This document shows, one piece after another, positions 1-64,000 of a stretch of 64,000 bases of DNA. Made by a program: the position numbers and the translations under genes. Source of the DNA: Acidobacteriota bacterium (lineage in GTDB: Bacteria; Acidobacteriota; Terriglobia; Terriglobales; Acidobacteriaceae); contig JAJYBU010000018.1 of the NCBI GenBank assembly GCA_021778845.1, positions 1 to 64,000 of the forward strand, written 5' to 3'. The stretch's first letter is position 1; the number at the start of each line of letters is the position of its first letter. The notes below the pieces were generated by a model, which ran no database searches, was not told the DNA's origin, and saw only the letters and a list, made by a program, of their open reading frames with translations.

Positions 1-125
1 CTTACCCGTCTCGCGCTTACCCGTCTCGCGCTTACCCGTCTCGCGCTTACCCGTCTCGCGCTTACCCGTCTCGCGCTTACCCGTCTCGCGCTTACCCGTC
101 TCGCGCTTACCCGTCTCGCGCTTAC
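1..125. repeat. Tandem 15-bp iteron-like repeats (8 copies plus 5 bp)
   Basis: Eight exact head-to-tail copies of CTTACCCGTCTCGCG fill bases 1-120, and a ninth copy breaks off after CTTAC. The array begins at the window edge, so the true copy number is unknown. It is directly followed by an AT-rich stretch and then by ATPase and primase genes. This is the usual layout of an iteron-type replication origin, where a Rep-like protein binds the repeats. The iteron role is inference; the repeats themselves are seen directly. Confidence 0.85.
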
Positions 126-170
126 TGCAAAAAACTTTTAATTATTTTCTTGTGGTGCATCTACCGGTCA

Positions 171-186
171 CCACTATATATAGTGG
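171..186. promoter_or_regulatory. 16-bp perfect palindrome in AT-rich leader
   Basis: CCACTATATATAGTGG equals its own reverse complement. It lies inside the only AT-rich stretch of the region (about 126-245), between the iterons and the ATPase gene. It could be an operator for an element-encoded repressor, a melting site, or a small cruciform. The sequence does not tell which. Confidence 0.5.
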
Positions 187-207
187 CCTGCCTTCCCAAC
201 CTCTTTG

Positions 208-216
208 TTATCAACA
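208..216 (+). promoter_or_regulatory. DnaA-box-like nonamer
   Basis: TTATCAACA differs at one base from the DnaA consensus TTATCCACA. Alone it is weak evidence. Its position between iterons and a primase/ATPase operon, in AT-rich DNA, makes a DnaA-assisted origin plausible. Confidence 0.4.
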
Positions 217-259
217 ATCAAAGTTAAACAAAGAAATGAACTGTCGATTGCCTGGGTGT

Positions 260-277
260 GGGGGATTTAAATCCCCC
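260..277. promoter_or_regulatory. 18-bp perfect palindrome just upstream of the ATPase start
   Basis: GGGGGATTTAAATCCCCC is perfectly self-complementary. It ends 6 bases before the AAGGAGG ribosome-binding site (284-290) of the ATPase gene. It could be an autoregulatory operator, or an mRNA hairpin that gates access to the ribosome-binding site. It would fall inside the coding frame only if the GTG at 258 were the start, which is less likely. Confidence 0.5.
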
Positions 278-296
278 GATCAAAAGGAGGCTCCAC

Positions 297-1631
297 GTGC
301 CTGTTCCCGCTAATTGTCCCGCCTACACCCACGCGATGCCCGACGCGGCGCGGTATGGCGTCCTCGGGGACATTGCCCCTACGCTCCAGTCGCCGCTCGG
401 CCCGGCCTACGTTAGCCTGCTGGCGCTCTACGCGGGGCAGGGCGTCAACATCACTCAGGGCAGCCCCAACCCCCGGCCCACGCTCTACGCCCTGCTGCTG
501 GGCAACGGTGGCGCGGGAAAGTCGCTCGTGGTCGATCGCGCCCGGCAGGCACTCTTCTACGACTACGACCGCCTGCTGGAGTGCACCGCCGCCTCCGACC
601 GGGGCGTCCTCGCCTTATTCCGCCAGGGGCTTGACCGGAAGGACGCACCCCCAGCCGTCCCCACCCCCGGCGTCCTCGTGGTGGACGAGATGATCGCCAT
701 GTTAAAAAAGATGGCGATCGAAGGAAGCTCCCTCCGCAATACGCTCAACACGCTCTACATCCGCGACCGCTACTCAGTCGCTGACAAGCACGGGGAGTGC
801 GCCATCAACGCCCGCGTGTCACTGCTGGGCAACCTCACGCTTGACGACCCATCGGAGTTTGGGGAGCGATTCGGTTCCGATTCCAAGGATGGCTTTCTCT
901 CACGCCTGATCCTCGCCCCTTTCCCCAGCGACTGGCGCTGGGAACGACAGTGGTCGCCCACCCCCCTCACGAAGACCATCCCCTGCTTTTTTGACGACGA
1001 ACCGCTCGCCCGCCAGGAAACGAGCACGAACCCACTGCTCCCCACGGGTGCCGTGTCATTCTCACCCGCGCGTCATGCGGAGGTCGATGAGTGGGAGGAC
1101 AAGTGGCGCGACCAAGGTGTAAACCCGGGACGTTGCTTGGAGATTGCCATGAGAGTGGCCGTCATCACCGCCTCCGCCAACGGTGACGTCGAGGTAACGG
1201 AGGAGGGCCTGGCCGCCGCCCTCGCCTTCGCCGAATGGCAGATGGCCATTCGGGGCGCGTACTCGGCGGGCGACGGTCGCAACCCTGACGCCGTCGTTAC
1301 GGGCGTCCTGCTCGACGCGATTGAGGTTGCCTTTGCCGCCGACAAGGCGGGGACTCCCTTGACGACCGGCTATCGCCCCGTGGTCGAGGGCGGCTGGGTT
1401 GTGCTGCCCCGCCTTGTAAAACTCCGCAATTTTTCCCGCAAATACGGTAGCGTACTTACTCGCATCGTTGACTCGCTGGTGCGTGTGGGCACGCTGGAGG
1501 AGCTGGTCATTGAGACAAAGGGGGAGAAGCCCCGCCGGACGGGAAAATATAGGCTGCCCGAGCTGGAGGGTGAGGCGTTCGATGACGTGGAGCTGCCCAC
1601 CGTGCCCGTGACAAAAAAAGAGGCAGCGTGA
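297..1631 (+). CDS. P-loop ATPase of a mobile replicon (DUF3987/helicase-like)
   Basis: This 444-residue protein has a Walker A motif GNGGAGKS at about residues 69-76 and a Walker B stretch VLVVDEM at about 125-131. That is the layout of the DUF3987-type ATPases that sit beside primases in phages, satellites and integrative elements. It probably acts as the helicase or initiator ATPase of an element replication module. The GTG at 297 is chosen because AAGGAGG lies 6 bases upstream; an in-frame GTG at 258 has no such site. Its stop overlaps the start of the primase gene, so the two are translationally coupled. No transposase or integrase motif is seen. The ATPase fold is secure; the helicase role is inferred from context. 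Confidence 0.72.
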   Translation: MPVPANCPAYTHAMPDAARYGVLGDIAPTLQSPLGPAYVSLLALYAGQGVNITQGSPNPRPTLYALLLGNGGAGKSLVVDRARQALFYDYDRLLECTAASDRGVLALFRQGLDRKDAPPAVPTPGVLVVDEMIAMLKKMAIEGSSLRNTLNTLYIRDRYSVADKHGECAINARVSLLGNLTLDDPSEFGERFGSDSKDGFLSRLILAPFPSDWRWERQWSPTPLTKTIPCFFDDEPLARQETSTNPLLPTGAVSFSPARHAEVDEWEDKWRDQGVNPGRCLEIAMRVAVITASANGDVEVTEEGLAAALAFAEWQMAIRGAYSAGDGRNPDAVVTGVLLDAIEVAFAADKAGTPLTTGYRPVVEGGWVVLPRLVKLRNFSRKYGSVLTRIVDSLVRVGTLEELVIETKGEKPRRTGKYRLPELEGEAFDDVELPTVPVTKKEAA

Positions 1632-2842
1632 TGTTTGTTCACACCGTTTGTTTCCTCACCGAGGTGTTTGGTCCCGGCGACATAGTCGAGCTGCGCGTCA
1701 TGCTCAAGGACGGATCCATCGTCGCCGGGCGCTTCACCGACCTCCGGAAGATGGCCGTTGTCGCGCAGGAGATCGACACCGAATGGCCGGAGGCGGCGGC
1801 GGTCTACTTCACCATTAATCCGATCGACCCGGTCGCCGCCTCCCGCATAGGTGACTTCAAAGCGAACTCGGTGCGGTCGCGGGTGCGCACGACGAGGGAC
1901 AGGGACGTTGCCCAGCGAACCCTCTACCTGCTGGACTTTGACCCCATTCGGCCCGCAGGCGTTTGCGCCACGCAGGGTGAAAAAAAAGCGGCCTACGCGT
2001 GCCTGCTCCGCGTGCGTGACTACCTCCGCCGCGAGGGCTGGCCTGAGCCAATCGTCGTTGACTCGGGCAATGGGTATCACTGCTACTTTCAAGGTGACCG
2101 CTGCTCGCCCGCATCGCCCGAATGGCCCCGCGTGCTCAAGTACCTTGACGCGACCTTCGGCTCTGCCACGGTCAAGGTGGACACGGCGGTGGGCAACCCT
2201 GCTCGCGTCTCGCGCCTTCCAGGGACGATGAATCGCAAAGGAGCCTCTACGCCTGACCGTCCGCACCGTCGCTCAATGGTCGTCGAATACCCCGCGCAGT
2301 GGGCACCCCTCGACCATGGAAAAATCTACCGCCTGGCGTCTCGCGCGGGGCTCATCCCCACCGGCGGCGGGAGCACCGGCGGACATGCGGACATGCCTGA
2401 GCTGGCGGAGAACGTCGAGGAGCTGCTGCACGAGTTCTTCGATGAGTACCAAGACAACCTGGACATCGCCGGGGAGTTCGAGAGAGAGGGGGTCAAATAC
2501 TTTGCCCTCCGGGAGTGTCCCTTCGCTGGCCGCGCTCACTCGGGCAACTTGGGCAAGACATGCATAACCCTGAGTGAGCGCTCCGTTGGCTTCTCCTGCT
2601 TCTCAGACGACTGCGCTGATCACACTTTTCAAGACCTTCGTCACGTCCTGGCGGACGTCAGCGGCCACGCGTCCGCCATCGAGTTCTATGTGCGCCCGGG
2701 CGACGACGAGATGATAGAGGAGATCCTTGCGCTGGCGGAGAAGGTGTGGGGAGTCACCCCCGACGAGATGTGCCCCGTGGATGACCCGTCGCGCGTTCTT
2801 AGTGCAGCGGATGTTAAGCGCATGATACGGGGCGAAGCATGA
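1631..2842 (+). CDS. Archaeo-eukaryotic-type primase of a mobile element
   Basis: This roughly 403-residue protein shows the AEP-type motifs found in phage and island primases. There is a metal-binding D-F-D at about residues 102-104, a G-N-G-Y-H motif at about 147-151, and V-D-T-A-V-x-N-P-A-R at about 183-192 followed by L-P-G-T-x-x-R-K-G. A C-terminal C-P-F...H and F-S-C-F-x-x-D-C-A-D-x-T-x-Q-D-L pattern (about 285-330) resembles the zinc-binding modules attached to such primases. It would lay down RNA or DNA primers on the element. AGAGG lies 7 bases before the ATG at 1631; a GTG at 1628 is the alternative start. Both overlap the upstream stop. The 3' end overlaps the next gene by 4 bases. 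Confidence 0.78.
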   Translation: MFVHTVCFLTEVFGPGDIVELRVMLKDGSIVAGRFTDLRKMAVVAQEIDTEWPEAAAVYFTINPIDPVAASRIGDFKANSVRSRVRTTRDRDVAQRTLYLLDFDPIRPAGVCATQGEKKAAYACLLRVRDYLRREGWPEPIVVDSGNGYHCYFQGDRCSPASPEWPRVLKYLDATFGSATVKVDTAVGNPARVSRLPGTMNRKGASTPDRPHRRSMVVEYPAQWAPLDHGKIYRLASRAGLIPTGGGSTGGHADMPELAENVEELLHEFFDEYQDNLDIAGEFEREGVKYFALRECPFAGRAHSGNLGKTCITLSERSVGFSCFSDDCADHTFQDLRHVLADVSGHASAIEFYVRPGDDEMIEEILALAEKVWGVTPDEMCPVDDPSRVLSAADVKRMIRGEA

Positions 2843-3261
2843 GTACGCACCCTAACGCCTACCTCCTCCTCGAACCACCGCCGTCCGACTTAAATGCAGA
2901 CGCTGATCTGCCTATCCGCCGATGGCAGGAACCGGAGTTTTTTCATCTCTGCATCCCAGGGAAGGGCTGGGTCGCCGAGATTATGGGCTCAGATCCTGAT
3001 TACAGATATGCTCGGGTCTTCCTGTCGGGGGTTGGGGCACGCGGCGGCAAGGAGTATCGGCTGCGCGTTGGCCGAGTGTACGACGTGTGCACCGGCGACG
3101 GCGACCGCTACTACGCTCGTGTCGTTACCTGGGGTGGGGTCGCCCGCATTGAGCGGCTCTCGCCAGCGACCATGGCGTGGCTTTTCCCCCAGCCAGGGCA
3201 GCATGACGAGAAGGGCCACATTCCTGAGTTCCCGCAACCACTGCAAAAACCACTACAGTGA
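2839..3261 (+). CDS. Hypothetical protein, third gene of the replication operon
   Basis: This 140-residue soluble protein is coupled to the primase gene by an ATGA overlap. I do not recognise a family. It has an acidic, proline-containing N-terminus and a central segment rich in aromatic and basic residues (about 45-100, with V-G-R-V-Y-D-V and Y-A-R-V-V-T-W). The C-terminus is low-complexity and rich in Pro and Gln. No membrane segment, signal peptide or HTH is apparent. Co-translation with the primase suggests an accessory replication or element-maintenance role. It ends two bases before the A-tract of the leftward tRNA terminator. Confidence 0.6.
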   Translation: MSTHPNAYLLLEPPPSDLNADADLPIRRWQEPEFFHLCIPGKGWVAEIMGSDPDYRYARVFLSGVGARGGKEYRLRVGRVYDVCTGDGDRYYARVVTWGGVARIERLSPATMAWLFPQPGQHDEKGHIPEFPQPLQKPLQ

Positions 3262-3262
3262 C

Positions 3263-3296
3263 AAAAAAGAAGGCCAGCCATTTCGGGCTGACCTTC
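3263..3296 (-). terminator. Intrinsic terminator of the tRNA-Leu transcript
   Basis: The arms 3269-3279 and 3286-3296 pair over 11 bp around a 6-base loop. Read leftward, the single non-Watson-Crick pair is a U-G wobble and the stem is followed by six U (the A-run at 3263-3268). Read rightward, the same pair is a C-A mismatch with no U-run. It therefore serves the leftward tRNA gene rather than the rightward operon. Confidence 0.75.
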
Positions 3297-3319
3297 TCGT
3301 AAATCCTTTATTATGAACT

Positions 3320-3404
3320 TGGTGCGGAGGAGGGGACTTGAACCCCTATGCCTTGCGGCGCTAGCACCTCAAGCTAGTGCGTCTGCCAATTTCGCCACCT
3401 CCGC
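3320..3404 (-). tRNA. tRNA-Leu(GAG), CCA encoded
   Basis: On the minus strand, GCGGAGG at the 5' end pairs with CCTCCGC at the 3' end, followed by discriminator A and an encoded CCA (85 nt in total). The anticodon stem CTAGC/GCTAG closes the loop TTGAGGT, giving anticodon GAG. The T arm GGGGTTCAAGTCCCC and a long variable arm are class II features expected of tRNA-Leu. Its 3' end faces the element at 1-3261, the usual orientation for tRNA-targeted integration. The second attachment copy would lie outside the window. Confidence 0.95.
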
Positions 3405-3495
3405 ATGGAGCCTGACACACGCAAACGTGCGACAGGAGTGACGTGCAATCCGAACTTGAGTATACCATCCGAAGCCGCTGAGTCGAAGCCCTGAA

Positions 3496-4668
3496 TTAAG
3501 CGCTTCGATTCAGCAGTGACCGCAACTCGTCCGGGTGGTAGCAGTGGGCCATGGCCGTCTCCCGCGAGATGTGCCGGGTTCGTACCAACTCGGCCAGCGA
3601 TTGATCCATGGTGGTCATCCCGTCCGCGCTGCCGGTAGAGATCTGCGAGCGAATCTGGTGGTCCTGAGCGGTGCGGATGAGATTGCGAATGGCCGTCGTG
3701 GCCACCATGATCTCCAACGCGGGATAACGCCCCACCTGGCCGATGGCCGGCACCAGTTGCTGCGCAATGACGGCCAGCAGCGCCAGCGAAAGTTGCTGGC
3801 GAATCTGCGCCTGATTGCTGGCCGGGAAGCTGTCGAGAAGACGCGACATGGTCTGCGCGGCGTCGTTGGTGTGCAGCGAGGAGAAGACCAGGTGGCCGGT
3901 TTCGGCGGCTGTGAGCGCTGCGGCCATCGTCTCAGTGTCGCGCATCTCTCCGATCAGGATTACGTCGGGATTCTGGCGCAGGACGGCGCGCACGGCATGT
4001 GCAAAGCTCGGGGTGTCGTGCCCTACCTCGATCTGCTCCACAATCGAGTTGCGATTGGTATGCTGATACTCGACCGGATCTTCAATCGTAATAATGTGCT
4101 CGCGGCGGCGTGCGTTGATCAAGTCAATGAGCGCCGCCATCGTCGAGGTTTTGCCGCATCCGGTTGGCCCGGTCAGCAGGATCAGGCCCTGGCGGCGTTC
4201 GATCAGTCGCCCCAGAACGGGCGGCAGGTGCAGCGATTCGATGGTGGGAATCTGCGCTGGCAGCAGACGGATGCTGGCCGCCAGCGTGCCGCGCTGATAG
4301 TGGATGTTGGCACGGAATCTCCCCGTCGATGCGCGAACGAAGCAGAAGTCGAGGGAGCGCCGGGTCTCGAGGTCGCGGGCTTGCTCGCTGGTGAGGAGCG
4401 GCAGAAGGAGCCGGCGAAGGTCATCCTGCGAGAGAACTTTGCCGGTGGCTGGCGTCAGCAACCCATTCACGCGCAGGGATGTTCCGGCACCGGCCACCAG
4501 GATGATGTCGGAGGCGTTTCGCTCGGCTGCCTGCGCGAGAAAACCGTCGAGCGAGGTCTTCTTATCGACCCCAACCTCGACGTCGCCAAGTGAATCTGCC
4601 TTGGCGCTGGGCAACGATCGATTCAACTCATAGACGAGTTGCGACAGATCACTTTCGTACTCTGACAT
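3496..4668 (-). CDS. pilT: PilT-family twitching-motility ATPase
   Basis: This 390-residue hexameric secretion ATPase powers type IV pilus retraction at the inner membrane. Visible motifs are Walker A GPTGCGKTS, the Asp box segment I-T-I-E-D-P-V-E-Y, Walker B V-I-L-I-G-E-M-R-D, the His box G-H-L-V-F-S-S-L-H-T-N, and the PilT-specific A-I-R-N-L-I-R segment near the C-terminus. PilB and GspE lack that last segment. The N-terminus is about 40 residues longer than in canonical PilT. The ATG at 4668 follows GGAGG; an upstream TTG at 4695 is in frame but lacks a site. It stands alone, with no other pilus genes in the window. Confidence 0.9.
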   Translation of the reverse strand: MSEYESDLSQLVYELNRSLPSAKADSLGDVEVGVDKKTSLDGFLAQAAERNASDIILVAGAGTSLRVNGLLTPATGKVLSQDDLRRLLLPLLTSEQARDLETRRSLDFCFVRASTGRFRANIHYQRGTLAASIRLLPAQIPTIESLHLPPVLGRLIERRQGLILLTGPTGCGKTSTMAALIDLINARRREHIITIEDPVEYQHTNRNSIVEQIEVGHDTPSFAHAVRAVLRQNPDVILIGEMRDTETMAAALTAAETGHLVFSSLHTNDAAQTMSRLLDSFPASNQAQIRQQLSLALLAVIAQQLVPAIGQVGRYPALEIMVATTAIRNLIRTAQDHQIRSQISTGSADGMTTMDQSLAELVRTRHISRETAMAHCYHPDELRSLLNRSA

Positions 4669-4860
4669 CCAACCTCCAGGGGCTCCAACTGCCAAAGAAA
4701 TCGTGTCTCGCTCGCAGCCTCGGCGGTCTTGGGAGGAGTGTGCGGCAGGGTCACGTTATAACGACTCTTTTGCATTAGACGAGCCAAACCAGCCAACGAT
4801 TGCCCCATTCTTCTTTTTCAAGGGCTGCGTTGCGCTAGACTCATTCGCTATGAGGTTCTT

Positions 4861-5937
4861 ATGCGGAAACGAATTTTGCTGATGCTCTGTCTTGGGGCGG
4901 TGCCGATGATGGCGGCGCAGCAGTCCATGCCGCTGGTCACCAAGGTGCCTGCGGGCAAGTGGGCGATTGTGATGCACGGCGGCGCGGGTGTGATTGAGCG
5001 CTCGTCAATGACGCCGGAGCGCGACGCAGCCTATCGCGCCGGGTTGGACGAGGCGATCCATGCAGCAGCAAAGGTGCTCGATGCGAATGGCTCGGCTGTC
5101 GATGCTGTCGAAGCGGGGCTGCGGGTGCTTGAGGACAATCCGCTCTTCAACGCGGGCAAGGGCGCGGTGTTTAGCGCTGACGGCAGGAACGAACTCGACG
5201 CTGCCATCATGGATGGCAGGACTATGAAGGCTGGCGCGGTCGCCGGTGTCACGCGGACGAAGAATCCCATCTCGCTGGCCAAAGCCGTGATGGAAAAGTC
5301 GCAGTTTGTGCTGCTGAGCGGCGTCGGTGCCGATCAGTTTGCCGCCAGTGTGGGGCTACAGCAGGTTGATCCCTCTTACTTCTTTACCGAGGAGCGCTGG
5401 GACAGCCTCGTGCGCCAGCTAAAGAGGGAAGGGAAGCCAATTCCGCCGCGTCCCGCGGGAGCTCCGCCGGCTCCGGCGAAGCCCATCGCGCAACTCGAAA
5501 CGCCGGCCGCGCACAAGTGGGGAACGACGGGCATCGTGGTGCGAGACCGCGCGGGCAATATCGCCGCCGGAACCACTACGGGTGGTCTGACCGGGAAGGA
5601 GTTCGGGCGCATTGGAGATTCGCCGATCATTGGCGCTGGAACGTACGCGTCCGACCAGTCCTGCGGCGTGTCGGCGACGGGGACGGGCGAATACTTCATT
5701 CGCCTCACCGTGGCGCGAACCATCTGCGCGCTGGTGCAATACAAGGGTATGCGCCTGCAGGACGCGGTCAACGATGTGATCGACGGCCAGTTGACGGCGA
5801 TGAAGGGCGATGGCGGAGTCATTGCCATGACTCCTGACGGACAGATTGCCTGGGGATTCAATACGCCTGGAATGTTTCGTGCACGTCTGGTCGAGGGCGG
5901 TACTGTGCAGATGGGCATCTACAAGGATGAGCCGTAG
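4861..5937 (+). CDS. Exported isoaspartyl peptidase / L-asparaginase (Ntn hydrolase)
   Basis: This 358-residue plant-type asparaginase precursor would cleave isoaspartyl dipeptides and asparagine. It should self-process before the nucleophile Thr222 in the G-T-T-G motif, and the oxyanion and substrate loop G-T-T-T-G-G follows at about 227-232. The first 20 residues (basic start, hydrophobic core, ending M-A-A-Q) look like a signal peptide, so it probably works in the periplasm, unlike cytoplasmic E. coli IaaA. GAGG precedes the ATG by 7 bases. The segment just before the cleavage site (about 190-217) is proline-rich, as expected for the disordered linker in this family. It converges tail-to-tail with the HAD gene with no gap. 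Confidence 0.88.
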   Translation: MRKRILLMLCLGAVPMMAAQQSMPLVTKVPAGKWAIVMHGGAGVIERSSMTPERDAAYRAGLDEAIHAAAKVLDANGSAVDAVEAGLRVLEDNPLFNAGKGAVFSADGRNELDAAIMDGRTMKAGAVAGVTRTKNPISLAKAVMEKSQFVLLSGVGADQFAASVGLQQVDPSYFFTEERWDSLVRQLKREGKPIPPRPAGAPPAPAKPIAQLETPAAHKWGTTGIVVRDRAGNIAAGTTTGGLTGKEFGRIGDSPIIGAGTYASDQSCGVSATGTGEYFIRLTVARTICALVQYKGMRLQDAVNDVIDGQLTAMKGDGGVIAMTPDGQIAWGFNTPGMFRARLVEGGTVQMGIYKDEP

Positions 5938-6666
5938 TTAGAAGTAGCCGAGCAGTTCCGCGAAGCTGCCGAGTTCCATCAGTTGCACGTCTCCGGCTGG
6001 CGAATCGACGACCTCGTGCTCGAGGACCCAGGTGAAGTCGTGAGGGATGAAGATTGCGTTGATCCCTGCTGCCATCGCGGGGTTGATGTCCGATCGCGGC
6101 GAGTTGCCGATCATCCAGGTCGAGGCAGGATCGCACTGGTGGCGCGAGGCTATATCGCGGTAGGCCGCGGGATTTTTTTCCGCGAGCACCTCGACGGCGC
6201 TGAAGAAAGGCCGCAGTCCGGAACGTTCGAGCTTGTCGGTCTGTTCGAGCAGATTGCCCTTGGTGACCATGATGAGCCGGTGGCGCTGCTGAAGGTCGCT
6301 CAGCGTTGTGTCTACTTCAGGGAGAAGCTCGATCTCGTTGGCAGCAATCGCATCGGTGAAGGAGATGATGCGTGCGTGGCGCTCGGGAGTGATGGGCAAG
6401 TCGCTGAGATGCTCGAAGCAGTCGATCAGCGACCGCCGGAAGCTATGCACCCCGTACCCGTGCGCGGCAATCGTGGCCCGCTCGCATGCGTTGAGATGCT
6501 CGCGAACCTCCTCGGCGGTATGGACCTGGTGGTCGAGGTAGGAGATGAACGCGGTGATCGCGCGCTCGAAGTAAATGTTGTTTTCCCACAACGTGTCGTC
6601 TGCATCGACGAGCAGTGTCTGGCGGGAGAGGCGCGTGCCCGGTGGTGGCGTCGGAATCAAACTCAT
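5938..6666 (-). CDS. HAD-superfamily hydrolase
   Basis: This 242-residue protein carries all four HAD motifs: the nucleophile motif D-A-D-D-T near residue 21, V-T-K-G-N (motif II), the conserved Lys in E-K-N-P, and G-N-S-P-R-S-D (motif IV). A helical cap follows motif I, as in subfamily I phosphatases. The substrate cannot be read from sequence; phosphoglycolate-like or nucleotide phosphatase activity is typical of the group. It lies alone on the minus strand between convergent and unrelated genes. Confidence 0.85.
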   Translation of the reverse strand: MSLIPTPPPGTRLSRQTLLVDADDTLWENNIYFERAITAFISYLDHQVHTAEEVREHLNACERATIAAHGYGVHSFRRSLIDCFEHLSDLPITPERHARIISFTDAIAANEIELLPEVDTTLSDLQQRHRLIMVTKGNLLEQTDKLERSGLRPFFSAVEVLAEKNPAAYRDIASRHQCDPASTWMIGNSPRSDINPAMAAGINAIFIPHDFTWVLEHEVVDSPAGDVQLMELGSFAELLGYF

Positions 6667-6825
6667 GCACTCATTCTAATGGGAGCCCGCATGACTATTG
6701 CTCGCTCGGCGATGACTGCAAACCGATTTTCTGCAGAAGGTGTATAGCTAAGCCGCGATCCCGATTTCCCTGCCGGAAGGGACGCGACCCGCATGGATAT
6801 GTGCTGGGGTGATGGCTGAAAAGCG

Positions 6826-6861
6826 TCCATCTGGCGACCCATGGGGGCGTCGCCAGATGGA
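6826..6861 (-). terminator. Hairpin terminator after the TonB-dependent receptor gene
   Basis: CCATCTGGCGAC (6827-6838) and GTCGCCAGATGG (6849-6860) form a perfect 12-bp stem, extended by one T-A pair, around a 10-base loop. On the minus strand it is soon followed by TTTT. It lies 16 bases past the receptor stop codon. Confidence 0.75.
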
Positions 6862-6876
6862 GTTGGAGTGGACGGG

Positions 6877-9800
6877 TTAGAAGTTAATCCTGCCCGCCAG
6901 TTGGATATCGCGCGAGTTGTTCGATTGGCCGCTGATCTCGCCAAAGTTGCTCGAATCCATGTTGGTGGAACTGATGCCGAAGAGCACCTTGTTGGTAAGG
7001 TTGTACACCGACGCGTCCAGCAGCAGATTGACATTCTTGTAAATGTTGATGGTCCGCTTCAGGCTCATGTCGATGTCGTAGCTGCCCGGTCCACGCAGTC
7101 CAAACGCTGCGGTGCGTGGAATAGTCCCGAACGTGAAGGGCGCAGCGTCTGCAAAGGACGTGGCGTCGATGTAGGAAGGTGAAGCCAGCCCCGCCAGCGC
7201 TCCGTGGCCATAGCTGCCGTTGATGCGCGCGCCTTTGGCAGCCGGGTTGTAGTTCGGCATGCAAGTACCTGCGAACGGCGTGTTGCAGGCTGAGGACGTG
7301 ATGGCGAGCGGGTTGCCAGCGCGGTACGTGTAGATACCGGAGACCAGCCAGTCGCTTACCAGTGCACGCACCACGGAGTTGCCGCCGCCCAGCGCGTGTC
7401 CCTTGCCGAACGGCAGGTTGTACACGGTGGTGATGTTGAGCGCCTGCGGGGTGTCAGCAGTTCCGCGCGAGTGCTCGACGCTGTTGGGCAGGTAGCCGCT
7501 GCGGAAGGTACCTCCATCGTCGTACTCATGCGAGTAGGTGTAGTTCAACATGAATTGCAGACCATGAGACATGCGCTTGTTCAACGTCATCTGGAACGCG
7601 TTGTAGGTGGAGTTGACGACGTTGCCATAGGTATCGCCCACACCGTTGTACTGAGGGAAGGGGCGCAGCATCTGCCCGATCGTCCCGGAGAACGTGGAAT
7701 AGGGCAGCTTCACCGCAGGGTTGATTGCCTGCGCCGCCGCGATGTTTGTGGTGGTCGCTTTCGCGGTGAGCAGGCTGCCTATGTTGTAGAAGCTGGGGTC
7801 AACCTGATCGTTGTAGATGCCGCGGGCTCCGCTGCCACCGGTGGGAAGGAAGTGCCCCTCGCTGCCTACATAGTTCAGGCTCACGGTCAGGTTGTGGCTC
7901 AACTCCCGCTCTACGCCGACGTTCCAGTTGATGGCATAGGGTGCGCGCGCTCCAATGACCGGGTCGCCGTAGCTCACAGAGGCCGCAGACGTGTTGACGA
8001 GCGTGGAGAAGCCCGTGCCATAGGCGGAGTTGATGAATGGCGGTGCCTGATAAGCAGGGAAGCCGTCATCCAGCACAAACGCCGCGATACCGCTGTTGCT
8101 GGAGCTCTTCGGGTTGGGGCTGGCCGTGTAACCAAGCTGGCCGGTGCCAAGCCGCGTCGCGTTGGAGATGCCGGTGCCATGGGTGTAGCTGATGGTGTAA
8201 CCGGCGCGGAGGACCGTCTTGTTGTTGATGGAGTATGCCAAGCCGATGCGGGGGCCGAAGTTCTTGTACCAGTTGTGCACCGGCGTGCTGCAGTTACAGC
8301 CGTAGGGGCCGTTGCCAGCAAACTGCAGTGCTCCTGCATTCCCTGTGATGGGATTGGTCATCGTCGGGTTCAGAAAGGAGAAGCGGTTCTCCACTTCGGT
8401 AAACGAGGGGAAGTAGTCCCAACGCAGGCCCAGGTTCAGAGTCAGCTTGGGGGTTACGGCGTAGTCGTCCTGCGCGTAGGCCGAGAAGGGACGGATGCGC
8501 GCCCCAGTTGTCAGCACAGCATTCTGCACCAGTTTGGACTGGTCCACCTGCCCCAGAAGGAAGCTGGCATAGGAGTCGCCCGTGTTGGTCAGCAGTTTGC
8601 CGCTGGAGTAGCCGGCGGTTTCCGCGTTGCTGTAGTCCAGTTCCAGCGGTGCTGTTCCGGTAAGGTACGCAGTGTTGTTGTCCTGCAGCCATTGCCGGAT
8701 GAAGCCGAATGTGAACGAGTGCTTACCATGCACGTACTGCACATTGTCCAGCAGGTCATAGGTGTTGGTGGTTTCGGTGTAGGCCTTGCCGCCGCCCCAC
8801 GCGGTGATGGAGTTCGGGCCGCCGAACTTGGCCGTCGGGAAAGAGTCCGCCACCTGTCCGGCAGGAAGTCCGGTAACGCCAGCAGCCGAAACGAGGCCGT
8901 ACGTCGGGTTGTATCCGGGGTTGCCCACCAGATCGTAATAGCGGATGAAGCCCAGCTTGAACTGGTTCACCAGGTTGGTCGTCGGCACATAGGTGTGCTC
9001 GAAGATGAAAGTCTTCGTCTTGGGTGTGTAGAACTGACCATCGGTGTACGGCAGCGAAATCTGGCTGCCTTTGCTCAGGTAGCCATAGACGCCGCTCTTG
9101 CTGGCAGCGAAGATGACTGAGATGCGCTGCTTGCTGGTGAGCACAGCATCAACCTTGTCCGTTGTGTTCCAGCTGAACGTGTTCGTCGGAATCTGACCAA
9201 GATAGTTATTGGTCAACGAATTATTTGTGGGGAGTGGCATGAACTGAAGCAGTGCCTTCTCTGCGGGTCCGATGCGTGCCGGGTCAAAGCTGTTCTCCAC
9301 TCCATTGAAGATGGCCTGCTGGCGCGTGCAGTTCTTTCCGCCGGTGCAAACCGTTGTAGCAGGGTCATAGATAAGCTGGGTAGCTGGCAGGTCGCTGAAG
9401 TTGCCTGTCCGCTCCAGCATCGTGGGAACCGTATAGTATCCCGGATTCCCTGCCTTGTCATAGCGGTACCCATCGTAGGCGCCGAAGAAGAACACGCGAT
9501 CCTTCACGATCGGAGCCCCCAGGCGCATGCCGTACTCATTCTGGTGCTCCACTGGCTTCGTAGCCTTGCCTGTGGCTGGATTGATGACTGCAGGAGCACC
9601 CCATCCCCAGGTGTCCAGGGCCGTGTTGCGGAAGTACTCAAAGATCGATCCGTGGATAGTGTTCGTACCTGACTTTACAACGTAGTTCTGCACGCCTGCG
9701 CCCTGATACTCCACAGGTGTTGCGCTGGTGAGCACCTGAAACTGGTCCACAGCCTCAACCGAAATGGCCGAAGATACATTGCGCGGATCGCCCTGGATGG

Positions 9801-10479
9801 AGATGCGCGTGATCGGCACACCGTCCACGTAGATTTCATCAAGACGACCCTGGCTGCCGGTTCCGTTGAACACGCCCGATGCTCCTGACTTGCTGGCTTG
9901 CGTCACGCCAGGCATCAGATACACAAACGACGTCGGGTCACGCGGTCCGCCGTTCATCTGCAGCGGTAATGAGGTGTAGGCCTGGTTCTCAAGCGTTCCT
10001 CCCAGTGTGGCGCTCGCAGTATCAAGCTGCGGCGGCGCGCTGGTCACCGTCGTCATCTCGGCCGCCGAGCCCACCGAGAGCTTCATGTTCAAGCCGACCA
10101 CCTGCAACGCGTCGACCGATACATTGTCTTGCGTCAGGGTCTTGAAGCCCTTCGCCTCGATCGATACGGAATAGATGCCCGGAGGGACTGGAGACAGCAC
10201 GTAATATCCGCTGGAAGTGGTGGTCCTGACCGTCTTCACTCCGGTTGCTACATCTGTGCCGGTTACCTTTGCCCCGGCAACGACGGCCCCAGTCGGGTCG
10301 GTCACCGTGCCGTTGATAGATCCCTGTCCACCAACCTGAGCCTGCGAGTGATTCGGCATGGCTAGTGCCGCCACCATCAGCAGCAGGGCCGCCATCGCCC
10401 TGCCAAAATAATTTCTGATGCGCTGCGCGTCTGCGATTGCAGATCGCGCTGCACATCTGTGCTTGAGAAAAAGCTTCAT
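6877..10479 (-). CDS. TonB-dependent receptor with carboxypeptidase-regulatory-like domain
   Basis: This 1200-residue outer-membrane protein is of the Oar-like type expanded in Acidobacteria. A long basic N-region, a hydrophobic core (about residues 29-41) and A-Q-A form a signal peptide cleaved near residue 48. A CarboxypepD_reg beta-sandwich follows (about 54-130, with G-T-V-T-D-P-T-G-A-V and P-P-G-x-Y). After it come a plug domain and a large barrel ending in the C-terminal Phe typical of outer-membrane proteins. The ATG at 10479 lies 9 bases after AAGGAG; an in-frame GTG two codons upstream is less well placed. It is preceded by a 280-base leader and a LacI-type operator shared with the pectin operon. 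Import of pectin oligosaccharides is therefore likely but inferred. No SusD partner is seen. Confidence 0.88.
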   Translation of the reverse strand: MKLFLKHRCAARSAIADAQRIRNYFGRAMAALLLMVAALAMPNHSQAQVGGQGSINGTVTDPTGAVVAGAKVTGTDVATGVKTVRTTTSSGYYVLSPVPPGIYSVSIEAKGFKTLTQDNVSVDALQVVGLNMKLSVGSAAEMTTVTSAPPQLDTASATLGGTLENQAYTSLPLQMNGGPRDPTSFVYLMPGVTQASKSGASGVFNGTGSQGRLDEIYVDGVPITRISIQGDPRNVSSAISVEAVDQFQVLTSATPVEYQGAGVQNYVVKSGTNTIHGSIFEYFRNTALDTWGWGAPAVINPATGKATKPVEHQNEYGMRLGAPIVKDRVFFFGAYDGYRYDKAGNPGYYTVPTMLERTGNFSDLPATQLIYDPATTVCTGGKNCTRQQAIFNGVENSFDPARIGPAEKALLQFMPLPTNNSLTNNYLGQIPTNTFSWNTTDKVDAVLTSKQRISVIFAASKSGVYGYLSKGSQISLPYTDGQFYTPKTKTFIFEHTYVPTTNLVNQFKLGFIRYYDLVGNPGYNPTYGLVSAAGVTGLPAGQVADSFPTAKFGGPNSITAWGGGKAYTETTNTYDLLDNVQYVHGKHSFTFGFIRQWLQDNNTAYLTGTAPLELDYSNAETAGYSSGKLLTNTGDSYASFLLGQVDQSKLVQNAVLTTGARIRPFSAYAQDDYAVTPKLTLNLGLRWDYFPSFTEVENRFSFLNPTMTNPITGNAGALQFAGNGPYGCNCSTPVHNWYKNFGPRIGLAYSINNKTVLRAGYTISYTHGTGISNATRLGTGQLGYTASPNPKSSSNSGIAAFVLDDGFPAYQAPPFINSAYGTGFSTLVNTSAASVSYGDPVIGARAPYAINWNVGVERELSHNLTVSLNYVGSEGHFLPTGGSGARGIYNDQVDPSFYNIGSLLTAKATTTNIAAAQAINPAVKLPYSTFSGTIGQMLRPFPQYNGVGDTYGNVVNSTYNAFQMTLNKRMSHGLQFMLNYTYSHEYDDGGTFRSGYLPNSVEHSRGTADTPQALNITTVYNLPFGKGHALGGGNSVVRALVSDWLVSGIYTYRAGNPLAITSSACNTPFAGTCMPNYNPAAKGARINGSYGHGALAGLASPSYIDATSFADAAPFTFGTIPRTAAFGLRGPGSYDIDMSLKRTINIYKNVNLLLDASVYNLTNKVLFGISSTNMDSSNFGEISGQSNNSRDIQLAGRINF

Positions 10480-10543
10480 GGTCACTTACTCCTTGAGTGC
10501 TTCTGATCGATAGCCCAGATCGATGGGGTTATGGTCCTTGTCA

Positions 10544-10569
10544 TTGCCAGCCTGTATACGGGCTGGCAA
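10544..10569 (-). promoter_or_regulatory. 26-bp near-perfect palindrome in the receptor leader
   Basis: TTGCCAGCC and GGCTGGCAA flank an inner palindrome GTATAC, leaving one mismatched pair across 26 bases. In the leftward mRNA it makes a 9-bp stem about 65 bases before the receptor start. There is no U-run, so it is not a standard terminator. It could be a regulator-binding site or an mRNA-stability hairpin. The rest of 10480-10740 holds only a short TCCCC/GGGGA hairpin (10621-10635) and no gene. Confidence 0.5.
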
Positions 10570-10740
10570 ACCTGTTACGCCAAGGGCGAAGCATGTGTGA
10601 GAGTGTCGCGACCCGCTCGATCCCCACAGAGGGGACTCCTTACTGGTCAGACCACTTTTTAAACCGCTTCACGCCATTCACCACGGCTGCACATCTATAA
10701 ACGTCATTTGTTCCAGTCCGTGGTAACGCGTTTGGATACC

Positions 10741-10756
10741 TTGGCAACGTAGCCAA
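10741..10756 (-). promoter_or_regulatory. LacI-type operator upstream of the receptor gene
   Basis: TTGGCAACGTAGCCAA is a 16-bp palindrome with the central CG expected of LacI-family operators; 7 of 8 positions in each half are symmetric. It matches TGGCAACGTTGCCA at 12007-12020, in front of the pectin operon. It lies just downstream of the predicted start point, where a bound repressor would block transcription. Confidence 0.72.
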
Positions 10757-10768
10757 ACAGCCAGCCGA

Positions 10769-10798
10769 ATATTAGACCGGCGAAGGAGCCGTCGTCAA
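10769..10798 (-). promoter_or_regulatory. Predicted promoter of the receptor gene
   Basis: Read leftward, TTGACG (10798-10793) is separated by 18 bases from TAATAT (10774-10769). Transcription would begin near 10762 and run into the operator at 10756-10741. The boxes match 5 of 6 and 4 of 6 consensus bases. The same -35 hexamer and spacing occur in front of the polygalacturonase gene. Confidence 0.55.
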
Positions 10799-10873
10799 TA
10801 GCTAGATTTCAAAGGGGGAAAATGGGGCCTTGCCGTCCGATGTGGATTTGCATGCGTGCTCGGAAAAGCTGCT

Positions 10874-11893
10874 CTAATGTCTCCGGGGCGCGATGGGCTT
10901 GCACCCACACGAGGTGCGAAGGATCATCTTTCCCGGCAAAACCACCTGCACAGGTTTCTCGTTCACCCCCGCCGTGCGGCGGAGCAATTGCTCCACGGCC
11001 AGACGGGCGAGTTGCTCGGCTGGTTGTGCGACGGCGGTTAACGAAGGATTGAGGAAACTGGCAAACTCCATGTCGTCAATCCCGATGAATCCAATCTCGT
11101 TCAGCGCAATTTTGCAATCCTGCAACGCGGAGAGGATCGCAATCGAGACTGAGTAGCTCATGGAGAGAATTGCGGTTGCGGGTCCCCGTTTTCGCTGAAG
11201 CGCAAGGCTGAGTTCGCTCCGAAGCTGCTCAGTGTCCCGCCAGATGATCGTCTCGGCTGTCCTTCCAGCCGCGTCCATCGCCTCTTTGTATCCCTTCAAC
11301 CGGTTCTGCAGCGGATGCAGTTTGTAATGCGCCGTGACCGAGACGATATGAGAGTGATGATGTCCCAGCAGGTGTTCGGTAGCTTCGCGGGCTGCCTTGT
11401 AGTTATCGAGCACTACGGAGTCAACCGCGCTGCCGAGCGAACGATCGATCGCAACCACTGGAATAGTCCCAAGCAGGGCGCGCACCTGGGCCACATTCGT
11501 CTCTGCTGCCGGCACCAGAATGACCCCGTCGACCTGGGATCGTTTGAGCGATGCAAGTTGCTCCTGCTGCAACTTCGGTTCCTCTTGATGGGTGAGCAGC
11601 ATGACCGTAAACCCGTGTCTTCGTGCCTCCATTTGAATGGTGCGAATCGCGTTGCCGTAGAAGACATTATTGACGTGTGGAAACAGAACGCCAAGCGTCT
11701 GAGTGCGTCCCACGCGAAGGCTCCGCGCCAGCGTATTCGGTTCGTATCCCAGTTGTGCGATGGCAATCTCGATCCGCCGCGCCACCTCGGGGCTTACCGA
11801 CTTTCCGCCGCGTACATGGCGGGAAACCGTGGATGATCCGACCTTTGCTGCGCGCGCCACGTCGATGATCGTTGGGCGCTTGATCTCATTCAT
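10874..11893 (-). CDS. LacI-family transcriptional regulator of pectin use
   Basis: This 339-residue regulator has an N-terminal LacI helix-turn-helix (about residues 6-26, T-I-I-D-V-A-R-A-A-K-V and S-S-T-V-S-R-H-V). The hinge helix follows (Y-E-P-N-T-L-A-R-S-L-R), then a periplasmic-binding-protein-like effector domain (T-L-G-V-L-F-P onward). The ATG at 11893 begins directly before the HTH; the frame is open 29 codons further but that segment is hydrophobic and not family-like. It has no strong ribosome-binding site. It sits between the receptor gene and the divergent pectin operon, both bearing matching operators. It most likely represses both until a uronate-type inducer binds. The ligand is not determinable here. 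Confidence 0.9.
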   Translation of the reverse strand: MNEIKRPTIIDVARAAKVGSSTVSRHVRGGKSVSPEVARRIEIAIAQLGYEPNTLARSLRVGRTQTLGVLFPHVNNVFYGNAIRTIQMEARRHGFTVMLLTHQEEPKLQQEQLASLKRSQVDGVILVPAAETNVAQVRALLGTIPVVAIDRSLGSAVDSVVLDNYKAAREATEHLLGHHHSHIVSVTAHYKLHPLQNRLKGYKEAMDAAGRTAETIIWRDTEQLRSELSLALQRKRGPATAILSMSYSVSIAILSALQDCKIALNEIGFIGIDDMEFASFLNPSLTAVAQPAEQLARLAVEQLLRRTAGVNEKPVQVVLPGKMILRTSCGCKPIAPRRH

Positions 11894-11966
11894 GCTGAAC
11901 GATACTAACAGGAGAAAGTACGGAAGAGCACAAACGAGTTTTTTGAAGATTAAACCTGCGCGAGCC

Positions 11967-11996
11967 TTGACGGAGGTCAAGCAGCGTTGCTAGCAT
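11967..11996 (+). promoter_or_regulatory. Predicted promoter of the pectin operon
   Basis: TTGACG (11967-11972), an 18-base spacer and TAGCAT (11991-11996) would start transcription near 12003. One operator-like site lies in the spacer and another just past the start point. The layout copies the receptor promoter. Confidence 0.55.
11980..11991 (+). promoter_or_regulatory. Secondary LacI-type half-matched operator in the promoter spacer
   Basis: AGCAGCGTTGCT has the central CG and is symmetric at 5 of 6 positions per half. Its centre is 28 bp from that of the main operator. It overlaps the region between the -35 and -10 boxes and also faces the regulator gene, so it could serve autoregulation. 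Confidence 0.4.
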
Positions 11997-12006
11997 CGGG
12001 TGGTTA

Positions 12007-12020
12007 TGGCAACGTTGCCA
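12007..12020 (+). promoter_or_regulatory. LacI-type operator of the pectin operon
   Basis: TGGCAACGTTGCCA is a perfect 14-bp palindrome with central CG. It lies just downstream of the predicted start point and 36 bases before the polygalacturonase ATG. It is nearly the same as the site in front of the receptor gene. Confidence 0.75.
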
Positions 12021-12056
12021 CGATTCTTGCGCAAAACTCCCTGGAGCAACAATCCC

Positions 12057-13310
12057 ATGAAGCAACACGATTTCATGCAATGGTCGATGTCGAAGGTACT
12101 TCCACTGATGGTTTGCTCAATCCTTGCGGTCGGTGCAGGTGCGCAAACGGTTTGCAATGTGCGTCAGTACGGAGCCAAGGGAGACGGAATCGCCAAGGAT
12201 ACCGCGGCCATTCAAAAGGCAATCGACGTCTGCGCAAGCAAAGGCGGAGGAACGGTGGTGTTGGATGGAGCCCCGATGTTTGTCTCGGCACCCATCCTTC
12301 TCAAAAGCCATATCACCCTGTCGATCGCCGCGGGGACGACTCTTGCAGGCAGCACCGATCATGCGGACTATCCCGATAAGCAGGAGTTCAATGACCGCGG
12401 GAAGCAGGCGCTGATAACGGCGACCAATGCTGAGGACATTACGATCGACGGCGGCGGAGTTATCGACGGTCGTGGAGCATCCTGGTGGCTCAAGCCTTTC
12501 GAACCGCGGCCGCGCCTCGTTGTCTTCGACCACTGCAAGCACATAATGATGCAGAACATCACGGTGAAGGACTCGCCGATGTGGCAGATCGTGCCGTACT
12601 ACTCAGACGATCTGACGTTTCGCAATATGCAAGTGCTGGGGGCGCTGCACTCGCATAACACCGATGGCATCGACCCATTCTCTTCCTCGAACATCGTGAT
12701 CGATCATGTCACCATTGATACCGGAGACGATAACATCGCGATCAAGAGTGGCCAGCCCGGATCGCCCGGTCCCGACGCTCCTTCGCGCAACATCGTCATC
12801 ACCGATTGCACCTTCCTGCGCGGACATGGTCTGTCCATCGGCAGCGAGATTGCCGGCGGTGTGCAGAACGTTCGCGCCGAGCGCATCACCTTCAAGTCCA
12901 CCGACCAGGGGATTCGCGTCAAGGCGAACCGCGATCGTGGCAACGCCGATATCGGCAACTTCGTATTCCGCGATATCACCATGGAAGACGTCAGAACGCC
13001 GATTCTGCTCAGCGAGTTTTATCCGAAGATTCCGCCGACGATCGTCGCCGAGAACGTGACGCGACTAACCCCGTTCTTTCACGACATCACCATAGAGAAC
13101 GTCACGGCAACGGGAGCCCGGCAGGCCGCCGTCATTGTTGGATTGCCGGAGTCGCCCATCCGCAATTTGAAGTTGATCAACGTTCATTTAGCAGGACAGC
13201 ATGGCGCAACGATCCAGTATGCAGACGTTACCGCCAAAGACTTCACCGTCAAGGCCGAGGAGGGTGAGAACATCCAGATCGGCTCCGGCGTCAATGGATC
13301 GCTAAAGTAG
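12057..13310 (+). CDS. Exported polygalacturonase (GH28)
   Basis: This 417-residue beta-helix enzyme hydrolyses alpha-1,4-galacturonan. All GH28 signatures are present: N-T-D-G at about 201-204, G-D-D at 223-225 (the catalytic Asp set), G-H-G at 256-258 and R-V-K at 287-289. A hydrophobic stretch ending G-A-G-A-Q (about residues 13-30) is a signal peptide, so it acts in the periplasm or outside. The ATG at 12057 follows GGAG by 10 bases. Frames opening at 12000 or 12006 would run through the operator and are rejected. It is the first gene of a five-gene operon, 17 bases from the methylesterase. Confidence 0.93.
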   Translation: MKQHDFMQWSMSKVLPLMVCSILAVGAGAQTVCNVRQYGAKGDGIAKDTAAIQKAIDVCASKGGGTVVLDGAPMFVSAPILLKSHITLSIAAGTTLAGSTDHADYPDKQEFNDRGKQALITATNAEDITIDGGGVIDGRGASWWLKPFEPRPRLVVFDHCKHIMMQNITVKDSPMWQIVPYYSDDLTFRNMQVLGALHSHNTDGIDPFSSSNIVIDHVTIDTGDDNIAIKSGQPGSPGPDAPSRNIVITDCTFLRGHGLSIGSEIAGGVQNVRAERITFKSTDQGIRVKANRDRGNADIGNFVFRDITMEDVRTPILLSEFYPKIPPTIVAENVTRLTPFFHDITIENVTATGARQAAVIVGLPESPIRNLKLINVHLAGQHGATIQYADVTAKDFTVKAEEGENIQIGSGVNGSLK

Positions 13311-13327
13311 GGAATTGAGGATTATCG

Positions 13328-14320
13328 ATGTACTTCACTCTTCGTTCAGTGATCGTGGCAGCAATGCTTACTACTGCGGCAGCAAGCGCGCAGGATGTGA
13401 ACGTCCGCGTGTCGCCCGATGCGCCGCGAAACTTCGAGAGTACCGATCTCTTCCCGACAATCCAGATGGCGCTCGATCACGCTCCGCAGCCCGGCCCGGG
13501 CGGACGCGTGTATCTTCACATAGCGCCGGGCATTTATCATGAGCGAGTGATCGTAACCCAGAATCGGCCCCGCACGACGATGCTCGGAACGGGAGCAACT
13601 CCAGCCGACGTTGTGATCACGGCGTCGCAGAACGCGAAGAGCGCTGGTGGCACCTTCTTTTCCTCCACGGTCGAGATCTACGGGCCCCAGTTTGAGGCCG
13701 ACAATATCACCTTTGAGAACACGGCGGGAAATACCGGACAAGCCGTTGCGATCACCGTGCGGTCTGACCAGTCAGTATTCAAGAAGTGCCGTTTTCTGGG
13801 CGATCAGGACACGCTGTTTGCCGATTTCGGAAGGCAATACTACGTTGACTCGTACATCGAAGGCGGCGTTGACTTCATCTTTGGCAATGCTGCCGCTGTC
13901 TTTGACAACAGTGAAATCCATATCATTCGCCCGGGTTATCTGACGGCACAATCCCGCACCGCGTCCGATCAAACCACGGGATACGTCTTCCTGCATGCAC
14001 GGATTACAGCGGCAGATCTTGGCGGCAGAGAGTTCTTCCTTGGCCGTCCCTGGCGCTCGTTCTCGCGCGTCGTGTTTCTGGATTCGGAGATGCCGGCAAG
14101 TTTGAGTCCGCAAGGATGGACGCCCTGGTCGAAGGGTGCATCCCTTCAGGATGCGTTCTACGCGGAGCGCGGCAGCACCGGACCCGGTGCTCGAGTGGAT
14201 TCGCGGCTCCCGGGTACCCACCAACTGAGCGCAGGTGAGGCGGCACGGTTCATGCCAAATCAGTTCCTTGCAGGGTCTGACCACTGGAATCCCCTCGCGG
14301 AGGCTGCCCGCCTGCCATGA
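13328..14320 (+). CDS. Exported pectin methylesterase (CE8)
   Basis: This 330-residue enzyme removes methyl esters from pectin, making galacturonan available to the upstream GH28. CE8 motifs are clear: G-Q-A-V-A (137-141), G-D-Q-D-T with catalytic Asp161, D-F-I-F-G with nucleophile Asp182, and L-G-R-P-W-R (238-243). A short signal peptide ends A-S-A-Q near residue 22. GAGG lies 7 bases before the ATG. It is followed by 86 bases with a palindrome before the next gene. Confidence 0.93.
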   Translation: MYFTLRSVIVAAMLTTAAASAQDVNVRVSPDAPRNFESTDLFPTIQMALDHAPQPGPGGRVYLHIAPGIYHERVIVTQNRPRTTMLGTGATPADVVITASQNAKSAGGTFFSSTVEIYGPQFEADNITFENTAGNTGQAVAITVRSDQSVFKKCRFLGDQDTLFADFGRQYYVDSYIEGGVDFIFGNAAAVFDNSEIHIIRPGYLTAQSRTASDQTTGYVFLHARITAADLGGREFFLGRPWRSFSRVVFLDSEMPASLSPQGWTPWSKGASLQDAFYAERGSTGPGARVDSRLPGTHQLSAGEAARFMPNQFLAGSDHWNPLAEAARLP

Positions 14321-14342
14321 AGTTCTCGTACATCATCCACTG

Positions 14343-14357
14343 TGCGCTTCAAGCGCA
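14343..14357 (+). promoter_or_regulatory. 15-base palindrome between methylesterase and uxaE
   Basis: TGCGCTT-C-AAGCGCA is perfectly symmetric around one base and lies in the only sizeable gap of the operon. It may form a hairpin tuning expression of the exported versus cytoplasmic genes, or a binding site. It does not match the LacI-type operators. Confidence 0.35.
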
Positions 14358-14406
14358 TCAACAATAGAGCAGCTTCCAGAGAAGCAATCATCGAAGAGGA
14401 GACAGC

Positions 14407-15669
14407 ATGTCGAAAAGACTCATACTTCCAAAATTTTCTGTTGGCGTAGGCGACAGGTTTGTCCACCAGGCTAAGGCGCAATTAGCGGCGTGCATCCAGG
14501 CCGCCGAAGCTGGGGTTGAAGTGATTCCCGTGTGGAACAAGAGCAATCGTGAGCACATGATTATCGGAACTGAGCCGAGTCAGACGCGAGTAGCCGCCGA
14601 TGCGGCGGTAAAGACGCTGGGATGGAAGCGGCCCTACTTTGTCGACGCCGATCACATTAACCTCAAGACGGTGGAACGCTTTCTGGAGCCCTGCGATTTC
14701 TTCACGCTCGACGTAGCGGATGAGATCGGTAAGGAGGCCAAGCCGGAGGATGTGGATGCATTCGTCGCGCGCCATCCCGAACTGATTGGTGAGGTGCGGA
14801 TTCCGCGCATCGCGGAACCGTTCAAGACAGATGCCATCTTCGTGCGCGCCGTTGCGAATAAGTTCCTGGCTGCGGTGCAGGATGCGGGCAACATTTACCG
14901 CCTCATCGTGGAGCGCAAAGGAGAGGGCACGTTTGTGCCTGAGATCTCTATGGACGAGACCGACGCTCCGCAGACGCCCGTGGAGTTGCTGATTATCCTT
15001 GCTGCGATTGCCGACGAGAAGATTCCCATCCAGACGATTGCGCCGAAGTTTACCGGGCGATTCAACAAGGGTGTGGACTACGTTGGCGACGTCGCTCAAT
15101 TTACCCGGGAGTTCGAAGAAGATCTCGCTGCCATTGATTTTGCGGTGAAGCGCTACGGCCTGCCTGAGAATCTGAAGCTGAGCGTGCACTCCGGCTCCGA
15201 TAAGTTTTCTATCTACAAGGCAATTCACGAAGCGGTTGTGAAATTTGATGCAGGCGTGCACGTGAAGACGGCCGGCACCACCTGGCTTGAAGAAATTATC
15301 GGTCTGGCTGAAGCCGGAGGAGGCGGACTGGAGATTGCGAAAGAGGTCTATCGTGAGGCCTTTGCCCACGCCGAGGAGCTCTGCAAACCGTACGCCACGG
15401 TGATAGATATAGACTATGCGAAGCTCCCCAGCCCGGAGGTTGTCGATGGCTGGACGAGCGAGCAGTACACCTCGGCGCTGCGCCACGATCAGAGCAATGC
15501 AGCGTATAACCCCAGCTTCCGGCAGTTGCTGCACGTCGGCTTCAAGGTGGCGGCAAAGATGGGCGATCGATATCTCAACGCACTTGACGCCAATGAGGAG
15601 ATCGTAGCGCGCAACGTGACAACTAACCTCTACGAGCGGCATATTCGGCCGATTTTCATAGGACGATAG
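14407..15669 (+). CDS. uxaE: Tagaturonate/fructuronate epimerase, UxaE type
   Basis: This 420-residue cytoplasmic enzyme resembles the UxaE family first assigned in Thermotoga. UxaE interconverts D-tagaturonate and D-fructuronate and so joins the galacturonate route to the glucuronate route. Recognised features are the start L-P-K-F-S-V-G-V-G-D-R-F, the segment V-W-N-K-S-N-R-E-H, and F-V-D-A-D-H-I-N-L-K-T-V. The role fits its place after the pectin depolymerases. GAGGAG lies 6 bases before the ATG. Two bases separate it from the gluconokinase. Assignment is from motif memory and context. Confidence 0.78.
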   Translation: MSKRLILPKFSVGVGDRFVHQAKAQLAACIQAAEAGVEVIPVWNKSNREHMIIGTEPSQTRVAADAAVKTLGWKRPYFVDADHINLKTVERFLEPCDFFTLDVADEIGKEAKPEDVDAFVARHPELIGEVRIPRIAEPFKTDAIFVRAVANKFLAAVQDAGNIYRLIVERKGEGTFVPEISMDETDAPQTPVELLIILAAIADEKIPIQTIAPKFTGRFNKGVDYVGDVAQFTREFEEDLAAIDFAVKRYGLPENLKLSVHSGSDKFSIYKAIHEAVVKFDAGVHVKTAGTTWLEEIIGLAEAGGGGLEIAKEVYREAFAHAEELCKPYATVIDIDYAKLPSPEVVDGWTSEQYTSALRHDQSNAAYNPSFRQLLHVGFKVAAKMGDRYLNALDANEEIVARNVTTNLYERHIRPIFIGR

Positions 15670-15671
15670 CG

Positions 15672-16163
15672 ATGATTGTTGTGCTGATGGGAGTCAGCGG
15701 GTCAGGGAAGACGACCATTGGAACGCGGCTGGCTGAGCGGTTGCACACCGTGTTCGCCGATGCGGACAGCTATCATTCGCCAGCCAACAAGGCGAAGATG
15801 GCCTCGGGCCAGCCGTTGAACGACGCTGACCGGCAACCATGGCTGGAGACGCTGAACACACTGCTCCGCGGGTGGTTCGAAGGCAGGCAAGGCGGCGTGC
15901 TCGCGTGCTCGGCGTTGAAGGACGCTTACCGCAAGACGCTGGTGCACGAGCTGCCGCCAGATGCGGTGGTCTTTGTCCTGCTCGATGGCTCGAAGGAGCT
16001 TATCGCGGAACGTCTGGCCGAGCGGCAGAATCACTACATGAACCCGAAGCTGCTCGATAGCCAGATGGCAACACTGGAACCGCCGTCGGATGCGCTGAGG
16101 ATCGTCAATGATCGCACGCCAGACGAAGTGGTGGATGAGATTATGAAGCACCTGAACGCGTAA
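15672..16163 (+). CDS. gntK: Gluconokinase (GntK family)
   Basis: This 163-residue P-loop kinase has Walker A G-V-S-G-S-G-K-T-T at about residues 7-15. The family stretches A-D-S-Y-H-S-P-A-N-K-A-K-M and G-Q-P-L-N-D-A-D-R-x-P-W-L follow, then the lid segment R-L-A-E-R-x-N-H-Y-M. It phosphorylates gluconate to 6-phosphogluconate. In a uronate operon it may handle gluconate-like acids made by the following dehydrogenase. Its length matches GntK (about 160-175). It lies 2 bases after uxaE and 11 before the SDR gene. Confidence 0.88.
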   Translation: MIVVLMGVSGSGKTTIGTRLAERLHTVFADADSYHSPANKAKMASGQPLNDADRQPWLETLNTLLRGWFEGRQGGVLACSALKDAYRKTLVHELPPDAVVFVLLDGSKELIAERLAERQNHYMNPKLLDSQMATLEPPSDALRIVNDRTPDEVVDEIMKHLNA

Positions 16164-16174
16164 TAGGAGACACG

Positions 16175-16951
16175 ATGGCATCGAAGTTGTTCGACCTGGC
16201 AGGGAAGTCCGCGGTAGTGGTAGGAGGGACCTCAGGTATTGGTCTCGCCATGGCAATTGGTCTGGCCGAGGCTGGTGCGGATGTGGTCGCAACCAGCCGC
16301 CGTGCTGAGCAGGTTGCTCAGGCCGCGACCGCGATTGAGGCTGCAGGCGGACGGGCGCTGAGGCTCACCTCCGATGTGGCCGACCGCGCCAGCCTGGAAA
16401 GACTCTGCGCGGAGACGATCGCGGCATTCGGCAAGGTCGACATCCTGATTAACTGCGCTGGCAAGATCAAGCGCGCTCCCACGGTGGACTTTCCCGAAGA
16501 TGAGTGGCAGTCGATTATGGATACGAACGTCACCGGCACGTTGCGCTCCTGCCAGATATTTGGCCGGCATATGCTGGAGCGAGGCTATGGGCGGATCATC
16601 AATATCGCTTCGCTGAATACGTTTGTAAGCCTGAAAGAAGTGACTGCGTACGCCTGCTCGAAGGCCGCCGTCGGAGCGCTCACCCGGTCGCTCGCCGTGG
16701 AGTGGAGTGCGCAGGGTGTGACGGTCAATGCGATTGCGCCCGGAGTCTTTCGCACCGCGCTGAATCAGAAGCTGCTCGACGAGAGCGAGCGCGGCAAGGA
16801 ACTGCGCATGCGCACGCCGATGAACCGCTTTGGAAAGACCGAGGAGTTGGTTGGCGCCGCGATCTATCTTGCTTCGGATGCGAGCACCTTCGTGACTGGA
16901 GAGATCCTGGTGGTGGATGGTGGTTTCCTTGCGAGCGGAGTGAATCAATAG
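16175..16951 (+). CDS. Short-chain dehydrogenase of sugar-acid metabolism
   Basis: This 258-residue NAD(P)-dependent SDR has G-G-T-S-G-I-G (about 17-23), N-C-A-G, and the catalytic Ser plus Y-A-C-S-K. Overall it resembles gluconate 5-dehydrogenase, KduD and Bacillus-type fructuronate reductase, which are hard to separate by eye. Next to uxaE, a fructuronate-to-mannonate reductase role would complete the pathway step. Next to gntK, a ketogluconate reductase is equally possible. AGGAG lies 6 bases before the ATG. It is the last gene before a strong terminator. Confidence 0.82.
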   Translation: MASKLFDLAGKSAVVVGGTSGIGLAMAIGLAEAGADVVATSRRAEQVAQAATAIEAAGGRALRLTSDVADRASLERLCAETIAAFGKVDILINCAGKIKRAPTVDFPEDEWQSIMDTNVTGTLRSCQIFGRHMLERGYGRIINIASLNTFVSLKEVTAYACSKAAVGALTRSLAVEWSAQGVTVNAIAPGVFRTALNQKLLDESERGKELRMRTPMNRFGKTEELVGAAIYLASDASTFVTGEILVVDGGFLASGVNQ

Positions 16952-16994
16952 CGTCAGAAGCGTCAACCGCCGGTATTCCAATTGCAATTCCGGG

Positions 16995-17043
16995 ACAATC
17001 CCCTCAACGCCCTTGCGGAACGCAATTGCGTTGAGGGGATTGT
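16995..17043 (+). terminator. Terminator of the pectin operon
   Basis: ACAATCCCCTCAACGC (16995-17010) pairs perfectly with GCGTTGAGGGGATTGT (17028-17043), a 16-bp stem around a 17-base loop, followed by TTTGC. It lies 44 bases after the SDR stop. The remaining sequence to 17304 shows no gene, repeat or convincing RNA. Confidence 0.82.
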
Positions 17044-17304
17044 TTTGCTCAAAGGGCTCGAGCTTGAAGGACACGCAGGTAACATATAGACTTCCATTAG
17101 TCACACTCTTTGGTAACCAAATCGTTCCAGCGGTATTTGCAAGATTGGTACACAATCTGCGAAGAGAGATGAAAAATGCCTAGTGTTGGCGCATTTCCAT
17201 CGCCTCGTTACTGAGTACGCAACAAATTCAATGTGTCCTGCCAAAGCTATTAGCGTTCCTGTTAACCGACGATTATGACCCAGAATTTCGCTTACGCTGG
17301 CTAA

Positions 17305-17637
17305 ATGTTTAAGACCATCTATCTCTCCATTGTCGTGGTCGTACTCATCCTGTCGGGCATCTGGCACCTGTCAGCGCCTGAGTTGACGGAGCGTTGGATC
17401 AGTCGATCCAATGGCATCCGGCTGGTAGGGGCGCTCCTGCTGGAGCTGTCGATTCCCTGTGTGTGGTGGGGTGGAAGATACTATTGGATACTCTTCGCCG
17501 GGTTGACGATCTCGGGTGTCCTTCGGCTGTGTTTTCCGCAGAGCTCGCTCCGCACCCTGTGGCCGACCTACCCCAACTGGGTGCAAGGCTGTCTGCTCGT
17601 TGAAGGCGCAGCGCTTGTATGGGCCCTTCACTCATAG
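17305..17637 (+). CDS. Small inner-membrane protein of unknown function
   Basis: This 110-residue protein has three or four hydrophobic segments: about 5-22, 39-56, 60-76 and a weaker one at 92-108. A conserved-looking W-W-G-G sits at the end of the second. No known family is recognised. It stands alone between the pectin operon terminator and the convergent CHAD gene. Membrane topology is the only support, apart from an intact frame with a plausible ATG start. Confidence 0.5.
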   Translation: MFKTIYLSIVVVVLILSGIWHLSAPELTERWISRSNGIRLVGALLLELSIPCVWWGGRYYWILFAGLTISGVLRLCFPQSSLRTLWPTYPNWVQGCLLVEGAALVWALHS

Positions 17638-17726
17638 TGTCGAGGATCTCCCACTCCGCGCGGAGCGGCCTCTCAATCTGGACGTAGCAAACCTAAATCT
17701 CTCAGAACCCTCTTGCAGCGAATGTG

Positions 17727-18536
17727 TTACGGCATCGGGCAGGCCGATCCTGTCGAGCGCATGGCAACTCTCCAAGCCCGCTCCCGCTCTTCCCGGATAG
17801 CCACTGCAAGCGTCGATTCCTTCCCCAGCAAGGCCTTCGCCTCCTGTGCCAGCAGCAGCAAGTCATGCCATCTCCCAATCGCATCGAGCACCCGTTTTAG
17901 CTTCTTCGCCAGCCGCTGCGCAGGGGTGGACGTGGTCTCCATCTCTGCCAGATAGCGCGCGGCCTTCGCCTGCTTCCGATACAGATGCAGGCTCTCCGGG
18001 CTGGCGTCCTCCAGGTGAAGGGAACTGCGCAGCACAAGGCGTCTGGCCATATTCAGAAGCGAAAGAGGGCGCCAGCCGGTCATCGTGTCCGCAATCGCCC
18101 CAAGCGAGCGTTCCAGCTTCGATTCAGTCTTCCGCACCACCGACGTCAGCTTCTCAGCGGCCTCCTTGCGTTGCCGATGGAGCCGCTCATCGAGTCTCTT
18201 GGCCTCACCCTCCAGCGATTCCTTCCCTTCCACCGATCGAGTGGCCGACGTCTTCGCGATGATCTCTGCAATCAACCTCCGCTGCACGTCCAGGTCGCGG
18301 ACCGGCCCCGCCGCCCGTCTCACCTTCTTTAGCTGGCGCAGCGCCTTTTTTGCGCCAACGCGCAGACGTTCATCCCGTGGATCATCCCCGGTCATCGCAT
18401 GCAGGAATGCTTCAATGCGCCGCACTGCGATTCTCAGGGCATGAACCTCGCGGCTGCCCGGATCTGCACGACACGCAACCAAAGTTCCGGCAAGTTCGAT
18501 GCTGAGCTTCTCAAAGGTGGGGGATGGCGTCACCAT
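17727..18536 (-). CDS. CHAD-domain protein (polyphosphate-associated)
   Basis: This 269-residue, strongly basic, all-helical protein has the CHAD signatures. The first repeat has [10 protein letters not shown] followed by K-K-V-R-R-x-x-G-P-V-R-D-L-D. The second begins [17 protein letters not shown] domains bind polyphosphate through these conserved His, Arg and Lys residues and often accompany CYTH enzymes. A CYTH protein is present separately at 45.1 kb. The ATG at 18536 is used; the frame continues to a TTG with no site. It is divergent from hmgA. Confidence 0.85.
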
Positions 18537-18729
18537 GCATCTCAACTTCCCAACGATCGCCCCTAAAGAAAGGAGGCTCGATAGAGAGATGCCAAGCTAC
18601 TCCCGATCGTGGCCCGGCGCAAGCGTTCGCGGAGGCGAGTACCGCCCGCTCTTGACCCGAACGCCAAAACACCGCTCTCCGTGCGATACTTCCGATGCCC
18701 GGATTTCTGGGGTACGGAGGACGTCATTC

Positions 18730-20040
18730 ATGCCCCATCGCGCCAAGCTCATCTATCAGTCAGGATTCGGCAACGAGTTCGCCACGGAGGCGCATGCAGG
18801 CGCGCTTCCCGTCGGCCAGAACTCGCCCCAGAGGCATCCGCTTGGGCTCTATACGGAGCAGGTCAGCGGCTCGGCCTTCTCCGCACCGCGAGGCCTCAAC
18901 CGCCGCACCTGGATGTATCGCATTCGGCCCTCGGTGGTCCACGAGCCCTACGAGCCCTTCCCGGAGGAGACACTCCTGCGCAGCGGCCCCTTCGACGAAG
19001 TTCCAACTCCGCCCAACCAGATGCGCTGGAACCCGTTGCCATTCCCAACCGTTCCCACGGACTTTGTGGAGGGTATGGTCACGCTCGGCGGCAACGGCGA
19101 CCCGGCCGCGCAGGACGGAGTCGGCATCCATATCTACGTCGCCAACGCATCGATGACCGACCGCTACTTCTATAACGCTGACGGCGAAATGCTGATCCTC
19201 CCGCAGCAGGGCGGCCTGCGCATCGCCACCGAGTGCGGCATCCTGGTTGTTGATCCGGGCAAGCTCGCCGTCATTCCGCGCGGCATTAAATTTCACGTCG
19301 AGTTGCTTGACAGCAGAGCCCGCGGCTACATCTGCGAGAACTACGGCCAGCCCTTCCGCCTGCCCGATCTAGGCCCCATCGGCGCGAACGGGCTTGCGAA
19401 TCCGCGCGACTTTCTCACGCCTGTAGCAGCCTTCGACGACGCGGAAGGCGACTTCGAAGTGGTCTCGAAGTTCCTCGGCAGGCTCTGGACCTCGCACTAC
19501 AATCACTCGCCGCTGGACGTCGTTGCGTGGCACGGAAACTACGCGCCCTACGTCTACGACATGGCTCGCTTCAACACCATCAACACGGTGAGCTTCGACC
19601 ATCCTGACCCGTCGATTTTCACAGTGCTCACCTCGCCCTCGCACGTGCACGGCACGCCCAACGTCGACTTCGCCATCTTCCCGCCGCGCTGGCTGGTGGC
19701 CGAGCACACCTTCCGCCCGCCGTGGTTTCATCGCAACATGATGAACGAGTTCATGGGCCTCATCCACGGCGAGTACGACGCCAAGGCCGAGGGCTTCCTA
19801 CCTGGCGGCGCCAGCCTCCACAACTGCATGTCCGGCCACGGCCCGGACGCAGAAACCTTCGAGCGTGCCACCTCCGCCGACCTCAAGCCCCACTCCATCG
19901 CCGATACACTCGCCTTCATGTTCGAGACGCGCATGGCAGTTCGTCCCACGCGTTACGCACTCGAAGAAAAGATCCTGCAGCACGAATATTACGAATGTTG
20001 GCAGGGGCTGAAACGCCACTACCCCGGCCGCGCATCATAA
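18730..20040 (+). CDS. hmgA: Homogentisate 1,2-dioxygenase
   Basis: This 436-residue iron enzyme opens homogentisate to maleylacetoacetate in tyrosine breakdown. The start [10 protein letters not shown] is a family hallmark. The iron-site region [14 protein letters not shown] with [11 protein letters not shown] follows near residues 335-375. The ATG at 18730 follows GGAGG by 9 bases; the frame is open to 18499 but that part does not resemble the family. It starts a rightward set hmgA-fahA-hpd-scoA-scoB with short gaps (7, 88, 14 and 3 bases). No maleylacetoacetate isomerase gene is present in the set. Confidence 0.96.
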
Positions 20041-20047
20041 CCTCATT

Positions 20048-21409
20048 ATGGACACACATCCCGCGCCAGATTTCTGGACACGCAAGAGTTGGGTTGGCAC
20101 CGCCAATGATGCATCGGTGGGCTTCCCTCTGCAATCCCTTCCGTATTGTTCCTTCGTCCCGACGGCGACCCCCGGTGCCGATGCACATCTCGGCGTCGGC
20201 ATCGGCTCCTTCATCCTCGACCTCGACACGCTCAGCCGCATCGGACTGCTTCACTCGCTGGCACCGGAGGTTCAGGCCGCGTGCGTAGCTCCGCAACTCA
20301 ACGCCCTGATGCGCTGCGGTCCGGCCGCGTGGTCGGCTCTTCGCCAGCGCTTGTTTGATCTGCTGAAGGACGACGCGACGCCCGGCGAGCGTGAAGAAGG
20401 TCATCCTGCCGACGACCAGCGCCGCACCGTCGCGTCGTCGATGGTGCCCATGACGCGCGCCATCTTCCACAAGCCCGTCGCCACTGAAAACTACACCGAC
20501 TTTTACGCTTCCATCCACCACGCCACGAACGTCGGCAAGATCTTCCGTCCCGACCACCCGCTGCTGCCCAACTACCACTGGCTCCCCATCGGCTACCACG
20601 GTCGCGTCTCCTCGCTGATCGTCAGCGACACGCCCGTCCGTCGCCCCTGCGGGCAATTCAAATTTCTCGCCGAGGACACCCCGGTCTTCCAGCCCACCGC
20701 CCAGCTTGACTACGAACTCGAAGTTGCAGCCTACGTCGGCACCGGTAATCCGCTCGGCACCCGCGTCCACATCGCCGCAGCGGAGGAGCATCTCTTCGGC
20801 CTCTCGCTGCTCAACGACTGGTCCGCCCGCGACATCCAGGCCTGGGAGTACCAGCCCCTTGGCCCTTTCCTCGGCAAGAGCTTTGCCACCTCTGTCTCTC
20901 CGTGGGTTATCCCTATGGCCGCGCTCGCTCCCTACCGAGCTGCCCTCATGCCTCGGTCCGCTGACGTCCCTGCGCCCCTTCCGTACCTCACCGAGCCTGC
21001 GTCCGCATCGTCCAGCTTTGACATCACCGTTGAAGTCCTGCTCTCCACCTCGCACATGCGCGAGGACGGCCTCGCTCCGGTGCGTCTCAGCACCGGCAAT
21101 CTCCGCGACCTCCACTGGTCCTTCGCGCAGATGCTCACGCACCACACCAGCAACGGGTGCAACCTGGTTTCCGGCGACATCCTCGCCAGCGGCACGATCT
21201 CAGGCCCCACGCCCGACTCGCTTGGCTGTCTGCTCGAGATCACCCAGCGCGGCCGATCGCCGCTCCGCCTCGCCACCGGCGAAGTCCGTGAATTTCTCGC
21301 CGACGGCGACGAGATTATCCTTCGCGGCTACTGCGAACGCGAAGGCCTTCCCCGCATCACCTTCGGTGAATGTCGCGGCACCATTCTTCCCGCCATCACC
21401 GTCAGTTGA
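20048..21409 (+). CDS. fahA: Fumarylacetoacetase
   Basis: This 453-residue enzyme hydrolyses fumarylacetoacetate to fumarate and acetoacetate, the last tyrosine-degradation step. Recognised segments are Y-T-D-F-Y-A-S-I-H-H-A, L-P-I-G-Y-H-G-R-x-S-S, D-Y-E-L-E-V-A-A-Y-V-G with the metal-binding Glu residues, and N-D-W-S-A-R-D-I-Q-A-W-E. The length (about 420-450) is typical. It begins 7 bases after hmgA. Its product acetoacetate is the substrate for the CoA transferase encoded two genes downstream. Confidence 0.96.
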   Translation: MDTHPAPDFWTRKSWVGTANDASVGFPLQSLPYCSFVPTATPGADAHLGVGIGSFILDLDTLSRIGLLHSLAPEVQAACVAPQLNALMRCGPAAWSALRQRLFDLLKDDATPGEREEGHPADDQRRTVASSMVPMTRAIFHKPVATENYTDFYASIHHATNVGKIFRPDHPLLPNYHWLPIGYHGRVSSLIVSDTPVRRPCGQFKFLAEDTPVFQPTAQLDYELEVAAYVGTGNPLGTRVHIAAAEEHLFGLSLLNDWSARDIQAWEYQPLGPFLGKSFATSVSPWVIPMAALAPYRAALMPRSADVPAPLPYLTEPASASSSFDITVEVLLSTSHMREDGLAPVRLSTGNLRDLHWSFAQMLTHHTSNGCNLVSGDILASGTISGPTPDSLGCLLEITQRGRSPLRLATGEVREFLADGDEIILRGYCEREGLPRITFGECRGTILPAITVS

Positions 21410-21497
21410 CATCCAGCCGACCGAAGATACATCCTTCAGAGGACCCGGAGCGGCCCCTCAGCGAGCCGCCCAAACCCGTGCCAAAGGAGAACCCACC

Positions 21498-22622
21498 ATG
21501 GCCACGCTCACCCAGCAGGCTCCCGCGATCGCCACCGACTTCCTGCCGCTCAACGGCACCGACCACGTCGAATTCTTTGTCGGCAACGCTCGCCAGGCGG
21601 CCTACTTCTACCGCGTCGCCTTTGGTATGAAGCTCATTGCCTACGCCGGCCCCGAGACCGGCCGCCGCGACCGCGCCTCCTACGTGCTGCAGCAGGGCAA
21701 GATCCGCTTTGTCCTCACCACCGCCCTCCGTTCCGACTCCGAGATCGCCCGCCACGTCGCCAAACATGGGGACGGCGTCCGCGCCATCGCTCTCTGGGTC
21801 GATGACGCTGCCAGCGCCTGGCGCGAGACCACCGCCCGCGGTGCACAATCCGTGCAGGAGCCCACCACCCTCTCCGACGAGCACGGCTCCGTCACCATCT
21901 CCAGCATCGCAGCCTATGGCGATACGCTCCACACCTTCGTGGAGCGCAAAAACTACTCCGGCATCTTCTTTCCGGGGTATCACGCAACGCAGGAAGACAC
22001 CATTGCCCGTCCCGTCGGGCTGCTGCACATCGACCACATCGTCGGCAACGTCGGCTGGAACGCCATGAACCGTTGGGTCGAGTTCTACTCGCACGTCATG
22101 GGCTTCTCCCTCTATCAGCACTTCGACGACAACGACATCTCCACCGAGTACTCCGCGTTGATGTCGAAGGTGATGGCCAACGCCAACGGCTACGTGAAGT
22201 TCCCCATCAATGAGCCCGCCGAAGGCCGCCGCAAATCGCAGATCGAGGAGTACCTCGACTTCTATGATGGCCCCGGCGTCCAGCATCTCGCGCTCGCCAC
22301 GCACGACATTCTCGCCACCGTCGCCAGCCTGCAGCAGCAGGGCGTCAGCTTTCTCACCGTTCCTCATACTTACTACACCGAGCTACAGGCCCGCGTCGGC
22401 AAGATCGACGAACCGCTCGATGAACTTGAGCGTCTCGGCATCCTCGTCGACCGCGACAACGAAGGCTACATGCTGCAAATCTTCACCAAGCCCGTCGAAG
22501 ATCGCCCCACGCTCTTCTTCGAGATCATCCAGCGGAAAGGCAGCCGCAGCTTCGGCAAGGGTAACTTCAAGGCCCTCTTCGAGGCCATAGAAAGAGAGCA
22601 GGAAGCTCGTGGAAACTTATAG
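21498..22622 (+). CDS. hpd: 4-hydroxyphenylpyruvate dioxygenase
   Basis: This 374-residue VOC-fold iron enzyme makes homogentisate from 4-hydroxyphenylpyruvate. The 2-His-1-Glu iron site is visible as His180 (H-I-D-H-I-V), His263 (V-Q-H-L-A-L) and Glu342 (F-F-E-I-I-Q). The C-terminal F-G-K-G-N-F-K-A-L-F-E helix gates the active site. The ATG at 21498 follows GGAG by 9 bases; the same frame is open upstream over fahA but not as real protein. Gene order runs opposite to the reaction order (hmgA, fahA, hpd). Confidence 0.97.
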   Translation: MATLTQQAPAIATDFLPLNGTDHVEFFVGNARQAAYFYRVAFGMKLIAYAGPETGRRDRASYVLQQGKIRFVLTTALRSDSEIARHVAKHGDGVRAIALWVDDAASAWRETTARGAQSVQEPTTLSDEHGSVTISSIAAYGDTLHTFVERKNYSGIFFPGYHATQEDTIARPVGLLHIDHIVGNVGWNAMNRWVEFYSHVMGFSLYQHFDDNDISTEYSALMSKVMANANGYVKFPINEPAEGRRKSQIEEYLDFYDGPGVQHLALATHDILATVASLQQQGVSFLTVPHTYYTELQARVGKIDEPLDELERLGILVDRDNEGYMLQIFTKPVEDRPTLFFEIIQRKGSRSFGKGNFKALFEAIEREQEARGNL

Positions 22623-22636
22623 ACAGCAGGACGCCC

Positions 22637-23359
22637 GTGGCAATCTCTAGCAGTTCAGGTCTGAACAAACTCTATCCCGACGCCCGCACGGCTCTTGCAG
22701 ACATTGTGCGTGACGATATGCTCTTCGCCATTGGTGGCTTCGGCCTCTGCGGCATCCCCGAAGCCCTCATCGCAGCACTGCGCGACACTGGAGCACGCAA
22801 CCTCACCATCGCCAGCAACAACGCAGGCGTTGATAACTGGGGCATCGGCCTGCTCCTGCAAACCCATCAGGTCAAGAAGATGATCTCCAGCTATGTTGGC
22901 GAGAACGCCGAGTTCGAGCGCCAATACCTCGTTGGCGAGCTCGATGTCGAATTCTCCCCGCAGGGTACGCTCGCCGAACGTCTGCGAGCCGGCGGCGCTG
23001 GCATTCCCGGCTTCTACACCCGCACCGGCGTTGGCACTCTGGTCGCCGAAGGCAAGGAGCACAAGGACTTTGACGGCCACACCTACATCCTGGAGCGAGG
23101 CATCGTCGCCGACATCGCGCTGGTAAAAGCCTGGAAGGCCGACACACTCGGCAACCTCATCTACCGCCGCACCGCGCGCAACTTCAACCCCAATGCGGCC
23201 ACCTGCGGCAAGATCACCGTTGCCGAAGCGGAGATCATTGTCCAGCCCGGCGAACTCGACCCCGACGAGGTTCATACTCCCGGCATCTTTGTCCACCGCC
23301 TCGTTCACAATCCCCATCCCGAAAAGCGCATCGAAAAAATCACCACGCGAGAGGCCTGA
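22637..23359 (+). CDS. scoA: 3-oxoacid CoA-transferase, subunit A
   Basis: This 240-residue alpha subunit has the family stretch G-G-F-G-L-C-G-I-P near residue 32 and F-Y-T-R-T-G-V-G-T near 131. With ScoB it moves CoA from succinyl-CoA (or another acyl-CoA) to acetoacetate, giving acetoacetyl-CoA for thiolysis. The start is a GTG 14 bases after hpd. It sits where the tyrosine set meets the leucine-type cluster, both of which yield acetoacetate. Confidence 0.93.
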   Translation: MAISSSSGLNKLYPDARTALADIVRDDMLFAIGGFGLCGIPEALIAALRDTGARNLTIASNNAGVDNWGIGLLLQTHQVKKMISSYVGENAEFERQYLVGELDVEFSPQGTLAERLRAGGAGIPGFYTRTGVGTLVAEGKEHKDFDGHTYILERGIVADIALVKAWKADTLGNLIYRRTARNFNPNAATCGKITVAEAEIIVQPGELDPDEVHTPGIFVHRLVHNPHPEKRIEKITTREA

Positions 23360-23362
23360 CCC

Positions 23363-23995
23363 ATGCCCTGGACACGTAATCAGATGGCCGCACGCGCCGC
23401 CCTCGAACTCCGCGACGGATTCTACGTCAACCTCGGCATCGGCATCCCCACGCTCGTCTGCAACTACATTCCCGCCGGCATCACGGTCACACTGCAATCG
23501 GAAAACGGACTGCTTGGCATGGGCCCATTTCCACTCGCCTCCGAGGTTGATGCCGACCTCATTAACGCCGGCAAAGAGACGGTCACCTTCATCCCCGGAG
23601 CGTCGACATTTTCCAGTGCCGACTCGTTTGCAATGATCCGCGGCGGCCACGTCGACATCGCCATCCTCGGCGCCATGCAGGTCTCCGAGCACGGCGACCT
23701 GGCCAACTGGATGATCCCCGGCAAGCGCGTCAAAGGCATGGGCGGAGCGATGGATCTGGTCTCGGGCGTCCGCCGCGTTCTGGTCATCATGGAGCACTCC
23801 GCGCAGGGCAGCCCCAAACTCCTCCCGGCCTGCACGCTGCCCCTCACCGGCGCGGGCGTCGTCAACCGCATCATCACCGACCTTGGAGTCTTCGACATTA
23901 TCCCCACCGGCTTCGCAGCCGTCGAACTAGCCCCCGACGTAACTCCCGAGCAGGTCCAGCAGGCCACCGGAGCCCCCGTCCACTTCAGCCACTGA
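23363..23995 (+). CDS. scoB: 3-oxoacid CoA-transferase, subunit B
   Basis: This 210-residue beta subunit carries the catalytic Glu in S-E-N-G-L-L-G-M-G (about residues 50-53). The family segments G-I-G-I-P-T-L-V and [13 protein letters not shown] are also present. The start is 3 bases after scoA, so the subunits are co-translated. It ends 2 bases before the stop codon of the convergent hydratase gene. Confidence 0.94.
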
Positions 23996-23997
23996 CC

Positions 23998-24792
23998 TTA
24001 ACTCTCGCCGTCCGCGCCGGCCCAAACCGGTTTCCGCTTCTCCAGAAACGCCGTCACACCCTCATAGAAATCTGCCGTCTCTCGCGATCCCGCATTCGCC
24101 TCCATTCCCAGCTCGATCGCGACATCCAGCCACGTCTTACGCTGCGCAGCCAGCAACCGCTTGGTCGCGCGCACGCTCTCCGGACTATTCGCAGCCAGCA
24201 CCTCCGCCAGCGCCCGCACCCGAGTTCCCAAATCCTCCGCAGCGACGACCTCGTTCACCAAACCCAGACGATACGCCTCTGCCGCGTCGAACAGCCGCCC
24301 AGTCAGCAATAGCCCTCGTGCCTGCTTCTCCCCAATCTGCAGCACCAGGTACGCCGAAACCAGCGCCGGCACGAACCCGATGCGCGCCTCGGTATACCCG
24401 AACTTCGCCCCCGGCACTGCCAGCGTAAAGTCGCAGATCGTCGCAAGGCCTGTACCTCCCGCGACCGCTGCCCCATGCACGGCCGCAATCGTGGCCTTCG
24501 GCAGCTCATACAGTGTCCGAAACAGCCGTGCCACCCGCTCTGCATCCTCGCGATGCTCCGCCGCGCTCTTCTCCTTTGCCTTCTGCAGCACGGACAGATC
24601 CAGGCCTGAGCAGAACGCCTCGCCTGCTCCTTCCAGTACCACCACCCGGCACGCACTCGCCGCCGCGTCATCGAGCGCCGCAATCAATTCATTCTGCATT
24701 TGCGGCGTCATGGCATTACGCCGCTCCGGCCGGTTCAGCCGAATCGTCCGCACCCAACCGTCCTCTGCCACCACAATCGTCTCGTAGCTCAA
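23998..24792 (-). CDS. liuC: Enoyl-CoA hydratase, methylglutaconyl-CoA hydratase (LiuC) type
   Basis: This 264-residue crotonase-fold enzyme has the oxyanion segments A-F-C-S-G-L-D-L and A-G-G-T-G-L-A. The first catalytic Glu of classical hydratases (G-G-x-x-E-L) is Gly here, while the second Glu is kept in Y-T-E-A-R-I-G. To my knowledge this variation also occurs in LiuC-type methylglutaconyl-CoA hydratases, which fits the neighbours. It would convert 3-methylglutaconyl-CoA to HMG-CoA. It lies 9 bases downstream of the lyase gene in a leftward cluster. Confidence 0.78.
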   Translation of the reverse strand: MSYETIVVAEDGWVRTIRLNRPERRNAMTPQMQNELIAALDDAAASACRVVVLEGAGEAFCSGLDLSVLQKAKEKSAAEHREDAERVARLFRTLYELPKATIAAVHGAAVAGGTGLATICDFTLAVPGAKFGYTEARIGFVPALVSAYLVLQIGEKQARGLLLTGRLFDAAEAYRLGLVNEVVAAEDLGTRVRALAEVLAANSPESVRATKRLLAAQRKTWLDVAIELGMEANAGSRETADFYEGVTAFLEKRKPVWAGADGES

Positions 24793-24801
24793 GCCGTTCT
24801 C

Positions 24802-25677
24802 CTATGCCTCAGCATGTCCGTCAAACTCCCGCGCAATCTGCGCACTCTCCGCCACTAGTTCATCCAGCGGATGTAGTCCTGGTACCGTCACTTCCAGCTC
24901 GTTCAACACCGCAACCAGCGTCTCGGTCGGAAGGTTTCCCACTAGCTCATCCTGCGCAAACGGACACCCTCCCAGCCCGCCAATCGCTCCATCGAACCGC
25001 CTGCACCCACCCGCAAACGCTGCCTTGATCCGGTCGGCGGCCTCATCCCGCCGCGAGTGCAGGTGCACGCCAATCTCCAAGTCAGCGTGCTCCGCAACCA
25101 CCTCGCCCACCACCTCCATGATCTGCAACGACGTTGCTGCCCCCACCGTATCGGCCAGCGAAATCTGCCGAATCCCCAACCCCTCCAACAACTCGCAAGC
25201 CTTCAGCACCTCCGGCAGACTCCATGCATCGCCATAAGGATTCCCAAACGCCATCGACACATATGCCACCACATCCATGCCCGCCCGGTGTGCCAGCCCT
25301 TGAATCATCGCCAGCGCCTGCAGAGCCTCCTGTTGCGTCTGCCGCTGATTCCTCCAAAGAAACCCCGGCGAGATCGAGTACGGAAATCCCAGCGTCTGCA
25401 CTGCGCCGGTCGCAATCGCCCGCTCGGCTCCCTGCGCATTCACAACGATCCCGATAATCTCGACCCCCGGCACCGGCCCCAGCAGCCGCAGCACCTCCTC
25501 CGAGTCGGCCATCTGCGGCACCGCCGCCGGCGACACAAAGCTCGCCGCATCGATGTGTCGAAACCCCGCGTCCACCAACTGCCGCAGGTACGCAGCCTTC
25601 CGCACCGCAGGGATCTGCCCCTTCAGCCCCTGCCACGCATCGCGCGGGCACTCCACAATCGTCACACTATCTCGCAT
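24802..25677 (-). CDS. HMG-CoA lyase-like enzyme
   Basis: This 291-residue TIM-barrel DRE-type lyase would split HMG-CoA into acetoacetate and acetyl-CoA. The metal and catalytic residues survive: P-R-D near residue 11, G-V-H-L-H near 205 and the signature G-G-L-G-G-C-P near 238-244. The strand-1 motif is R-D-A-W-Q-G rather than the usual R-D-G-L-Q-N, so it is a divergent member. Other lyase or aldolase substrates cannot be fully excluded. It lies 11 bases downstream of the acyl-CoA dehydrogenase gene. Confidence 0.8.
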   Translation of the reverse strand: MRDSVTIVECPRDAWQGLKGQIPAVRKAAYLRQLVDAGFRHIDAASFVSPAAVPQMADSEEVLRLLGPVPGVEIIGIVVNAQGAERAIATGAVQTLGFPYSISPGFLWRNQRQTQQEALQALAMIQGLAHRAGMDVVAYVSMAFGNPYGDAWSLPEVLKACELLEGLGIRQISLADTVGAATSLQIMEVVGEVVAEHADLEIGVHLHSRRDEAADRIKAAFAGGCRRFDGAIGGLGGCPFAQDELVGNLPTETLVAVLNELEVTVPGLHPLDELVAESAQIAREFDGHAEA

Positions 25678-25688
25678 GCGTCCCTCAC

Positions 25689-26879
25689 CTATCCACGCGA
25701 AGGCTGCACCTTCAAAAGCTCTCGCGCGATAACCATCCGCTGAATTTCGCTAGTCCCTTCGCCGATCGTGCACAGCTTCACATCGCGATAGAACTTCTCC
25801 GCAGGATAATCCTTGATGAATCCATAGCCGCCAAACAACTGCACGGCTTCGTTACAAATCTTCACCGCAACTTCGCTGGCAAACAGCTTCGCCATCGCCG
25901 ACTCGCGCGTCACGGTCCGCCCGGAATCCTTCAGCACCGCCGCGCGCTGGGTCAAAAGGCGCGCCGCGTCCAACTCCGTGGCCATGTCCGCCAGCTTCCA
26001 CTGAATCCCCTGGAACTCGGCAATGGCTTTGCCAAACTGCCGCCGCTCCTTCACATACTTCGTTGCCGCATCCAGCGCTCCGCGCGCAATCCCCAGCGAC
26101 AGCGCCGCAATCGAGATCCTGCCGCCGTCCAGCACCCGCATCGAATCGATAAAGCCCTCGCCCTCGACGCCCAGCAGATTCTCCGCCGGAATCTCGCAGT
26201 CCTCGAAGATCAGCTCTGCCGTGTCGCTCGCCCGCAGCCCCATCTTGTTCTCTTTCTTCCCTGGCCGAAATCCCTTCGTGCCCTTCTCCACCACAAACGC
26301 CGACAGGCCGTGCGTTCCCTTGCTCTTGTCCGTCACCGCAATCACCACGGCCGTATCCGCATAGCTCCCATTGGTGATGAACGTCTTGCTCCCATTGAGC
26401 ACATACTTGTCGCCCTTGCGCACCGCGGTCGTCCGCGCACCGCCCGCATCCGACCCCGAACCCGGCTCCGTCAGCCCCCACGCGCCCAGCCACTCGCCGC
26501 TCGCCAGCTTTGGAATATACTTCCGCTTTTGCGCCTCGTTGCCCGCAAGAAAAATATGATTCGTCCCCAGCGAATTATGCGCCGCCACAATAATCCCCAC
26601 CGACCCATCCACAGCCGATAGCTCTTCGATCGCCAGCACGTAATCCACGTATCCCATGCCCGCGCCGCCGTACTCTGGGGGGAAGATCACGCCCAGCAGC
26701 CCCATCGCTCCCAGCTTCTTCACCACGGCATGAGGGAACTCGCTCTTCTCATCCCACTCCATCACATGCGGAGCAATCTCCCGTGCTGCAAACTGCCGAA
26801 TCTCTTTTCGCAATGCCTCCTGGTCTTCAGTCAACACAAACGGATACAGCCCTTCCACCGACTCAACTGCTACGCTCAT
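25689..26879 (-). CDS. Acyl-CoA dehydrogenase
   Basis: This 396-residue FAD enzyme has [17 protein letters not shown], and [11 protein letters not shown]. The C-terminal I-G-E-G-T-S-E-I-Q carries the short-chain-type catalytic Glu. Isovaleryl-CoA dehydrogenases place their base elsewhere and have a non-acidic residue here, so despite the leucine-type neighbours this may be a short/branched-chain (butyryl-like) enzyme. The ATG at 26879 follows GAGGAG by 8 bases; the frame is open to 26957 without family similarity. Confidence 0.9.
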
Positions 26880-27018
26880 CGATCCAACTCCTCTGCGCAC
26901 AGAATGCGCTTGCTTTCCCAAAATGCCTCGGCCGACGCACAGATAGCCTCGGCCCAAACCAGCGAATCATACATTCCAGCAGCACTGCCTGTCCTTCGCT
27001 CGCTGACCGAATATCGCG

Positions 27019-28737
27019 CTATGTCTGCAATACGCCCGGATTGAACTTCGCCACCTCTGGATTCAGCGCGCAGGCCTCGAGCGCCGTCATCAGCACCTCG
27101 CGCGTCTTCGCCGGATCGATGATCGCGTCAATCCACAACCGCGCCGCCCCATAGCGCGGATCAGCCTGCGCGTCATACGCATTCTTGATCTCGTCGTACA
27201 CGGCCTTCTTCTCGGCCTCGCTCAGCACCTTGCCGCCGCGTTCCATCTGCTTGGCCCGCACCTCGGCCAGTGTTCCGGCAGCCGACGCCCCACTCATGAC
27301 CGCGTACCGCGCCGTCGGCCACGCAAACAGAAACCGCGGATCGTAGGCCTTCCCGCACATCGCATAGTGTCCCGCGCCAAAGCTCCCACCGATGATCACC
27401 GTAATCTTCGGGACGACACTCGTCGACACAGCGGAAACCATCTTCGCTCCGGCGCGAATAATCCCCGACCACTCCGCATCTTTCCCCACCATGAACCCAT
27501 TCACATCATGCAGAAACACCAGCGGCACCAGGTTCTGATTGCAATCCATAATGAACCGCGCGGCCTTCTGCGCAGCCTCCGTATAGATCACGCCCCCTAC
27601 CTCAATCCGCTTCGTCCCTGCCTGCGGTCCCATCGCGACCGTCTGCACCTGGTTGGTCTTCTGGTTGGCAATAATCCCCACCGCCCGCCCGCCAATCCGC
27701 GCATAACCACACAACAGCGTTCGTCCGAAATCCGCCTTGTATTCATCAAATTCACTGCGGTCGACGATCCGCGCAATCACCTCGCGCATGTCGTACACGT
27801 TGCTCGCCCCCGGCGCAGGATTCAGCAACCCGTACAGCTCCTCTGCAGCGAATCGTGGCGCATCCTTCTCCACATCGAACGCCACGGCGCTGAACGGCCC
27901 ACCCTGCCGCTCGCCCATCTTGTCTACCAGACTCCGCAACCGCGCAATGCAAAGATGATCATTCGGCTCCTTGAAATCAACTGTCCCCGAAATCTCCGCA
28001 TGCATCGTCGCCCCGCCCAACTCCTCCGCGCCGGTCTTCTGCCCAATCGCAGCCTGCACCAGCGACGGCCCCGCCAGAAATAGTCCCGACCCCTCCGTCA
28101 TCAGCACCGTATCCGTCATCACCGGCAGATACGCACCGCCCGCAACGCACATCCCCATGATCGCCGTAATCTGAGGAATCCCCAGCGAGCTCATCACCGC
28201 GTTATTCCGAAACACGCGCCCAAAATCATCCGTATCGGGAAACACATCCTCCTGCAACGGCAGAAACACCCCCGACGAGTCAACCAGATACAACGTAGGA
28301 ATCCTATTCTCCAACGCAACCGTCTGCGCCCGCAGCACCTTCTTCGCAGTCATCGGGAAGAACGCCCCCGCCTTCACCGTCGCATCATTGGCGATAATCA
28401 TGCACAGCCGTCCGCAGACCCGCCCCAGCCCGGTCACGACGCCCGCGCCCGGCGCCCCGCCATACTCCGCATACATCCCATACGCCGCCCACAGCCCCGA
28501 CTCCAGCAACTCCGTCCCCGGATCCAGCAGCAGCGCCAGCCGGTCTCGCACCGTCAGCCGGCCCTTCGCCCGCTGAGCCTCCGCAGCCTTCGCCCCACCA
28601 CCCAGCCGAATCGACTCTTCCTCAGCCCGCAGCTCCGCCATCAAAACCGCCAGAGCCTCACGGTTCTCCCTCATCTTCGGAGCCTGGACATCCGCCTTCG
28701 ACTCCAACCGATTCTCAAACTTCACATCGTCCGCCAT
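27019..28737 (-). CDS. liuB: Acyl-CoA carboxylase carboxyltransferase subunit (methylcrotonyl-CoA carboxylase beta-like)
   Basis: This 572-residue protein has two crotonase-like carboxyltransferase domains. The first holds the acyl-CoA site and contains G-R-L-T-V-R-D-R; the second has F-L-H-D-V-N-G-F-M-V-G and S-F-G-A-G-H-Y-A-M-C-G. The length and the G-F-M-V-G segment fit methylcrotonyl-CoA carboxylase beta better than the propionyl-CoA type. It needs a biotin carboxylase/carrier partner, and none is encoded here. It is the first gene of the leftward cluster, 139 bases before the dehydrogenase. Confidence 0.85.
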   Translation of the reverse strand: MADDVKFENRLESKADVQAPKMRENREALAVLMAELRAEEESIRLGGGAKAAEAQRAKGRLTVRDRLALLLDPGTELLESGLWAAYGMYAEYGGAPGAGVVTGLGRVCGRLCMIIANDATVKAGAFFPMTAKKVLRAQTVALENRIPTLYLVDSSGVFLPLQEDVFPDTDDFGRVFRNNAVMSSLGIPQITAIMGMCVAGGAYLPVMTDTVLMTEGSGLFLAGPSLVQAAIGQKTGAEELGGATMHAEISGTVDFKEPNDHLCIARLRSLVDKMGERQGGPFSAVAFDVEKDAPRFAAEELYGLLNPAPGASNVYDMREVIARIVDRSEFDEYKADFGRTLLCGYARIGGRAVGIIANQKTNQVQTVAMGPQAGTKRIEVGGVIYTEAAQKAARFIMDCNQNLVPLVFLHDVNGFMVGKDAEWSGIIRAGAKMVSAVSTSVVPKITVIIGGSFGAGHYAMCGKAYDPRFLFAWPTARYAVMSGASAAGTLAEVRAKQMERGGKVLSEAEKKAVYDEIKNAYDAQADPRYGAARLWIDAIIDPAKTREVLMTALEACALNPEVAKFNPGVLQT

Positions 28738-28812
28738 ACCACCGCCTTAAACTCGCCGAGCATAGCACGCCGCCCACCCCCCTCGCACCCCACCCCGGCC
28801 CCGTGCTCGCAG

Positions 28813-28841
28813 TTGGCCCCGGTCTCTCATCCCTCTATACT
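28813..28841 (+). promoter_or_regulatory. Predicted sigma70-type promoter of miaB
   Basis: TTGGCC (28813-28818), a 17-base spacer and TATACT (28836-28841) lie about 58 bases before the miaB ATG, in the divergent region between liuB and miaB. Confidence 0.55.
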
Positions 28842-28898
28842 GAATTCAGCGGCGATCCCCCGATCCCTCCCTATCAAGCCTCACCCTCCCGATCTCCT

Positions 28899-30287
28899 AT
28901 GAAAACCTTCTACATTGAAACCTTCGGCTGCCAGATGAACGCCCACGACTCCGAAAAAGTCGTCGGCACCCTCCTCAACGAGGGCTACACCCAGACCGCC
29001 GACGAGGCCGACGCCGGCCTGATCCTCTACAACACCTGCTCCATCCGCGACAAGGCCGAACAGAAGGTCTTCCATCGCCTCAACGAGTACAAAAAGCTCC
29101 ACGGTGAAGGGAAGCGCTTCGCCGTCATCGGCTGCGTAGCCCAGCAGGAGGGCACCAAGATCTTCGAGCGCGCCCCCTACGTCTCGATCGTCGCCGGCTC
29201 CTCCAGCTACCGCAATCTGCCCGACATGCTCGCCCGCCTCGAAGCCGGCGAGACCCGCATCACCGGCCTCGACGACCGCCAGACCGACGAGACCTTCGAC
29301 ACCGAATTCACCGCCCGCACCAACCCCCACCGCGGTTACATCACCATCATCGAAGGTTGCGACAAGTTCTGCGCCTACTGCGTCGTCCCTTATACCCGAG
29401 GCAAAGAGCGCTCGCGCACATCGGCCTCGGTCCTCGCTGAAGCCCAGCGCATCGCCCAGTCCGGCTTCACCGAGATCCAGCTTCTCGGCCAGAACGTCAA
29501 CAGCTATCAGGACCCATCGGGCAAGCGCAGTTTCGCTGAACTCCTCGCGGCCGTAGGCGAAGTCAACGGCATCCAGCGCGTCCGCTTTACAACCTCCCAC
29601 CCGCGCGACTTCACCCGTGACATCGTCGACGTCATCGACGCCGTCCCCACGCTTTGCGACCACGTTCATCTCCCCGTGCAGTCCGGTTCCAGCTCAGTGC
29701 TGAAGGCCATGCAGCGCGAGTACACCCGCGACTGGTACCTCGAACGCATCGCCTGGACCAAGGCCGCGCGCCGCGACATCTCCCTCACGTCTGACATCAT
29801 CGTCGGCTTCCCCGGCGAGACCGACCGCGACTTTGAAGACACGATCACGCTACTCGAAGAGGTAGGCTACGATGCCATTTACGGCTTTAAGTATTCTCCT
29901 CGACCGAACACCCCCGCCATCCACATGGAAGACTCCATCCCCGAGGAGGTAAAGATCGAGTGCCTGGCCATCCTCAACGCGCGCCAGCGCGAGATCCAGC
30001 GACGCAACTACGCACGTCACCTCAACCAGGTCATGCCCATCATGGTCGAGCACGGCGCCAACTCTCGAGGCCAGATCACGGGCCGCTCCACACAGAACAA
30101 GACGGTCAACTTTGCCTGCGATTCCACGCCGGCCATCGGCAGCTACATCGACGTCCGCATCACCCAGGTCTTTCCCAGTTCTCTTGTAGGCGAAGCCGTC
30201 TCGCAACCCACCGTTCCATCCGCCGCCGCTCTAGCCCAGCAGGCCCTCAACGCCCGAGTCAACCCGCAGACCGCCGAAGCAGTCTGA
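28899..30287 (+). CDS. miaB: tRNA-2-methylthio-N6-dimethylallyladenosine synthase
   Basis: This 463-residue radical-SAM methylthiotransferase adds the 2-methylthio group at A37 of UNN-reading tRNAs. The N-terminal iron-sulfur cluster cysteines are Cys11, Cys47 and Cys79. The radical-SAM motif C-x3-C-x2-C is Cys154, Cys158 and Cys161. A C-terminal TRAM domain follows. The ATG at 28899 gives the standard N-terminus (F-Y-I-E-T-F-G-C-Q-M-N); the frame is open 32 codons upstream across the promoter. Confidence 0.96.
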   Translation: MKTFYIETFGCQMNAHDSEKVVGTLLNEGYTQTADEADAGLILYNTCSIRDKAEQKVFHRLNEYKKLHGEGKRFAVIGCVAQQEGTKIFERAPYVSIVAGSSSYRNLPDMLARLEAGETRITGLDDRQTDETFDTEFTARTNPHRGYITIIEGCDKFCAYCVVPYTRGKERSRTSASVLAEAQRIAQSGFTEIQLLGQNVNSYQDPSGKRSFAELLAAVGEVNGIQRVRFTTSHPRDFTRDIVDVIDAVPTLCDHVHLPVQSGSSSVLKAMQREYTRDWYLERIAWTKAARRDISLTSDIIVGFPGETDRDFEDTITLLEEVGYDAIYGFKYSPRPNTPAIHMEDSIPEEVKIECLAILNARQREIQRRNYARHLNQVMPIMVEHGANSRGQITGRSTQNKTVNFACDSTPAIGSYIDVRITQVFPSSLVGEAVSQPTVPSAAALAQQALNARVNPQTAEAV

Positions 30288-30337
30288 CTACAAGCTGGGG
30301 GCTGAGCACAAAGCGCCTTCAGCGTTACACTACACCC

Positions 30338-30874
30338 ATGCACCTGCCTGGTTTCAAGCCCGACCCCGATACCCAGCCCACCCCGGAGCCCGAGGTCGAA
30401 GTCCGCATCCGCGGCCTCATGATGGATCCCTCCACCAAGATGCCCATCGTGGTCCTCAACGACCTCGCCGGCGAAATCGTTCTTCCCATCTGGGTAGGTC
30501 TCTTTGAGGCCAACGCCATCGCGCTCGAGATTGAGAAGGCCACCACCCCGCGGCCGATGACCCACGATCTCCTGCGCAGCGTCATCGACGGGCTCAACGC
30601 GCGTGTCACCCGCGTCGTCGTTGGCGATCTCCGCGAGGACACGTTCCATGCCACCATCTGGATGGATCAGGCTGGAGAAGTCGTCGCGCTCGACGCCCGC
30701 CCCTCCGACGCCATCGCCCTGGCGCTGCGCTCCGACTGCCCCATCTTCGTCTCCCAGCAAGTCTACGAGCACGCCCGCCGCGCCTCCAACGGCAACACCA
30801 CGCTCAACCCGGAAGACCTGCGCCGCTGGCTCGAAAGCCTCAACGATGATGAAATGGGCCGATACAAAATGTAG
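30338..30874 (+). CDS. Bifunctional nuclease family protein (DUF151)
   Basis: This 178-residue protein matches the DUF151 fold: V-R-I-R-G-L-M-x-D-P near 22-31, V-V-L-N-D, L-P-I-W-V-G-L-F-E-A-N-A-I-A, and A-R-P-S-D-A-I-A-L-A-L-R near 121-132. A plant relative has been reported to have RNase and DNase activity; the bacterial role is unclear. It starts 50 bases after miaB and is probably co-transcribed. No secretion signal is seen. Confidence 0.85.
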   Translation: MHLPGFKPDPDTQPTPEPEVEVRIRGLMMDPSTKMPIVVLNDLAGEIVLPIWVGLFEANAIALEIEKATTPRPMTHDLLRSVIDGLNARVTRVVVGDLREDTFHATIWMDQAGEVVALDARPSDAIALALRSDCPIFVSQQVYEHARRASNGNTTLNPEDLRRWLESLNDDEMGRYKM

Positions 30875-30927
30875 CAGCCATGGGCCGCAACCGCGACCTT
30901 CTTTCAAATTGTCATCCCCTTAGCATG

Positions 30928-30956
30928 GTCATCCTGAGCGTAGCGAAGGATCTGCT
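30928..30956. repeat. Dispersed repeat fragment (GTCATCCTGAGCG type)
   Basis: GTCATCCTGAGCGTAGCG plus AAGGATCTGCT closely resembles the core at 36022-36053 (GTCATTCCGTAGCGTAGCG plus GAGGCATCTGCT). A shorter GTCATCC also occurs at 30911. Similar intergenic repeats are familiar from acidobacterial genomes. It lies between DUF151 and the glycosyltransferase gene, which otherwise shows no feature. Confidence 0.6.
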
Positions 30957-31079
30957 ATCCGCTCATGGGGACAATTCCACCTGAAGCATCGGCCACTTCA
31001 CCCTGAACAACGACCGGATCCACCCATCGCAAACCCGCTCAAATCCGCCGCCTGCGTCAACCTCGCCATCTTCGAGCAC

Positions 31080-32174
31080 ATGGTTCACCGCACGCAGCCC
31101 GAGCTTGCGGACATACGCAACTTTCTCCTCCTGCAGTACCCGCTCGCGCTCGGTACCGCAATCCACGCGACGCCGCTCATCGCGGCTATTCACGCGGCCA
31201 TCCCCGACGCGCGCGTCTCTGCCGCAGCCAGCGGCTTCGCCCTCGAAGTCCTCCGCAACAATCCAGGCCTGGAATCGCTCATCCCCACACCCAGTCCGCT
31301 GCGTGAATTCATCCCTGCGGCCAATGCCATCCGCCGCGCTAAAGTCTTCGGGCGCGAGCCTTACGCTGTCCTGCTCACGACCGGCAACGAGCGCTCCCGC
31401 ATCATCCTCGCGGCCGTACTCAGTGGCAGTCCCACCCGTGTCGGCTTCACACTCGTTCCCGAGTTAGCCGCCGCCCACCTCCGCTTCGACACCCGCCTCA
31501 GCCAGATTGCCAACAACCTTCGCACCCTCGAAGCCCTGGGCCACGGCCCAGCTCTCCTCGAACATCTTCAGGGCAATCCATCGCTCCTCGAACCGCAAGT
31601 CTTTCCCTCCGCAGACGACATCGCCACCGCGCATCTCCTCCTGCGCGAGCAGGGAATCGACGAAACCACGCCCATCGCCGTCTTCATCACCCAGACCAGC
31701 CCAACCCAGCGCAAGTCCTGGCGCGAAGAGCGTTTCCGCGCCGTCGCCGAAACCCTGCATCGTGATTACGGCATGCAGATCGTCTTCGCAGGAACGTCAG
31801 CCGAATCGCCTGCCATCGAGGCCCTCCGCGCAGGCCTGTCGTTTCCCACCGCCAACGTCGCCGGCCAAACCAGTCTGCTGGAACTTTCCGCAATCCTCGG
31901 CCTCGCCGACGTCGCACTCACGCTGGACACTGGCCCCATGCACCTTGCCCGAGCCATGCGTCTCCCCATGGTCATCATCGCGCCCGCCTGGTCGCCCGCA
32001 GTCGAGTGGCTCCCGCTCAGCAACCCGCTCGCCCGCATCCTCAAGAATGCCGATCTGCCCGAAGCTCCACCCGACTACATCATCGACGAAGTAACCGTCC
32101 CCGAAGTCGAGCAAAATCTCCGCGATCTCCTCACCCTCTACCCACCTCGCACGTTCACCGGACGCACTACCTGA
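31080..32174 (+). CDS. Glycosyltransferase family 9 (heptosyltransferase-like)
   Basis: This 364-residue GT-B enzyme resembles ADP-heptose:LPS heptosyltransferases. It has an N-terminal L-L-L-Q-Y-P-L-A-L-G-T-A-I and T-P-L-I-A-A-I-H Rossmann segment and a C-terminal donor site L-T-L-D-T-G-P-M-H-L-A-R-A. It probably adds a sugar to lipid A core or a related envelope glycan at the inner membrane face. The start ATG at 31080 has no clear ribosome-binding site, and a later start is possible. Confidence 0.8.
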   Translation: MVHRTQPELADIRNFLLLQYPLALGTAIHATPLIAAIHAAIPDARVSAAASGFALEVLRNNPGLESLIPTPSPLREFIPAANAIRRAKVFGREPYAVLLTTGNERSRIILAAVLSGSPTRVGFTLVPELAAAHLRFDTRLSQIANNLRTLEALGHGPALLEHLQGNPSLLEPQVFPSADDIATAHLLLREQGIDETTPIAVFITQTSPTQRKSWREERFRAVAETLHRDYGMQIVFAGTSAESPAIEALRAGLSFPTANVAGQTSLLELSAILGLADVALTLDTGPMHLARAMRLPMVIIAPAWSPAVEWLPLSNPLARILKNADLPEAPPDYIIDEVTVPEVEQNLRDLLTLYPPRTFTGRTT

Positions 32175-32200
32175 TCCAACGTCCGCCGTCCTCGCAGGGC

Positions 32201-33511
32201 TTAGCGGATCGCCAGCTCATCGAGCCACGTAAAGAACTCCGGAAACGAAACTGCTGCAGCTTCTGCTCCGCGAATCGCCGTCTCACCCTCGGCGCGCAGC
32301 GCAGCAATCGCAAACGCCATCGTAATCCGGTGGTCCATCCCGGAATCGATCACGCCGCCATGCAGCCGTTGTCCGCCGGGAATATCCATTCCATCTTCGT
32401 GTTCCACCACCTCGGCACCCATTGCGCGCAGGTTCTTCACCACCAGCGCAATGCGGTCGCTCTCTTTCACCCGCAGCTCCTTCGCGTCGCGGATCCGCAC
32501 GCCCCCCTCGGTGTACGGAGCAATCGCCGCAATCACCGGCAGCTCATCGATCAACTGCGCCGCGCGCTCGCCCGCAATGTCGATTCCCACCAGTGCCCGT
32601 CCGCGGTTCACCTGGATCGTTCCCGCAATCTCCCCATGCGTCTCCTGCACGTCGAGCACCTTGATCACGCCACCCATCGCCGAAATGACATCGAGCATCG
32701 CCGCCCGCGTAGGATTCATCCCCAGCGCATCCAGCACCAGATTCGAATCCTCAAACAGCAGCGCCGCGCAAAGAAAGAACGCTGCCGACGACATATCGCC
32801 AGGCACCGTCGCATCAATAGCCCTAAGTTTCTGACCGCCCTCAATCCGCAGCCGTCCGTCCTTACGTTCCAGCGTCGCGCCAAAGGCACGCAGCGCATGT
32901 TCGCTGTGATCCCGCGTCCGCACGCTCTCCGCAATCGACGTTGCACCCCGCGCCTGCAGCCCCGCAAACAGCACGGCCGTCTTCACCTGCGCGCTGGCAA
33001 TGGGAGCCTCGAAATCAATTCCCGTCAGCTCGCCGCCGTGCACCGTCATCGGCGCATGCCCGTCGGTCAACTCAATCCGCGCACCCATCAACTCCAGCGG
33101 CTTGCGAATCCGCTCCATCGGCCGCACCGTCAGCGACTCATCGCCAACAAACCGGTACACGCCCTTCTGCGCGGCCACCAGCCCCGCCAGCATCCGCATC
33201 GTCGAGCCGGAATTTCCGCAATCCAGATCGCCCTTCGGCTGGTGCAGCACACCCCCCGTGCCCGTCACCTCAATCGTCTTCCCGACGGTCGTAACCCTCG
33301 CGCCCATCGCCTTCATGCAGCCCAGCGAGCTATGCGGATCAGCGCCGGTAGAAAAATTTGTCAGCCGCGACGTTCCCTCGGCAAACCCTGCCAGCAACGC
33401 ATAGCGATGCGAAATCGACTTATCACCGGGCAGCATCACCGAGCCGCGAAAGCCACGCGCCGGCGCAACAATCACCGTCGAAGAAGAATTATCGTGCAGA
33501 ACAGAAGACAT
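32201..33511 (-). CDS. aroA: 3-phosphoshikimate 1-carboxyvinyltransferase (EPSP synthase)
   Basis: This 436-residue enzyme joins phosphoenolpyruvate to shikimate-3-phosphate in aromatic amino-acid synthesis. The motifs L-P-G-D-K-S-I-S-H-R (about 27-36), D-C-G-N-S-G-S-T-M-R and E-L-R-V-K-E-S-D-R-I are present. The G-N-S-G-S-T-M-R form resembles Bacillus-type class II enzymes more than E. coli AroA. It lies 51 bases downstream of hpt on the same strand. Confidence 0.95.
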   Translation of the reverse strand: MSSVLHDNSSSTVIVAPARGFRGSVMLPGDKSISHRYALLAGFAEGTSRLTNFSTGADPHSSLGCMKAMGARVTTVGKTIEVTGTGGVLHQPKGDLDCGNSGSTMRMLAGLVAAQKGVYRFVGDESLTVRPMERIRKPLELMGARIELTDGHAPMTVHGGELTGIDFEAPIASAQVKTAVLFAGLQARGATSIAESVRTRDHSEHALRAFGATLERKDGRLRIEGGQKLRAIDATVPGDMSSAAFFLCAALLFEDSNLVLDALGMNPTRAAMLDVISAMGGVIKVLDVQETHGEIAGTIQVNRGRALVGIDIAGERAAQLIDELPVIAAIAPYTEGGVRIRDAKELRVKESDRIALVVKNLRAMGAEVVEHEDGMDIPGGQRLHGGVIDSGMDHRITMAFAIAALRAEGETAIRGAEAAAVSFPEFFTWLDELAIR

Positions 33512-33562
33512 GCTTCTATCTTAGCGTCTCTACCCTCTGCGCTCTATCCTCTACGCGCTGTC

Positions 33563-34129
33563 TTAGTGTCCCGCCGGAGGATTCTCCGGGTAGATTCGAA
33601 TATCCGGAACCCCGCGATAGCGTTCGGCATAGTCCATGCCATAGCCAATCACGAAGCTGTTCGGAATCTTGAAGCAGGCATAGTCTGCCTCGATCGGCAC
33701 CAGCCGCCGCTCCGGCTTATCCAGGCAGGTCGCAATCTTCAGCGACGCAGGCTTATGTTGCAGCATCAGACCGCGCAGATAGCTCAGCGTTAATCCCGTA
33801 TCGAGAATATCCTCGACCAGAATCACATGCCGTCCCTCAATCGGGTTGTCGATGTCCTTGATCAGTTTCACCGCACCCGACGAAACCCGCGCGCGGCCAT
33901 AGCTCGACACGGCAACAAAATCAAAGGTGTTATCCACCTTGATCGACCGCGCCAGGTCCGCCAGAAAGATCGCCGCACCCTTCAGCACGCCAATCAGCAC
34001 AATCGACTGGCCCTCGTAGTCCTCGGAGATCTGCTCTCCAATCACGCGGACACGTTCGGCGATCTGTTCTTTTGACAGCAGGACTTCCATCACATCGGGC
34101 GAAACAAACGCTGGAACAGTTGTAACCAT
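33563..34129 (-). CDS. hpt: Hypoxanthine phosphoribosyltransferase
   Basis: This 188-residue purine-salvage enzyme has the PRPP-binding motif V-E-D-I-L-D-T-G-L-T, preceded by V-L-I-G-V-L-K-G-A-A-I-F and the Y-G segment F-V-A-V-S-S-Y-G. Family members are usually about 175-185 residues, so the true start may be the internal ATG at 34090 (start M-E-V-L-L-S-K); neither start has a clear ribosome-binding site. It is probably co-transcribed with aroA. Confidence 0.9.
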   Translation of the reverse strand: MVTTVPAFVSPDVMEVLLSKEQIAERVRVIGEQISEDYEGQSIVLIGVLKGAAIFLADLARSIKVDNTFDFVAVSSYGRARVSSGAVKLIKDIDNPIEGRHVILVEDILDTGLTLSYLRGLMLQHKPASLKIATCLDKPERRLVPIEADYACFKIPNSFVIGYGMDYAERYRGVPDIRIYPENPPAGH

Positions 34130-34275
34130 GCGTTTAGACTACGCGAAACCTGCACCTTGGAAAAAGCACCTTCGGTAACCTGCCCGTGAGGAAAACGCGG
34201 CACAAATGCCATAACGGACCTCACTACATCCGTTCCTTCGGCCAACGGGTCCTTCACCGCTATACTGAAACCTGC

Positions 34276-35172
34276 ATGTATCCCTATTTGAATCTCGGTT
34301 TTGCTCATATTGGAACCTTCGGCCTGATGCTCTGGCTGGCCGCCGTCTGCGGCACCGTCGTGCTGCACAGAAACTTTGTTCGCAACGGCTCGGATGCCGA
34401 TGCCCTCAACGTCGTCACCATGGTCGTCCTCGCCGGCATCGTCGGCGCCAAGCTCTGGCACGAGCTCGAAAATGTCCGCGACCTCGTGGCCGCCTGGCGT
34501 GACATCCTATACCCCGGCCTGCATCACCCCCAGATTGTCCTGTTCAACTTCCTGCACTGGTTCCAGGCTGGCTTTGCGTGGTACGGCGGCCTGCTTGCCG
34601 GCGTCTCCACGCTCATGCTCCAGGGCGTCCTCGCCAAACCCAACGGGCTCACCGGCCGCCGCGCTGCCCTCCGCATGCTGGACTTCGCCGCCCCCGCCGC
34701 GGCCATTGGCTACGGCGTCGGCCGCATCGGCTGCCTCACCTCCGGCGACGGCGACTACGGCATCAACACGACTCTCCCCTGGGGCGTCCACATGATGCAC
34801 GGCCTCACGCAGTACACCCGCGCGTTGGTCCTGCCCAACCCTCCCACCGCTGCCGTTCAGCCCACTCCCATCTACGAGTTTCTCTTCGCCGTCGCCCTCG
34901 CCTGGTGGCTCTGGAAGCGCGCCTCCAAACCCCTCCCGCTCGGCTTCCTCACCGGCGAATACCTTGCCCTCAGCGGCATCGGCCGATTCCTCGTGGAGTT
35001 CGTCCGCATCAACCCCCGCATCTACTTCCACCACACCCTGTCGAACGCCCAGGTAGCAGCGCTCGGCAGCGTCGTGTTTGGAGTGGCAATGATGTTCGTT
35101 ACCCGCCACAACGAGGCCATCATCTCCCAGCCCCTGTCGAAGCTAGCTAAAGACGCACCAGCCCCCGCGTAA
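34276..35172 (+). CDS. lgt: Prolipoprotein diacylglyceryl transferase
   Basis: This 298-residue polytopic inner-membrane enzyme attaches diacylglycerol to the lipobox Cys of prolipoproteins. The signature G-R-I-G-C-L-x-S-G-D-x-D-Y-G lies at about 151-164. The loop that in E. coli contains H-G-G (His103) reads W-Y-G-G here, a Tyr substitution that I believe occurs in other lineages. The ATG at 34276 gives the expected M-Y-P-Y-L-N start, only 9 bases past a TATACT box (34261-34266), so the leader may be very short. lspA is at 40.5 kb. Confidence 0.92.
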   Translation: MYPYLNLGFAHIGTFGLMLWLAAVCGTVVLHRNFVRNGSDADALNVVTMVVLAGIVGAKLWHELENVRDLVAAWRDILYPGLHHPQIVLFNFLHWFQAGFAWYGGLLAGVSTLMLQGVLAKPNGLTGRRAALRMLDFAAPAAAIGYGVGRIGCLTSGDGDYGINTTLPWGVHMMHGLTQYTRALVLPNPPTAAVQPTPIYEFLFAVALAWWLWKRASKPLPLGFLTGEYLALSGIGRFLVEFVRINPRIYFHHTLSNAQVAALGSVVFGVAMMFVTRHNEAIISQPLSKLAKDAPAPA

Positions 35173-35209
35173 CGCCCAGCCTCATGGTCAGGATTGCGGA
35201 GGTGGCTCC

Positions 35210-35920
35210 CTACAGCCGCTTCAGGAATGCCCGCGCCAGTTCCAGCTCCGGAAACAGCCGTTCCTCCGCCTGGAACTCCCGCGAGTGTACGCACCGCCGA
35301 CCGGCCCGCACCCGCACCGGATGCTTCAGGTGCAGCATCTCGTGGTACAGCAGATACTCGATCGCATACCGTGGCGTACCTGGCCGGTCGAACACCCTGC
35401 TCACCACGATCGTATTGTGCGCCGCATCGTAGTGTCCGAGCATCCGCTTGGCCACATGCGCGCTCCATGTCAGGGTAGGCCGCCCCAGCAGCCCATGGAA
35501 GAATTGCCTGTTCACCGCCTCGAACACTTCGTCGAGGTCATAGAGATCCCCCTGCGGCGAACTGAGCACCTTCCGCCCACGCATCTGCCGCATGCGCTCT
35601 GCCTGCTTCGAGACCGCCTCGGACTGCGTATACCGCCGGTAGCGGTCCGCAAACACCGCCCCTACCGGCTTGCGATACAGCTTGGCCAGAAGGATATGCG
35701 CAATCGCTTGGTGAATATTTTCGGGAGCGTGCTCCAGCAGATCGGAGAGCCGCACGATCAGCTTTCCATCGCGCAGTCGGATCGTCGTATTCAGGCTTGT
35801 AAACCGCCGGAACTTTACCTCCAGCTCCGGCATCGGTGCCCGCGGACGCAGCGCACGGTACTCCTGCTCAAAGAGCGAGAGGATCGCAGGCGAAACAGTT
35901 GGCAGAGCAATACGCGGCAC
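35210..35920 (-). CDS. SprT-like zinc metalloprotease-domain protein
   Basis: This 236-residue protein has the zinc motif H-E-M-L-H in the context I-E-Y-L-L-Y-H-E-M-L-H-L-K-H-P. It is preceded by a SprT-like segment T-L-T-W-S-A and followed by a basic V-R-x-x-R-R-x-V-H-S-R-E-F. No signal peptide is seen, so it is cytoplasmic. Substrates are unknown. It converges with lgt. Confidence 0.75.
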   Translation of the reverse strand: MPRIALPTVSPAILSLFEQEYRALRPRAPMPELEVKFRRFTSLNTTIRLRDGKLIVRLSDLLEHAPENIHQAIAHILLAKLYRKPVGAVFADRYRRYTQSEAVSKQAERMRQMRGRKVLSSPQGDLYDLDEVFEAVNRQFFHGLLGRPTLTWSAHVAKRMLGHYDAAHNTIVVSRVFDRPGTPRYAIEYLLYHEMLHLKHPVRVRAGRRCVHSREFQAEERLFPELELARAFLKRL

Positions 35921-35980
35921 GCTAGCTCAGCCTATCATCTTCCGCGCGGAGGATTTCGCCCTGCCCGCATCCCTTCTAGA

Positions 35981-36080
35981 GCCATTCGCTTTCAGGTGTA
36001 GTCGCAATCATTTTGATGTTGGTCATTCCGTAGCGTAGCGGAGGCATCTGCTTCTTGAACCGGCGACTACACCTGATGGC
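35981..36080. repeat. MITE-like hairpin element with 13-bp terminal inverted repeats
   Basis: CAGGTGTAGTCGC (35993-36005) is exactly repeated in inverse at 36063-36075, and outer GCCAT (35981-35985) pairs with ATGGC (36076-36080). The roughly 57-base interior contains the dispersed core GTCATTCCGTAGCGTAGCG at 36022-36040, related to the copy at 30928. No coding capacity is seen. This looks like a small non-autonomous mobile element or REP-type hairpin in the gap between two genes. Confidence 0.7.
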
Positions 36081-36088
36081 AATTGGTT

Positions 36089-37423
36089 CTAATGCGCATG
36101 TTCGAGCGCAATCAGCCGATGCTGCGCCTCAAATGTCTGGTCCGGAAACTTATCGCCCGCCAGCACGAGAAATGCTTTATAGGCAGCAATCGCCGGCTTG
36201 ATCTGGTGCAGCGTATCGTGCGCCGTAGCCTCCAGAAACAGGGAAGTCGGCGAGTTTGGCAGCACCGTTGAACGTGCATCCAGCGCATCCAGGCAAGTCT
36301 GCGGATCATGGTTCTTCGACGCCGCAAACGCCAGATGTCCTTCGGCCTCGCCCCACGCCTGGTCGTCGTGGAACGCCGCGCGCAACGCGACGGCTTTTTC
36401 CAGCGTCGCCTCCGCCTCAGCATCATGGCTCTGCTTCACCTGCGCACTGCCCAGCGCATCCAGCAGCACTGGATCGTTCGGCGTCGCGGCCAGCAGTTGC
36501 GTATAGAGCTTCTCCGCGGCAGCATTGTCTCCGTTGACGTAATAGAGTTGCGCCAGCAATTGTGTTGTATCCGGATCGGCCGCAATCTTCGGCTCAGACG
36601 CGCGCAACTGTTCCAGCAGCGGAATCGCCTGCGCCGCCTTCCCCTCGGCTGCGTACAACGTCGTAGCCTGCGCCACCAGCCGCGGGTCGTTCGGGTGCGC
36701 CTTCAGCCCGGCCGTGAGCACCGTATCGGCGTCCGCCAGCTTGCCCTCCTTCTGCAGCGCATGCGCCAGGCCGGCCGTCGCATCCACATCGCCGGGCATC
36801 AGGGTCAAAGCCCGCCTGTACGTCGTCACCGCATCCGCAGCATCGCCAGCGCGGTCGGCGAGCTCCGCGGCCATCAGCACATCGTCCGGGCTCTCTGGCG
36901 ACAACTTCAGCGCTTCCAGCAACTCCGTGCGCGCGGCATCCGGATGGCTGGTCTCGTCCAGATGAGCCAGTGCCCGCAGTGCCCGCGCCCGCAGTTCAGG
37001 CGCTGCCGTAGCCATGTTCGCCGCGTCCATCAGTTCGCTGTGCGCAGCCTCTGTCCGCCCGGCGCGAGCATCCAGCAGTCCCAGTGCAACCTTGGGCTCC
37101 GCAAACCCCGGCAGCGCGGCGATAGACGCTGCATACGCCTTGGCTGCATCAGCCTCTTCGCCGTTGCGCTCCTCAGCGAACCCGAGGTCGTACCATATGC
37201 GGCCGTCCTTGGAATTCGCGGCCGCCAGCGTCTTCAGCTTTTCCTCCGCGCCCTTGTAGTCCTGCTTTTCGAGCGCGCTCTCAGCTTCGCGAATCTGCGC
37301 TGTCACCGCATCCTGATGGGACGTGTCATCGACACTTCGCGTCCCCGGCGGAAGCTGCTGCGCCAGTACCGGTAGCATCACGAAGGGAAGCAGTGCAGGG
37401 AAGATCATCGTAGGTTTCATCAC
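36089..37423 (-). CDS. Exported tetratricopeptide-repeat protein
   Basis: This 444-residue protein begins with a signal peptide (hydrophobic core about 7-20, ending V-L-A-Q). It continues as about ten degenerate TPR helices, for example A-L-E-K-Q-D-Y-K-G-A and G-F-A-E-E-R-N-G-E-E-A-D-A-A. It is likely a periplasmic scaffold; no partner is indicated. Its start overlaps the uvrA stop by 4 bases, so it is translated with the repair gene, an odd pairing. Confidence 0.8.
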   Translation of the reverse strand: MMKPTMIFPALLPFVMLPVLAQQLPPGTRSVDDTSHQDAVTAQIREAESALEKQDYKGAEEKLKTLAAANSKDGRIWYDLGFAEERNGEEADAAKAYAASIAALPGFAEPKVALGLLDARAGRTEAAHSELMDAANMATAAPELRARALRALAHLDETSHPDAARTELLEALKLSPESPDDVLMAAELADRAGDAADAVTTYRRALTLMPGDVDATAGLAHALQKEGKLADADTVLTAGLKAHPNDPRLVAQATTLYAAEGKAAQAIPLLEQLRASEPKIAADPDTTQLLAQLYYVNGDNAAAEKLYTQLLAATPNDPVLLDALGSAQVKQSHDAEAEATLEKAVALRAAFHDDQAWGEAEGHLAFAASKNHDPQTCLDALDARSTVLPNSPTSLFLEATAHDTLHQIKPAIAAYKAFLVLAGDKFPDQTFEAQHRLIALEHAH

Positions 37424-40400
37424 GCCACCTCACGCTTTCGCTGCAAACCGCCATCGAGCACCGGGCCCAGCCAATAACCCGTATGTGATGCCTGCTCCGT
37501 GGCTATCTCCTCCGGCGTCCCTGTTGCCACAATCTGTCCGCCGCCCGATCCGCCTTCTGGTCCCATGTCAATCACCCAATCCGCGCACTTAATCACATCG
37601 AGGTTGTGTTCGATCACTAATAACGAACCACCGCCATCGATCAGCTTGTGGAATGCCGCCAGCAACTTCGCCACATCTTCGAAGTGCAATCCCGTCGTCG
37701 GCTCATCCAGAATGTAGAGGATTCTGCTCGCCGCCCGTTTCGCCTCGCCGCGAACCCCTGCCGCCCCACCCGATGATCCAGCCCGCGCCGCAGCCAGATG
37801 CTGCGCCAGCTTCACGCGCTGCGCCTCGCCGCCGCTCAGCGTCGTTGCGCTCTGGCCCAGCCGCACATATCCAAGACCCACCTCATCGAGCACCGCCAGC
37901 TTATCGACGATCTTCGGATGTCCCGCAAAATACACCAGCGCCTCGCGCACAGTCATCCCAAGCACTTCGTGGATATTCTTCCCCTTGTACTTCACCTCAA
38001 GGATGGACGCTTTATAACGCGTTCCGTTACATTCCTCGCAGGGCAGCTCGATGTCCGCGAGAAACTGCATCTCCACCGTCACCGTGCCATCGCCCTCGCA
38101 CACGTCACATCGTCCACCTGGAACATTGAACGAGAACGACCCGGCCGTAAGGTTCTTCCGACGCGCATCGGGCTGCGCCGCAAACAGCTCTCGAACCGCA
38201 TCGAAGGCCTTGATATAAGTCACCGGATTAGAGCGCGGCGTGCGGCCAATCGGCGACTGATCGACCAGCACGACATCATTCAAATACTGTGATCCGGAAA
38301 GCTCGCGGTACAGGTTCGCCACCTCGCGCGCACTACCCTCAGCCTGCCCGAGAGCCTGCATCAGTGCGCGGTATAACACCTGGTGTACCAGCGTAGACTT
38401 TCCCGATCCCGACACGCCTGTCACGCAGCACAGCAGCCCCAGCGGAATCTCCACATCGATGCCACGCAGATTATGAATCCGAGCGCCGCGTAAAATCAGC
38501 TTCTCCCGCCCCGGTTCCAGACGATGTTTCGGAACGGCAATGCTCGCCCGCCCGCTGAGATATCGCCCCGTCAACGACGCTGGATTCTCGCGCACTGCTT
38601 CGACGGTCCCAGCCGCCAGAAGGTGACCACCCAGCTCCCCTGCACCTGGCCCCAGGTCCAGCAGGTGATCGGCCGCTCGAATCACATCCGGATCGTGTTC
38701 CACCACCAGGATCGTATTGCCGAGATCGCGCAGCTCTTCCATGATCGTGATCAGCTTCGCCGTATCGCGCGTGTGCAGCCCGATCGAGGGTTCGTCGAGC
38801 ACATACAGCGCACCCACCAGCCGTGACCCCAGACTCGCCGCCAATTGAATTCTCTGCGACTCGCCTCCACTCAGCGTAGAACTCAGCCGGTCCAGCGTCA
38901 GATATTCCAACCCTACCTGCTGCAGGAAGTGCACGCGTTGGCGCACCTCTTCGAGTACCTTCCCTGCGACCTCCTGCTGAGACGGACTCAACGTGAGATT
39001 GTCGAGAAACGCCTGTGCTTCGGTGATGGTCAGCGCGCAGGTCTCGCAGATGTTTTTATCGTTAAGCAGCACCGCCCGCGCCTCTGGACGAAGCCGTTGC
39101 CCGCGGCAATCCGGGCATGTCGCGTAGCCCCGATAGCGCGAGAGAAACACGCGCACATGCAGCTTGTATTTCTTGCGTTCGAGCTCCGCAAAGAAGCCGC
39201 GAATTCCAGGCCAGCTTCCTCTGCCCTCTTCGATGAATCGCTGCTGCGTCTCTGTCAGATCAAACCACGGCACATCGACGGAGATGCCCTCAGCCTTCGC
39301 AGCCCGCTTCATCTCTCCGTGCCATGCGCGATACTTCGGCTTTGTCCACGGATCAATCGCACCTTCATCCAGAGTCTTCGCGCGGTCGGGGATGATGAGG
39401 TTCGGATCGAAGTCAATGGTGTTGCCAAATCCCTGGCACCGCGGACACGCGCCATAGGGATTGTTGAAGCTGAACAGCCGCGGCTCCGGCTCGCGATACG
39501 CCCGATGGCAACTGGAGCACTCAAACGCTGACGAATACCTCAGCGACACCGCCTCGCTCTCGTCGCGCGGAACAGTGCGCAGCACAATCTCTCCCGCTTC
39601 GCGGTATCCCGTCTCAATCGCATCCACCAGCCGCGCGCGTATCTCCGCAGACAGCGCAAGCCGATCGGCGAGCACGTAAATCGGCCGCGTCTCGACGGCG
39701 CCAAAGTCCAGTTCAAGCAGTGACTCCGGTGTCGAAAACTCGACGATCTTTCCCGCGCCGCCAGCCTCGTCTGCCTGCCAAAGCCGGTTGTAGCCGCGCC
39801 GCCGCAACTCTCCCAGCCGCTCCTTCAGCGTCTCCGTCACATTCACCACGACAACAGCCGAGTCCTTCTTTGCCCCCTTCGCCGGCTTCTTGGCCGTCTT
39901 CTTCACCGCTTCCACAGCGTCGGTTCCGGCAACCGACGCTGGCCCCTGCATTGGCTCCAGTTTCACCTCGCGCCGCACAATCGGGAACAGCGCATACACC
40001 CGCGTCCCTTCGGCCATCGCGAGTACGCGCGTGACAATCTCGTCCACCGTGTCATGCCGCACCACGCCGCCGCAGTGCAGACAGGTCACCGTTCCGCACC
40101 GCGCATAGAGCAGCCGCAGATAGTCGTATATCTCGGTGGCCGTCGCTACGGTCGAGCGCGGATTGCGTGTCTGATTCTTCTGCTTGATCGCGATGGCAGG
40201 CGCAAGCCCATCCATGAAGTCCACATCCGGCTTTTCGATACGCTCCAGGAACTGCCGCGCATACGCCGACAGGCTCTCGACATACCGCCTCTGTCCCTCG
40301 GCATACACCGTATCGAACGCCAGCGACGACTTCCCTGAGCCCGACACGCCGCTCACAACCGTCAGTGCATTATGCGGGATATCGACGTCGATGCCCTTGA

Positions 40401-40467
40401 GATTATGCGTCCGCGCGCCGCGAATCGTAATCTTGTCGTTCCCGCCATCGATGTCCATGCCGCTCAC
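37420..40467 (-). CDS. uvrA: Excinuclease ABC subunit A
   Basis: This 1015-residue damage-recognition ATPase of nucleotide excision repair is longer than the usual 940. Walker A (G-V-S-G-S-G-K-S-S) is at about 40-48, and a second G-V-S-G-S-G-K-S-T lies midway. Zinc fingers are visible (C-x2-C pairs near 129 and in C-D-V-C...C-E-E-C), with two ABC signatures (S-T-L-S-G-G-E and T-T-L-S-G-G-E). Extra length comes partly from a Lys/Ala-rich insertion at about 168-211 and a Gly/Ala/Arg insertion before the last Walker B. It overlaps lspA and the TPR gene by 4 bases each. Confidence 0.96.
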
Positions 40468-40967
40468 TCACTCCTTTGCGGCCGCAACATCTCCAGCAGC
40501 AGCAGGCACGCGCCGACCACAATCGCCGAGTCCGCAACATTGAAGTCAGGCCAGTGATAGTGAACGATATGCACCTCGAGAAAATCCACCACATGCAGAT
40601 AGCGAATGCGGTCGTACAGATTCCCGATCGCTCCTCCGAGGATGAGCGCCAGCGCCAAAGACGTCAGCGTAACGCTGCGTCCCATCTTCCATATCAGCAC
40701 CAGCACCACGATCACCGCAATGATCGAAAACCCAACCAGCAGGTTGCGCACCAGGATGGGTGACGCGCTCCCTTCAAACATGCTGAAAGCCGCGCCAGTA
40801 TTGAGCACATGCGTCAGCCGAAATATCTTCGGAATCACAACAATGGCACGTCCCGGCAGAATGTGCGCAACGATCCACAGCTTTGTCACCCGATCAAGGA
40901 TGATCACCAGCGCAGCAATCACCAGCATCAACCAGCGCATGTCGCGTCCAGCAGAATGATTCGACAT
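40464..40967 (-). CDS. lspA: Lipoprotein signal peptidase
   Basis: This 167-residue aspartic protease with four membrane segments cleaves prolipoprotein signal peptides after Lgt has acted. The motifs N-T-G-A-A-F-S, G-N-L-Y-D-R and F-N-V-A-D-S supply the two catalytic Asp residues. The start ATG at 40967 overlaps the ileS stop (TAATG), the classic ileS-lspA pairing. The frame is open upstream inside ileS but not as LspA. Confidence 0.95.
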
Positions 40968-43852
40968 TACGCAGCCTCCCCAACCATCGGCGGGAAGCCA
41001 ATTGCATCGAGCGCCTCTGCACACCGCGCGCACACCGTCGGCCAGCGATCGTCCGCTCCAACATCGGCGACGACGCGCCAGCAACGTTCGCACTTCGCGC
41101 CATCGGCCACCTGCGCCTCGATTATCATCGCGGACTCCTGCTGTGTCGCTCCCACCACCTGCACCGTTGCCTGCGAGACGTTGAAGAACTCCGCCAACGC
41201 GCCCTCATATCGCTGCAGCACCACAGCGTCCGCCGAGCCTTCCGCTGCAATCACGCGCACGCTTGCATCCAGCGACTTTCCAATCGCCTTAGCCAAACGC
41301 AGCGACTCAAGTTCAACCATCACAGATTGGCGAATGCGAGTCAGCGTCTGCCAATCCTCCTCCAAGCCTGCGATGCGTCCCGGTACAATCTCCGCAACAT
41401 CCGGGAACAGCGCGAGATGCACGCTGGACAAACGTCCCTCGATCCTGGGCAGATACTGCCACACCTCATCGGCCGTGAAGGACAGGATAGGTGCAATCAA
41501 CCGCGTCATCGCCTCGGCGATCCGCCAGATCGCCGTCTGCGCGCTGCGACGTGCCGAACTCTTCGGCGCAAAGGTGTACAGCCTGTCCTTCACCACATCG
41601 AGGTACAACGCACTCAGATCGGAGTTCGTAAACTCATTCAACGCGTGATACGCCCGATGGAACTCGAACTCGTCGTAGGCCCTGCGAATCGCTACGTCCA
41701 GTTCCGCAGTCCGCGCCAGAATGTACTGATCGAGCGGCTGCATCTCCGCCCAGGCAATTGCATCCGTTGCAGGATCGAAGTCCGAGAGATTGCTCAGTAG
41801 AAAACGCAGCGTGTTGCGCAGCTTGCGATAGTTGTCACTCACGCGCTGCATCAGGTTTTCGCTCGCCGCCACATCCTCGCGGAAGTCCACGCTCGCAACC
41901 CAAAGGCGAATGATCTCGCCGCCCAGTCGGTTCGCCACATCCACCGGATCGACGCCATTGCCAAGCGACTTCGAGAAGGCTCGCCCCTGCTCATCGAGCG
42001 TCCATCCGCTCGTTGCCACCATCCGATACGGCGCCGCATCACGAATCCCAACCGAACTCAGCAGGGAAGAGTGAAACCATCCGCGATGCTGGTCGCCGCC
42101 TTCGGTATAGAGATCAGCCGGCCAATGCAGCTCCGGTTCCACGTCGAGCACGGCATGCCAGCTCGCGCCGCTCTCAAACCACACATCGAGGATGTCCATC
42201 TCCTTGCGAAACTGCATGACCGCACCGCACGCTCTGCACGCTGTCTCGGCCGGCAGCAGCGTGTCAGCGCCGTACTTGTACCATGCGTCCGCACCTTCTT
42301 TCGCGAACAGATCAACAACACTCTTATTGATCTCCTCGTCGTTCAGCGGTTCGTGGCACTTGTCGCACAGAAAGACTGCAATCGGAACTCCCCAGATGCG
42401 CTGCCGCGAAATGCACCAGTCCGGCCGTGTCGCAATCATGTTGGAGATCCGCTCCTCGCCCCATGCCGGATCCCACGTCACGCGTGCAATCTCCTCCAGC
42501 GCACGTTCGCGGAATGTTGTCGTCGGCGCATCGGCCCTGGGTGAAAGCACTGGGGTCTCCATCGAGATGAACCACTGCTCCGTCGCCCGAAAGATCAGCG
42601 GCTTGTGGCAGCGCCAGCAGTGCGGATATTTGTGCTCCAGGTTGTGCCGACCCATCAGCGCGCCCTTGGTCACCAGCAGCGCCTCGATCGGTGCATTCGC
42701 CTTGAAGACAAAGATCCCGTCGTACTCCGGCAGGCCGTTGCGTAGCTTGCCCTGTGCATCGACATCGCAGGTCAACGGCAACTCATATCGTTGACCGGTC
42801 ACGAAGTCGTCCGGTCCATGCGCCGGGGCCGTATGCACCGCCCCTGTACCCTGATCTGTCGTCACATAGTCCGCCGTTACGCCCAGAATCTCGCGCTCCA
42901 GGAACGGATGGGCAAACTTCACGCGGTCCAGCTTTGAACCCATGAAACTTGCAATTGGCGTCGCACTCTTCAGGTTGCCAATCAGGTCGCAGCCTTCGCG
43001 TACCTGCTCCACCAGCGCCTCGGCGACGATATACACATCCTCGCCATCCGCCAGCGCCACGTACGGAATCTCCGGGTTGAACGCCACAGCCATCGATGCG
43101 GGCAGCGTCCATGGCGTCGTTGTCCAGATGATCGTCCAGACGTTTTTGCCTCTCAACCGCGGATCAATCTTCTCCGGCGCGCTCTTCAGTCTGTACCGCA
43201 CGTATACGCTGGGCGACGTGTGTATCTCGTACTCCACCTCGGCCTCGGCCAGCGCCGTATGGTCGTGCGAGCACCAATACACTGGCTTCAATCCCTTGTA
43301 GACGAAGCCCTTCTCGTAAAACCCGTAAAAAGTCTCCAGAATCTGCGCTTCATAGGGGAAGTCCATCGTGGCGTACGGCCTGTCCCAGCGGCCAAACACG
43401 CCTAGCCGCTTGAACTGCGAACGCTGCAAATCGATAAACTTCGCCGCATACTCGCGACACGCCTTGCGCACCGCGACCGGGTCCATCTCCAACTTCTTCC
43501 CGCCGAGCTTCTCATCGACTTTGATCTCGATCGGCAGCCCGTGGCAATCCCATCCCGGAACATACGGCGCATCGAATCCGGCCATGGTTTTGGTCTTGAC
43601 GACAAAATCCTTGATGCACTTGTTCAGTGCATGACCCAGGTGAATCGCACCGTTGGCATAGGGCGGTCCATCGTGCAGAATGTACGTTGGCGCCCCGGCT
43701 CGTACCTTGCGAATCTGTTCATACAAGCCGGCATCGTCCCATCCCGCCAGCCGGATCGGCTCGTTCTGGGGCAGGTTCGCCTTCATCGGGAAGTCGGTTT
43801 TGGGGAGGTTTAGCGTTCCCTTGAGGCTCTTCTTCTTGTCATCGTCAGACAT
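40967..43852 (-). CDS. ileS: Isoleucyl-tRNA synthetase
   Basis: This 961-residue class I synthetase has the HIGH motif in G-A-I-H-L-G-H-A near residue 70 and the KMSKS variant F-S-K-S-L-G-N. A C-terminal zinc site reads C-E-R-C-W...C-A-R-C. The G-W-D-C-H-G-L-P segment is typical. The ATG at 43852 follows GGAG by 6 bases; two nearby in-frame ATGs (43858, 43864) are less well placed, and the frame runs on to 44143 without similarity. It is the first gene of ileS-lspA-uvrA-TPR. Confidence 0.96.
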   Translation of the reverse strand: MSDDDKKKSLKGTLNLPKTDFPMKANLPQNEPIRLAGWDDAGLYEQIRKVRAGAPTYILHDGPPYANGAIHLGHALNKCIKDFVVKTKTMAGFDAPYVPGWDCHGLPIEIKVDEKLGGKKLEMDPVAVRKACREYAAKFIDLQRSQFKRLGVFGRWDRPYATMDFPYEAQILETFYGFYEKGFVYKGLKPVYWCSHDHTALAEAEVEYEIHTSPSVYVRYRLKSAPEKIDPRLRGKNVWTIIWTTTPWTLPASMAVAFNPEIPYVALADGEDVYIVAEALVEQVREGCDLIGNLKSATPIASFMGSKLDRVKFAHPFLEREILGVTADYVTTDQGTGAVHTAPAHGPDDFVTGQRYELPLTCDVDAQGKLRNGLPEYDGIFVFKANAPIEALLVTKGALMGRHNLEHKYPHCWRCHKPLIFRATEQWFISMETPVLSPRADAPTTTFRERALEEIARVTWDPAWGEERISNMIATRPDWCISRQRIWGVPIAVFLCDKCHEPLNDEEINKSVVDLFAKEGADAWYKYGADTLLPAETACRACGAVMQFRKEMDILDVWFESGASWHAVLDVEPELHWPADLYTEGGDQHRGWFHSSLLSSVGIRDAAPYRMVATSGWTLDEQGRAFSKSLGNGVDPVDVANRLGGEIIRLWVASVDFREDVAASENLMQRVSDNYRKLRNTLRFLLSNLSDFDPATDAIAWAEMQPLDQYILARTAELDVAIRRAYDEFEFHRAYHALNEFTNSDLSALYLDVVKDRLYTFAPKSSARRSAQTAIWRIAEAMTRLIAPILSFTADEVWQYLPRIEGRLSSVHLALFPDVAEIVPGRIAGLEEDWQTLTRIRQSVMVELESLRLAKAIGKSLDASVRVIAAEGSADAVVLQRYEGALAEFFNVSQATVQVVGATQQESAMIIEAQVADGAKCERCWRVVADVGADDRWPTVCARCAEALDAIGFPPMVGEAA

Positions 43853-43900
43853 CAACATCTCCATGGTGCCGTGCGGCCAGGAAAATAATCCGGTTACAAG

Positions 43901-43968
43901 CGGGCAAACTCTTATTGTAATGGGCTCAGCGGCCAGTTTGCCCGATACCGGCCTACGGGGAAGCCGGT
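43901..43968 (-). promoter_or_regulatory. Two hairpins in the ileS leader
   Basis: CGGGCAAACT (43901-43910) and AGTTTGCCCG (43935-43944) form an exact 10-bp stem around 24 bases. ACCGGC (43947-43952) and GCCGGT (43963-43968) form a 6-bp stem beside it. Neither has a U-run, and no T-box consensus is visible. They lie in the 308-base divergent gap between ileS and tonB. Confidence 0.4.
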
Positions 43969-44058
43969 GAAACTCTCTTTGAACTACTTTTCCCTCTCGT
44001 GCGTCTAATGTAGAGAGCAAACCTGGGCAAGAGTTTGTAGAATGATCCAGGGACTCGG

Positions 44059-44097
44059 CGACGCATCTTTTCCGGAAGACGACGCATCTTTCCCGGA
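44059..44097 (+). promoter_or_regulatory. Two 18-bp direct repeats upstream of tonB
   Basis: CGACGCATCTTTTCCGGA (44059-44076) recurs at 44080-44097 with one change (T to C at the twelfth base). The period is 21 bp, two helical turns, which is typical of paired protein-binding sites on one face. They end 63 bases before the tonB start. Confidence 0.5.
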
Positions 44098-44160
44098 TGT
44101 TGAAGACCACATTCGCCGCATGCAAATTTAGAAGGCAACGCAAAGACCCGTTCCTCCCCT

Positions 44161-45147
44161 ATGGCTGATACTGACACGCTTCCACCTCCGCCCACCGACC
44201 AGGTCGATTCAGATCGCACTGAGCCCGTGCTGCACGCGGGCGACGACGTGGTACATCTCAGTGGCGAGATCCAGGAAGAGGGCGTCTTTGCCTCACTCAT
44301 CTCCAGTATTCGCGACGCCTTCTTCGCCCCCAAGCTTCCACCGCTGGTGCTGGAGTCCAAGCCCATCGCCGTCCCCGACCGCATGGCGACAAAGCGCAGC
44401 CCGGCCTCGACCGCGGCTGCCGTCGGCTTGCACGTGGTGGTTCTTCTGCTGATTGCGCTCTTCGTCGCCAGTCAGGTGAAGGTGATGACTTCCAAGGCGA
44501 ACCTGGCAACCGTTGTGGTGCCGGATACGCCGCCCCCCATTGCGCCCAAACTCCAGCAGATTGGCGGTGGCGGCGGCCAGCATGACCTCGCGCCGGTAAG
44601 CAAGGGCAAGCTTCCGAAGCTTGCGCAAGAGCAGCTTGTTCCGCCCAAGGCTCCGCCTCCGGTTGCTCCCAAGCTGGCCATTGATCCGACCGTGATTGTG
44701 CAGAAAAACCTCAACATGGCCACCAACGACATGCCCAATCTCGGAGTGCCCAACTCTTCGCTCAAGGGCATCTCCCTGGGAAACGGGTCTGGAACGGGTC
44801 TGGGTTCCGGTAACGGCTCGGGCATCGGTCCCGGCTCAGGCGGAAACACAGGTGGCGGGGTGTTCCACATCGGCGGCGGCATCAGCAGCCCGGTCGTTCT
44901 CTACCAGCCCGAACCGGAGTTTTCCGAAGAGGCGCGCAAGGCCAAGTTCTCCGGAAACGTGCTGGTCTATCTCTGGGTCGGGACGGATGGACGGCCCTCG
45001 CATGTCCGCGTCGTTCGCCCGGTCGGAATGGGCCTCGATGAGAAGGCCGTCGATGCCGTTCGCCAATATCGCTTCAAGCCCGCGATGAAGGACGGAAAGC
45101 CGGTCCAGGTCGACCTCTACGTCGACGTCAACTTCCAGATCCTGTAG
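44161..45147 (+). CDS. TonB-family energy transducer
   Basis: This 328-residue inner-membrane protein has a long cytoplasmic N-terminus (about 83 residues) and one membrane segment (about 84-105). A Pro-rich then Gly/Ser-rich periplasmic linker follows (about 120-235). The C-terminal TonB domain ends the protein (P-E-P-E-F-S-E-E-A-R, Y-R-F-K-P-A near 300). It would energise TonB-dependent receptors such as the one at 6.9 kb. ExbB and ExbD are not in the window. The 83-residue cytoplasmic part is longer than in E. coli TonB. There is no clear ribosome-binding site. Confidence 0.88.
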   Translation: MADTDTLPPPPTDQVDSDRTEPVLHAGDDVVHLSGEIQEEGVFASLISSIRDAFFAPKLPPLVLESKPIAVPDRMATKRSPASTAAAVGLHVVVLLLIALFVASQVKVMTSKANLATVVVPDTPPPIAPKLQQIGGGGGQHDLAPVSKGKLPKLAQEQLVPPKAPPPVAPKLAIDPTVIVQKNLNMATNDMPNLGVPNSSLKGISLGNGSGTGLGSGNGSGIGPGSGGNTGGGVFHIGGGISSPVVLYQPEPEFSEEARKAKFSGNVLVYLWVGTDGRPSHVRVVRPVGMGLDEKAVDAVRQYRFKPAMKDGKPVQVDLYVDVNFQIL

Positions 45148-45777
45148 TTACTTCGAAGCGGCTGCGAGCGCCCCGGTCTCAGCGCACGCCGCAACCTCTG
45201 CAAACGTCAGATTCTCTGCGAGGCTGCCCGTCTCTTCCTTCCAGCGCAGGAAGATCCTTCCATAGCTCTCCGTCGTGCGCAGTCCGGCTGCAACCCTCAG
45301 CTTTTCAAGCATGGCGTCGATCCACGCTGGCGGCCCCTCCAACTCTGCCCAGACGCCAATCGGCGTCTCGTCCAGAACCAGGTGGCCGGCTTCCATCTCC
45401 CACTCCGTGCGGAACTTCTCGTAGCGAAACACCGGGCCGTACCCCAGTTGGATGAAGATCTCGGCCAGCGCATCTCCGTCCTCGACAGCGGTCTCCGTCT
45501 CGATCCGCGTCTTGTACCGCAGGTCGGCATCGCCCCCATCTGCCAAGCGTTTGTGTGTCACCGTGCAGCGCTCTCCATAGTGCCGAAGGCGCAGAATCTG
45601 CGTCCGGGCGCGCAGTTGGCGATCGGCCGTATCGTACAGCACGTTGCTCTCGAAGGTGCGCTCGGTGATCAGCGTGAACCCAAGCGCCTCCGCTGCTGAG
45701 CGAAGTGCTCGAATATCCTTCACCAAAAACTTCAGCTCAATCTCCGCAGCCTGCATGGCGTCAGTATACGTCCGCAT
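45148..45777 (-). CDS. CYTH-domain protein (CyaB/thiamine-triphosphatase-like)
   Basis: This 209-residue tunnel-fold enzyme has the defining E-I-E-L-K-F near the N-terminus. Alternating charged strands follow (L-R-L-R-H-Y, T-H-K-R, Y-K-T-R-I-E-T-E, W-A-E-L-E-G) that bind triphosphate and metal. The CYTH family includes class IV adenylate cyclases, thiamine triphosphatases and inorganic triphosphatases; the substrate cannot be told here. The ATG at 45777 follows GGAG by 5 bases. It converges with tonB. Confidence 0.85.
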   Translation of the reverse strand: MRTYTDAMQAAEIELKFLVKDIRALRSAAEALGFTLITERTFESNVLYDTADRQLRARTQILRLRHYGERCTVTHKRLADGGDADLRYKTRIETETAVEDGDALAEIFIQLGYGPVFRYEKFRTEWEMEAGHLVLDETPIGVWAELEGPPAWIDAMLEKLRVAAGLRTTESYGRIFLRWKEETGSLAENLTFAEVAACAETGALAAASK

Positions 45778-45857
45778 CGCCACTCCGGGCGGAATCTCTT
45801 CCAGACTGTGGAAGACGTGGCCCTCTCCCGGATTCGCTACGATGGGAGAGCACGCGT

Positions 45858-46907
45858 ATGGCTCAAACCCTCCATCTCGACGCCTCCAACCCGGACGACC
45901 TCCTCCGCGCCGCCGATCTGCTGCGCGCCGGCCGTCTCGTCGCCTTTGCAACCGAGACGGTTTATGGCCTGGGCGCCAACGCACTCTCCTCCGACGCCGT
46001 TGCCGGGATCTTTGCCGCCAAGCAGCGGCCGTCCTGGGACCCGCTCATCGTGCATCTTGCTTCGGCAGAGCAGCTTAGCATCGTCGCAAACGTTCCTTCG
46101 CACCTCGCCTCACGCATCCACGCCCTCGCCAAAGCCTTCTGGCCCGGCCCGCTGACGCTGCTGCTTCCGCGCTCCGACGCTATCCCCGACGCTGTCACCG
46201 CCGGCCGCGAGTTGGTCGGCGTACGAGTTCCCGCGCACCCCGCGGCGCATGCACTTCTGGCTGCTTCCGGCCTCCCCATCGCCGCACCCAGCGCCAATCT
46301 CTTTGGCCACACCAGCCCCACCACCGCCGCGCACGTCCTCGCCGATCTCGACGGCCGCATCGACGCCGTCCTCGACGCTGGCCCCACCACCATCGGCGTT
46401 GAGTCCACCGTGCTCGATCCCACGCAGACGCCAATGGTGCTCTATCGCCCCGGCGCCGCGACAGCCGAGCAAATCAGTGCCGCCACAGGCATCGCTGTTG
46501 AGGTCTTTCTTCCTGCTGCGGAGGCCGCGATGAGTGCACAGACCCAGCAGCCGCAGTCGATGCCATCGCCCGGTGTCGGCATCCGCCACTACGCGCCGCG
46601 GGCCCGCATGGTGCTTGTCGAAGGCTCAGCCGCAGCCGTCCAGCAAGCATTGCAGGAGGCCCATGCAGGCGCACCCGACGCTGCCATCGGTGTTCTGCTT
46701 CCGCACGGTTGGGTGATCGAAGGAACTGCGGTCATAGAGCATTGGGGTCGATGGGACGATCCTGACGTCCTCGCCGCAACACTCTTCGCCAGCCTGCGCG
46801 CGCTCGACGATCGCGGCGTCACCCTGATCCTGTGTCCTCTTCCCGAAGCGGGTGGCCTCGCCGACGCGATCCGTGACCGCCTCCACAAGGCCGCGCGCCC
46901 GGCCTAA
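45858..46907 (+). CDS. L-threonylcarbamoyladenylate synthase, Sua5 type
   Basis: This 349-residue enzyme makes threonylcarbamoyl-AMP for the t6A37 modification of ANN-reading tRNAs. The YrdC domain (about 1-200) shows F-A-T-E-T-V-Y-G-L-G and K-Q-R-P. A linker with G-I-R-H-Y-A-P leads to the Sua5 domain (about 240-349), so this is the long Sua5 form rather than short TsaC. GGGAG lies before the ATG. The CYTH gene is divergent, 80 bases away. Confidence 0.92.
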   Translation: MAQTLHLDASNPDDLLRAADLLRAGRLVAFATETVYGLGANALSSDAVAGIFAAKQRPSWDPLIVHLASAEQLSIVANVPSHLASRIHALAKAFWPGPLTLLLPRSDAIPDAVTAGRELVGVRVPAHPAAHALLAASGLPIAAPSANLFGHTSPTTAAHVLADLDGRIDAVLDAGPTTIGVESTVLDPTQTPMVLYRPGAATAEQISAATGIAVEVFLPAAEAAMSAQTQQPQSMPSPGVGIRHYAPRARMVLVEGSAAAVQQALQEAHAGAPDAAIGVLLPHGWVIEGTAVIEHWGRWDDPDVLAATLFASLRALDDRGVTLILCPLPEAGGLADAIRDRLHKAARPA

Positions 46908-46932
46908 CCAGCGTCCAGGCTAATCCTCAGCG

Positions 46933-47340
46933 CTACTTCATCACGCTGGGGCCTGGGTGATCGTCGCTGGTCTTGTACAGATATTTGATTGCAGCCTTGT
47001 ACACCAGCACGCGATTGCGTCCCGCCAGCATCTTCACCGTGTGTTTGTCGTACCACTGGATGATGCCGTGGAGTTGTTCGCCGTCCTCCATTACCACCGT
47101 CATCTCGGTCTGCTGCTGCATCTGCTTCTGGAAGTAGAATGCCTCAGCGTGGGAGCTTTCCGGAGTGCTGTGCGCATCGCCGATCCTCGCGTGGGTCAAC
47201 GGATCGTCCATATGCACCGGATCGCGCCGCCGCTCCACCGGCGGCAGATGCGGACGCACCAGCTTGCGCGTCCCGTTGAAGGAGTTGTCGTCTTTGCGGG
47301 CAGGGCTCTTGCTCTCCATCGAGGCTCTCTTTACCGGCAT
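46933..47340 (-). CDS. hfq: Hfq-like Sm-fold RNA-binding protein with long N-terminal extension
   Basis: Residues about 67-123 of this 135-residue protein match the Hfq Sm fold: A-F-Y-F-Q-K-Q, then V-V-M-E-D-G-E-Q-L-H-G-I-I-Q-W-Y-D, and the Sm2 box V-L-V-Y-K-A-A-I-K-Y-L, comparable to the Y-K-H motif with Ala for His. Hfq forms a hexamer that pairs small RNAs with mRNAs. The basic, disordered-looking first 65 residues are unusual; typical extensions are C-terminal. The ATG at 47340 follows GGAGGAG; an in-frame start at 47370 lacks such a site. Confidence 0.68.
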   Translation of the reverse strand: MPVKRASMESKSPARKDDNSFNGTRKLVRPHLPPVERRRDPVHMDDPLTHARIGDAHSTPESSHAEAFYFQKQMQQQTEMTVVMEDGEQLHGIIQWYDKHTVKMLAGRNRVLVYKAAIKYLYKTSDDHPGPSVMK

Positions 47341-47498
47341 CGTGTCTCCTCCGGCGAACGGTGCAACCACGTTGCCGTACTCATCAATCGAAAGACGAAC
47401 TGCGGCGACACACGCCCACCTTCGTTCTTCATCAGGTTCCAGAATGTAGTCTCAATCATTGGATGTTGAGACGTTTACTGCAGGTTGTTCGTTTCACT

Positions 47499-48650
47499 TT
47501 AACGCCTGCCACCCTCTAGTTCCATCGCCAGCGCATCCAGACTCAGGGAGCGAAGCAGATTTCGCCGCATGCCGCTCTGCACTGCGTCCATCGCCCGCAC
47601 CGCCTGCTCGATCCACTCGAAGGCAAAGGTGTCGGCGAGGCGCTGCAGATCCGTACGCTTGTCGATATTGCGCACGCGATCCGCTGCTCCCGACTGCAGC
47701 AGGAGAATGTCCTCCAGCAGGCTTGAGAGTGCGCGCAGCAGCGCAGTCGTCTTCGTCTGCCCCTCGGCGCCGGCCCGGTACGTCTCGGTCATGCGGAAGA
47801 GCGTGGAGTGATCCTGCAGGCCTCCGCTGTGCTCCGCTGTATGCAGTATCGTCAGGGCATCGTTACGTGCCGCCGCGTACTCGGCGAGGTTGAATCCGAG
47901 CGCACGACCCGCAGCTCCTTCGCTGAGCCGCGCAGTCAACTCTCGCTCCCCCTTGTTCAACTCCGGTCGGCGCTGGCCGAGCAGTGCGGCAATCTCTTCC
48001 GCGGGCAGCGCTCCCAGATGTGCCACGGCGCAGCGCGAGCGGATCGTCGGCAGCAACTCGCCCAGGTTCTCCGCCAGCAGCAGGATGTGAACATACGGAG
48101 GTGGCTCTTCCAGAACCTTGAGCAGCGAGTTTGCAGCCTCCTTCATGAAGGCGGACGACGTCAGCAGAAAGACCTTCGCCCTGGCCTCCGTCGGCAGATA
48201 TTGCGAGCGGTTGATCAGCGTGCGAATCTGCCCCAGCTTGATCAGCAGTTGCGGCGGATCGGGAGGAACGATCAGCACATCCGGGTGTGTCTGGACGAGG
48301 ACGCGCGTGTCCTTCTTGTCGGTCTCGCGCATCTCCTCGCGCGCCGCCACGGCCTCCTCGATCCGCGCCTCCAGATCTGCGCTTTCGGCGATGCGGGAGC
48401 AATTCTGGCAGGCGCCGCAGAAGCTGGCCAGTTCGCGGCCGGCGTGGGGTCCGTCGGGTGCCGTCTCGCGGGGCTGCCGTTCGCACTCCAGCGCCATCGT
48501 GAGCAGCAGCGCGAGCGTGAACTTGCCCAAGCCGCGCGGGCCAAGCAGGATCAGTGAGTGCGGCAGTCGGCCTGCCGCGATCGCCGCACGCAGGCTCTCG
48601 ACCGTGGGCTGGTTGCCGATGAACTCGTGGAAGGAAGATGGAAGCGACAC
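47499..48650 (-). CDS. holB: DNA polymerase III subunit delta'
   Basis: This 383-residue clamp-loader AAA+ subunit has a Walker A-like G-P-R-G-L-G-K-F-T near residue 37 and a zinc-module C-G-A-C-Q-N-C. It also has L-L-K-V-L-E-E-P-P-P and the sensor I-R-S-R-C. A roughly 40-residue Glu/Lys/Asp-rich segment after the zinc module is longer than in E. coli. It lies 169 bases downstream of the P450 gene, in the tmk-holB neighbourhood common in bacteria. The gap holds no gene. Confidence 0.88.
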   Translation of the reverse strand: MSLPSSFHEFIGNQPTVESLRAAIAAGRLPHSLILLGPRGLGKFTLALLLTMALECERQPRETAPDGPHAGRELASFCGACQNCSRIAESADLEARIEEAVAAREEMRETDKKDTRVLVQTHPDVLIVPPDPPQLLIKLGQIRTLINRSQYLPTEARAKVFLLTSSAFMKEAANSLLKVLEEPPPYVHILLLAENLGELLPTIRSRCAVAHLGALPAEEIAALLGQRRPELNKGERELTARLSEGAAGRALGFNLAEYAAARNDALTILHTAEHSGGLQDHSTLFRMTETYRAGAEGQTKTTALLRALSSLLEDILLLQSGAADRVRNIDKRTDLQRLADTFAFEWIEQAVRAMDAVQSGMRRNLLRSLSLDALAMELEGGRR

Positions 48651-48819
48651 AGCTTTCAGGTTACCTCGCGCCTATGTGGACGTCGACGGGCCTCGCCAGC
48701 CCCTCGAACAAAAGTGCCCCCCACGTGCGTGGACTGCCACAAGTCCGCCCCCAAACGTCCTCTTCTCAATACTTTCGGTCAAAAAGTCATGGGGGGAGGG
48801 CTCTGGGCTCAACCCACAA

Positions 48820-50229
48820 TTAAAGCAAGGCTTCCACGCGCATCATCATCGGATGTTTCGGGCGCAGCGTGATCTTGGCCTGCGGAATCACCGGATAGGT
48901 CGGAAGGAAGCTCAGACGCCAGCGCTGCGCGATCGTCGCCAGCGACAGGACGCCTTCCATCCACGCGAAGCCTTCCCCAATACACTGCCGGTTGCCGCCG
49001 CCGAAGGGAAAGTAGAGGAAACGTGGGCGGGCAGCGCGGGCTTCCGCCGTGTGGCGCTCCGGGCGGAACTCCAGTGGATCGGGCCAGAACTCCGGCGAAC
49101 GGTGCATGATGTACTGGCTGAGGAAGAAGTGCGTGTCCGGTGGAAAGCGATAAGGCCCGAGCTCAATCGGGCAAGTAGATTGACGGCCCATCGCCCACGC
49201 AGGCGGATACAGCCGCATCGACTCCGCGAAGACCATCTCCGTGTATTTCAGGCGCTGGAAGCTCTCGACTGTCGCCGTAGTGTCGCCAAGCACCTGCTTC
49301 ACTTCGGCGTACATGCGGGCGGCTGCGTCGGGGTTCTGGCTGAGCAGGTACCACGTCCACGTCAGTGCATTGGCGACCGTCTCATAGCCTGCAAGGAAGA
49401 TCGTGAGTACCTCGTCGCGGACCTGCGTGTCGGTCATTCCCTTGCCGCTGCCGTCTTCGTCGCGGGCAGCGACGAGCATGGAGAGCAGGTCACCGCGCTG
49501 GACGAGTTGCTCTCGGGTGAAGGAGCGGCGGCTGGCGATCATGGTGGCCACGAGCGCATCGAGCTTGGCGCGCGAGCGGCGGAACTTGATCACGCCGGGA
49601 ATCGGCCAGTGCAGCACGCTCTCCAGCCGTGGAAACGCCACAAGAAAGTTGTAGAGGCCCATGATCGTGTTGACCTCGTCGCGCACCGCGAGCACGTCTG
49701 CGGTGACTTCCGAGTGGAACAGGGTGCGGGCGACAATGTGCAGGCTGAGCTGCATCATCTCGTCAGCGATGTCGATCTCCTGGTCGGCGGTCCATCGGGC
49801 AGCGGATTCCTGCGCGCTGGCAACGATCTGGTCGGCGTATCCGGCGATCCGCTGGCGATGAAACGCCGGTGCGACGATGCGGCGCTGCTGCATGTGGATG
49901 GGGTCGTCGGAGGTGATGAGTCCTTCGCCCAGCAGGATCTTCATGCGCTTGAGCGTGCGCTCGCGGACGAAGCTGCCGCTCTGTGTGACGAGGATCTCGT
50001 TGATGTATTCGGGATCGTTGATAAAGACGATGGTGCTGCCGAGGAACCGATAGTGGGCGATGCGCCCGAAGGTGTCGTGGAGGTGCTCGAACAGGGGAAT
50101 GGGTTCGCCGAAGCTGACCCACTTGCGGCGGGCATAGTAGGGGAGGGCGCGGCGCAGGCCGGCTGGGAGACGCCACTCGCCCACGGTGCGGGCCGGAGTA
50201 TAGTCATATTCCTTTTCGAAGTCGCGCAT
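48820..50229 (-). CDS. Cytochrome P450
   Basis: This 469-residue haem monooxygenase has the I-helix oxygen motif A-G-Y-E-T near 270, the E-x-x-R motif in E-S-M-R-L-Y-P-P, and the PERF-like F-R-P-E-R-H. The haem loop F-P-F-G-G-G-N-R-Q-C-I-G carries the Cys thiolate ligand. No N-terminal membrane anchor is seen, so it is soluble. Its ATG overlaps the tmk stop (TAATG). The substrate and redox partners are not indicated. Translational coupling to thymidylate kinase is odd. Confidence 0.92.
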   Translation of the reverse strand: MRDFEKEYDYTPARTVGEWRLPAGLRRALPYYARRKWVSFGEPIPLFEHLHDTFGRIAHYRFLGSTIVFINDPEYINEILVTQSGSFVRERTLKRMKILLGEGLITSDDPIHMQQRRIVAPAFHRQRIAGYADQIVASAQESAARWTADQEIDIADEMMQLSLHIVARTLFHSEVTADVLAVRDEVNTIMGLYNFLVAFPRLESVLHWPIPGVIKFRRSRAKLDALVATMIASRRSFTREQLVQRGDLLSMLVAARDEDGSGKGMTDTQVRDEVLTIFLAGYETVANALTWTWYLLSQNPDAAARMYAEVKQVLGDTTATVESFQRLKYTEMVFAESMRLYPPAWAMGRQSTCPIELGPYRFPPDTHFFLSQYIMHRSPEFWPDPLEFRPERHTAEARAARPRFLYFPFGGGNRQCIGEGFAWMEGVLSLATIAQRWRLSFLPTYPVIPQAKITLRPKHPMMMRVEALL

Positions 50230-50942
50230 TACAGTCCCGCTGGTTTCTGGAGTTCCGGTGCGCGGGCATTGGCGGCGTTGGCAGCCAGTCGTTCGCGCAC
50301 TACTTCCAGAATGGACCGCGCAATGGTGGCAATGGGAGCTTCGTCGGCGAAGACTACAACGCGGTTTTGATCGCGTTGAGCTATTGCGCGATATTGTTCA
50401 TAGACTCGACGATAGAAGGATTCACCCTCGCGTTCGAATCGATTTTCGTCGGTGCCTGCCTGCTGCACGTGACGCTGATTGCGACGCCGGGCTCGATGCA
50501 GCGAGCTTTCGAGCGGCGGCAGCAGCAGGATGGTGAGGTCGGGCTGAACGTTGTTGCAGACGATGCGGTGCAGGCCGAGAATATGCTCGGAGCCGAGGCC
50601 GCGGCCCGCTCCCTGGTAGGCCTCGGAGGAGTCGGTGTAGCGGTCGCAGAGGACTAGCGCCCCTTGCGCGAGGGCGGGAAGAATGACCTGGTGCAGTGAC
50701 TGTGCTCGGTCGGCGAACATCAGCGCCATCTCGGCCTCCGGTGCAATGGTCCCGACTTCGGCTTCGCTCCGGGAGTCGAGTAGAACGGCACGGATGCGAT
50801 CTCCCAGGGGCGTTCCGCCGGGCTGGCGCAGGGTGACGACACGATGGCCATCGGCTTCAAGCGCAGCCGCCAGATGCTTGAGTTGCGTGGTCTTGCCGGA
50901 CCCGTCCAGGCCTTCAAACGTAATAAACATTCCTTGGCTCAC
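50229..50942 (-). CDS. tmk: Thymidylate kinase
   Basis: This 237-residue P-loop kinase phosphorylates dTMP. Motifs are F-E-G-L-D-G-S-G-K-T-T near residue 9, the D-R-Y motif (L-C-D-R-Y-T-D-S) and the lid region R-R-N-Q-R. The C-terminus is about 20 residues longer than usual. A GTG start (50942) resembles family N-termini; the ATG at 50930 is also possible. It is the first gene of tmk-P450-(holB). Confidence 0.92.
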   Translation of the reverse strand: MSQGMFITFEGLDGSGKTTQLKHLAAALEADGHRVVTLRQPGGTPLGDRIRAVLLDSRSEAEVGTIAPEAEMALMFADRAQSLHQVILPALAQGALVLCDRYTDSSEAYQGAGRGLGSEHILGLHRIVCNNVQPDLTILLLPPLESSLHRARRRNQRHVQQAGTDENRFEREGESFYRRVYEQYRAIAQRDQNRVVVFADEAPIATIARSILEVVRERLAANAANARAPELQKPAGL

Positions 50943-50991
50943 GACCCGAGTCTACTGCACTGGTTCTGTGGATGGATGTCGAGCATAGTCG

Positions 50992-51369
50992 CTAAGGCTT
51001 TAGCTCAGAGGCCCACGCGGCGCTGCTATCGGCGATCGTGGCCGTAAGCCGGCCCTCCTGGCCCTCGTGAAGCGTGGGGCCGACGACGGTGTGGTCCCGC
51101 TGCTGGGCGTCAGTCCAGAGGAGTTTCGCAGGGCCGTCGCCGAGGATTTTGAAGCGATAGTGGTACGTTGCTCCGGCCGCGAGCCTGTCGACTCCAAAGC
51201 TTGCGCTGGGGTAGTCAACTTCCAGTAGCGAGATGGCGGCGCCGGAGTCGTTGCGGACGTCCATCGCGACATAGTGCGAGTGGCAGCCGGTGAGCGCGAT
51301 GCAGGCGAGGGCCGCGAGACAGCAGCGGATTCCCGCTCGATGCATCGCCGGTTGTGGGAAGTGCCTCAT
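50992..51369 (-). CDS. Small lipoprotein of unknown function
   Basis: This 125-residue protein has a lipobox A-L-T-G-C near residue 29, making it a predicted Lgt/LspA substrate. The mature part looks like an all-beta domain (Y-V-A-M-D-V-R-N-D-S, Y-H-Y-R-F-K). No family is recognised. It lies between lpxD and tmk on the same strand. Confidence 0.65.
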   Translation of the reverse strand: MRHFPQPAMHRAGIRCCLAALACIALTGCHSHYVAMDVRNDSGAAISLLEVDYPSASFGVDRLAAGATYHYRFKILGDGPAKLLWTDAQQRDHTVVGPTLHEGQEGRLTATIADSSAAWASELKP

Positions 51370-51397
51370 GGTTCAAGCCTACCAGTTGGGTGGAGAG

Positions 51398-52438
51398 CTA
51401 CTTCTGTTCGTCGCTCAGCCGCTTCTCGAGGGCGTTGAAGCGCTTGAGAAGGTCGGGGAGGCGGTTGATGGCGGCCACGGTGCGCAGCCAGGTGCGGTTG
51501 TCCATCGCAGGATAGCCGCTCACCACAGCGCCGGGAGCGACGTCGGAGGGGATCCCGGTCTGGGCGGTGGCGACGGCGCCGTCGCCGATGGTCAGGTGGC
51601 CGGCGACACCGACTTGTCCAGCGAGGATGACGTTTTTGCCGACTGTAGTTGAGCCGCTGAGACCGGTCTGGGAGCAGATCAGGGTGTTCTCGCCGACCGT
51701 GGAGCCATGTCCGACCTGAACTAGGTTGTCAATTTTGACGCCCCTCGCGATGCGGGTCTCGCCAACAGAGGCGCGGTCGACGCAGGCGTTGGCCTGAACC
51801 TCGACGGCATCTTCAAGCACGGCCGGGCCGGACTGCACAATCTTGGTCCAGCGACCGTCGGCGCTTTTGGCGAAGCCGAAGCCGTCGGCTCCGATGATGG
51901 CGCCGTTTTGGAGGACGACGTCGTCGCCCAGCATGCAGCCCTCGCGAACTACGGCGTGAGCGTGGGCAAGGAACCGGTTGCCGACAGTAACGCGGTCGTA
52001 AAGTACCGCATGCGGGAGGAGAACGGCATCATCGCCGATGACGCAATGCTCGCCGATGACAACGTAAGCACCGAGGTGAGGGCGGGCGCCTATGCGGGCG
52101 CTCGGGGCGATGACCGCCGTGCGATGCACGCCCGGCTCGTAGTGTGGCGCGGGGTGGAAGACCTCGATGGCCTTGGACCAGGCGAGATAGGGGTTTGAGG
52201 TGCGTAGCGTGGGCGTCTTAAGCGCGGGGAAGCCGGGCTCGACGATGAGTGCGGCGGCATGCGTGGTATGCGCCAGAGCCGCGTACTTGGGGTTGGCAAC
52301 GAAGGTGATACTGGTGGGGCCTGCGGCTTCGATGCCGGCAACGCCGTCTATACTGCGCTCGGCTGCAGATGCGAGGGACTCACCCTCTCCCGCAACCAGT
52401 TCCGCTCCCAGTCGCTTTGCTAACTCACCCAGGTTCAT
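51398..52438 (-). CDS. lpxD: UDP-3-O-acylglucosamine N-acyltransferase
   Basis: This 346-residue left-handed beta-helix acyltransferase acts in lipid A synthesis. The N-terminal uridine-binding domain (L-A-K-R-L-G-A, I-T-F-V-A-N-P-K-Y) is followed by hexapeptide repeats. The catalytic His is in V-Q-V-G-H-G-S-T-V-G. A C-terminal helical extension ends the protein. Other lipid A genes are not adjacent. It confirms an outer membrane with LPS-type lipid. Confidence 0.94.
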   Translation of the reverse strand: MNLGELAKRLGAELVAGEGESLASAAERSIDGVAGIEAAGPTSITFVANPKYAALAHTTHAAALIVEPGFPALKTPTLRTSNPYLAWSKAIEVFHPAPHYEPGVHRTAVIAPSARIGARPHLGAYVVIGEHCVIGDDAVLLPHAVLYDRVTVGNRFLAHAHAVVREGCMLGDDVVLQNGAIIGADGFGFAKSADGRWTKIVQSGPAVLEDAVEVQANACVDRASVGETRIARGVKIDNLVQVGHGSTVGENTLICSQTGLSGSTTVGKNVILAGQVGVAGHLTIGDGAVATAQTGIPSDVAPGAVVSGYPAMDNRTWLRTVAAINRLPDLLKRFNALEKRLSDEQK

Positions 52439-52448
52439 AGTGCGAATT

Positions 52449-53003
52449 TTACTCGCCGAAGAGGTTGGGTTGCGTGTCGGGCGTCACGCTGGACTTCAGT
52501 CTGCCTGCGTGGCGCCTTGATGGGGCGGTAATGAAGCCGAGGACCTCGAGCGACTTGAGAGCTGGCCGGGGAACGAAGAGGCGCAGGGTGTTGGCTCGCG
52601 GGTCCGGCGGCGTGAGGAAGAGGCCGTGATCGTCGAGCAGGGAATCAGTGAAGCCTAGATCGAGTGTGGCGAGGCCTTCGAGGACCTCGTCGTCGCGGAA
52701 AGTCAGCTTCAGCCAGACTCCGTCGCCACGGGGCCGGGCAGGGAAGGTCATACGGCCGATGCGCTCGGGATCGGCTGTATCGTCGAGATTGAAATCTCTT
52801 ACATAAGCTATTCGCTTGATCGTTTTGATGGGAAAGCTGGTTATCCTTCCGTCGACGCCCATGAGATCAACCTCGCGGTCACGCAGAAAGCCGCCTTGGG
52901 GGAGGTATCCCCAGGCCAGGACGCCGGCAAAGGTGCGGAGAATGACTTTCTTTTGGGCTGGAGCCATCGTGAGGCGGTACCCTTCCGCCGAAGCTATCAT
53001 CAT
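52449..53003 (-). CDS. Conserved hypothetical protein upstream of lpxD
   Basis: This protein of up to 184 residues has no signal peptide or membrane segment and appears mostly beta-stranded (K-K-V-I-L-R-T-F-A-G, G-Y-L-P-Q-G-G-F, I-A-Y-V-R-D-F-N). I have the impression of a DUF6982-like family common in Acidobacteria, with no known function. The start is ambiguous between ATGs at 53003 and 52967. It lies 10 bases before lpxD, so they are probably co-transcribed. Confidence 0.6.
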   Translation of the reverse strand: MMIASAEGYRLTMAPAQKKVILRTFAGVLAWGYLPQGGFLRDREVDLMGVDGRITSFPIKTIKRIAYVRDFNLDDTADPERIGRMTFPARPRGDGVWLKLTFRDDEVLEGLATLDLGFTDSLLDDHGLFLTPPDPRANTLRLFVPRPALKSLEVLGFITAPSRRHAGRLKSSVTPDTQPNLFGE

Positions 53004-53085
53004 AGAGTACCGGGCGCAGCTCCTGGCGCAAAAACACTAGCCATCCCACCGCAAAAGGTGTAGAATCAGGCGTTGAGTCTACAGG

Positions 53086-53099
53086 TTACAGCGCTGTAA
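53086..53099 (+). promoter_or_regulatory. 14-bp perfect palindrome upstream of the nucleotidyltransferase gene
   Basis: TTACAGCGCTGTAA is self-complementary and lies in the divergent gap between the hypothetical gene and the CCA-type gene, downstream of a TAGAAT box (53062-53067). A dimeric repressor site is the simplest reading. Confidence 0.4.
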
Positions 53100-53174
53100 A
53101 CGTTTGATATGCCGGAAGTTAGGACGGACGCTTGTGAGATTTTTCGCGGCCGCCTGGAGCTAAAAGTACCCCTC

Positions 53175-55049
53175 ATGGCTGACTATATTTACCTGCTACA
53201 GACGCGCCTCACTCCAGCCCAGCAATCCGCCCTCGAGCACGTCCGCGACGCTGCTCGCGCTCGCGGCATGACCGTCTTTCTGGTAGGAGGAGCGGTCCGC
53301 GACTTGACGAGCGGCGCCCCCATTCGCGACCTTGATTTTGCCGTGCAGGGCAATGCGGCCAAGCTGAAGAAGGAGCTCCAGAAGGCAGGCGGGACGCTCA
53401 TTGGTGAGGAAGAAACGACCCAGACTCTGTACTTTAATTTCCCGGGCGGCGTTCGCCTGGAGGTGGGATCGACGTTGAGCGCGACGTATCCCAAGCCAGG
53501 TAAACCGGTATTCAAACCCGCGACGATTCTGGACGATTTGCACCGCCGCGACTTTACGGCCAATGCGATGGCGCTTTCGCTTAACGATGGGTCGTATGGG
53601 CTCCTGATGGACCCGCTCAATGGCGTGGCGGATATCGAGAACCGCGAGCTGCGGCTGGTATCTAACTATGGTTTCATCGAGGACCCGGCGCGCATGATTC
53701 GCGCTACCCGGCTGGCAGCCCGCATGGGTTGGCAGATGGAGGAGAAGACGCAGCAGCGCTATGACAACGCCAAAGCGGAGGATTCCATCTCGGCGCTTCA
53801 TCCGACGCTGCACAAATACGAGCTGGAAGAAGTCTTCCATGAGGAGGATCCGCTGCGGGTGCTGCGGCGGCTCGAAGCCGAGGGCTGGGCAAAGGTGCTG
53901 TTCCCCGCGTGGACCTCGGCCAAGGTGAGTGAGGCAGAGTTGGATCGACTGCGCGACACGATTGGGCAGTTGGAGTCGATGGGCATCTATCCGGACCCAT
54001 CACCGGCTTACTTCCCGCTGCTTACGGCGAAGCTGGCACCGAAAGAAGTTGCGGCGCTGAAGGACCAGTTCGCGCGGCCTGGATTTGCGGAGCAGATTCG
54101 GGAGCTCGATGCGGATACGAAGGCCTTTGCGGCACAGTTCACGAGTAAGGCGGCGGCGGCTCCCTCGGAGGCGTGGAAGCTGCTATTTGCAGCGCAGCCC
54201 GAGGCCGTGCTGTGGCTTGCTCACACGACCAAGAGTGCTCCGTTGCAGGCAAGGTTTACGGCCTTCTTCAATGACTGGTCGCAGGCGCGGCAGAAGATTC
54301 CTTACCAATTGATGCAGGAGATGAGAATTACTCCAGCTTTACCCGGATATGATGCGCTGGTTGATCAGCTTTTCTTCGCGGTGATGGACGGGAAGCTGGA
54401 TACTCCTGAGGCTGCGCGAGCGTTCCTTGAGCCGTTCTCGCCGCCGGCGCCACCGCCGCCGGTGAATATGCGTCGCAAAGCAGTGAAGCGCGAGGCCAAG
54501 GTTTCGAAGCCGCGCTCAAAGAAGATGGCAGCCGAGGGAAGCCCGGATGAGATCGCACTGTCTGCCGCGGAGGAGATGGGGATGACAGCCGCGCCGCAGA
54601 CTGCTGTAGCAAAAGCGACGCCCAAGGTTGCTGCGAAAGCATCTTCGTCAGCGGCAAAGGCAGCTGCTCCTGCTGCCAAGGCTGCTCCCGCAGCGGCGAA
54701 GAAAGCGGCTCCTGCGAAGTCCGCGGCCGCGCCGGTAGCGAAACCTGCTGCCAGACCCGCGGCAAAAAAGGTGGCTACGAAATCTGCGGCCAGGCCTGTT
54801 GGCAAGAAGACTGTGAAGACTTCGGCCAAGCCTGTCGCGCGGAAGGCTGCGGTGGTCGCGAAGAAGTCCACCTCGGTGAAGGCTTCTGCGAAGAGTCAAT
54901 CGAAGAAGCTTTCTAAGGTAGTTGCTCCGGTGAAGAAGAAGCCGGTGGCACTCTCTAAACCGATCGCGAAGCATGCGCCGAAGAAGACCGCCAAGCCAGC
55001 AGCGAAAGCCAAGCCCAAGTCCGCAGGAAAAAAGAAATCGAAGCACTAG
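53175..55049 (+). CDS. CCA-adding/poly(A) polymerase-type nucleotidyltransferase with histone-H1-like tail
   Basis: Class II nucleotidyltransferase signatures fill the N-terminal part: G-G-A-V-R-D near residue 34, the metal-binding D-L-D near 49-51, R-R-D-F-T-A-N-A-M, and A-R-M-I-R-A-T-R-L-A-A-R. It should repair or add tRNA CCA ends, or polyadenylate RNA. From about residue 430 the roughly 190-residue C-terminus becomes almost purely Lys, Ala, Pro, Ser and Val with A-A-K and P-A-K repeats, like histone H1, and ends G-K-K-K-S-K-H. The start at 53175 is chosen because the conserved fold begins there; an in-frame ATG at 53109 also exists. The length is about 624 residues against 400-480 for the family. 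Confidence 0.85.
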   Translation: MADYIYLLQTRLTPAQQSALEHVRDAARARGMTVFLVGGAVRDLTSGAPIRDLDFAVQGNAAKLKKELQKAGGTLIGEEETTQTLYFNFPGGVRLEVGSTLSATYPKPGKPVFKPATILDDLHRRDFTANAMALSLNDGSYGLLMDPLNGVADIENRELRLVSNYGFIEDPARMIRATRLAARMGWQMEEKTQQRYDNAKAEDSISALHPTLHKYELEEVFHEEDPLRVLRRLEAEGWAKVLFPAWTSAKVSEAELDRLRDTIGQLESMGIYPDPSPAYFPLLTAKLAPKEVAALKDQFARPGFAEQIRELDADTKAFAAQFTSKAAAAPSEAWKLLFAAQPEAVLWLAHTTKSAPLQARFTAFFNDWSQARQKIPYQLMQEMRITPALPGYDALVDQLFFAVMDGKLDTPEAARAFLEPFSPPAPPPPVNMRRKAVKREAKVSKPRSKKMAAEGSPDEIALSAAEEMGMTAAPQTAVAKATPKVAAKASSSAAKAAAPAAKAAPAAAKKAAPAKSAAAPVAKPAARPAAKKVATKSAARPVGKKTVKTSAKPVARKAAVVAKKSTSVKASAKSQSKKLSKVVAPVKKKPVALSKPIAKHAPKKTAKPAAKAKPKSAGKKKSKH

Positions 55050-55163
55050 CTGCTGTAACGGTATTCTTGACGGAAATTCTAACGACTTTAGGTATCGCAG
55101 GGCGCTTCGGGCGGTGGTGCCGATCAACTCTCCTGAAACGCAGGAACATGGGACAATCTTTAC

Positions 55164-56819
55164 ATGATTTCTCCCACTGAATTACAGAAGATTCCCATCT
55201 TTGCGTGCCTGACGGACGCAGAACGGCAGCGGTTCGCCGAACGGGCCGCGGATGTCCGTCTGGAGGCGGGAGAATGGCTCATCCGCGAGGGTGAAGGCGC
55301 CAGCTTCTTCGTTCTGCTCGACGGACAACTGCAGTTGCTCAAAGACATTCTGGGCCGCTCCAAAGAAGTTGCAGGTTACAAGACAGGTGATTTCTTTGGT
55401 GAAATTCCGATCCTGCTGGGAGCACCTGCGTTCGTCTCCGTCCAGGCGAAGTCGCGGGCCCGCATGGCGCGGTTCGATGCGCAGCATCTGTTCGAATTGA
55501 TTCAGACATCGGCGGCGTGCAGCGCATTGATCCTACAGACCATGACCGACCGGTTGAAGTCGGTGCAGCGGTTTGCGACGGAGATGCCCAGTTCGCGCGT
55601 GTTGCTGGTGGGGACGCAGTATGACAGCGATTGCCGTGATATTCGAGTGTTTCTTTCGGCCAACCGGATCCCCTATGAGTGGGTGGATGCCGAGCGCGAG
55701 CCTGACCGAATCCCGGCTTGCATGGCGGGGGAGTACGAAGGGCCGTCGGTAATTGTGGACCGAGCGTACTGCGTGGAGACGCCAACGGTCAGAAGTGTTG
55801 CGGAGGCGCTCGGGATCAGGACCACGCCACGGCATGAGGAGTACGACGTGGTGATTGCCGGGGCAGGGCCAGCGGGCCTGGCGGCAGGGGTGTACGGTGC
55901 TTCGGAGGGATTGAAGGTGCTGATCGTGGAGCGATCGGCGGCGGGTGGGCAGGCGGTGACGTCGTCGCGCATTGAGAACTATCTTGGATTTCCGAATGGC
56001 ATCTCGGGGGAGGAACTGAGCGAACGGGCGCTGAAGCAGGCAGCGCGGTTTGGCGCGGAGATTGTGCTGACACGGTGCGTGGAGAGGCTGGACCCGCTGG
56101 CTGATGGGCGGTACTGCGTGCAGTTGGACGGTGGGCAGCGGGTGTCGGCGTGTGTGGTGCTGCTGGCGACGGGCGTGGAGTGGCGAATTCTGGGGGCGGA
56201 GGGCTTGGACCGACTCCAGGGACGCGGCGTGCTGTATGGCGCTTCGCGTAACGAGGCCACGAACGTTGTGGGCAAGCGGGTCTTCGTGGTGGGCGGGGGA
56301 AACTCCGCGGGACAAGCTGCAGTGTTCTTCGCAAACTATGCGGCGGAAGTCACGATCCTGGTCCGTGGCAAGGGGCTGGAGTTGACCATGTCGCAGTACC
56401 TGATTGAGCAGCTCGACGCCAAGAAGAATATTCACGTTGAACCGTTCACCACGGTAGTGAAGGCCGATGGTGAGGACCATCTGGAGCGGATCGTGACCCG
56501 GACGCAGTCGGCGGATGGTCAGGAGTTAGTGCAGACCCGCGCCGCCGATGCGTTGTTCGTGATGATCGGCGCTGATGCGAGTACGGCGTGGCTGCCCAAG
56601 AGCCTGCAGCGGGACTCTGGGGGCTACATCTGCACCGGGCGCGATCTGAATACCTGGACGATGGAGCGCGAACCCTTTCCGCTGGAGACGAGCTTGCCGG
56701 GCGTCTTCTGCGCGGGGGATGTGCGGCATGACTCGATCAAACGTGTGTCGAGCGGGGTGGGCGAGGGCAGCATGGCCATCGCGTTCATCCACCAGTACCT
56801 GGCGCTGAAGAACTTCTAG
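55164..56819 (+). CDS. Fusion: cyclic-nucleotide-binding-like, glutaredoxin-like and thioredoxin-reductase-like domains
   Basis: Residues about 8-130 of this 551-residue protein form a CNB-like barrel, but the phosphate-binding Arg expected after F-G-E-I is replaced (A-P-A-F-V-S). Residues about 144-222 are glutaredoxin-like with a lone Cys (Y-D-S-D-C). Residues 226-551 are a thioredoxin-reductase-type flavoprotein with G-A-G-P-A-G (233-238) and G-G-G-N-S-A-G-Q-A-A (377-386). The redox C-x2-C is missing: the position reads Y-G-A-S-R-N-E-A (358-365). It may be a flavin-dependent NAD(P)H sensor or use another electron acceptor. It starts 114 bases after the nucleotidyltransferase gene. Confidence 0.87.
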   Translation: MISPTELQKIPIFACLTDAERQRFAERAADVRLEAGEWLIREGEGASFFVLLDGQLQLLKDILGRSKEVAGYKTGDFFGEIPILLGAPAFVSVQAKSRARMARFDAQHLFELIQTSAACSALILQTMTDRLKSVQRFATEMPSSRVLLVGTQYDSDCRDIRVFLSANRIPYEWVDAEREPDRIPACMAGEYEGPSVIVDRAYCVETPTVRSVAEALGIRTTPRHEEYDVVIAGAGPAGLAAGVYGASEGLKVLIVERSAAGGQAVTSSRIENYLGFPNGISGEELSERALKQAARFGAEIVLTRCVERLDPLADGRYCVQLDGGQRVSACVVLLATGVEWRILGAEGLDRLQGRGVLYGASRNEATNVVGKRVFVVGGGNSAGQAAVFFANYAAEVTILVRGKGLELTMSQYLIEQLDAKKNIHVEPFTTVVKADGEDHLERIVTRTQSADGQELVQTRAADALFVMIGADASTAWLPKSLQRDSGGYICTGRDLNTWTMEREPFPLETSLPGVFCAGDVRHDSIKRVSSGVGEGSMAIAFIHQYLALKNF

Positions 56820-56834
56820 GGCGCGGAGAAACTT

Positions 56835-57917
56835 CTAGATGGCTGCGCTGGCTTGAGGAAGGCGATGGAAATACTCTCCGGACGCGACGCTCTGAATCCA
56901 GTCGTCATGCTCCAGGTACCAGCGCACCGTTTTGTCGAGCCCGGTGGCAAAGGACTCACGGGGACGCCAGCCGAGCTCATCCTGCACCTTGCTGCAATCG
57001 ATAGCGTAGCGGCGATCGTGGCCGGGACGGTCGGTGACAAAGGTGATGAGGCGGTCGTGGGGCGCGCCGGCCGGATGCAGGCGATCGAGCAGCGCGCAGA
57101 GTTTCGAGACAATCTCCATGTTGGTCTGCTCGTTGAGGCCGCCGACGTTGTAAGTCTCGCCGACGCGGCCACGCTTGAGCACCGTCAGGATCGCGTCGCA
57201 ATGGTCCTCAACGTATAGCCAGTCTCGGACGTTGAGGCCGTCACCATAGACTGGTAACGGCTTGCCCGAGAGCGCGTTGAGGATCATCAGAGGGATGAGT
57301 TTTTCCGGAAACTGAAAGGGGCCGTAGTTGTTCGAGCAGTTGGTGGTGAGGACAGGCAAGCCATAGGTGTGGAACCAGGCGCGGACCAGGTGGTCGGAGC
57401 TGGCCTTGGAGGCCGAGTAGGGGCTGTTGGGAGCGTAAGGCGTGTCTTCGCGGAAGGCCGGGGCAGAGGGCGCGAGCGAACCGTAAACCTCGTCGGTGGA
57501 GACGTGTAGAAAGCGAAAGCTCTGTGCAGCTTCAGCGGGTAGCGAGCGCCAGTGGTTGAGTGCTGCTTGCAGGAGCGTGAACGTACCTAGAACATTAGTG
57601 CGAAGAAAAACCTCGGGCCCATCGATGGAACGGTCCACATGGCTCTCCGCCGCGAAGTGAATGATTGCGTCGGGCTGATGCTTGTCGAGGAGACGCGCGA
57701 TGAGAGCTGCATCCTCGATATTGCCCTGCACAAAGATGTGCTGCCGGTTGGATGCCAGAGAGGACAGGTTGTCGAGATTGCCCGCGTAGGTGAGTGCGTC
57801 GAGATTGACGACCGTGTGGCCCGCGGCGACTGCGCGAAGAACAAAGTTTGAGCCAATGAAACCAGCACCCCCGGTAACCAGCAGCTTCTTGCACGACAAC
57901 TCTTCGGAACGACTCAA
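56835..57917 (-). CDS. rfbB: dTDP-glucose 4,6-dehydratase
   Basis: This 360-residue extended SDR makes dTDP-4-keto-6-deoxyglucose for surface sugars. It has [10 protein letters not shown], the catalytic S-T-D-E-V-Y-G and Y-S-A-S-K. The start is a TTG at 57917, with AGAGGTG 5 bases upstream; no ATG or GTG fits the family N-terminus. The rfbA, rfbC and rfbD partners are not in the window. It converges with the fusion oxidoreductase gene. Confidence 0.93.
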
Positions 57918-57978
57918 CAGAGCACCTCTTCCGAAGTGTATCGCGGTTCGCGTGCGTTGCGGGGCTGTTGAAGACTCT

Positions 57979-58410
57979 TCACCGGGCGAAGAGTAGGCTC
58001 AGGTCGGCGAAGGCTTTGAACTCGAGTGCGTTGCCTGCGGGATCGAGGAAGAACATGGTGGATTGTTCACCAACCTGTCCTTCGAAACGGGTGTAGGGCT
58101 CGATGACGAAGGGGACGTTCGCGGCGCGGACACGCTCTGCTAGCCTCTTCCACTCGGGCTGGCTTAGGACTACGCCGAAGTGCGGAATCGGAACTTCGTG
58201 GCCGTCGACAGGATTGCTGTCACGGTCGTTGCGGCTGCCGGGTGCCGCGGCTGGCTTGAGATGCGCGACGATTTGATGGCCGAAGAGATCGAAGTCGATC
58301 CATTGTTCTGCGCTTCGGCCCTCTGGGCAGCCGAGAATGGTCCCATAAAAATGGCGTGCGGCTTCTAGGTCGTCGACTGGAAAGGCGATGTGAAAAGGTT
58401 GCAGAGACAT
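57979..58410 (-). CDS. VOC-superfamily (glyoxalase/dioxygenase-fold) protein
   Basis: This 143-residue protein has paired beta-alpha-beta-beta-beta modules ([16 protein letters not shown] at the start, [13 protein letters not shown] near the end). The metal ligands His7 and a C-terminal Glu are plausible. The substrate is unknown. Confidence 0.82.
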
Positions 58411-58491
58411 AAATGGATGATACCGGGGGTGGAGGGGGGCGGCCAGTGGAGGATCATGCTGGCAGCAAATGTATGCTTCCGGACGCAGCTA

Positions 58492-58839
58492 CTATCGGCC
58501 GTAATAGCCAACGTGGTAGCCGCGCAGATAGGCGTTGCGGTACGCATTGCGATAGACCGGAAACGGGCCCAGTGCAGGATCATAGCCCGGAGTGGCATGG
58601 AACGCGCGGGTGTGGCGGGGGTGGAATATAGCCCCTGCCTGGGCGTCGCTCGCACCTACGGCCCTGCCCGTCATAAATCCATTGCGCTCGGCGAGTTGAA
58701 CCAACGGTGAGACCTGTGCCATGGGCGGTGGCGGAGGGGGAGGGGGATAGTACGGGTGAGCACAACCGGCTGCGGCAAAGAGCAGAGTCGAAGCTACAAC
58801 AAAGATTAAGGGGGAACGTTTGATAAGGCTGGCGTTCAT
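58492..58839 (-). CDS. Small proline-rich lipoprotein
   Basis: This 115-residue protein has a lipobox F-A-A-A-G-C near residue 26, immediately followed by Y-Y and eight consecutive Pro. The C-terminus is rich in Tyr, Arg and Asn with an imperfect repeat (Y-R-N-A-Y-R-N-A-Y-L-R-G-Y). No family is recognised. It is likely outer-membrane or periplasmic. Confidence 0.6.
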   Translation of the reverse strand: MNASLIKRSPLIFVVASTLLFAAAGCAHPYYPPPPPPPPMAQVSPLVQLAERNGFMTGRAVGASDAQAGAIFHPRHTRAFHATPGYDPALGPFPVYRNAYRNAYLRGYHVGYYGR

Positions 58840-58993
58840 CTGGGTCTCCGTGCCGAAGGTGGCATGGTCATCTCAAACGCGGTGAGCATGAAAAAGTTGC
58901 TGAGGAGGTTTTGGTTTTCAAAACTGCATTGAAATTGGATAGGAGGTGCGTGGATCTGAGTCGGAGGGGAGTGCTTGGAAGTGGGTGAGCGGC

Positions 58994-59008
58994 GTCCTAT
59001 TATAGGAC
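58994..59008 (+). promoter_or_regulatory. 15-base palindrome upstream of the LuxR-type regulator
   Basis: GTCCTAT-T-ATAGGAC is perfectly symmetric and lies 88 bases before the regulator ATG, in a 256-base divergent gap. It could be the regulator's own binding site. Confidence 0.45.
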
Positions 59009-59095
59009 ACGCTGGGAAGTTTCCCGCTCTGCCGATAAAGGCCTCAGACCGGTTTGCATTCATATGGCAAGACGGCATGGAGGGAGTCTTCGCGC

Positions 59096-59746
59096 ATGCA
59101 GGTGATTCTGGCAGACAATCAGGCAATCTATCGCACGGGGATGGTACGGATTCTCGCGATGGAACCCACCGTTCAGGTGGTTGCGCAGTGTGCGGATTTG
59201 CCCCAGTTGCAGCATGCCGTGGCGAGTATGCGGCGATCGATCGTTGTTTTTCCTTCGAGTTTCACCCGCGAGGTCCATCCTCTCCTGGACAGGATTCAGC
59301 AGGCGGGGAGTCGATCGGTGATGATTCTGGAGCATGACGCAGTGCTCGATCATGCCATCTCAAAACGACTAATGGGCGTGATCCTTAGGTCGGTGGCAGC
59401 ACCGCAGTTGGCGGATTGTCTGAATAGCGTTGCTGCCGGTGAGCGTTACGTGCAACGCGCTGTAGTGAAGACCATGGCGTTGCCCGATCAGCTTGGCGTC
59501 AAGGCAGTTCAGAGGCTTACTGCAAGAGAGTTGCAGATCGTTGCCCTGATCTGCGAGGGCTGCAAGAACAAGGAGATTGCTCATCAGTTGGGGACCAAGG
59601 AGCAGGTCGTCAAGAACTATCTGCGCAGTATCTTTGTGAAGACCGGAGTCTCAGACCGTCTTGAACTGGCGCTTTTTACTGTCCACCATCGTGCGCTGGC
59701 CGAGGTAGTGGAAGCAACGCGGCTGGTGCTGGTGCGGACTGCGTAG
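59096..59746 (+). CDS. LuxR/NarL-family regulator with degenerate receiver
   Basis: Residues 1-120 of this 216-residue protein resemble a response-regulator receiver (V-I-L-A-D-N-Q-A-I-Y-R-T-G). The phosphoacceptor position lies in S-I-V-V-F-P-S-S with no Asp, and the conserved Lys is lost too. Residues about 150-203 form a LuxR helix-turn-helix (L-T-A-R-E-L-Q-I-V, N-K-E-I-A-H-Q-L, V-K-N-Y-L). Phosphorylation-independent control is therefore likely. The ATG at 59096 follows GGGAG by 9 bases. No histidine kinase is adjacent. Confidence 0.87.
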   Translation: MQVILADNQAIYRTGMVRILAMEPTVQVVAQCADLPQLQHAVASMRRSIVVFPSSFTREVHPLLDRIQQAGSRSVMILEHDAVLDHAISKRLMGVILRSVAAPQLADCLNSVAAGERYVQRAVVKTMALPDQLGVKAVQRLTARELQIVALICEGCKNKEIAHQLGTKEQVVKNYLRSIFVKTGVSDRLELALFTVHHRALAEVVEATRLVLVRTA

Positions 59747-59830
59747 GAGAAGCTTTAGAGAGTGGAGATTTTCTCAGCGGTAATCCGTTCAGTGCAGATC
59801 TCTGGTGATTGGGGCGTTGATGAGGTTGGG

Positions 59831-61390
59831 CTAGGTGCGTTTTTCGGCGATGGATTTGGCCTGGGTAAAGAGGGTGAGGTAGTCCGGGCCACCTGCCTTG
59901 GAGTCGGTGCCGCTCATGTTGAAGCCGCCAAAGGGATGGGCTCCTACCATGGCCCCGGTGCACTTGCGATTGAAGTAGAGATTGCCGACGTGAAACTCTT
60001 CGCGTGCACGATCGAGCTTCTCGCGCGAGTGGGTATAGATGGCGCCGGTGAGGCCGTACTCCGTATTGTTGGCTATCGCTAGGGCTTCGTCGAAGCTGTT
60101 GGATTTGATGATGGCGAGAACGGGCCCGAAGATCTCTTCCTGCGCGAGGCGCGCGGTGGGAGCCACGTCGGCGAAGACGGTGGGGGCAATGTTGTAGCCG
60201 TTACCGGAAGTGTCGACGGCCACGCCGCCGGTGATGAGCCGGCCTTCGGTCTTGCCGATGGAGATGTAGTCGAGCACACGCTTCTTTGCAACGTCGTTGA
60301 TGACGGGGCCCGTCTGGAAGTTGTCTGCAGGTGCGCCGTGGGTGAGGGCTTCGACGCGTTCTCTGATGCGGTCGCAGAAGGTGTCGTAGATCGACGCGTC
60401 CACGATGACGCGCGAGCAGGCCGAACACTTCTGGCCATTGAACCCGAAGGCCGAGGCTGTGACGCCGTCGACAGCTGCGTCGAGATCGCAATCGGCGTCG
60501 ACTACGATTGTGTCCTTGCCTCCGAGTTCGAGGATGGTGCGCTTGATGAAGTGTTGGCCAGACTGGGTTTTGGCAGCGCGCTCGTGAATCTCGAGGCCGA
60601 CTTTTTTGGAGCCTGTGAAGGCGATGAAGCGAACCTCCGGATGCTCGACCAGAGTGCGGCCGACTTCGGGGCCGCCCTGCACGAGATTGATCACGCCGTC
60701 GGGGAGGCCGGCTTCTTCCATGAGGGCGACAAAGCGCGCTGCGATGGTAGGTGCGTCGGGCGAGGGCTTGAGGACGACGGTGTTGCCGCAGACAATTGAA
60801 GCGGCGGTCATGCCTGCCATGATGGCGAGCGGAAAATTCCACGGTGGAATAACGGCACCGACGCCAAGTGGAACGTAGCGGAGGAGATTGTGCTCGCCTG
60901 GATACTGGATGGGCGTGGTAGCCGCGTCGAGGCGGAGAGCTTCGCGGGCGTAGAACTCAAGGAAGTCAATGGTCTCGCCTACGTCGGCGTCGGCCTCGGC
61001 CCAGTTCTTGCCAACCTCAAATGTGAGCCAGGCGCAGAAGTCGAAGTGGCGTTGGCGAATTAGATTGGCGGCGCGCAGAAGTAACGCTACGCGCTCGCTG
61101 GCGGGTATCTTCTTCCAGGATGCGAAGGCAACTTGTGCGGCGTCGACGGCGGCGATGGCTTCCTTTGCGCTCGCAGCGTAATGGATTCCGATGACCTCGG
61201 ACGGGTTTGCGGGATTTACCGAGTGGAACGTCGTCGCTGTTTGAAGGTCGCTGCCGGCGAGGATGAGGTCGTAGGTATGGCCGAGCTCTGCGCGGACGCG
61301 ATCGAGCGCCTCGTGCATGGCACGCTTGTTCTCTGCGGTGGAGAAGTCGGTGAAGGGCTCGTTGCGAAAAGTTGGAAGGGTGGTGCTCAT
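59831..61390 (-). CDS. pruA: L-glutamate gamma-semialdehyde (P5C) dehydrogenase
   Basis: This 519-residue aldehyde dehydrogenase completes proline breakdown to glutamate. The catalytic Glu is in L-E-L-G-G-K-D and the Cys in F-N-G-Q-K-C-S-A-C-S-R. The N-terminal start and F-T-G-S-K-K-V-G fit the RocA-type P5C dehydrogenase subfamily. Proline dehydrogenase is not in the window. It lies 49 bases after the stop of the following multidomain gene on the same strand. Confidence 0.92.
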   Translation of the reverse strand: MSTTLPTFRNEPFTDFSTAENKRAMHEALDRVRAELGHTYDLILAGSDLQTATTFHSVNPANPSEVIGIHYAASAKEAIAAVDAAQVAFASWKKIPASERVALLLRAANLIRQRHFDFCAWLTFEVGKNWAEADADVGETIDFLEFYAREALRLDAATTPIQYPGEHNLLRYVPLGVGAVIPPWNFPLAIMAGMTAASIVCGNTVVLKPSPDAPTIAARFVALMEEAGLPDGVINLVQGGPEVGRTLVEHPEVRFIAFTGSKKVGLEIHERAAKTQSGQHFIKRTILELGGKDTIVVDADCDLDAAVDGVTASAFGFNGQKCSACSRVIVDASIYDTFCDRIRERVEALTHGAPADNFQTGPVINDVAKKRVLDYISIGKTEGRLITGGVAVDTSGNGYNIAPTVFADVAPTARLAQEEIFGPVLAIIKSNSFDEALAIANNTEYGLTGAIYTHSREKLDRAREEFHVGNLYFNRKCTGAMVGAHPFGGFNMSGTDSKAGGPDYLTLFTQAKSIAEKRT

Positions 61391-61439
61391 GGAAAAACCT
61401 CTTACAGTATTTTAGGCGTGAAACGGCGGATGAATTTCA

Positions 61440-64000
61440 TCACTCATCGCCTGTGAGATGTTCGGTGGACTTGGACATCACGGCCGTGCGTTCGAGTTTG
61501 TCCCAACTGAAGCTCTTGCCATCGATGGCACGCTTGACTGTGCGGATCAGTACCCAGGAGAACAGTTGGCGATATGTGAAGCGTTGGATCCAGATATGAA
61601 AGAGGAGCCACGCATCGCCCTTGCTCGCGGGGTGTTTACGTTCCAGCATAAAGGCCAGCGCGGAGGCGGCGAAGTCAATCAGCAGGAAGGCGAGGAAGAA
61701 GGTCAGCAGTTTGTATATGTCGGAGGGGCTGGTGGTCTCGGGATGAAAGTGCTTGTCGATGAAGTAGTGCACAACGCCCGCCACGAACATGAGGTCGATG
61801 AGCGGCGAGACGAGGGGAAGAATAATCTGGAAGATGAGAATGTTGGGCAGCGCGAACAGGCCCATGGCGCGGCGTTTCGCGATGGCACCGCGATGTTTGA
61901 AGATAGCCTGAAGAATGCCGAAGGACCAGCGGAAACGCTGACGGGCGAGACCGTTGGCGTTGGCTGGCGCCTCAGTGAAGGCCAGGGCCTGATCCTCGTA
62001 GATGACGGCGTAACCTTGCTCAAGCAGGTTCATGGTAAGGTCCGCGTCCTCTGCGACGGTGTCAGGATGATAACCGCCGCCGGCCTTGACGGCTGAGGTG
62101 CGCCACGCGCCGATGGCTCCGGGAACGACCATCACGACGTCGAAGAGGTCGAGGGCGCGGCGCTCAAAGTTTTGCGAGGTGATGTACTCGAGGGCCTGCC
62201 ATCGGGTCCACAGGTTGACGCGGTTGCCGACCTTCGCGTTGCCTGCGACAGCCCCGATGTGCGGGTTCGCGAAGTGGCCGACCATGCGCGTGATGGCGTC
62301 GTGTGCGATGACTCCATCAGCATCAATGCCGACGTAGATCTCCTCGTTGGTCTGTGCTAGGGCGAAGTTGAGCGCGTCGGCCTTGCCGCCGTTGGGCTTG
62401 GTCAATACCGTGACGCGGCCTGCGGCGATCTCCTTTTCGTACGTCTCAGACGCGATCTTGAAGGTGTTGTCAGACGATCCATCGTCGATCACGATGATGC
62501 GGATGTTCTTGTAGTTCGACATCAGCACGGATCGGATGGTGCGTGCGATGACTTTTTCCTCGTTGTAAGCGGGGATGAGCACGGCAACGCGCGGCTGATA
62601 GTCGGGCGCGGAGAAGTCCTTGCGAACACGGAAGCGGTCGATGGTGGCGAAGAGGCCGATGATGATCAGGCGTCCGCTCATCAGGATGTCTCCGATGAAG
62701 AAGACACTGATGACGAAGTGGTTGAAGAAAGAGATCAAGAAGAATGCAATCGAGTCGATCCACGCGTAGTAGCGTTGGCGACCCGTGACGGGAGGCATGA
62801 CCTCGTTACGGGTCTTGCCGATGAGTTCCGAGACTGGAACGATCGTGTACCCGTGGGCGCGGAGTGCGTCGATCAGCACCGGCAGGCCCGCAACTGTGGC
62901 AGAGCGGTCGCCGCCGCCGTCGTGCATCAGAATGATCGAGCCCCGCATCCACGGTTTAGCATCGAACAGAGCGATCTGATCAAAGACGCTCTTAACGATC
63001 TCCTGAGGGGATTTGCGGGGATGCTCGTCCCAGTCGTTGGTGTCGATCTTGTCACCGACGATCACATAGCCGAGATGTTGAATATGATCGACGGGAGCGG
63101 CCTGGTCATTGGTATCCGGCTCCTGGTCGATGGAGTAAGGCGGGCGGAAGTACACCGGATGCACCCCGAGTTCGGCTCCGAAGAGTCGCTCGGTGAGATT
63201 CAATTGCAGGTCTACCTGACGCTGCGATATCTCGGAGATGTCTGGATGCGTGTAGGTGTGATTACCGATCTCGTTGCCGTCACGGTAAACGCTCTTCATC
63301 AGGCTGATGTTGTCTTGCGCGACCTCTCCGATCATGAAGAAGGTGCCCACGACGTGGTACTGCTTGAGGATGGCGAGTATCTTCGGGGTCCACTCGGGGT
63401 CGGGGCCATCATCGAAGCTGATCGCGACTTCCTTCGGATGATAGCCATATTGCGACAGCGTGTAGGGCAGGGGATAGGAGTCCATCGACTCCTCGATCAC
63501 GCTGAGATACTCCGCAGGAATCGTTGGGTCGTCGTCCATGGTCAGCGTGCGATGGCCGTTTTGCGGCGGGCTGGTAACGCGCAGAATATCGCCGTCTCCC
63601 TCGGTGTCCACGTCCTGGCCGGGTGCGACCTCGGCGAGGTCCTTGACGGGATCCGCTTTGAGCGGGCGGTCCCAGACATTCCATAGGGAATCGTCTTCGA
63701 GCCCGAGCCGCTGCAGGGCAAAGGTCTCGATGCCCAGCGCACGCGCGACGCGCATCTGGTTGAGTGCCGTCACGGCGTCCAGGAACCACACTGTATGCTG
63801 CACCTTCGCGTCGACATCGTCATAGGCGAAGTGAGGGTTGAGCGAGTCGCCGTCGAGGCTGATCTTTGCATCGGCGTCGGACGCTGCCTGCCACGCTTCC
63901 TGCGTGGAGAGCATGGTCGCGTTCACCGACGGAGGGATTGCCGGTTGGGTTGCGGGATGGCGAGCGCGGCCCTTCGCTGGTGGTGGCGGCAGTGGTGCGG
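61440..64000 (-). CDS. GH18-like / CE4 deacetylase / GT2 synthase fusion (5'-partial)
   Basis: The frame is open to the window edge, so the N-terminus is missing; residues are counted from a GTG at 63926. About 30-83 resemble the end of a GH18 barrel (H-T-V-W-F-L-D-A, F-A-L-Q-R-L-G). About 165-380 are a CE4 polysaccharide deacetylase (F-D-D-G-P-D 171-176, N-H-T-Y-T-H-P-D 222-229, R-P-P-Y). After membrane segments comes a processive GT2 domain (I-P-A-Y-N-E-E, D-D-G-S-S-D, D-A-D-G, E-D-A-D, Q-R-F-R-W) and three or four C-terminal membrane helices. It should make, deacetylate and possibly trim an N-acetylhexosamine polymer at the inner membrane. Confidence 0.88.
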   Translation of the reverse strand, partial: APLPPPPAKGRARHPATQPAIPPSVNATMLSTQEAWQAASDADAKISLDGDSLNPHFAYDDVDAKVQHTVWFLDAVTALNQMRVARALGIETFALQRLGLEDDSLWNVWDRPLKADPVKDLAEVAPGQDVDTEGDGDILRVTSPPQNGHRTLTMDDDPTIPAEYLSVIEESMDSYPLPYTLSQYGYHPKEVAISFDDGPDPEWTPKILAILKQYHVVGTFFMIGEVAQDNISLMKSVYRDGNEIGNHTYTHPDISEISQRQVDLQLNLTERLFGAELGVHPVYFRPPYSIDQEPDTNDQAAPVDHIQHLGYVIVGDKIDTNDWDEHPRKSPQEIVKSVFDQIALFDAKPWMRGSIILMHDGGGDRSATVAGLPVLIDALRAHGYTIVPVSELIGKTRNEVMPPVTGRQRYYAWIDSIAFFLISFFNHFVISVFFIGDILMSGRLIIIGLFATIDRFRVRKDFSAPDYQPRVAVLIPAYNEEKVIARTIRSVLMSNYKNIRIIVIDDGSSDNTFKIASETYEKEIAAGRVTVLTKPNGGKADALNFALAQTNEEIYVGIDADGVIAHDAITRMVGHFANPHIGAVAGNAKVGNRVNLWTRWQALEYITSQNFERRALDLFDVVMVVPGAIGAWRTSAVKAGGGYHPDTVAEDADLTMNLLEQGYAVIYEDQALAFTEAPANANGLARQRFRWSFGILQAIFKHRGAIAKRRAMGLFALPNILIFQIILPLVSPLIDLMFVAGVVHYFIDKHFHPETTSPSDIYKLLTFFLAFLLIDFAASALAFMLERKHPASKGDAWLLFHIWIQRFTYRQLFSWVLIRTVKRAIDGKSFSWDKLERTAVMSKSTEHLTGDE

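Follow-up and report, generated by a model that had tools for sequence, protein, structure and literature searches.

When a gene for a LacI-family regulator stands between an outer-membrane receptor gene and an operon for pectin breakdown, the question is whether this one protein controls both of its neighbours, and through which sites. Such a locus lies in the stretch of 64,000 nucleotides that was analysed here (the window), which comes from a contig of a bacterium of the Acidobacteriaceae. A preliminary description of this DNA had proposed one LacI-type regulon for pectin uptake and breakdown, in which the receptor, the operon and possibly the regulator itself are repressed. The features of the locus are as follows.

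5938..6666, minus strand: HAD hydrolase (Pfam and neighbourhood comparison)
6877..10485, minus strand: gene for a TonB-type outer-membrane receptor, 1202 amino acids, with CarboxypepD_reg, Plug and OMP_b-brl_4 (Pfam)
10742-10755, no strand: predicted receptor-side operator TGGCAACGTAGCCA, which reads TGGCTACGTTGCCA in the direction of the receptor gene; centre at about +14.5
10769..10798, minus strand: receptor promoter, with -35 TTGACG (10798-10793), an 18-bp spacer and -10 TAATAT (10774-10769); kept in alignments
10874..11893, minus strand: LacI-family regulator (P0001), 339 amino acids, with LacI and Peripla_BP_3 (Pfam); 10 orthologues
11902..11910, minus strand: likely lacI promoter, an extended -10 TG-T-TAGTAT that ends 8 nt before the ATG; no overlapping operator
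11967..11996, plus strand: operon promoter, with -35 TTGACG (11967-11972), an 18-bp spacer and the extended -10 TGC-TAGCAT (11988-11996)
12007-12020, no strand: predicted operon-side operator TGGCAACGTTGCCA, a perfect palindrome; centre at about +11.5
12057..13310, plus strand: GH28 polygalacturonase-family enzyme (domain search)
13328..14320, plus strand: CE8 pectinesterase (domain search)
14407..15669, plus strand: UxaE tagaturonate epimerase (domain search)
15672..16163, plus strand: GntK/IdnK-type sugar-acid kinase (NCBIfam TIGR01313, above cut-off)
16175..16951, plus strand: SDR oxidoreductase

The lacI gene sits between the receptor gene on the minus strand and a tight plus-strand operon with the order GH28-CE8-uxaE-gntK-SDR. 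Models for gluconate 5-dehydrogenase, KduD and mannonate oxidoreductase all match the SDR protein below their cut-offs, and we infer that it is a fructuronate reductase. The regulator matches PF00356 with 48.5 bits (cut-off 27) and PF13377 with 76 bits (cut-off 26.5); it has the LacI helix-turn-helix and the periplasmic-binding-protein-like effector domain of the family, and a CG-centred even palindrome lies near the promoters of the linked catabolic genes. Among the 18 NCBIfam models listed, one of which (RbsB) is no regulator, none reaches its cut-off, and the best score for the LacI subfamilies (RbsR, CcpA, PurR, GntR and others) is 177.4 bits against a cut-off of 382. The closest sequences with a solved structure are a ribose operon repressor and the glucose-resistance amylase regulator, which we take to be CcpA.

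Near-identical, CG-centred palindromes do flank the lacI gene as first described, and they are rare both in the window and in the genome. They differ from the 16-mer TTGGCAACGTTGCCAA by 1 and 2 mismatches. A scan of the window for this 16-mer with up to 3 mismatches gave 3 matches where 0.15 are expected, a number that 0 of 100 shuffles reached; the third match lies at 7613 (7614 in the genome scan), within the receptor gene. The receptor-side palindrome has a mismatch in one half-site, and TGGCAACGTTGCCA occurs without mismatch only once in the 3.77-Mb genome, at 12007-12020. Both palindromes are also found just downstream of the TTGACG-N18-TAATAT and TTGACG-N18-TAGCAT promoters that had been named, at distances of 13 bp (receptor) and 10 bp (operon). 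In the direction of the target genes, the receptor unit is TTGACG-N18-TAATAT-N13-TGGCTACGTTGCCA and the operon unit TTGACG-N18-TAGCAT-N10-TGGCAACGTTGCCA, the latter with an extended -10. A promoter scan of 10400-12200 returned these two promoters and one other match, with 1.1 expected (sd 1.1), so the promoter assignment rests on conservation and not on the scan. If the last base of the -10 is set to -7, the operator centres come to about +14.5 and +11.5, which, measured from these predicted start sites, is the position of a steric block. The operon-side value is like that of lac O1, which is centred at about +11.

We consider it very probable that both palindromes are operators of the repressor that is encoded between them, and that this repressor controls the receptor and the pectin operon. 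When no pectin-derived uronate signal is present, the repressor would cover two sigma-70-type promoters from about +5 to +21 and would thereby block transcription of the outer-membrane receptor and of the GH28-CE8-uxaE-gntK-SDR operon. A uronate or an intermediate (presumably galacturonate, tagaturonate, fructuronate or KDG) would release the repressor, and uptake and breakdown would then be switched on together. The lacI gene itself would have a separate, near-leaderless promoter, and these sites probably do not repress the gene.

The sites beside orthologous regulators, on whose conservation the proposal hinged, are kept in 10 of 10 loci. In 398 genomes of the family, orthologues of the regulator (67-80% identity) occur in 10 other genomes, all of the same genus, and a second search in 28 genomes of the genus found the same 11 genomes with an orthologue and none further. 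The ten fall into clade 1 (G279, G214, G329, G321 and G259) and clade 2 (G226, G301, G273, G116 and G291). The operon-side operator has a counterpart in all 10 loci, and the receptor-side operator in each of the 5 loci with an adjacent receptor, at near-fixed spacing. Both operators are present in 5 of 5 clade-1 loci; in clade 2 the available stretch has no receptor beside lacI, and one perfect operator precedes the pectin/uronate genes (5/5). The HAD hydrolase, whose gene often follows the receptor gene or, in clade 2, lacI, is an unproven candidate member of the regulon. In the alignments the -35, the -10 and the operator form conserved islands, while spacers and leaders have diverged. The shared geometry is TTGACG, 17-18 bp, TAnnAT and then the operator, with a gap between -10 and operator of 13 bp at the receptor (16 in G226) and of 9-11 bp at the operon (13 in G116). 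The operon copy of G116, with TTGACT as its -35 and 13 bp between -10 and operator, is therefore missed by the strict composite pattern described below.

In four of the five clade-2 genomes, which have no adjacent receptor, the module instead precedes a distant receptor gene. These genes were reached via the operator pattern (G226 contig C180, G116 C126, G273 C309 and G301 C212), and the encoded receptors are 39-40% identical to the receptor of the window. In the fifth genome, G291 (88% complete), the operator search gave its one site only and no receptor with a site. On G273 C309 and G301 C212, two complete promoter-operator modules stand in tandem before one receptor gene, 139 bp apart (L092:4029-4224 and L093:6085-6280). 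In three of the five clade-2 genomes (G226, G273 and G301), a site also precedes the likely start of a distant GH28 gene, with the start judged by the signal peptide; in G226 and G273 the site falls inside the extension of the open frame. These sites come with no clear TTGACG module, and the distant GH28 gene of G116 has no site.

The preliminary description had also allowed for repression of the regulator by itself. Here, the LacI protein would repress its own gene via the operon-side operator, which lies 113 bp upstream of the lacI start, and according to the available text of a comparative genomics study, 72% of LacI-family regulators are autoregulated (PMC4052901). Upstream of lacI, TG-N-TA[CG][CT]AT ending 8-9 nt before the ATG is present in 6 of 6 clade-1 loci including the window, so that the lacI transcript (promoter region 11894-11910) seems to be near-leaderless, judging by the predicted start. 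In clade 1 there is no operator on this conserved extended -10, and in clade 2 the distance from operator to lacI start, about 495-590 bp in four genomes but about 4.9 kb in G301, is not conserved. Both observations count against autoregulation, which we regard as unlikely.

The same description had pointed out a further imperfect site within the operon promoter. This sequence, AAGCAGCGTTGCTA (11979-11992), exists, with 4 mismatches and a chance of about 1% for the best of 40 positions, but it is not conserved and was rejected as an operator: at the 10 orthologous loci, even the closest counterpart in the 50 bp before the operon operator differs by 6-8 mismatches. What is conserved at this place is TTGCTA, a part of the extended -10 that is shared by 11 of 11 operon promoters. 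Of the single regulon first proposed, the inclusion of the receptor and the pectin operon is strongly supported by the footprinting of 10 loci, by the distant receptors and by the way in which regulator and module occur together; there is no such support for the third site or for autoregulation.

The operators are not symmetrical in their conservation. In a survey of 23 sites from the genus (12 receptor, 11 operon), chosen with at most 1 mismatch, the promoter-distal half GTTGCCA is intact in 23/23, and deviations occur only at positions 1 and 5, within the proximal half. Perfect operators are found in 1 of 12 receptor and 6 of 11 operon sites. Of the distant-GH28 sites, which are outside the 23, two are perfect and the one of G301 deviates in the distal half, counter to the rule; in other genera, the rule fails in G194, G388 and G356. 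The receptor gene beside lacI also differs between loci. The window and G214 have a receptor of type A, and G279, G329, G321 and G259 one of type B, which is about 26% identical to the receptor of the window. The regulators of these last four genomes form one supported group (97/98), and promoter and operator are kept under both receptor types. On the simplest reading the receptor gene was apparently replaced once, presumably from type A to type B, while the promoter before it was retained. A type B receptor is also found in the cluster of G285, which has a weaker homologue of the regulator.

In the six clade-1 loci, window included, the operators are spaced across lacI by 1265, 1267, 1277, 1266, 1257 and 1214 bp. 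These spacings are in helical phase, with a resultant of 0.89 at 10.5 bp per turn, and in this post hoc test P is 0.003 for the six values and 0.011 for four length classes. Among periods of 5-30 in steps of 0.25, 10.5 is the best. The differences in spacing amount to about -5, -1, 0 and +1 helical turns. The agreement in phase may be chance among relatives, or both sites may act together. In the latter case one repressor assembly could bridge both operators and loop out lacI, which would add co-operative repression to simple blocking. That two operators lie on one molecule in 6 of 6 clade-1 loci and share their relative helical phase is consistent with such a loop. However, the phase test is post hoc and covers six related loci, absolute phase cannot be known at such length, clade 2 has a single local operator, and over more than a few hundred bp helical phase should make little difference. 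We consider a loop quite improbable. A broader suggestion, which we put forward tentatively and think somewhat doubtful, is that the receptor operator is detuned, that promoter and operator form a portable cassette under which unrelated receptors can be swapped (as from type A to type B) or which is doubled (as in the tandem modules of G273 and G301), and that the flanking operators, being in phase, act together. If this were true, leaky expression of the receptor would allow pectin fragments to be sampled while the enzymes are not yet fully on.

Repression of both targets by the neighbouring LacI protein, our preferred reading, can be checked by the distribution of the module. The composite pattern TTGACG-N30-42-GGCNACGTTGCC was scanned in the 398 genomes, together with a reversed control. 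It has 22 matches in 11 of 11 orthologue-bearing genomes, every one of them upstream of the receptor or the operon; the 387 genomes without an orthologue have another 22 matches, in 22 genomes; the reversed control has 7 matches across all 398. Fisher's test for this co-occurrence gives p = 2e-13, which ignores relatedness and is a guide, not a probability. Among the 22 other matches, that of G194 precedes the receptor gene of the cluster in which this genome has its weaker lacI homologue, and that of G297 is on the same contig as its weaker homologue. For the operator with at most 1 mismatch there are 41 matches against 9 in the control in the 11 orthologue-bearing genomes, and 10 against 13 in 15 genomes of the same genus without an orthologue; two further genomes of the genus, which have a 42-44% identical homologue and are outside both counts, have 4 against 1 (G285) and 9 against 0 (G297). 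We assign 17 of the 41 matches to lacI loci, 6 to distant receptors, 3 to distant GH28 genes, 3 to the beginning of a further GH28 coding region and, in G279, 1 to the first uxaE codons; 11 are left, close to the number in the control.

The recognition helix VG[SAP]STVSRH is common to all 11 orthologues and is found in 0 of the 8 other LacI-type proteins of the window genome. Ten homologues with 42-47% identity have VG[AP]STVSR followed by C, H, Y or F, or VSPSTVSRY (G285), and three of them (G194, G166 and G189) have exactly VGASTVSRH. Since such weaker homologues in other genomes have similar sites nearby, and three of them this helix, the motif is not read by this orthologue alone. It is nevertheless very unlikely that the palindromes belong to some unlinked regulator, be it a different LacI-type protein or one for global catabolite control, and that the neighbouring lacI plays no part. 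In favour of such a reading, the motif also occurs near other LacI proteins and the window genome has 8 other LacI-type genes. Against it, the helices of these 8 differ, and the operator is in excess where the orthologue is present and at control level in the 15 genomes of the genus without it.

In the window genome itself the regulon looks local. With up to 2 mismatches the 14-mer has 28 sites and its reversed control 19. The 28 include both operators and one site in the receptor gene; the 25 others were inspected. Of these, 24 are inside predicted reading frames (from a crude frame caller), the exception, L208, being about 230 bp before an open reading frame. The sole suggestive extra site is C61:100002, at the start of a second GH28 gene. 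The uxaC gene lies on a different contig, and the 19 kb around it contain no site at up to 3 mismatches. UxaC and UxaE are present, and no UxuA mannonate dehydratase was found in the window genome (89% complete); another dehydratase may substitute for it, or the incompleteness of the genome may account for its absence. As uxaC has no site and no UxuA-type gene was found, the regulon does not span the whole pathway.

The site at the second GH28 gene (L086:6003-6016, that is G000:C61:100002) is a one-mismatch operator inside codons 18-23, and in the window genome the gene adjoins a divergent receptor-like gene. Counterparts are found at L096:1829, L100:5591 and L108:3087, the last with two mismatches. 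The bases GGCTACGTTGCC are kept in four of the five regulator-bearing genomes compared (G000, G116, G259 and G321, where the final base of the 14-mer differs) and are absent from G214. They are kept in 0 of 6 GH28 orthologues from genomes without a regulator orthologue (G158, G236, G306, G188, G201 and G297, the last of which carries a weaker regulator homologue). This site is possibly an intragenic operator, on a comparison of genomes that are few and related.

The kind of sugar switch is well known. As far as the available text of Ravcheev et al. 2014 (PMC4052901) goes, LacI-family operators are as a rule CG-centred even palindromes, more than 75% of the sites lie 140-30 bp upstream of start codons, and the uronate regulators of the family include the groups ExuR, KdgR, UxaR and UxuR. 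The locus resembles the local LacI sugar regulons described there, with CG-centred even palindromes near the starts of catabolic genes and a regulator that adjoins its targets. It differs from them in its lineage ("Acidobacteria" occurs 0 times in that paper's text), in showing no sign of autoregulation, and in receptor-side operators that usually have one imperfect half-site. In Bacteroides, UxaR, KdgR and UxuR are LacI-family uronate regulators as well, and the layer of pectin polysaccharide and SusC/D is run by other regulators (HTCS), according to the part of the Bacteroides study available (PMC3878776). The likeness to these regulators is one of family and pathway (uronate catabolism); here, unlike in Bacteroides, one LacI-type protein is predicted to cover the receptor, the pectinases and the uronate enzymes. 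No paper was found on this regulon or on a LacI operator in Acidobacteriota, as judged from brief descriptions and not from full texts. The acidobacterial regulon is a new example of a known switch, and it gives these common soil bacteria a concrete, footprint-supported regulon. Its targets can be predicted genome by genome, as with the distant clade-2 receptors that were found through their operator, and it seems that an outer-membrane receptor was swapped while its regulation stayed.

Last, the receptor gene has a leader of about 250 nt. An Rfam search of this leader gave no match at the gathering threshold, and the leader as a whole has no clear folding advantage over shuffles (z -1.33; 24 of 200 shuffles fold equally well). 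Within it, at 10540-10580, there is a perfect stem of 9 bp, TTGCCAGCC...GGCTGGCAA.
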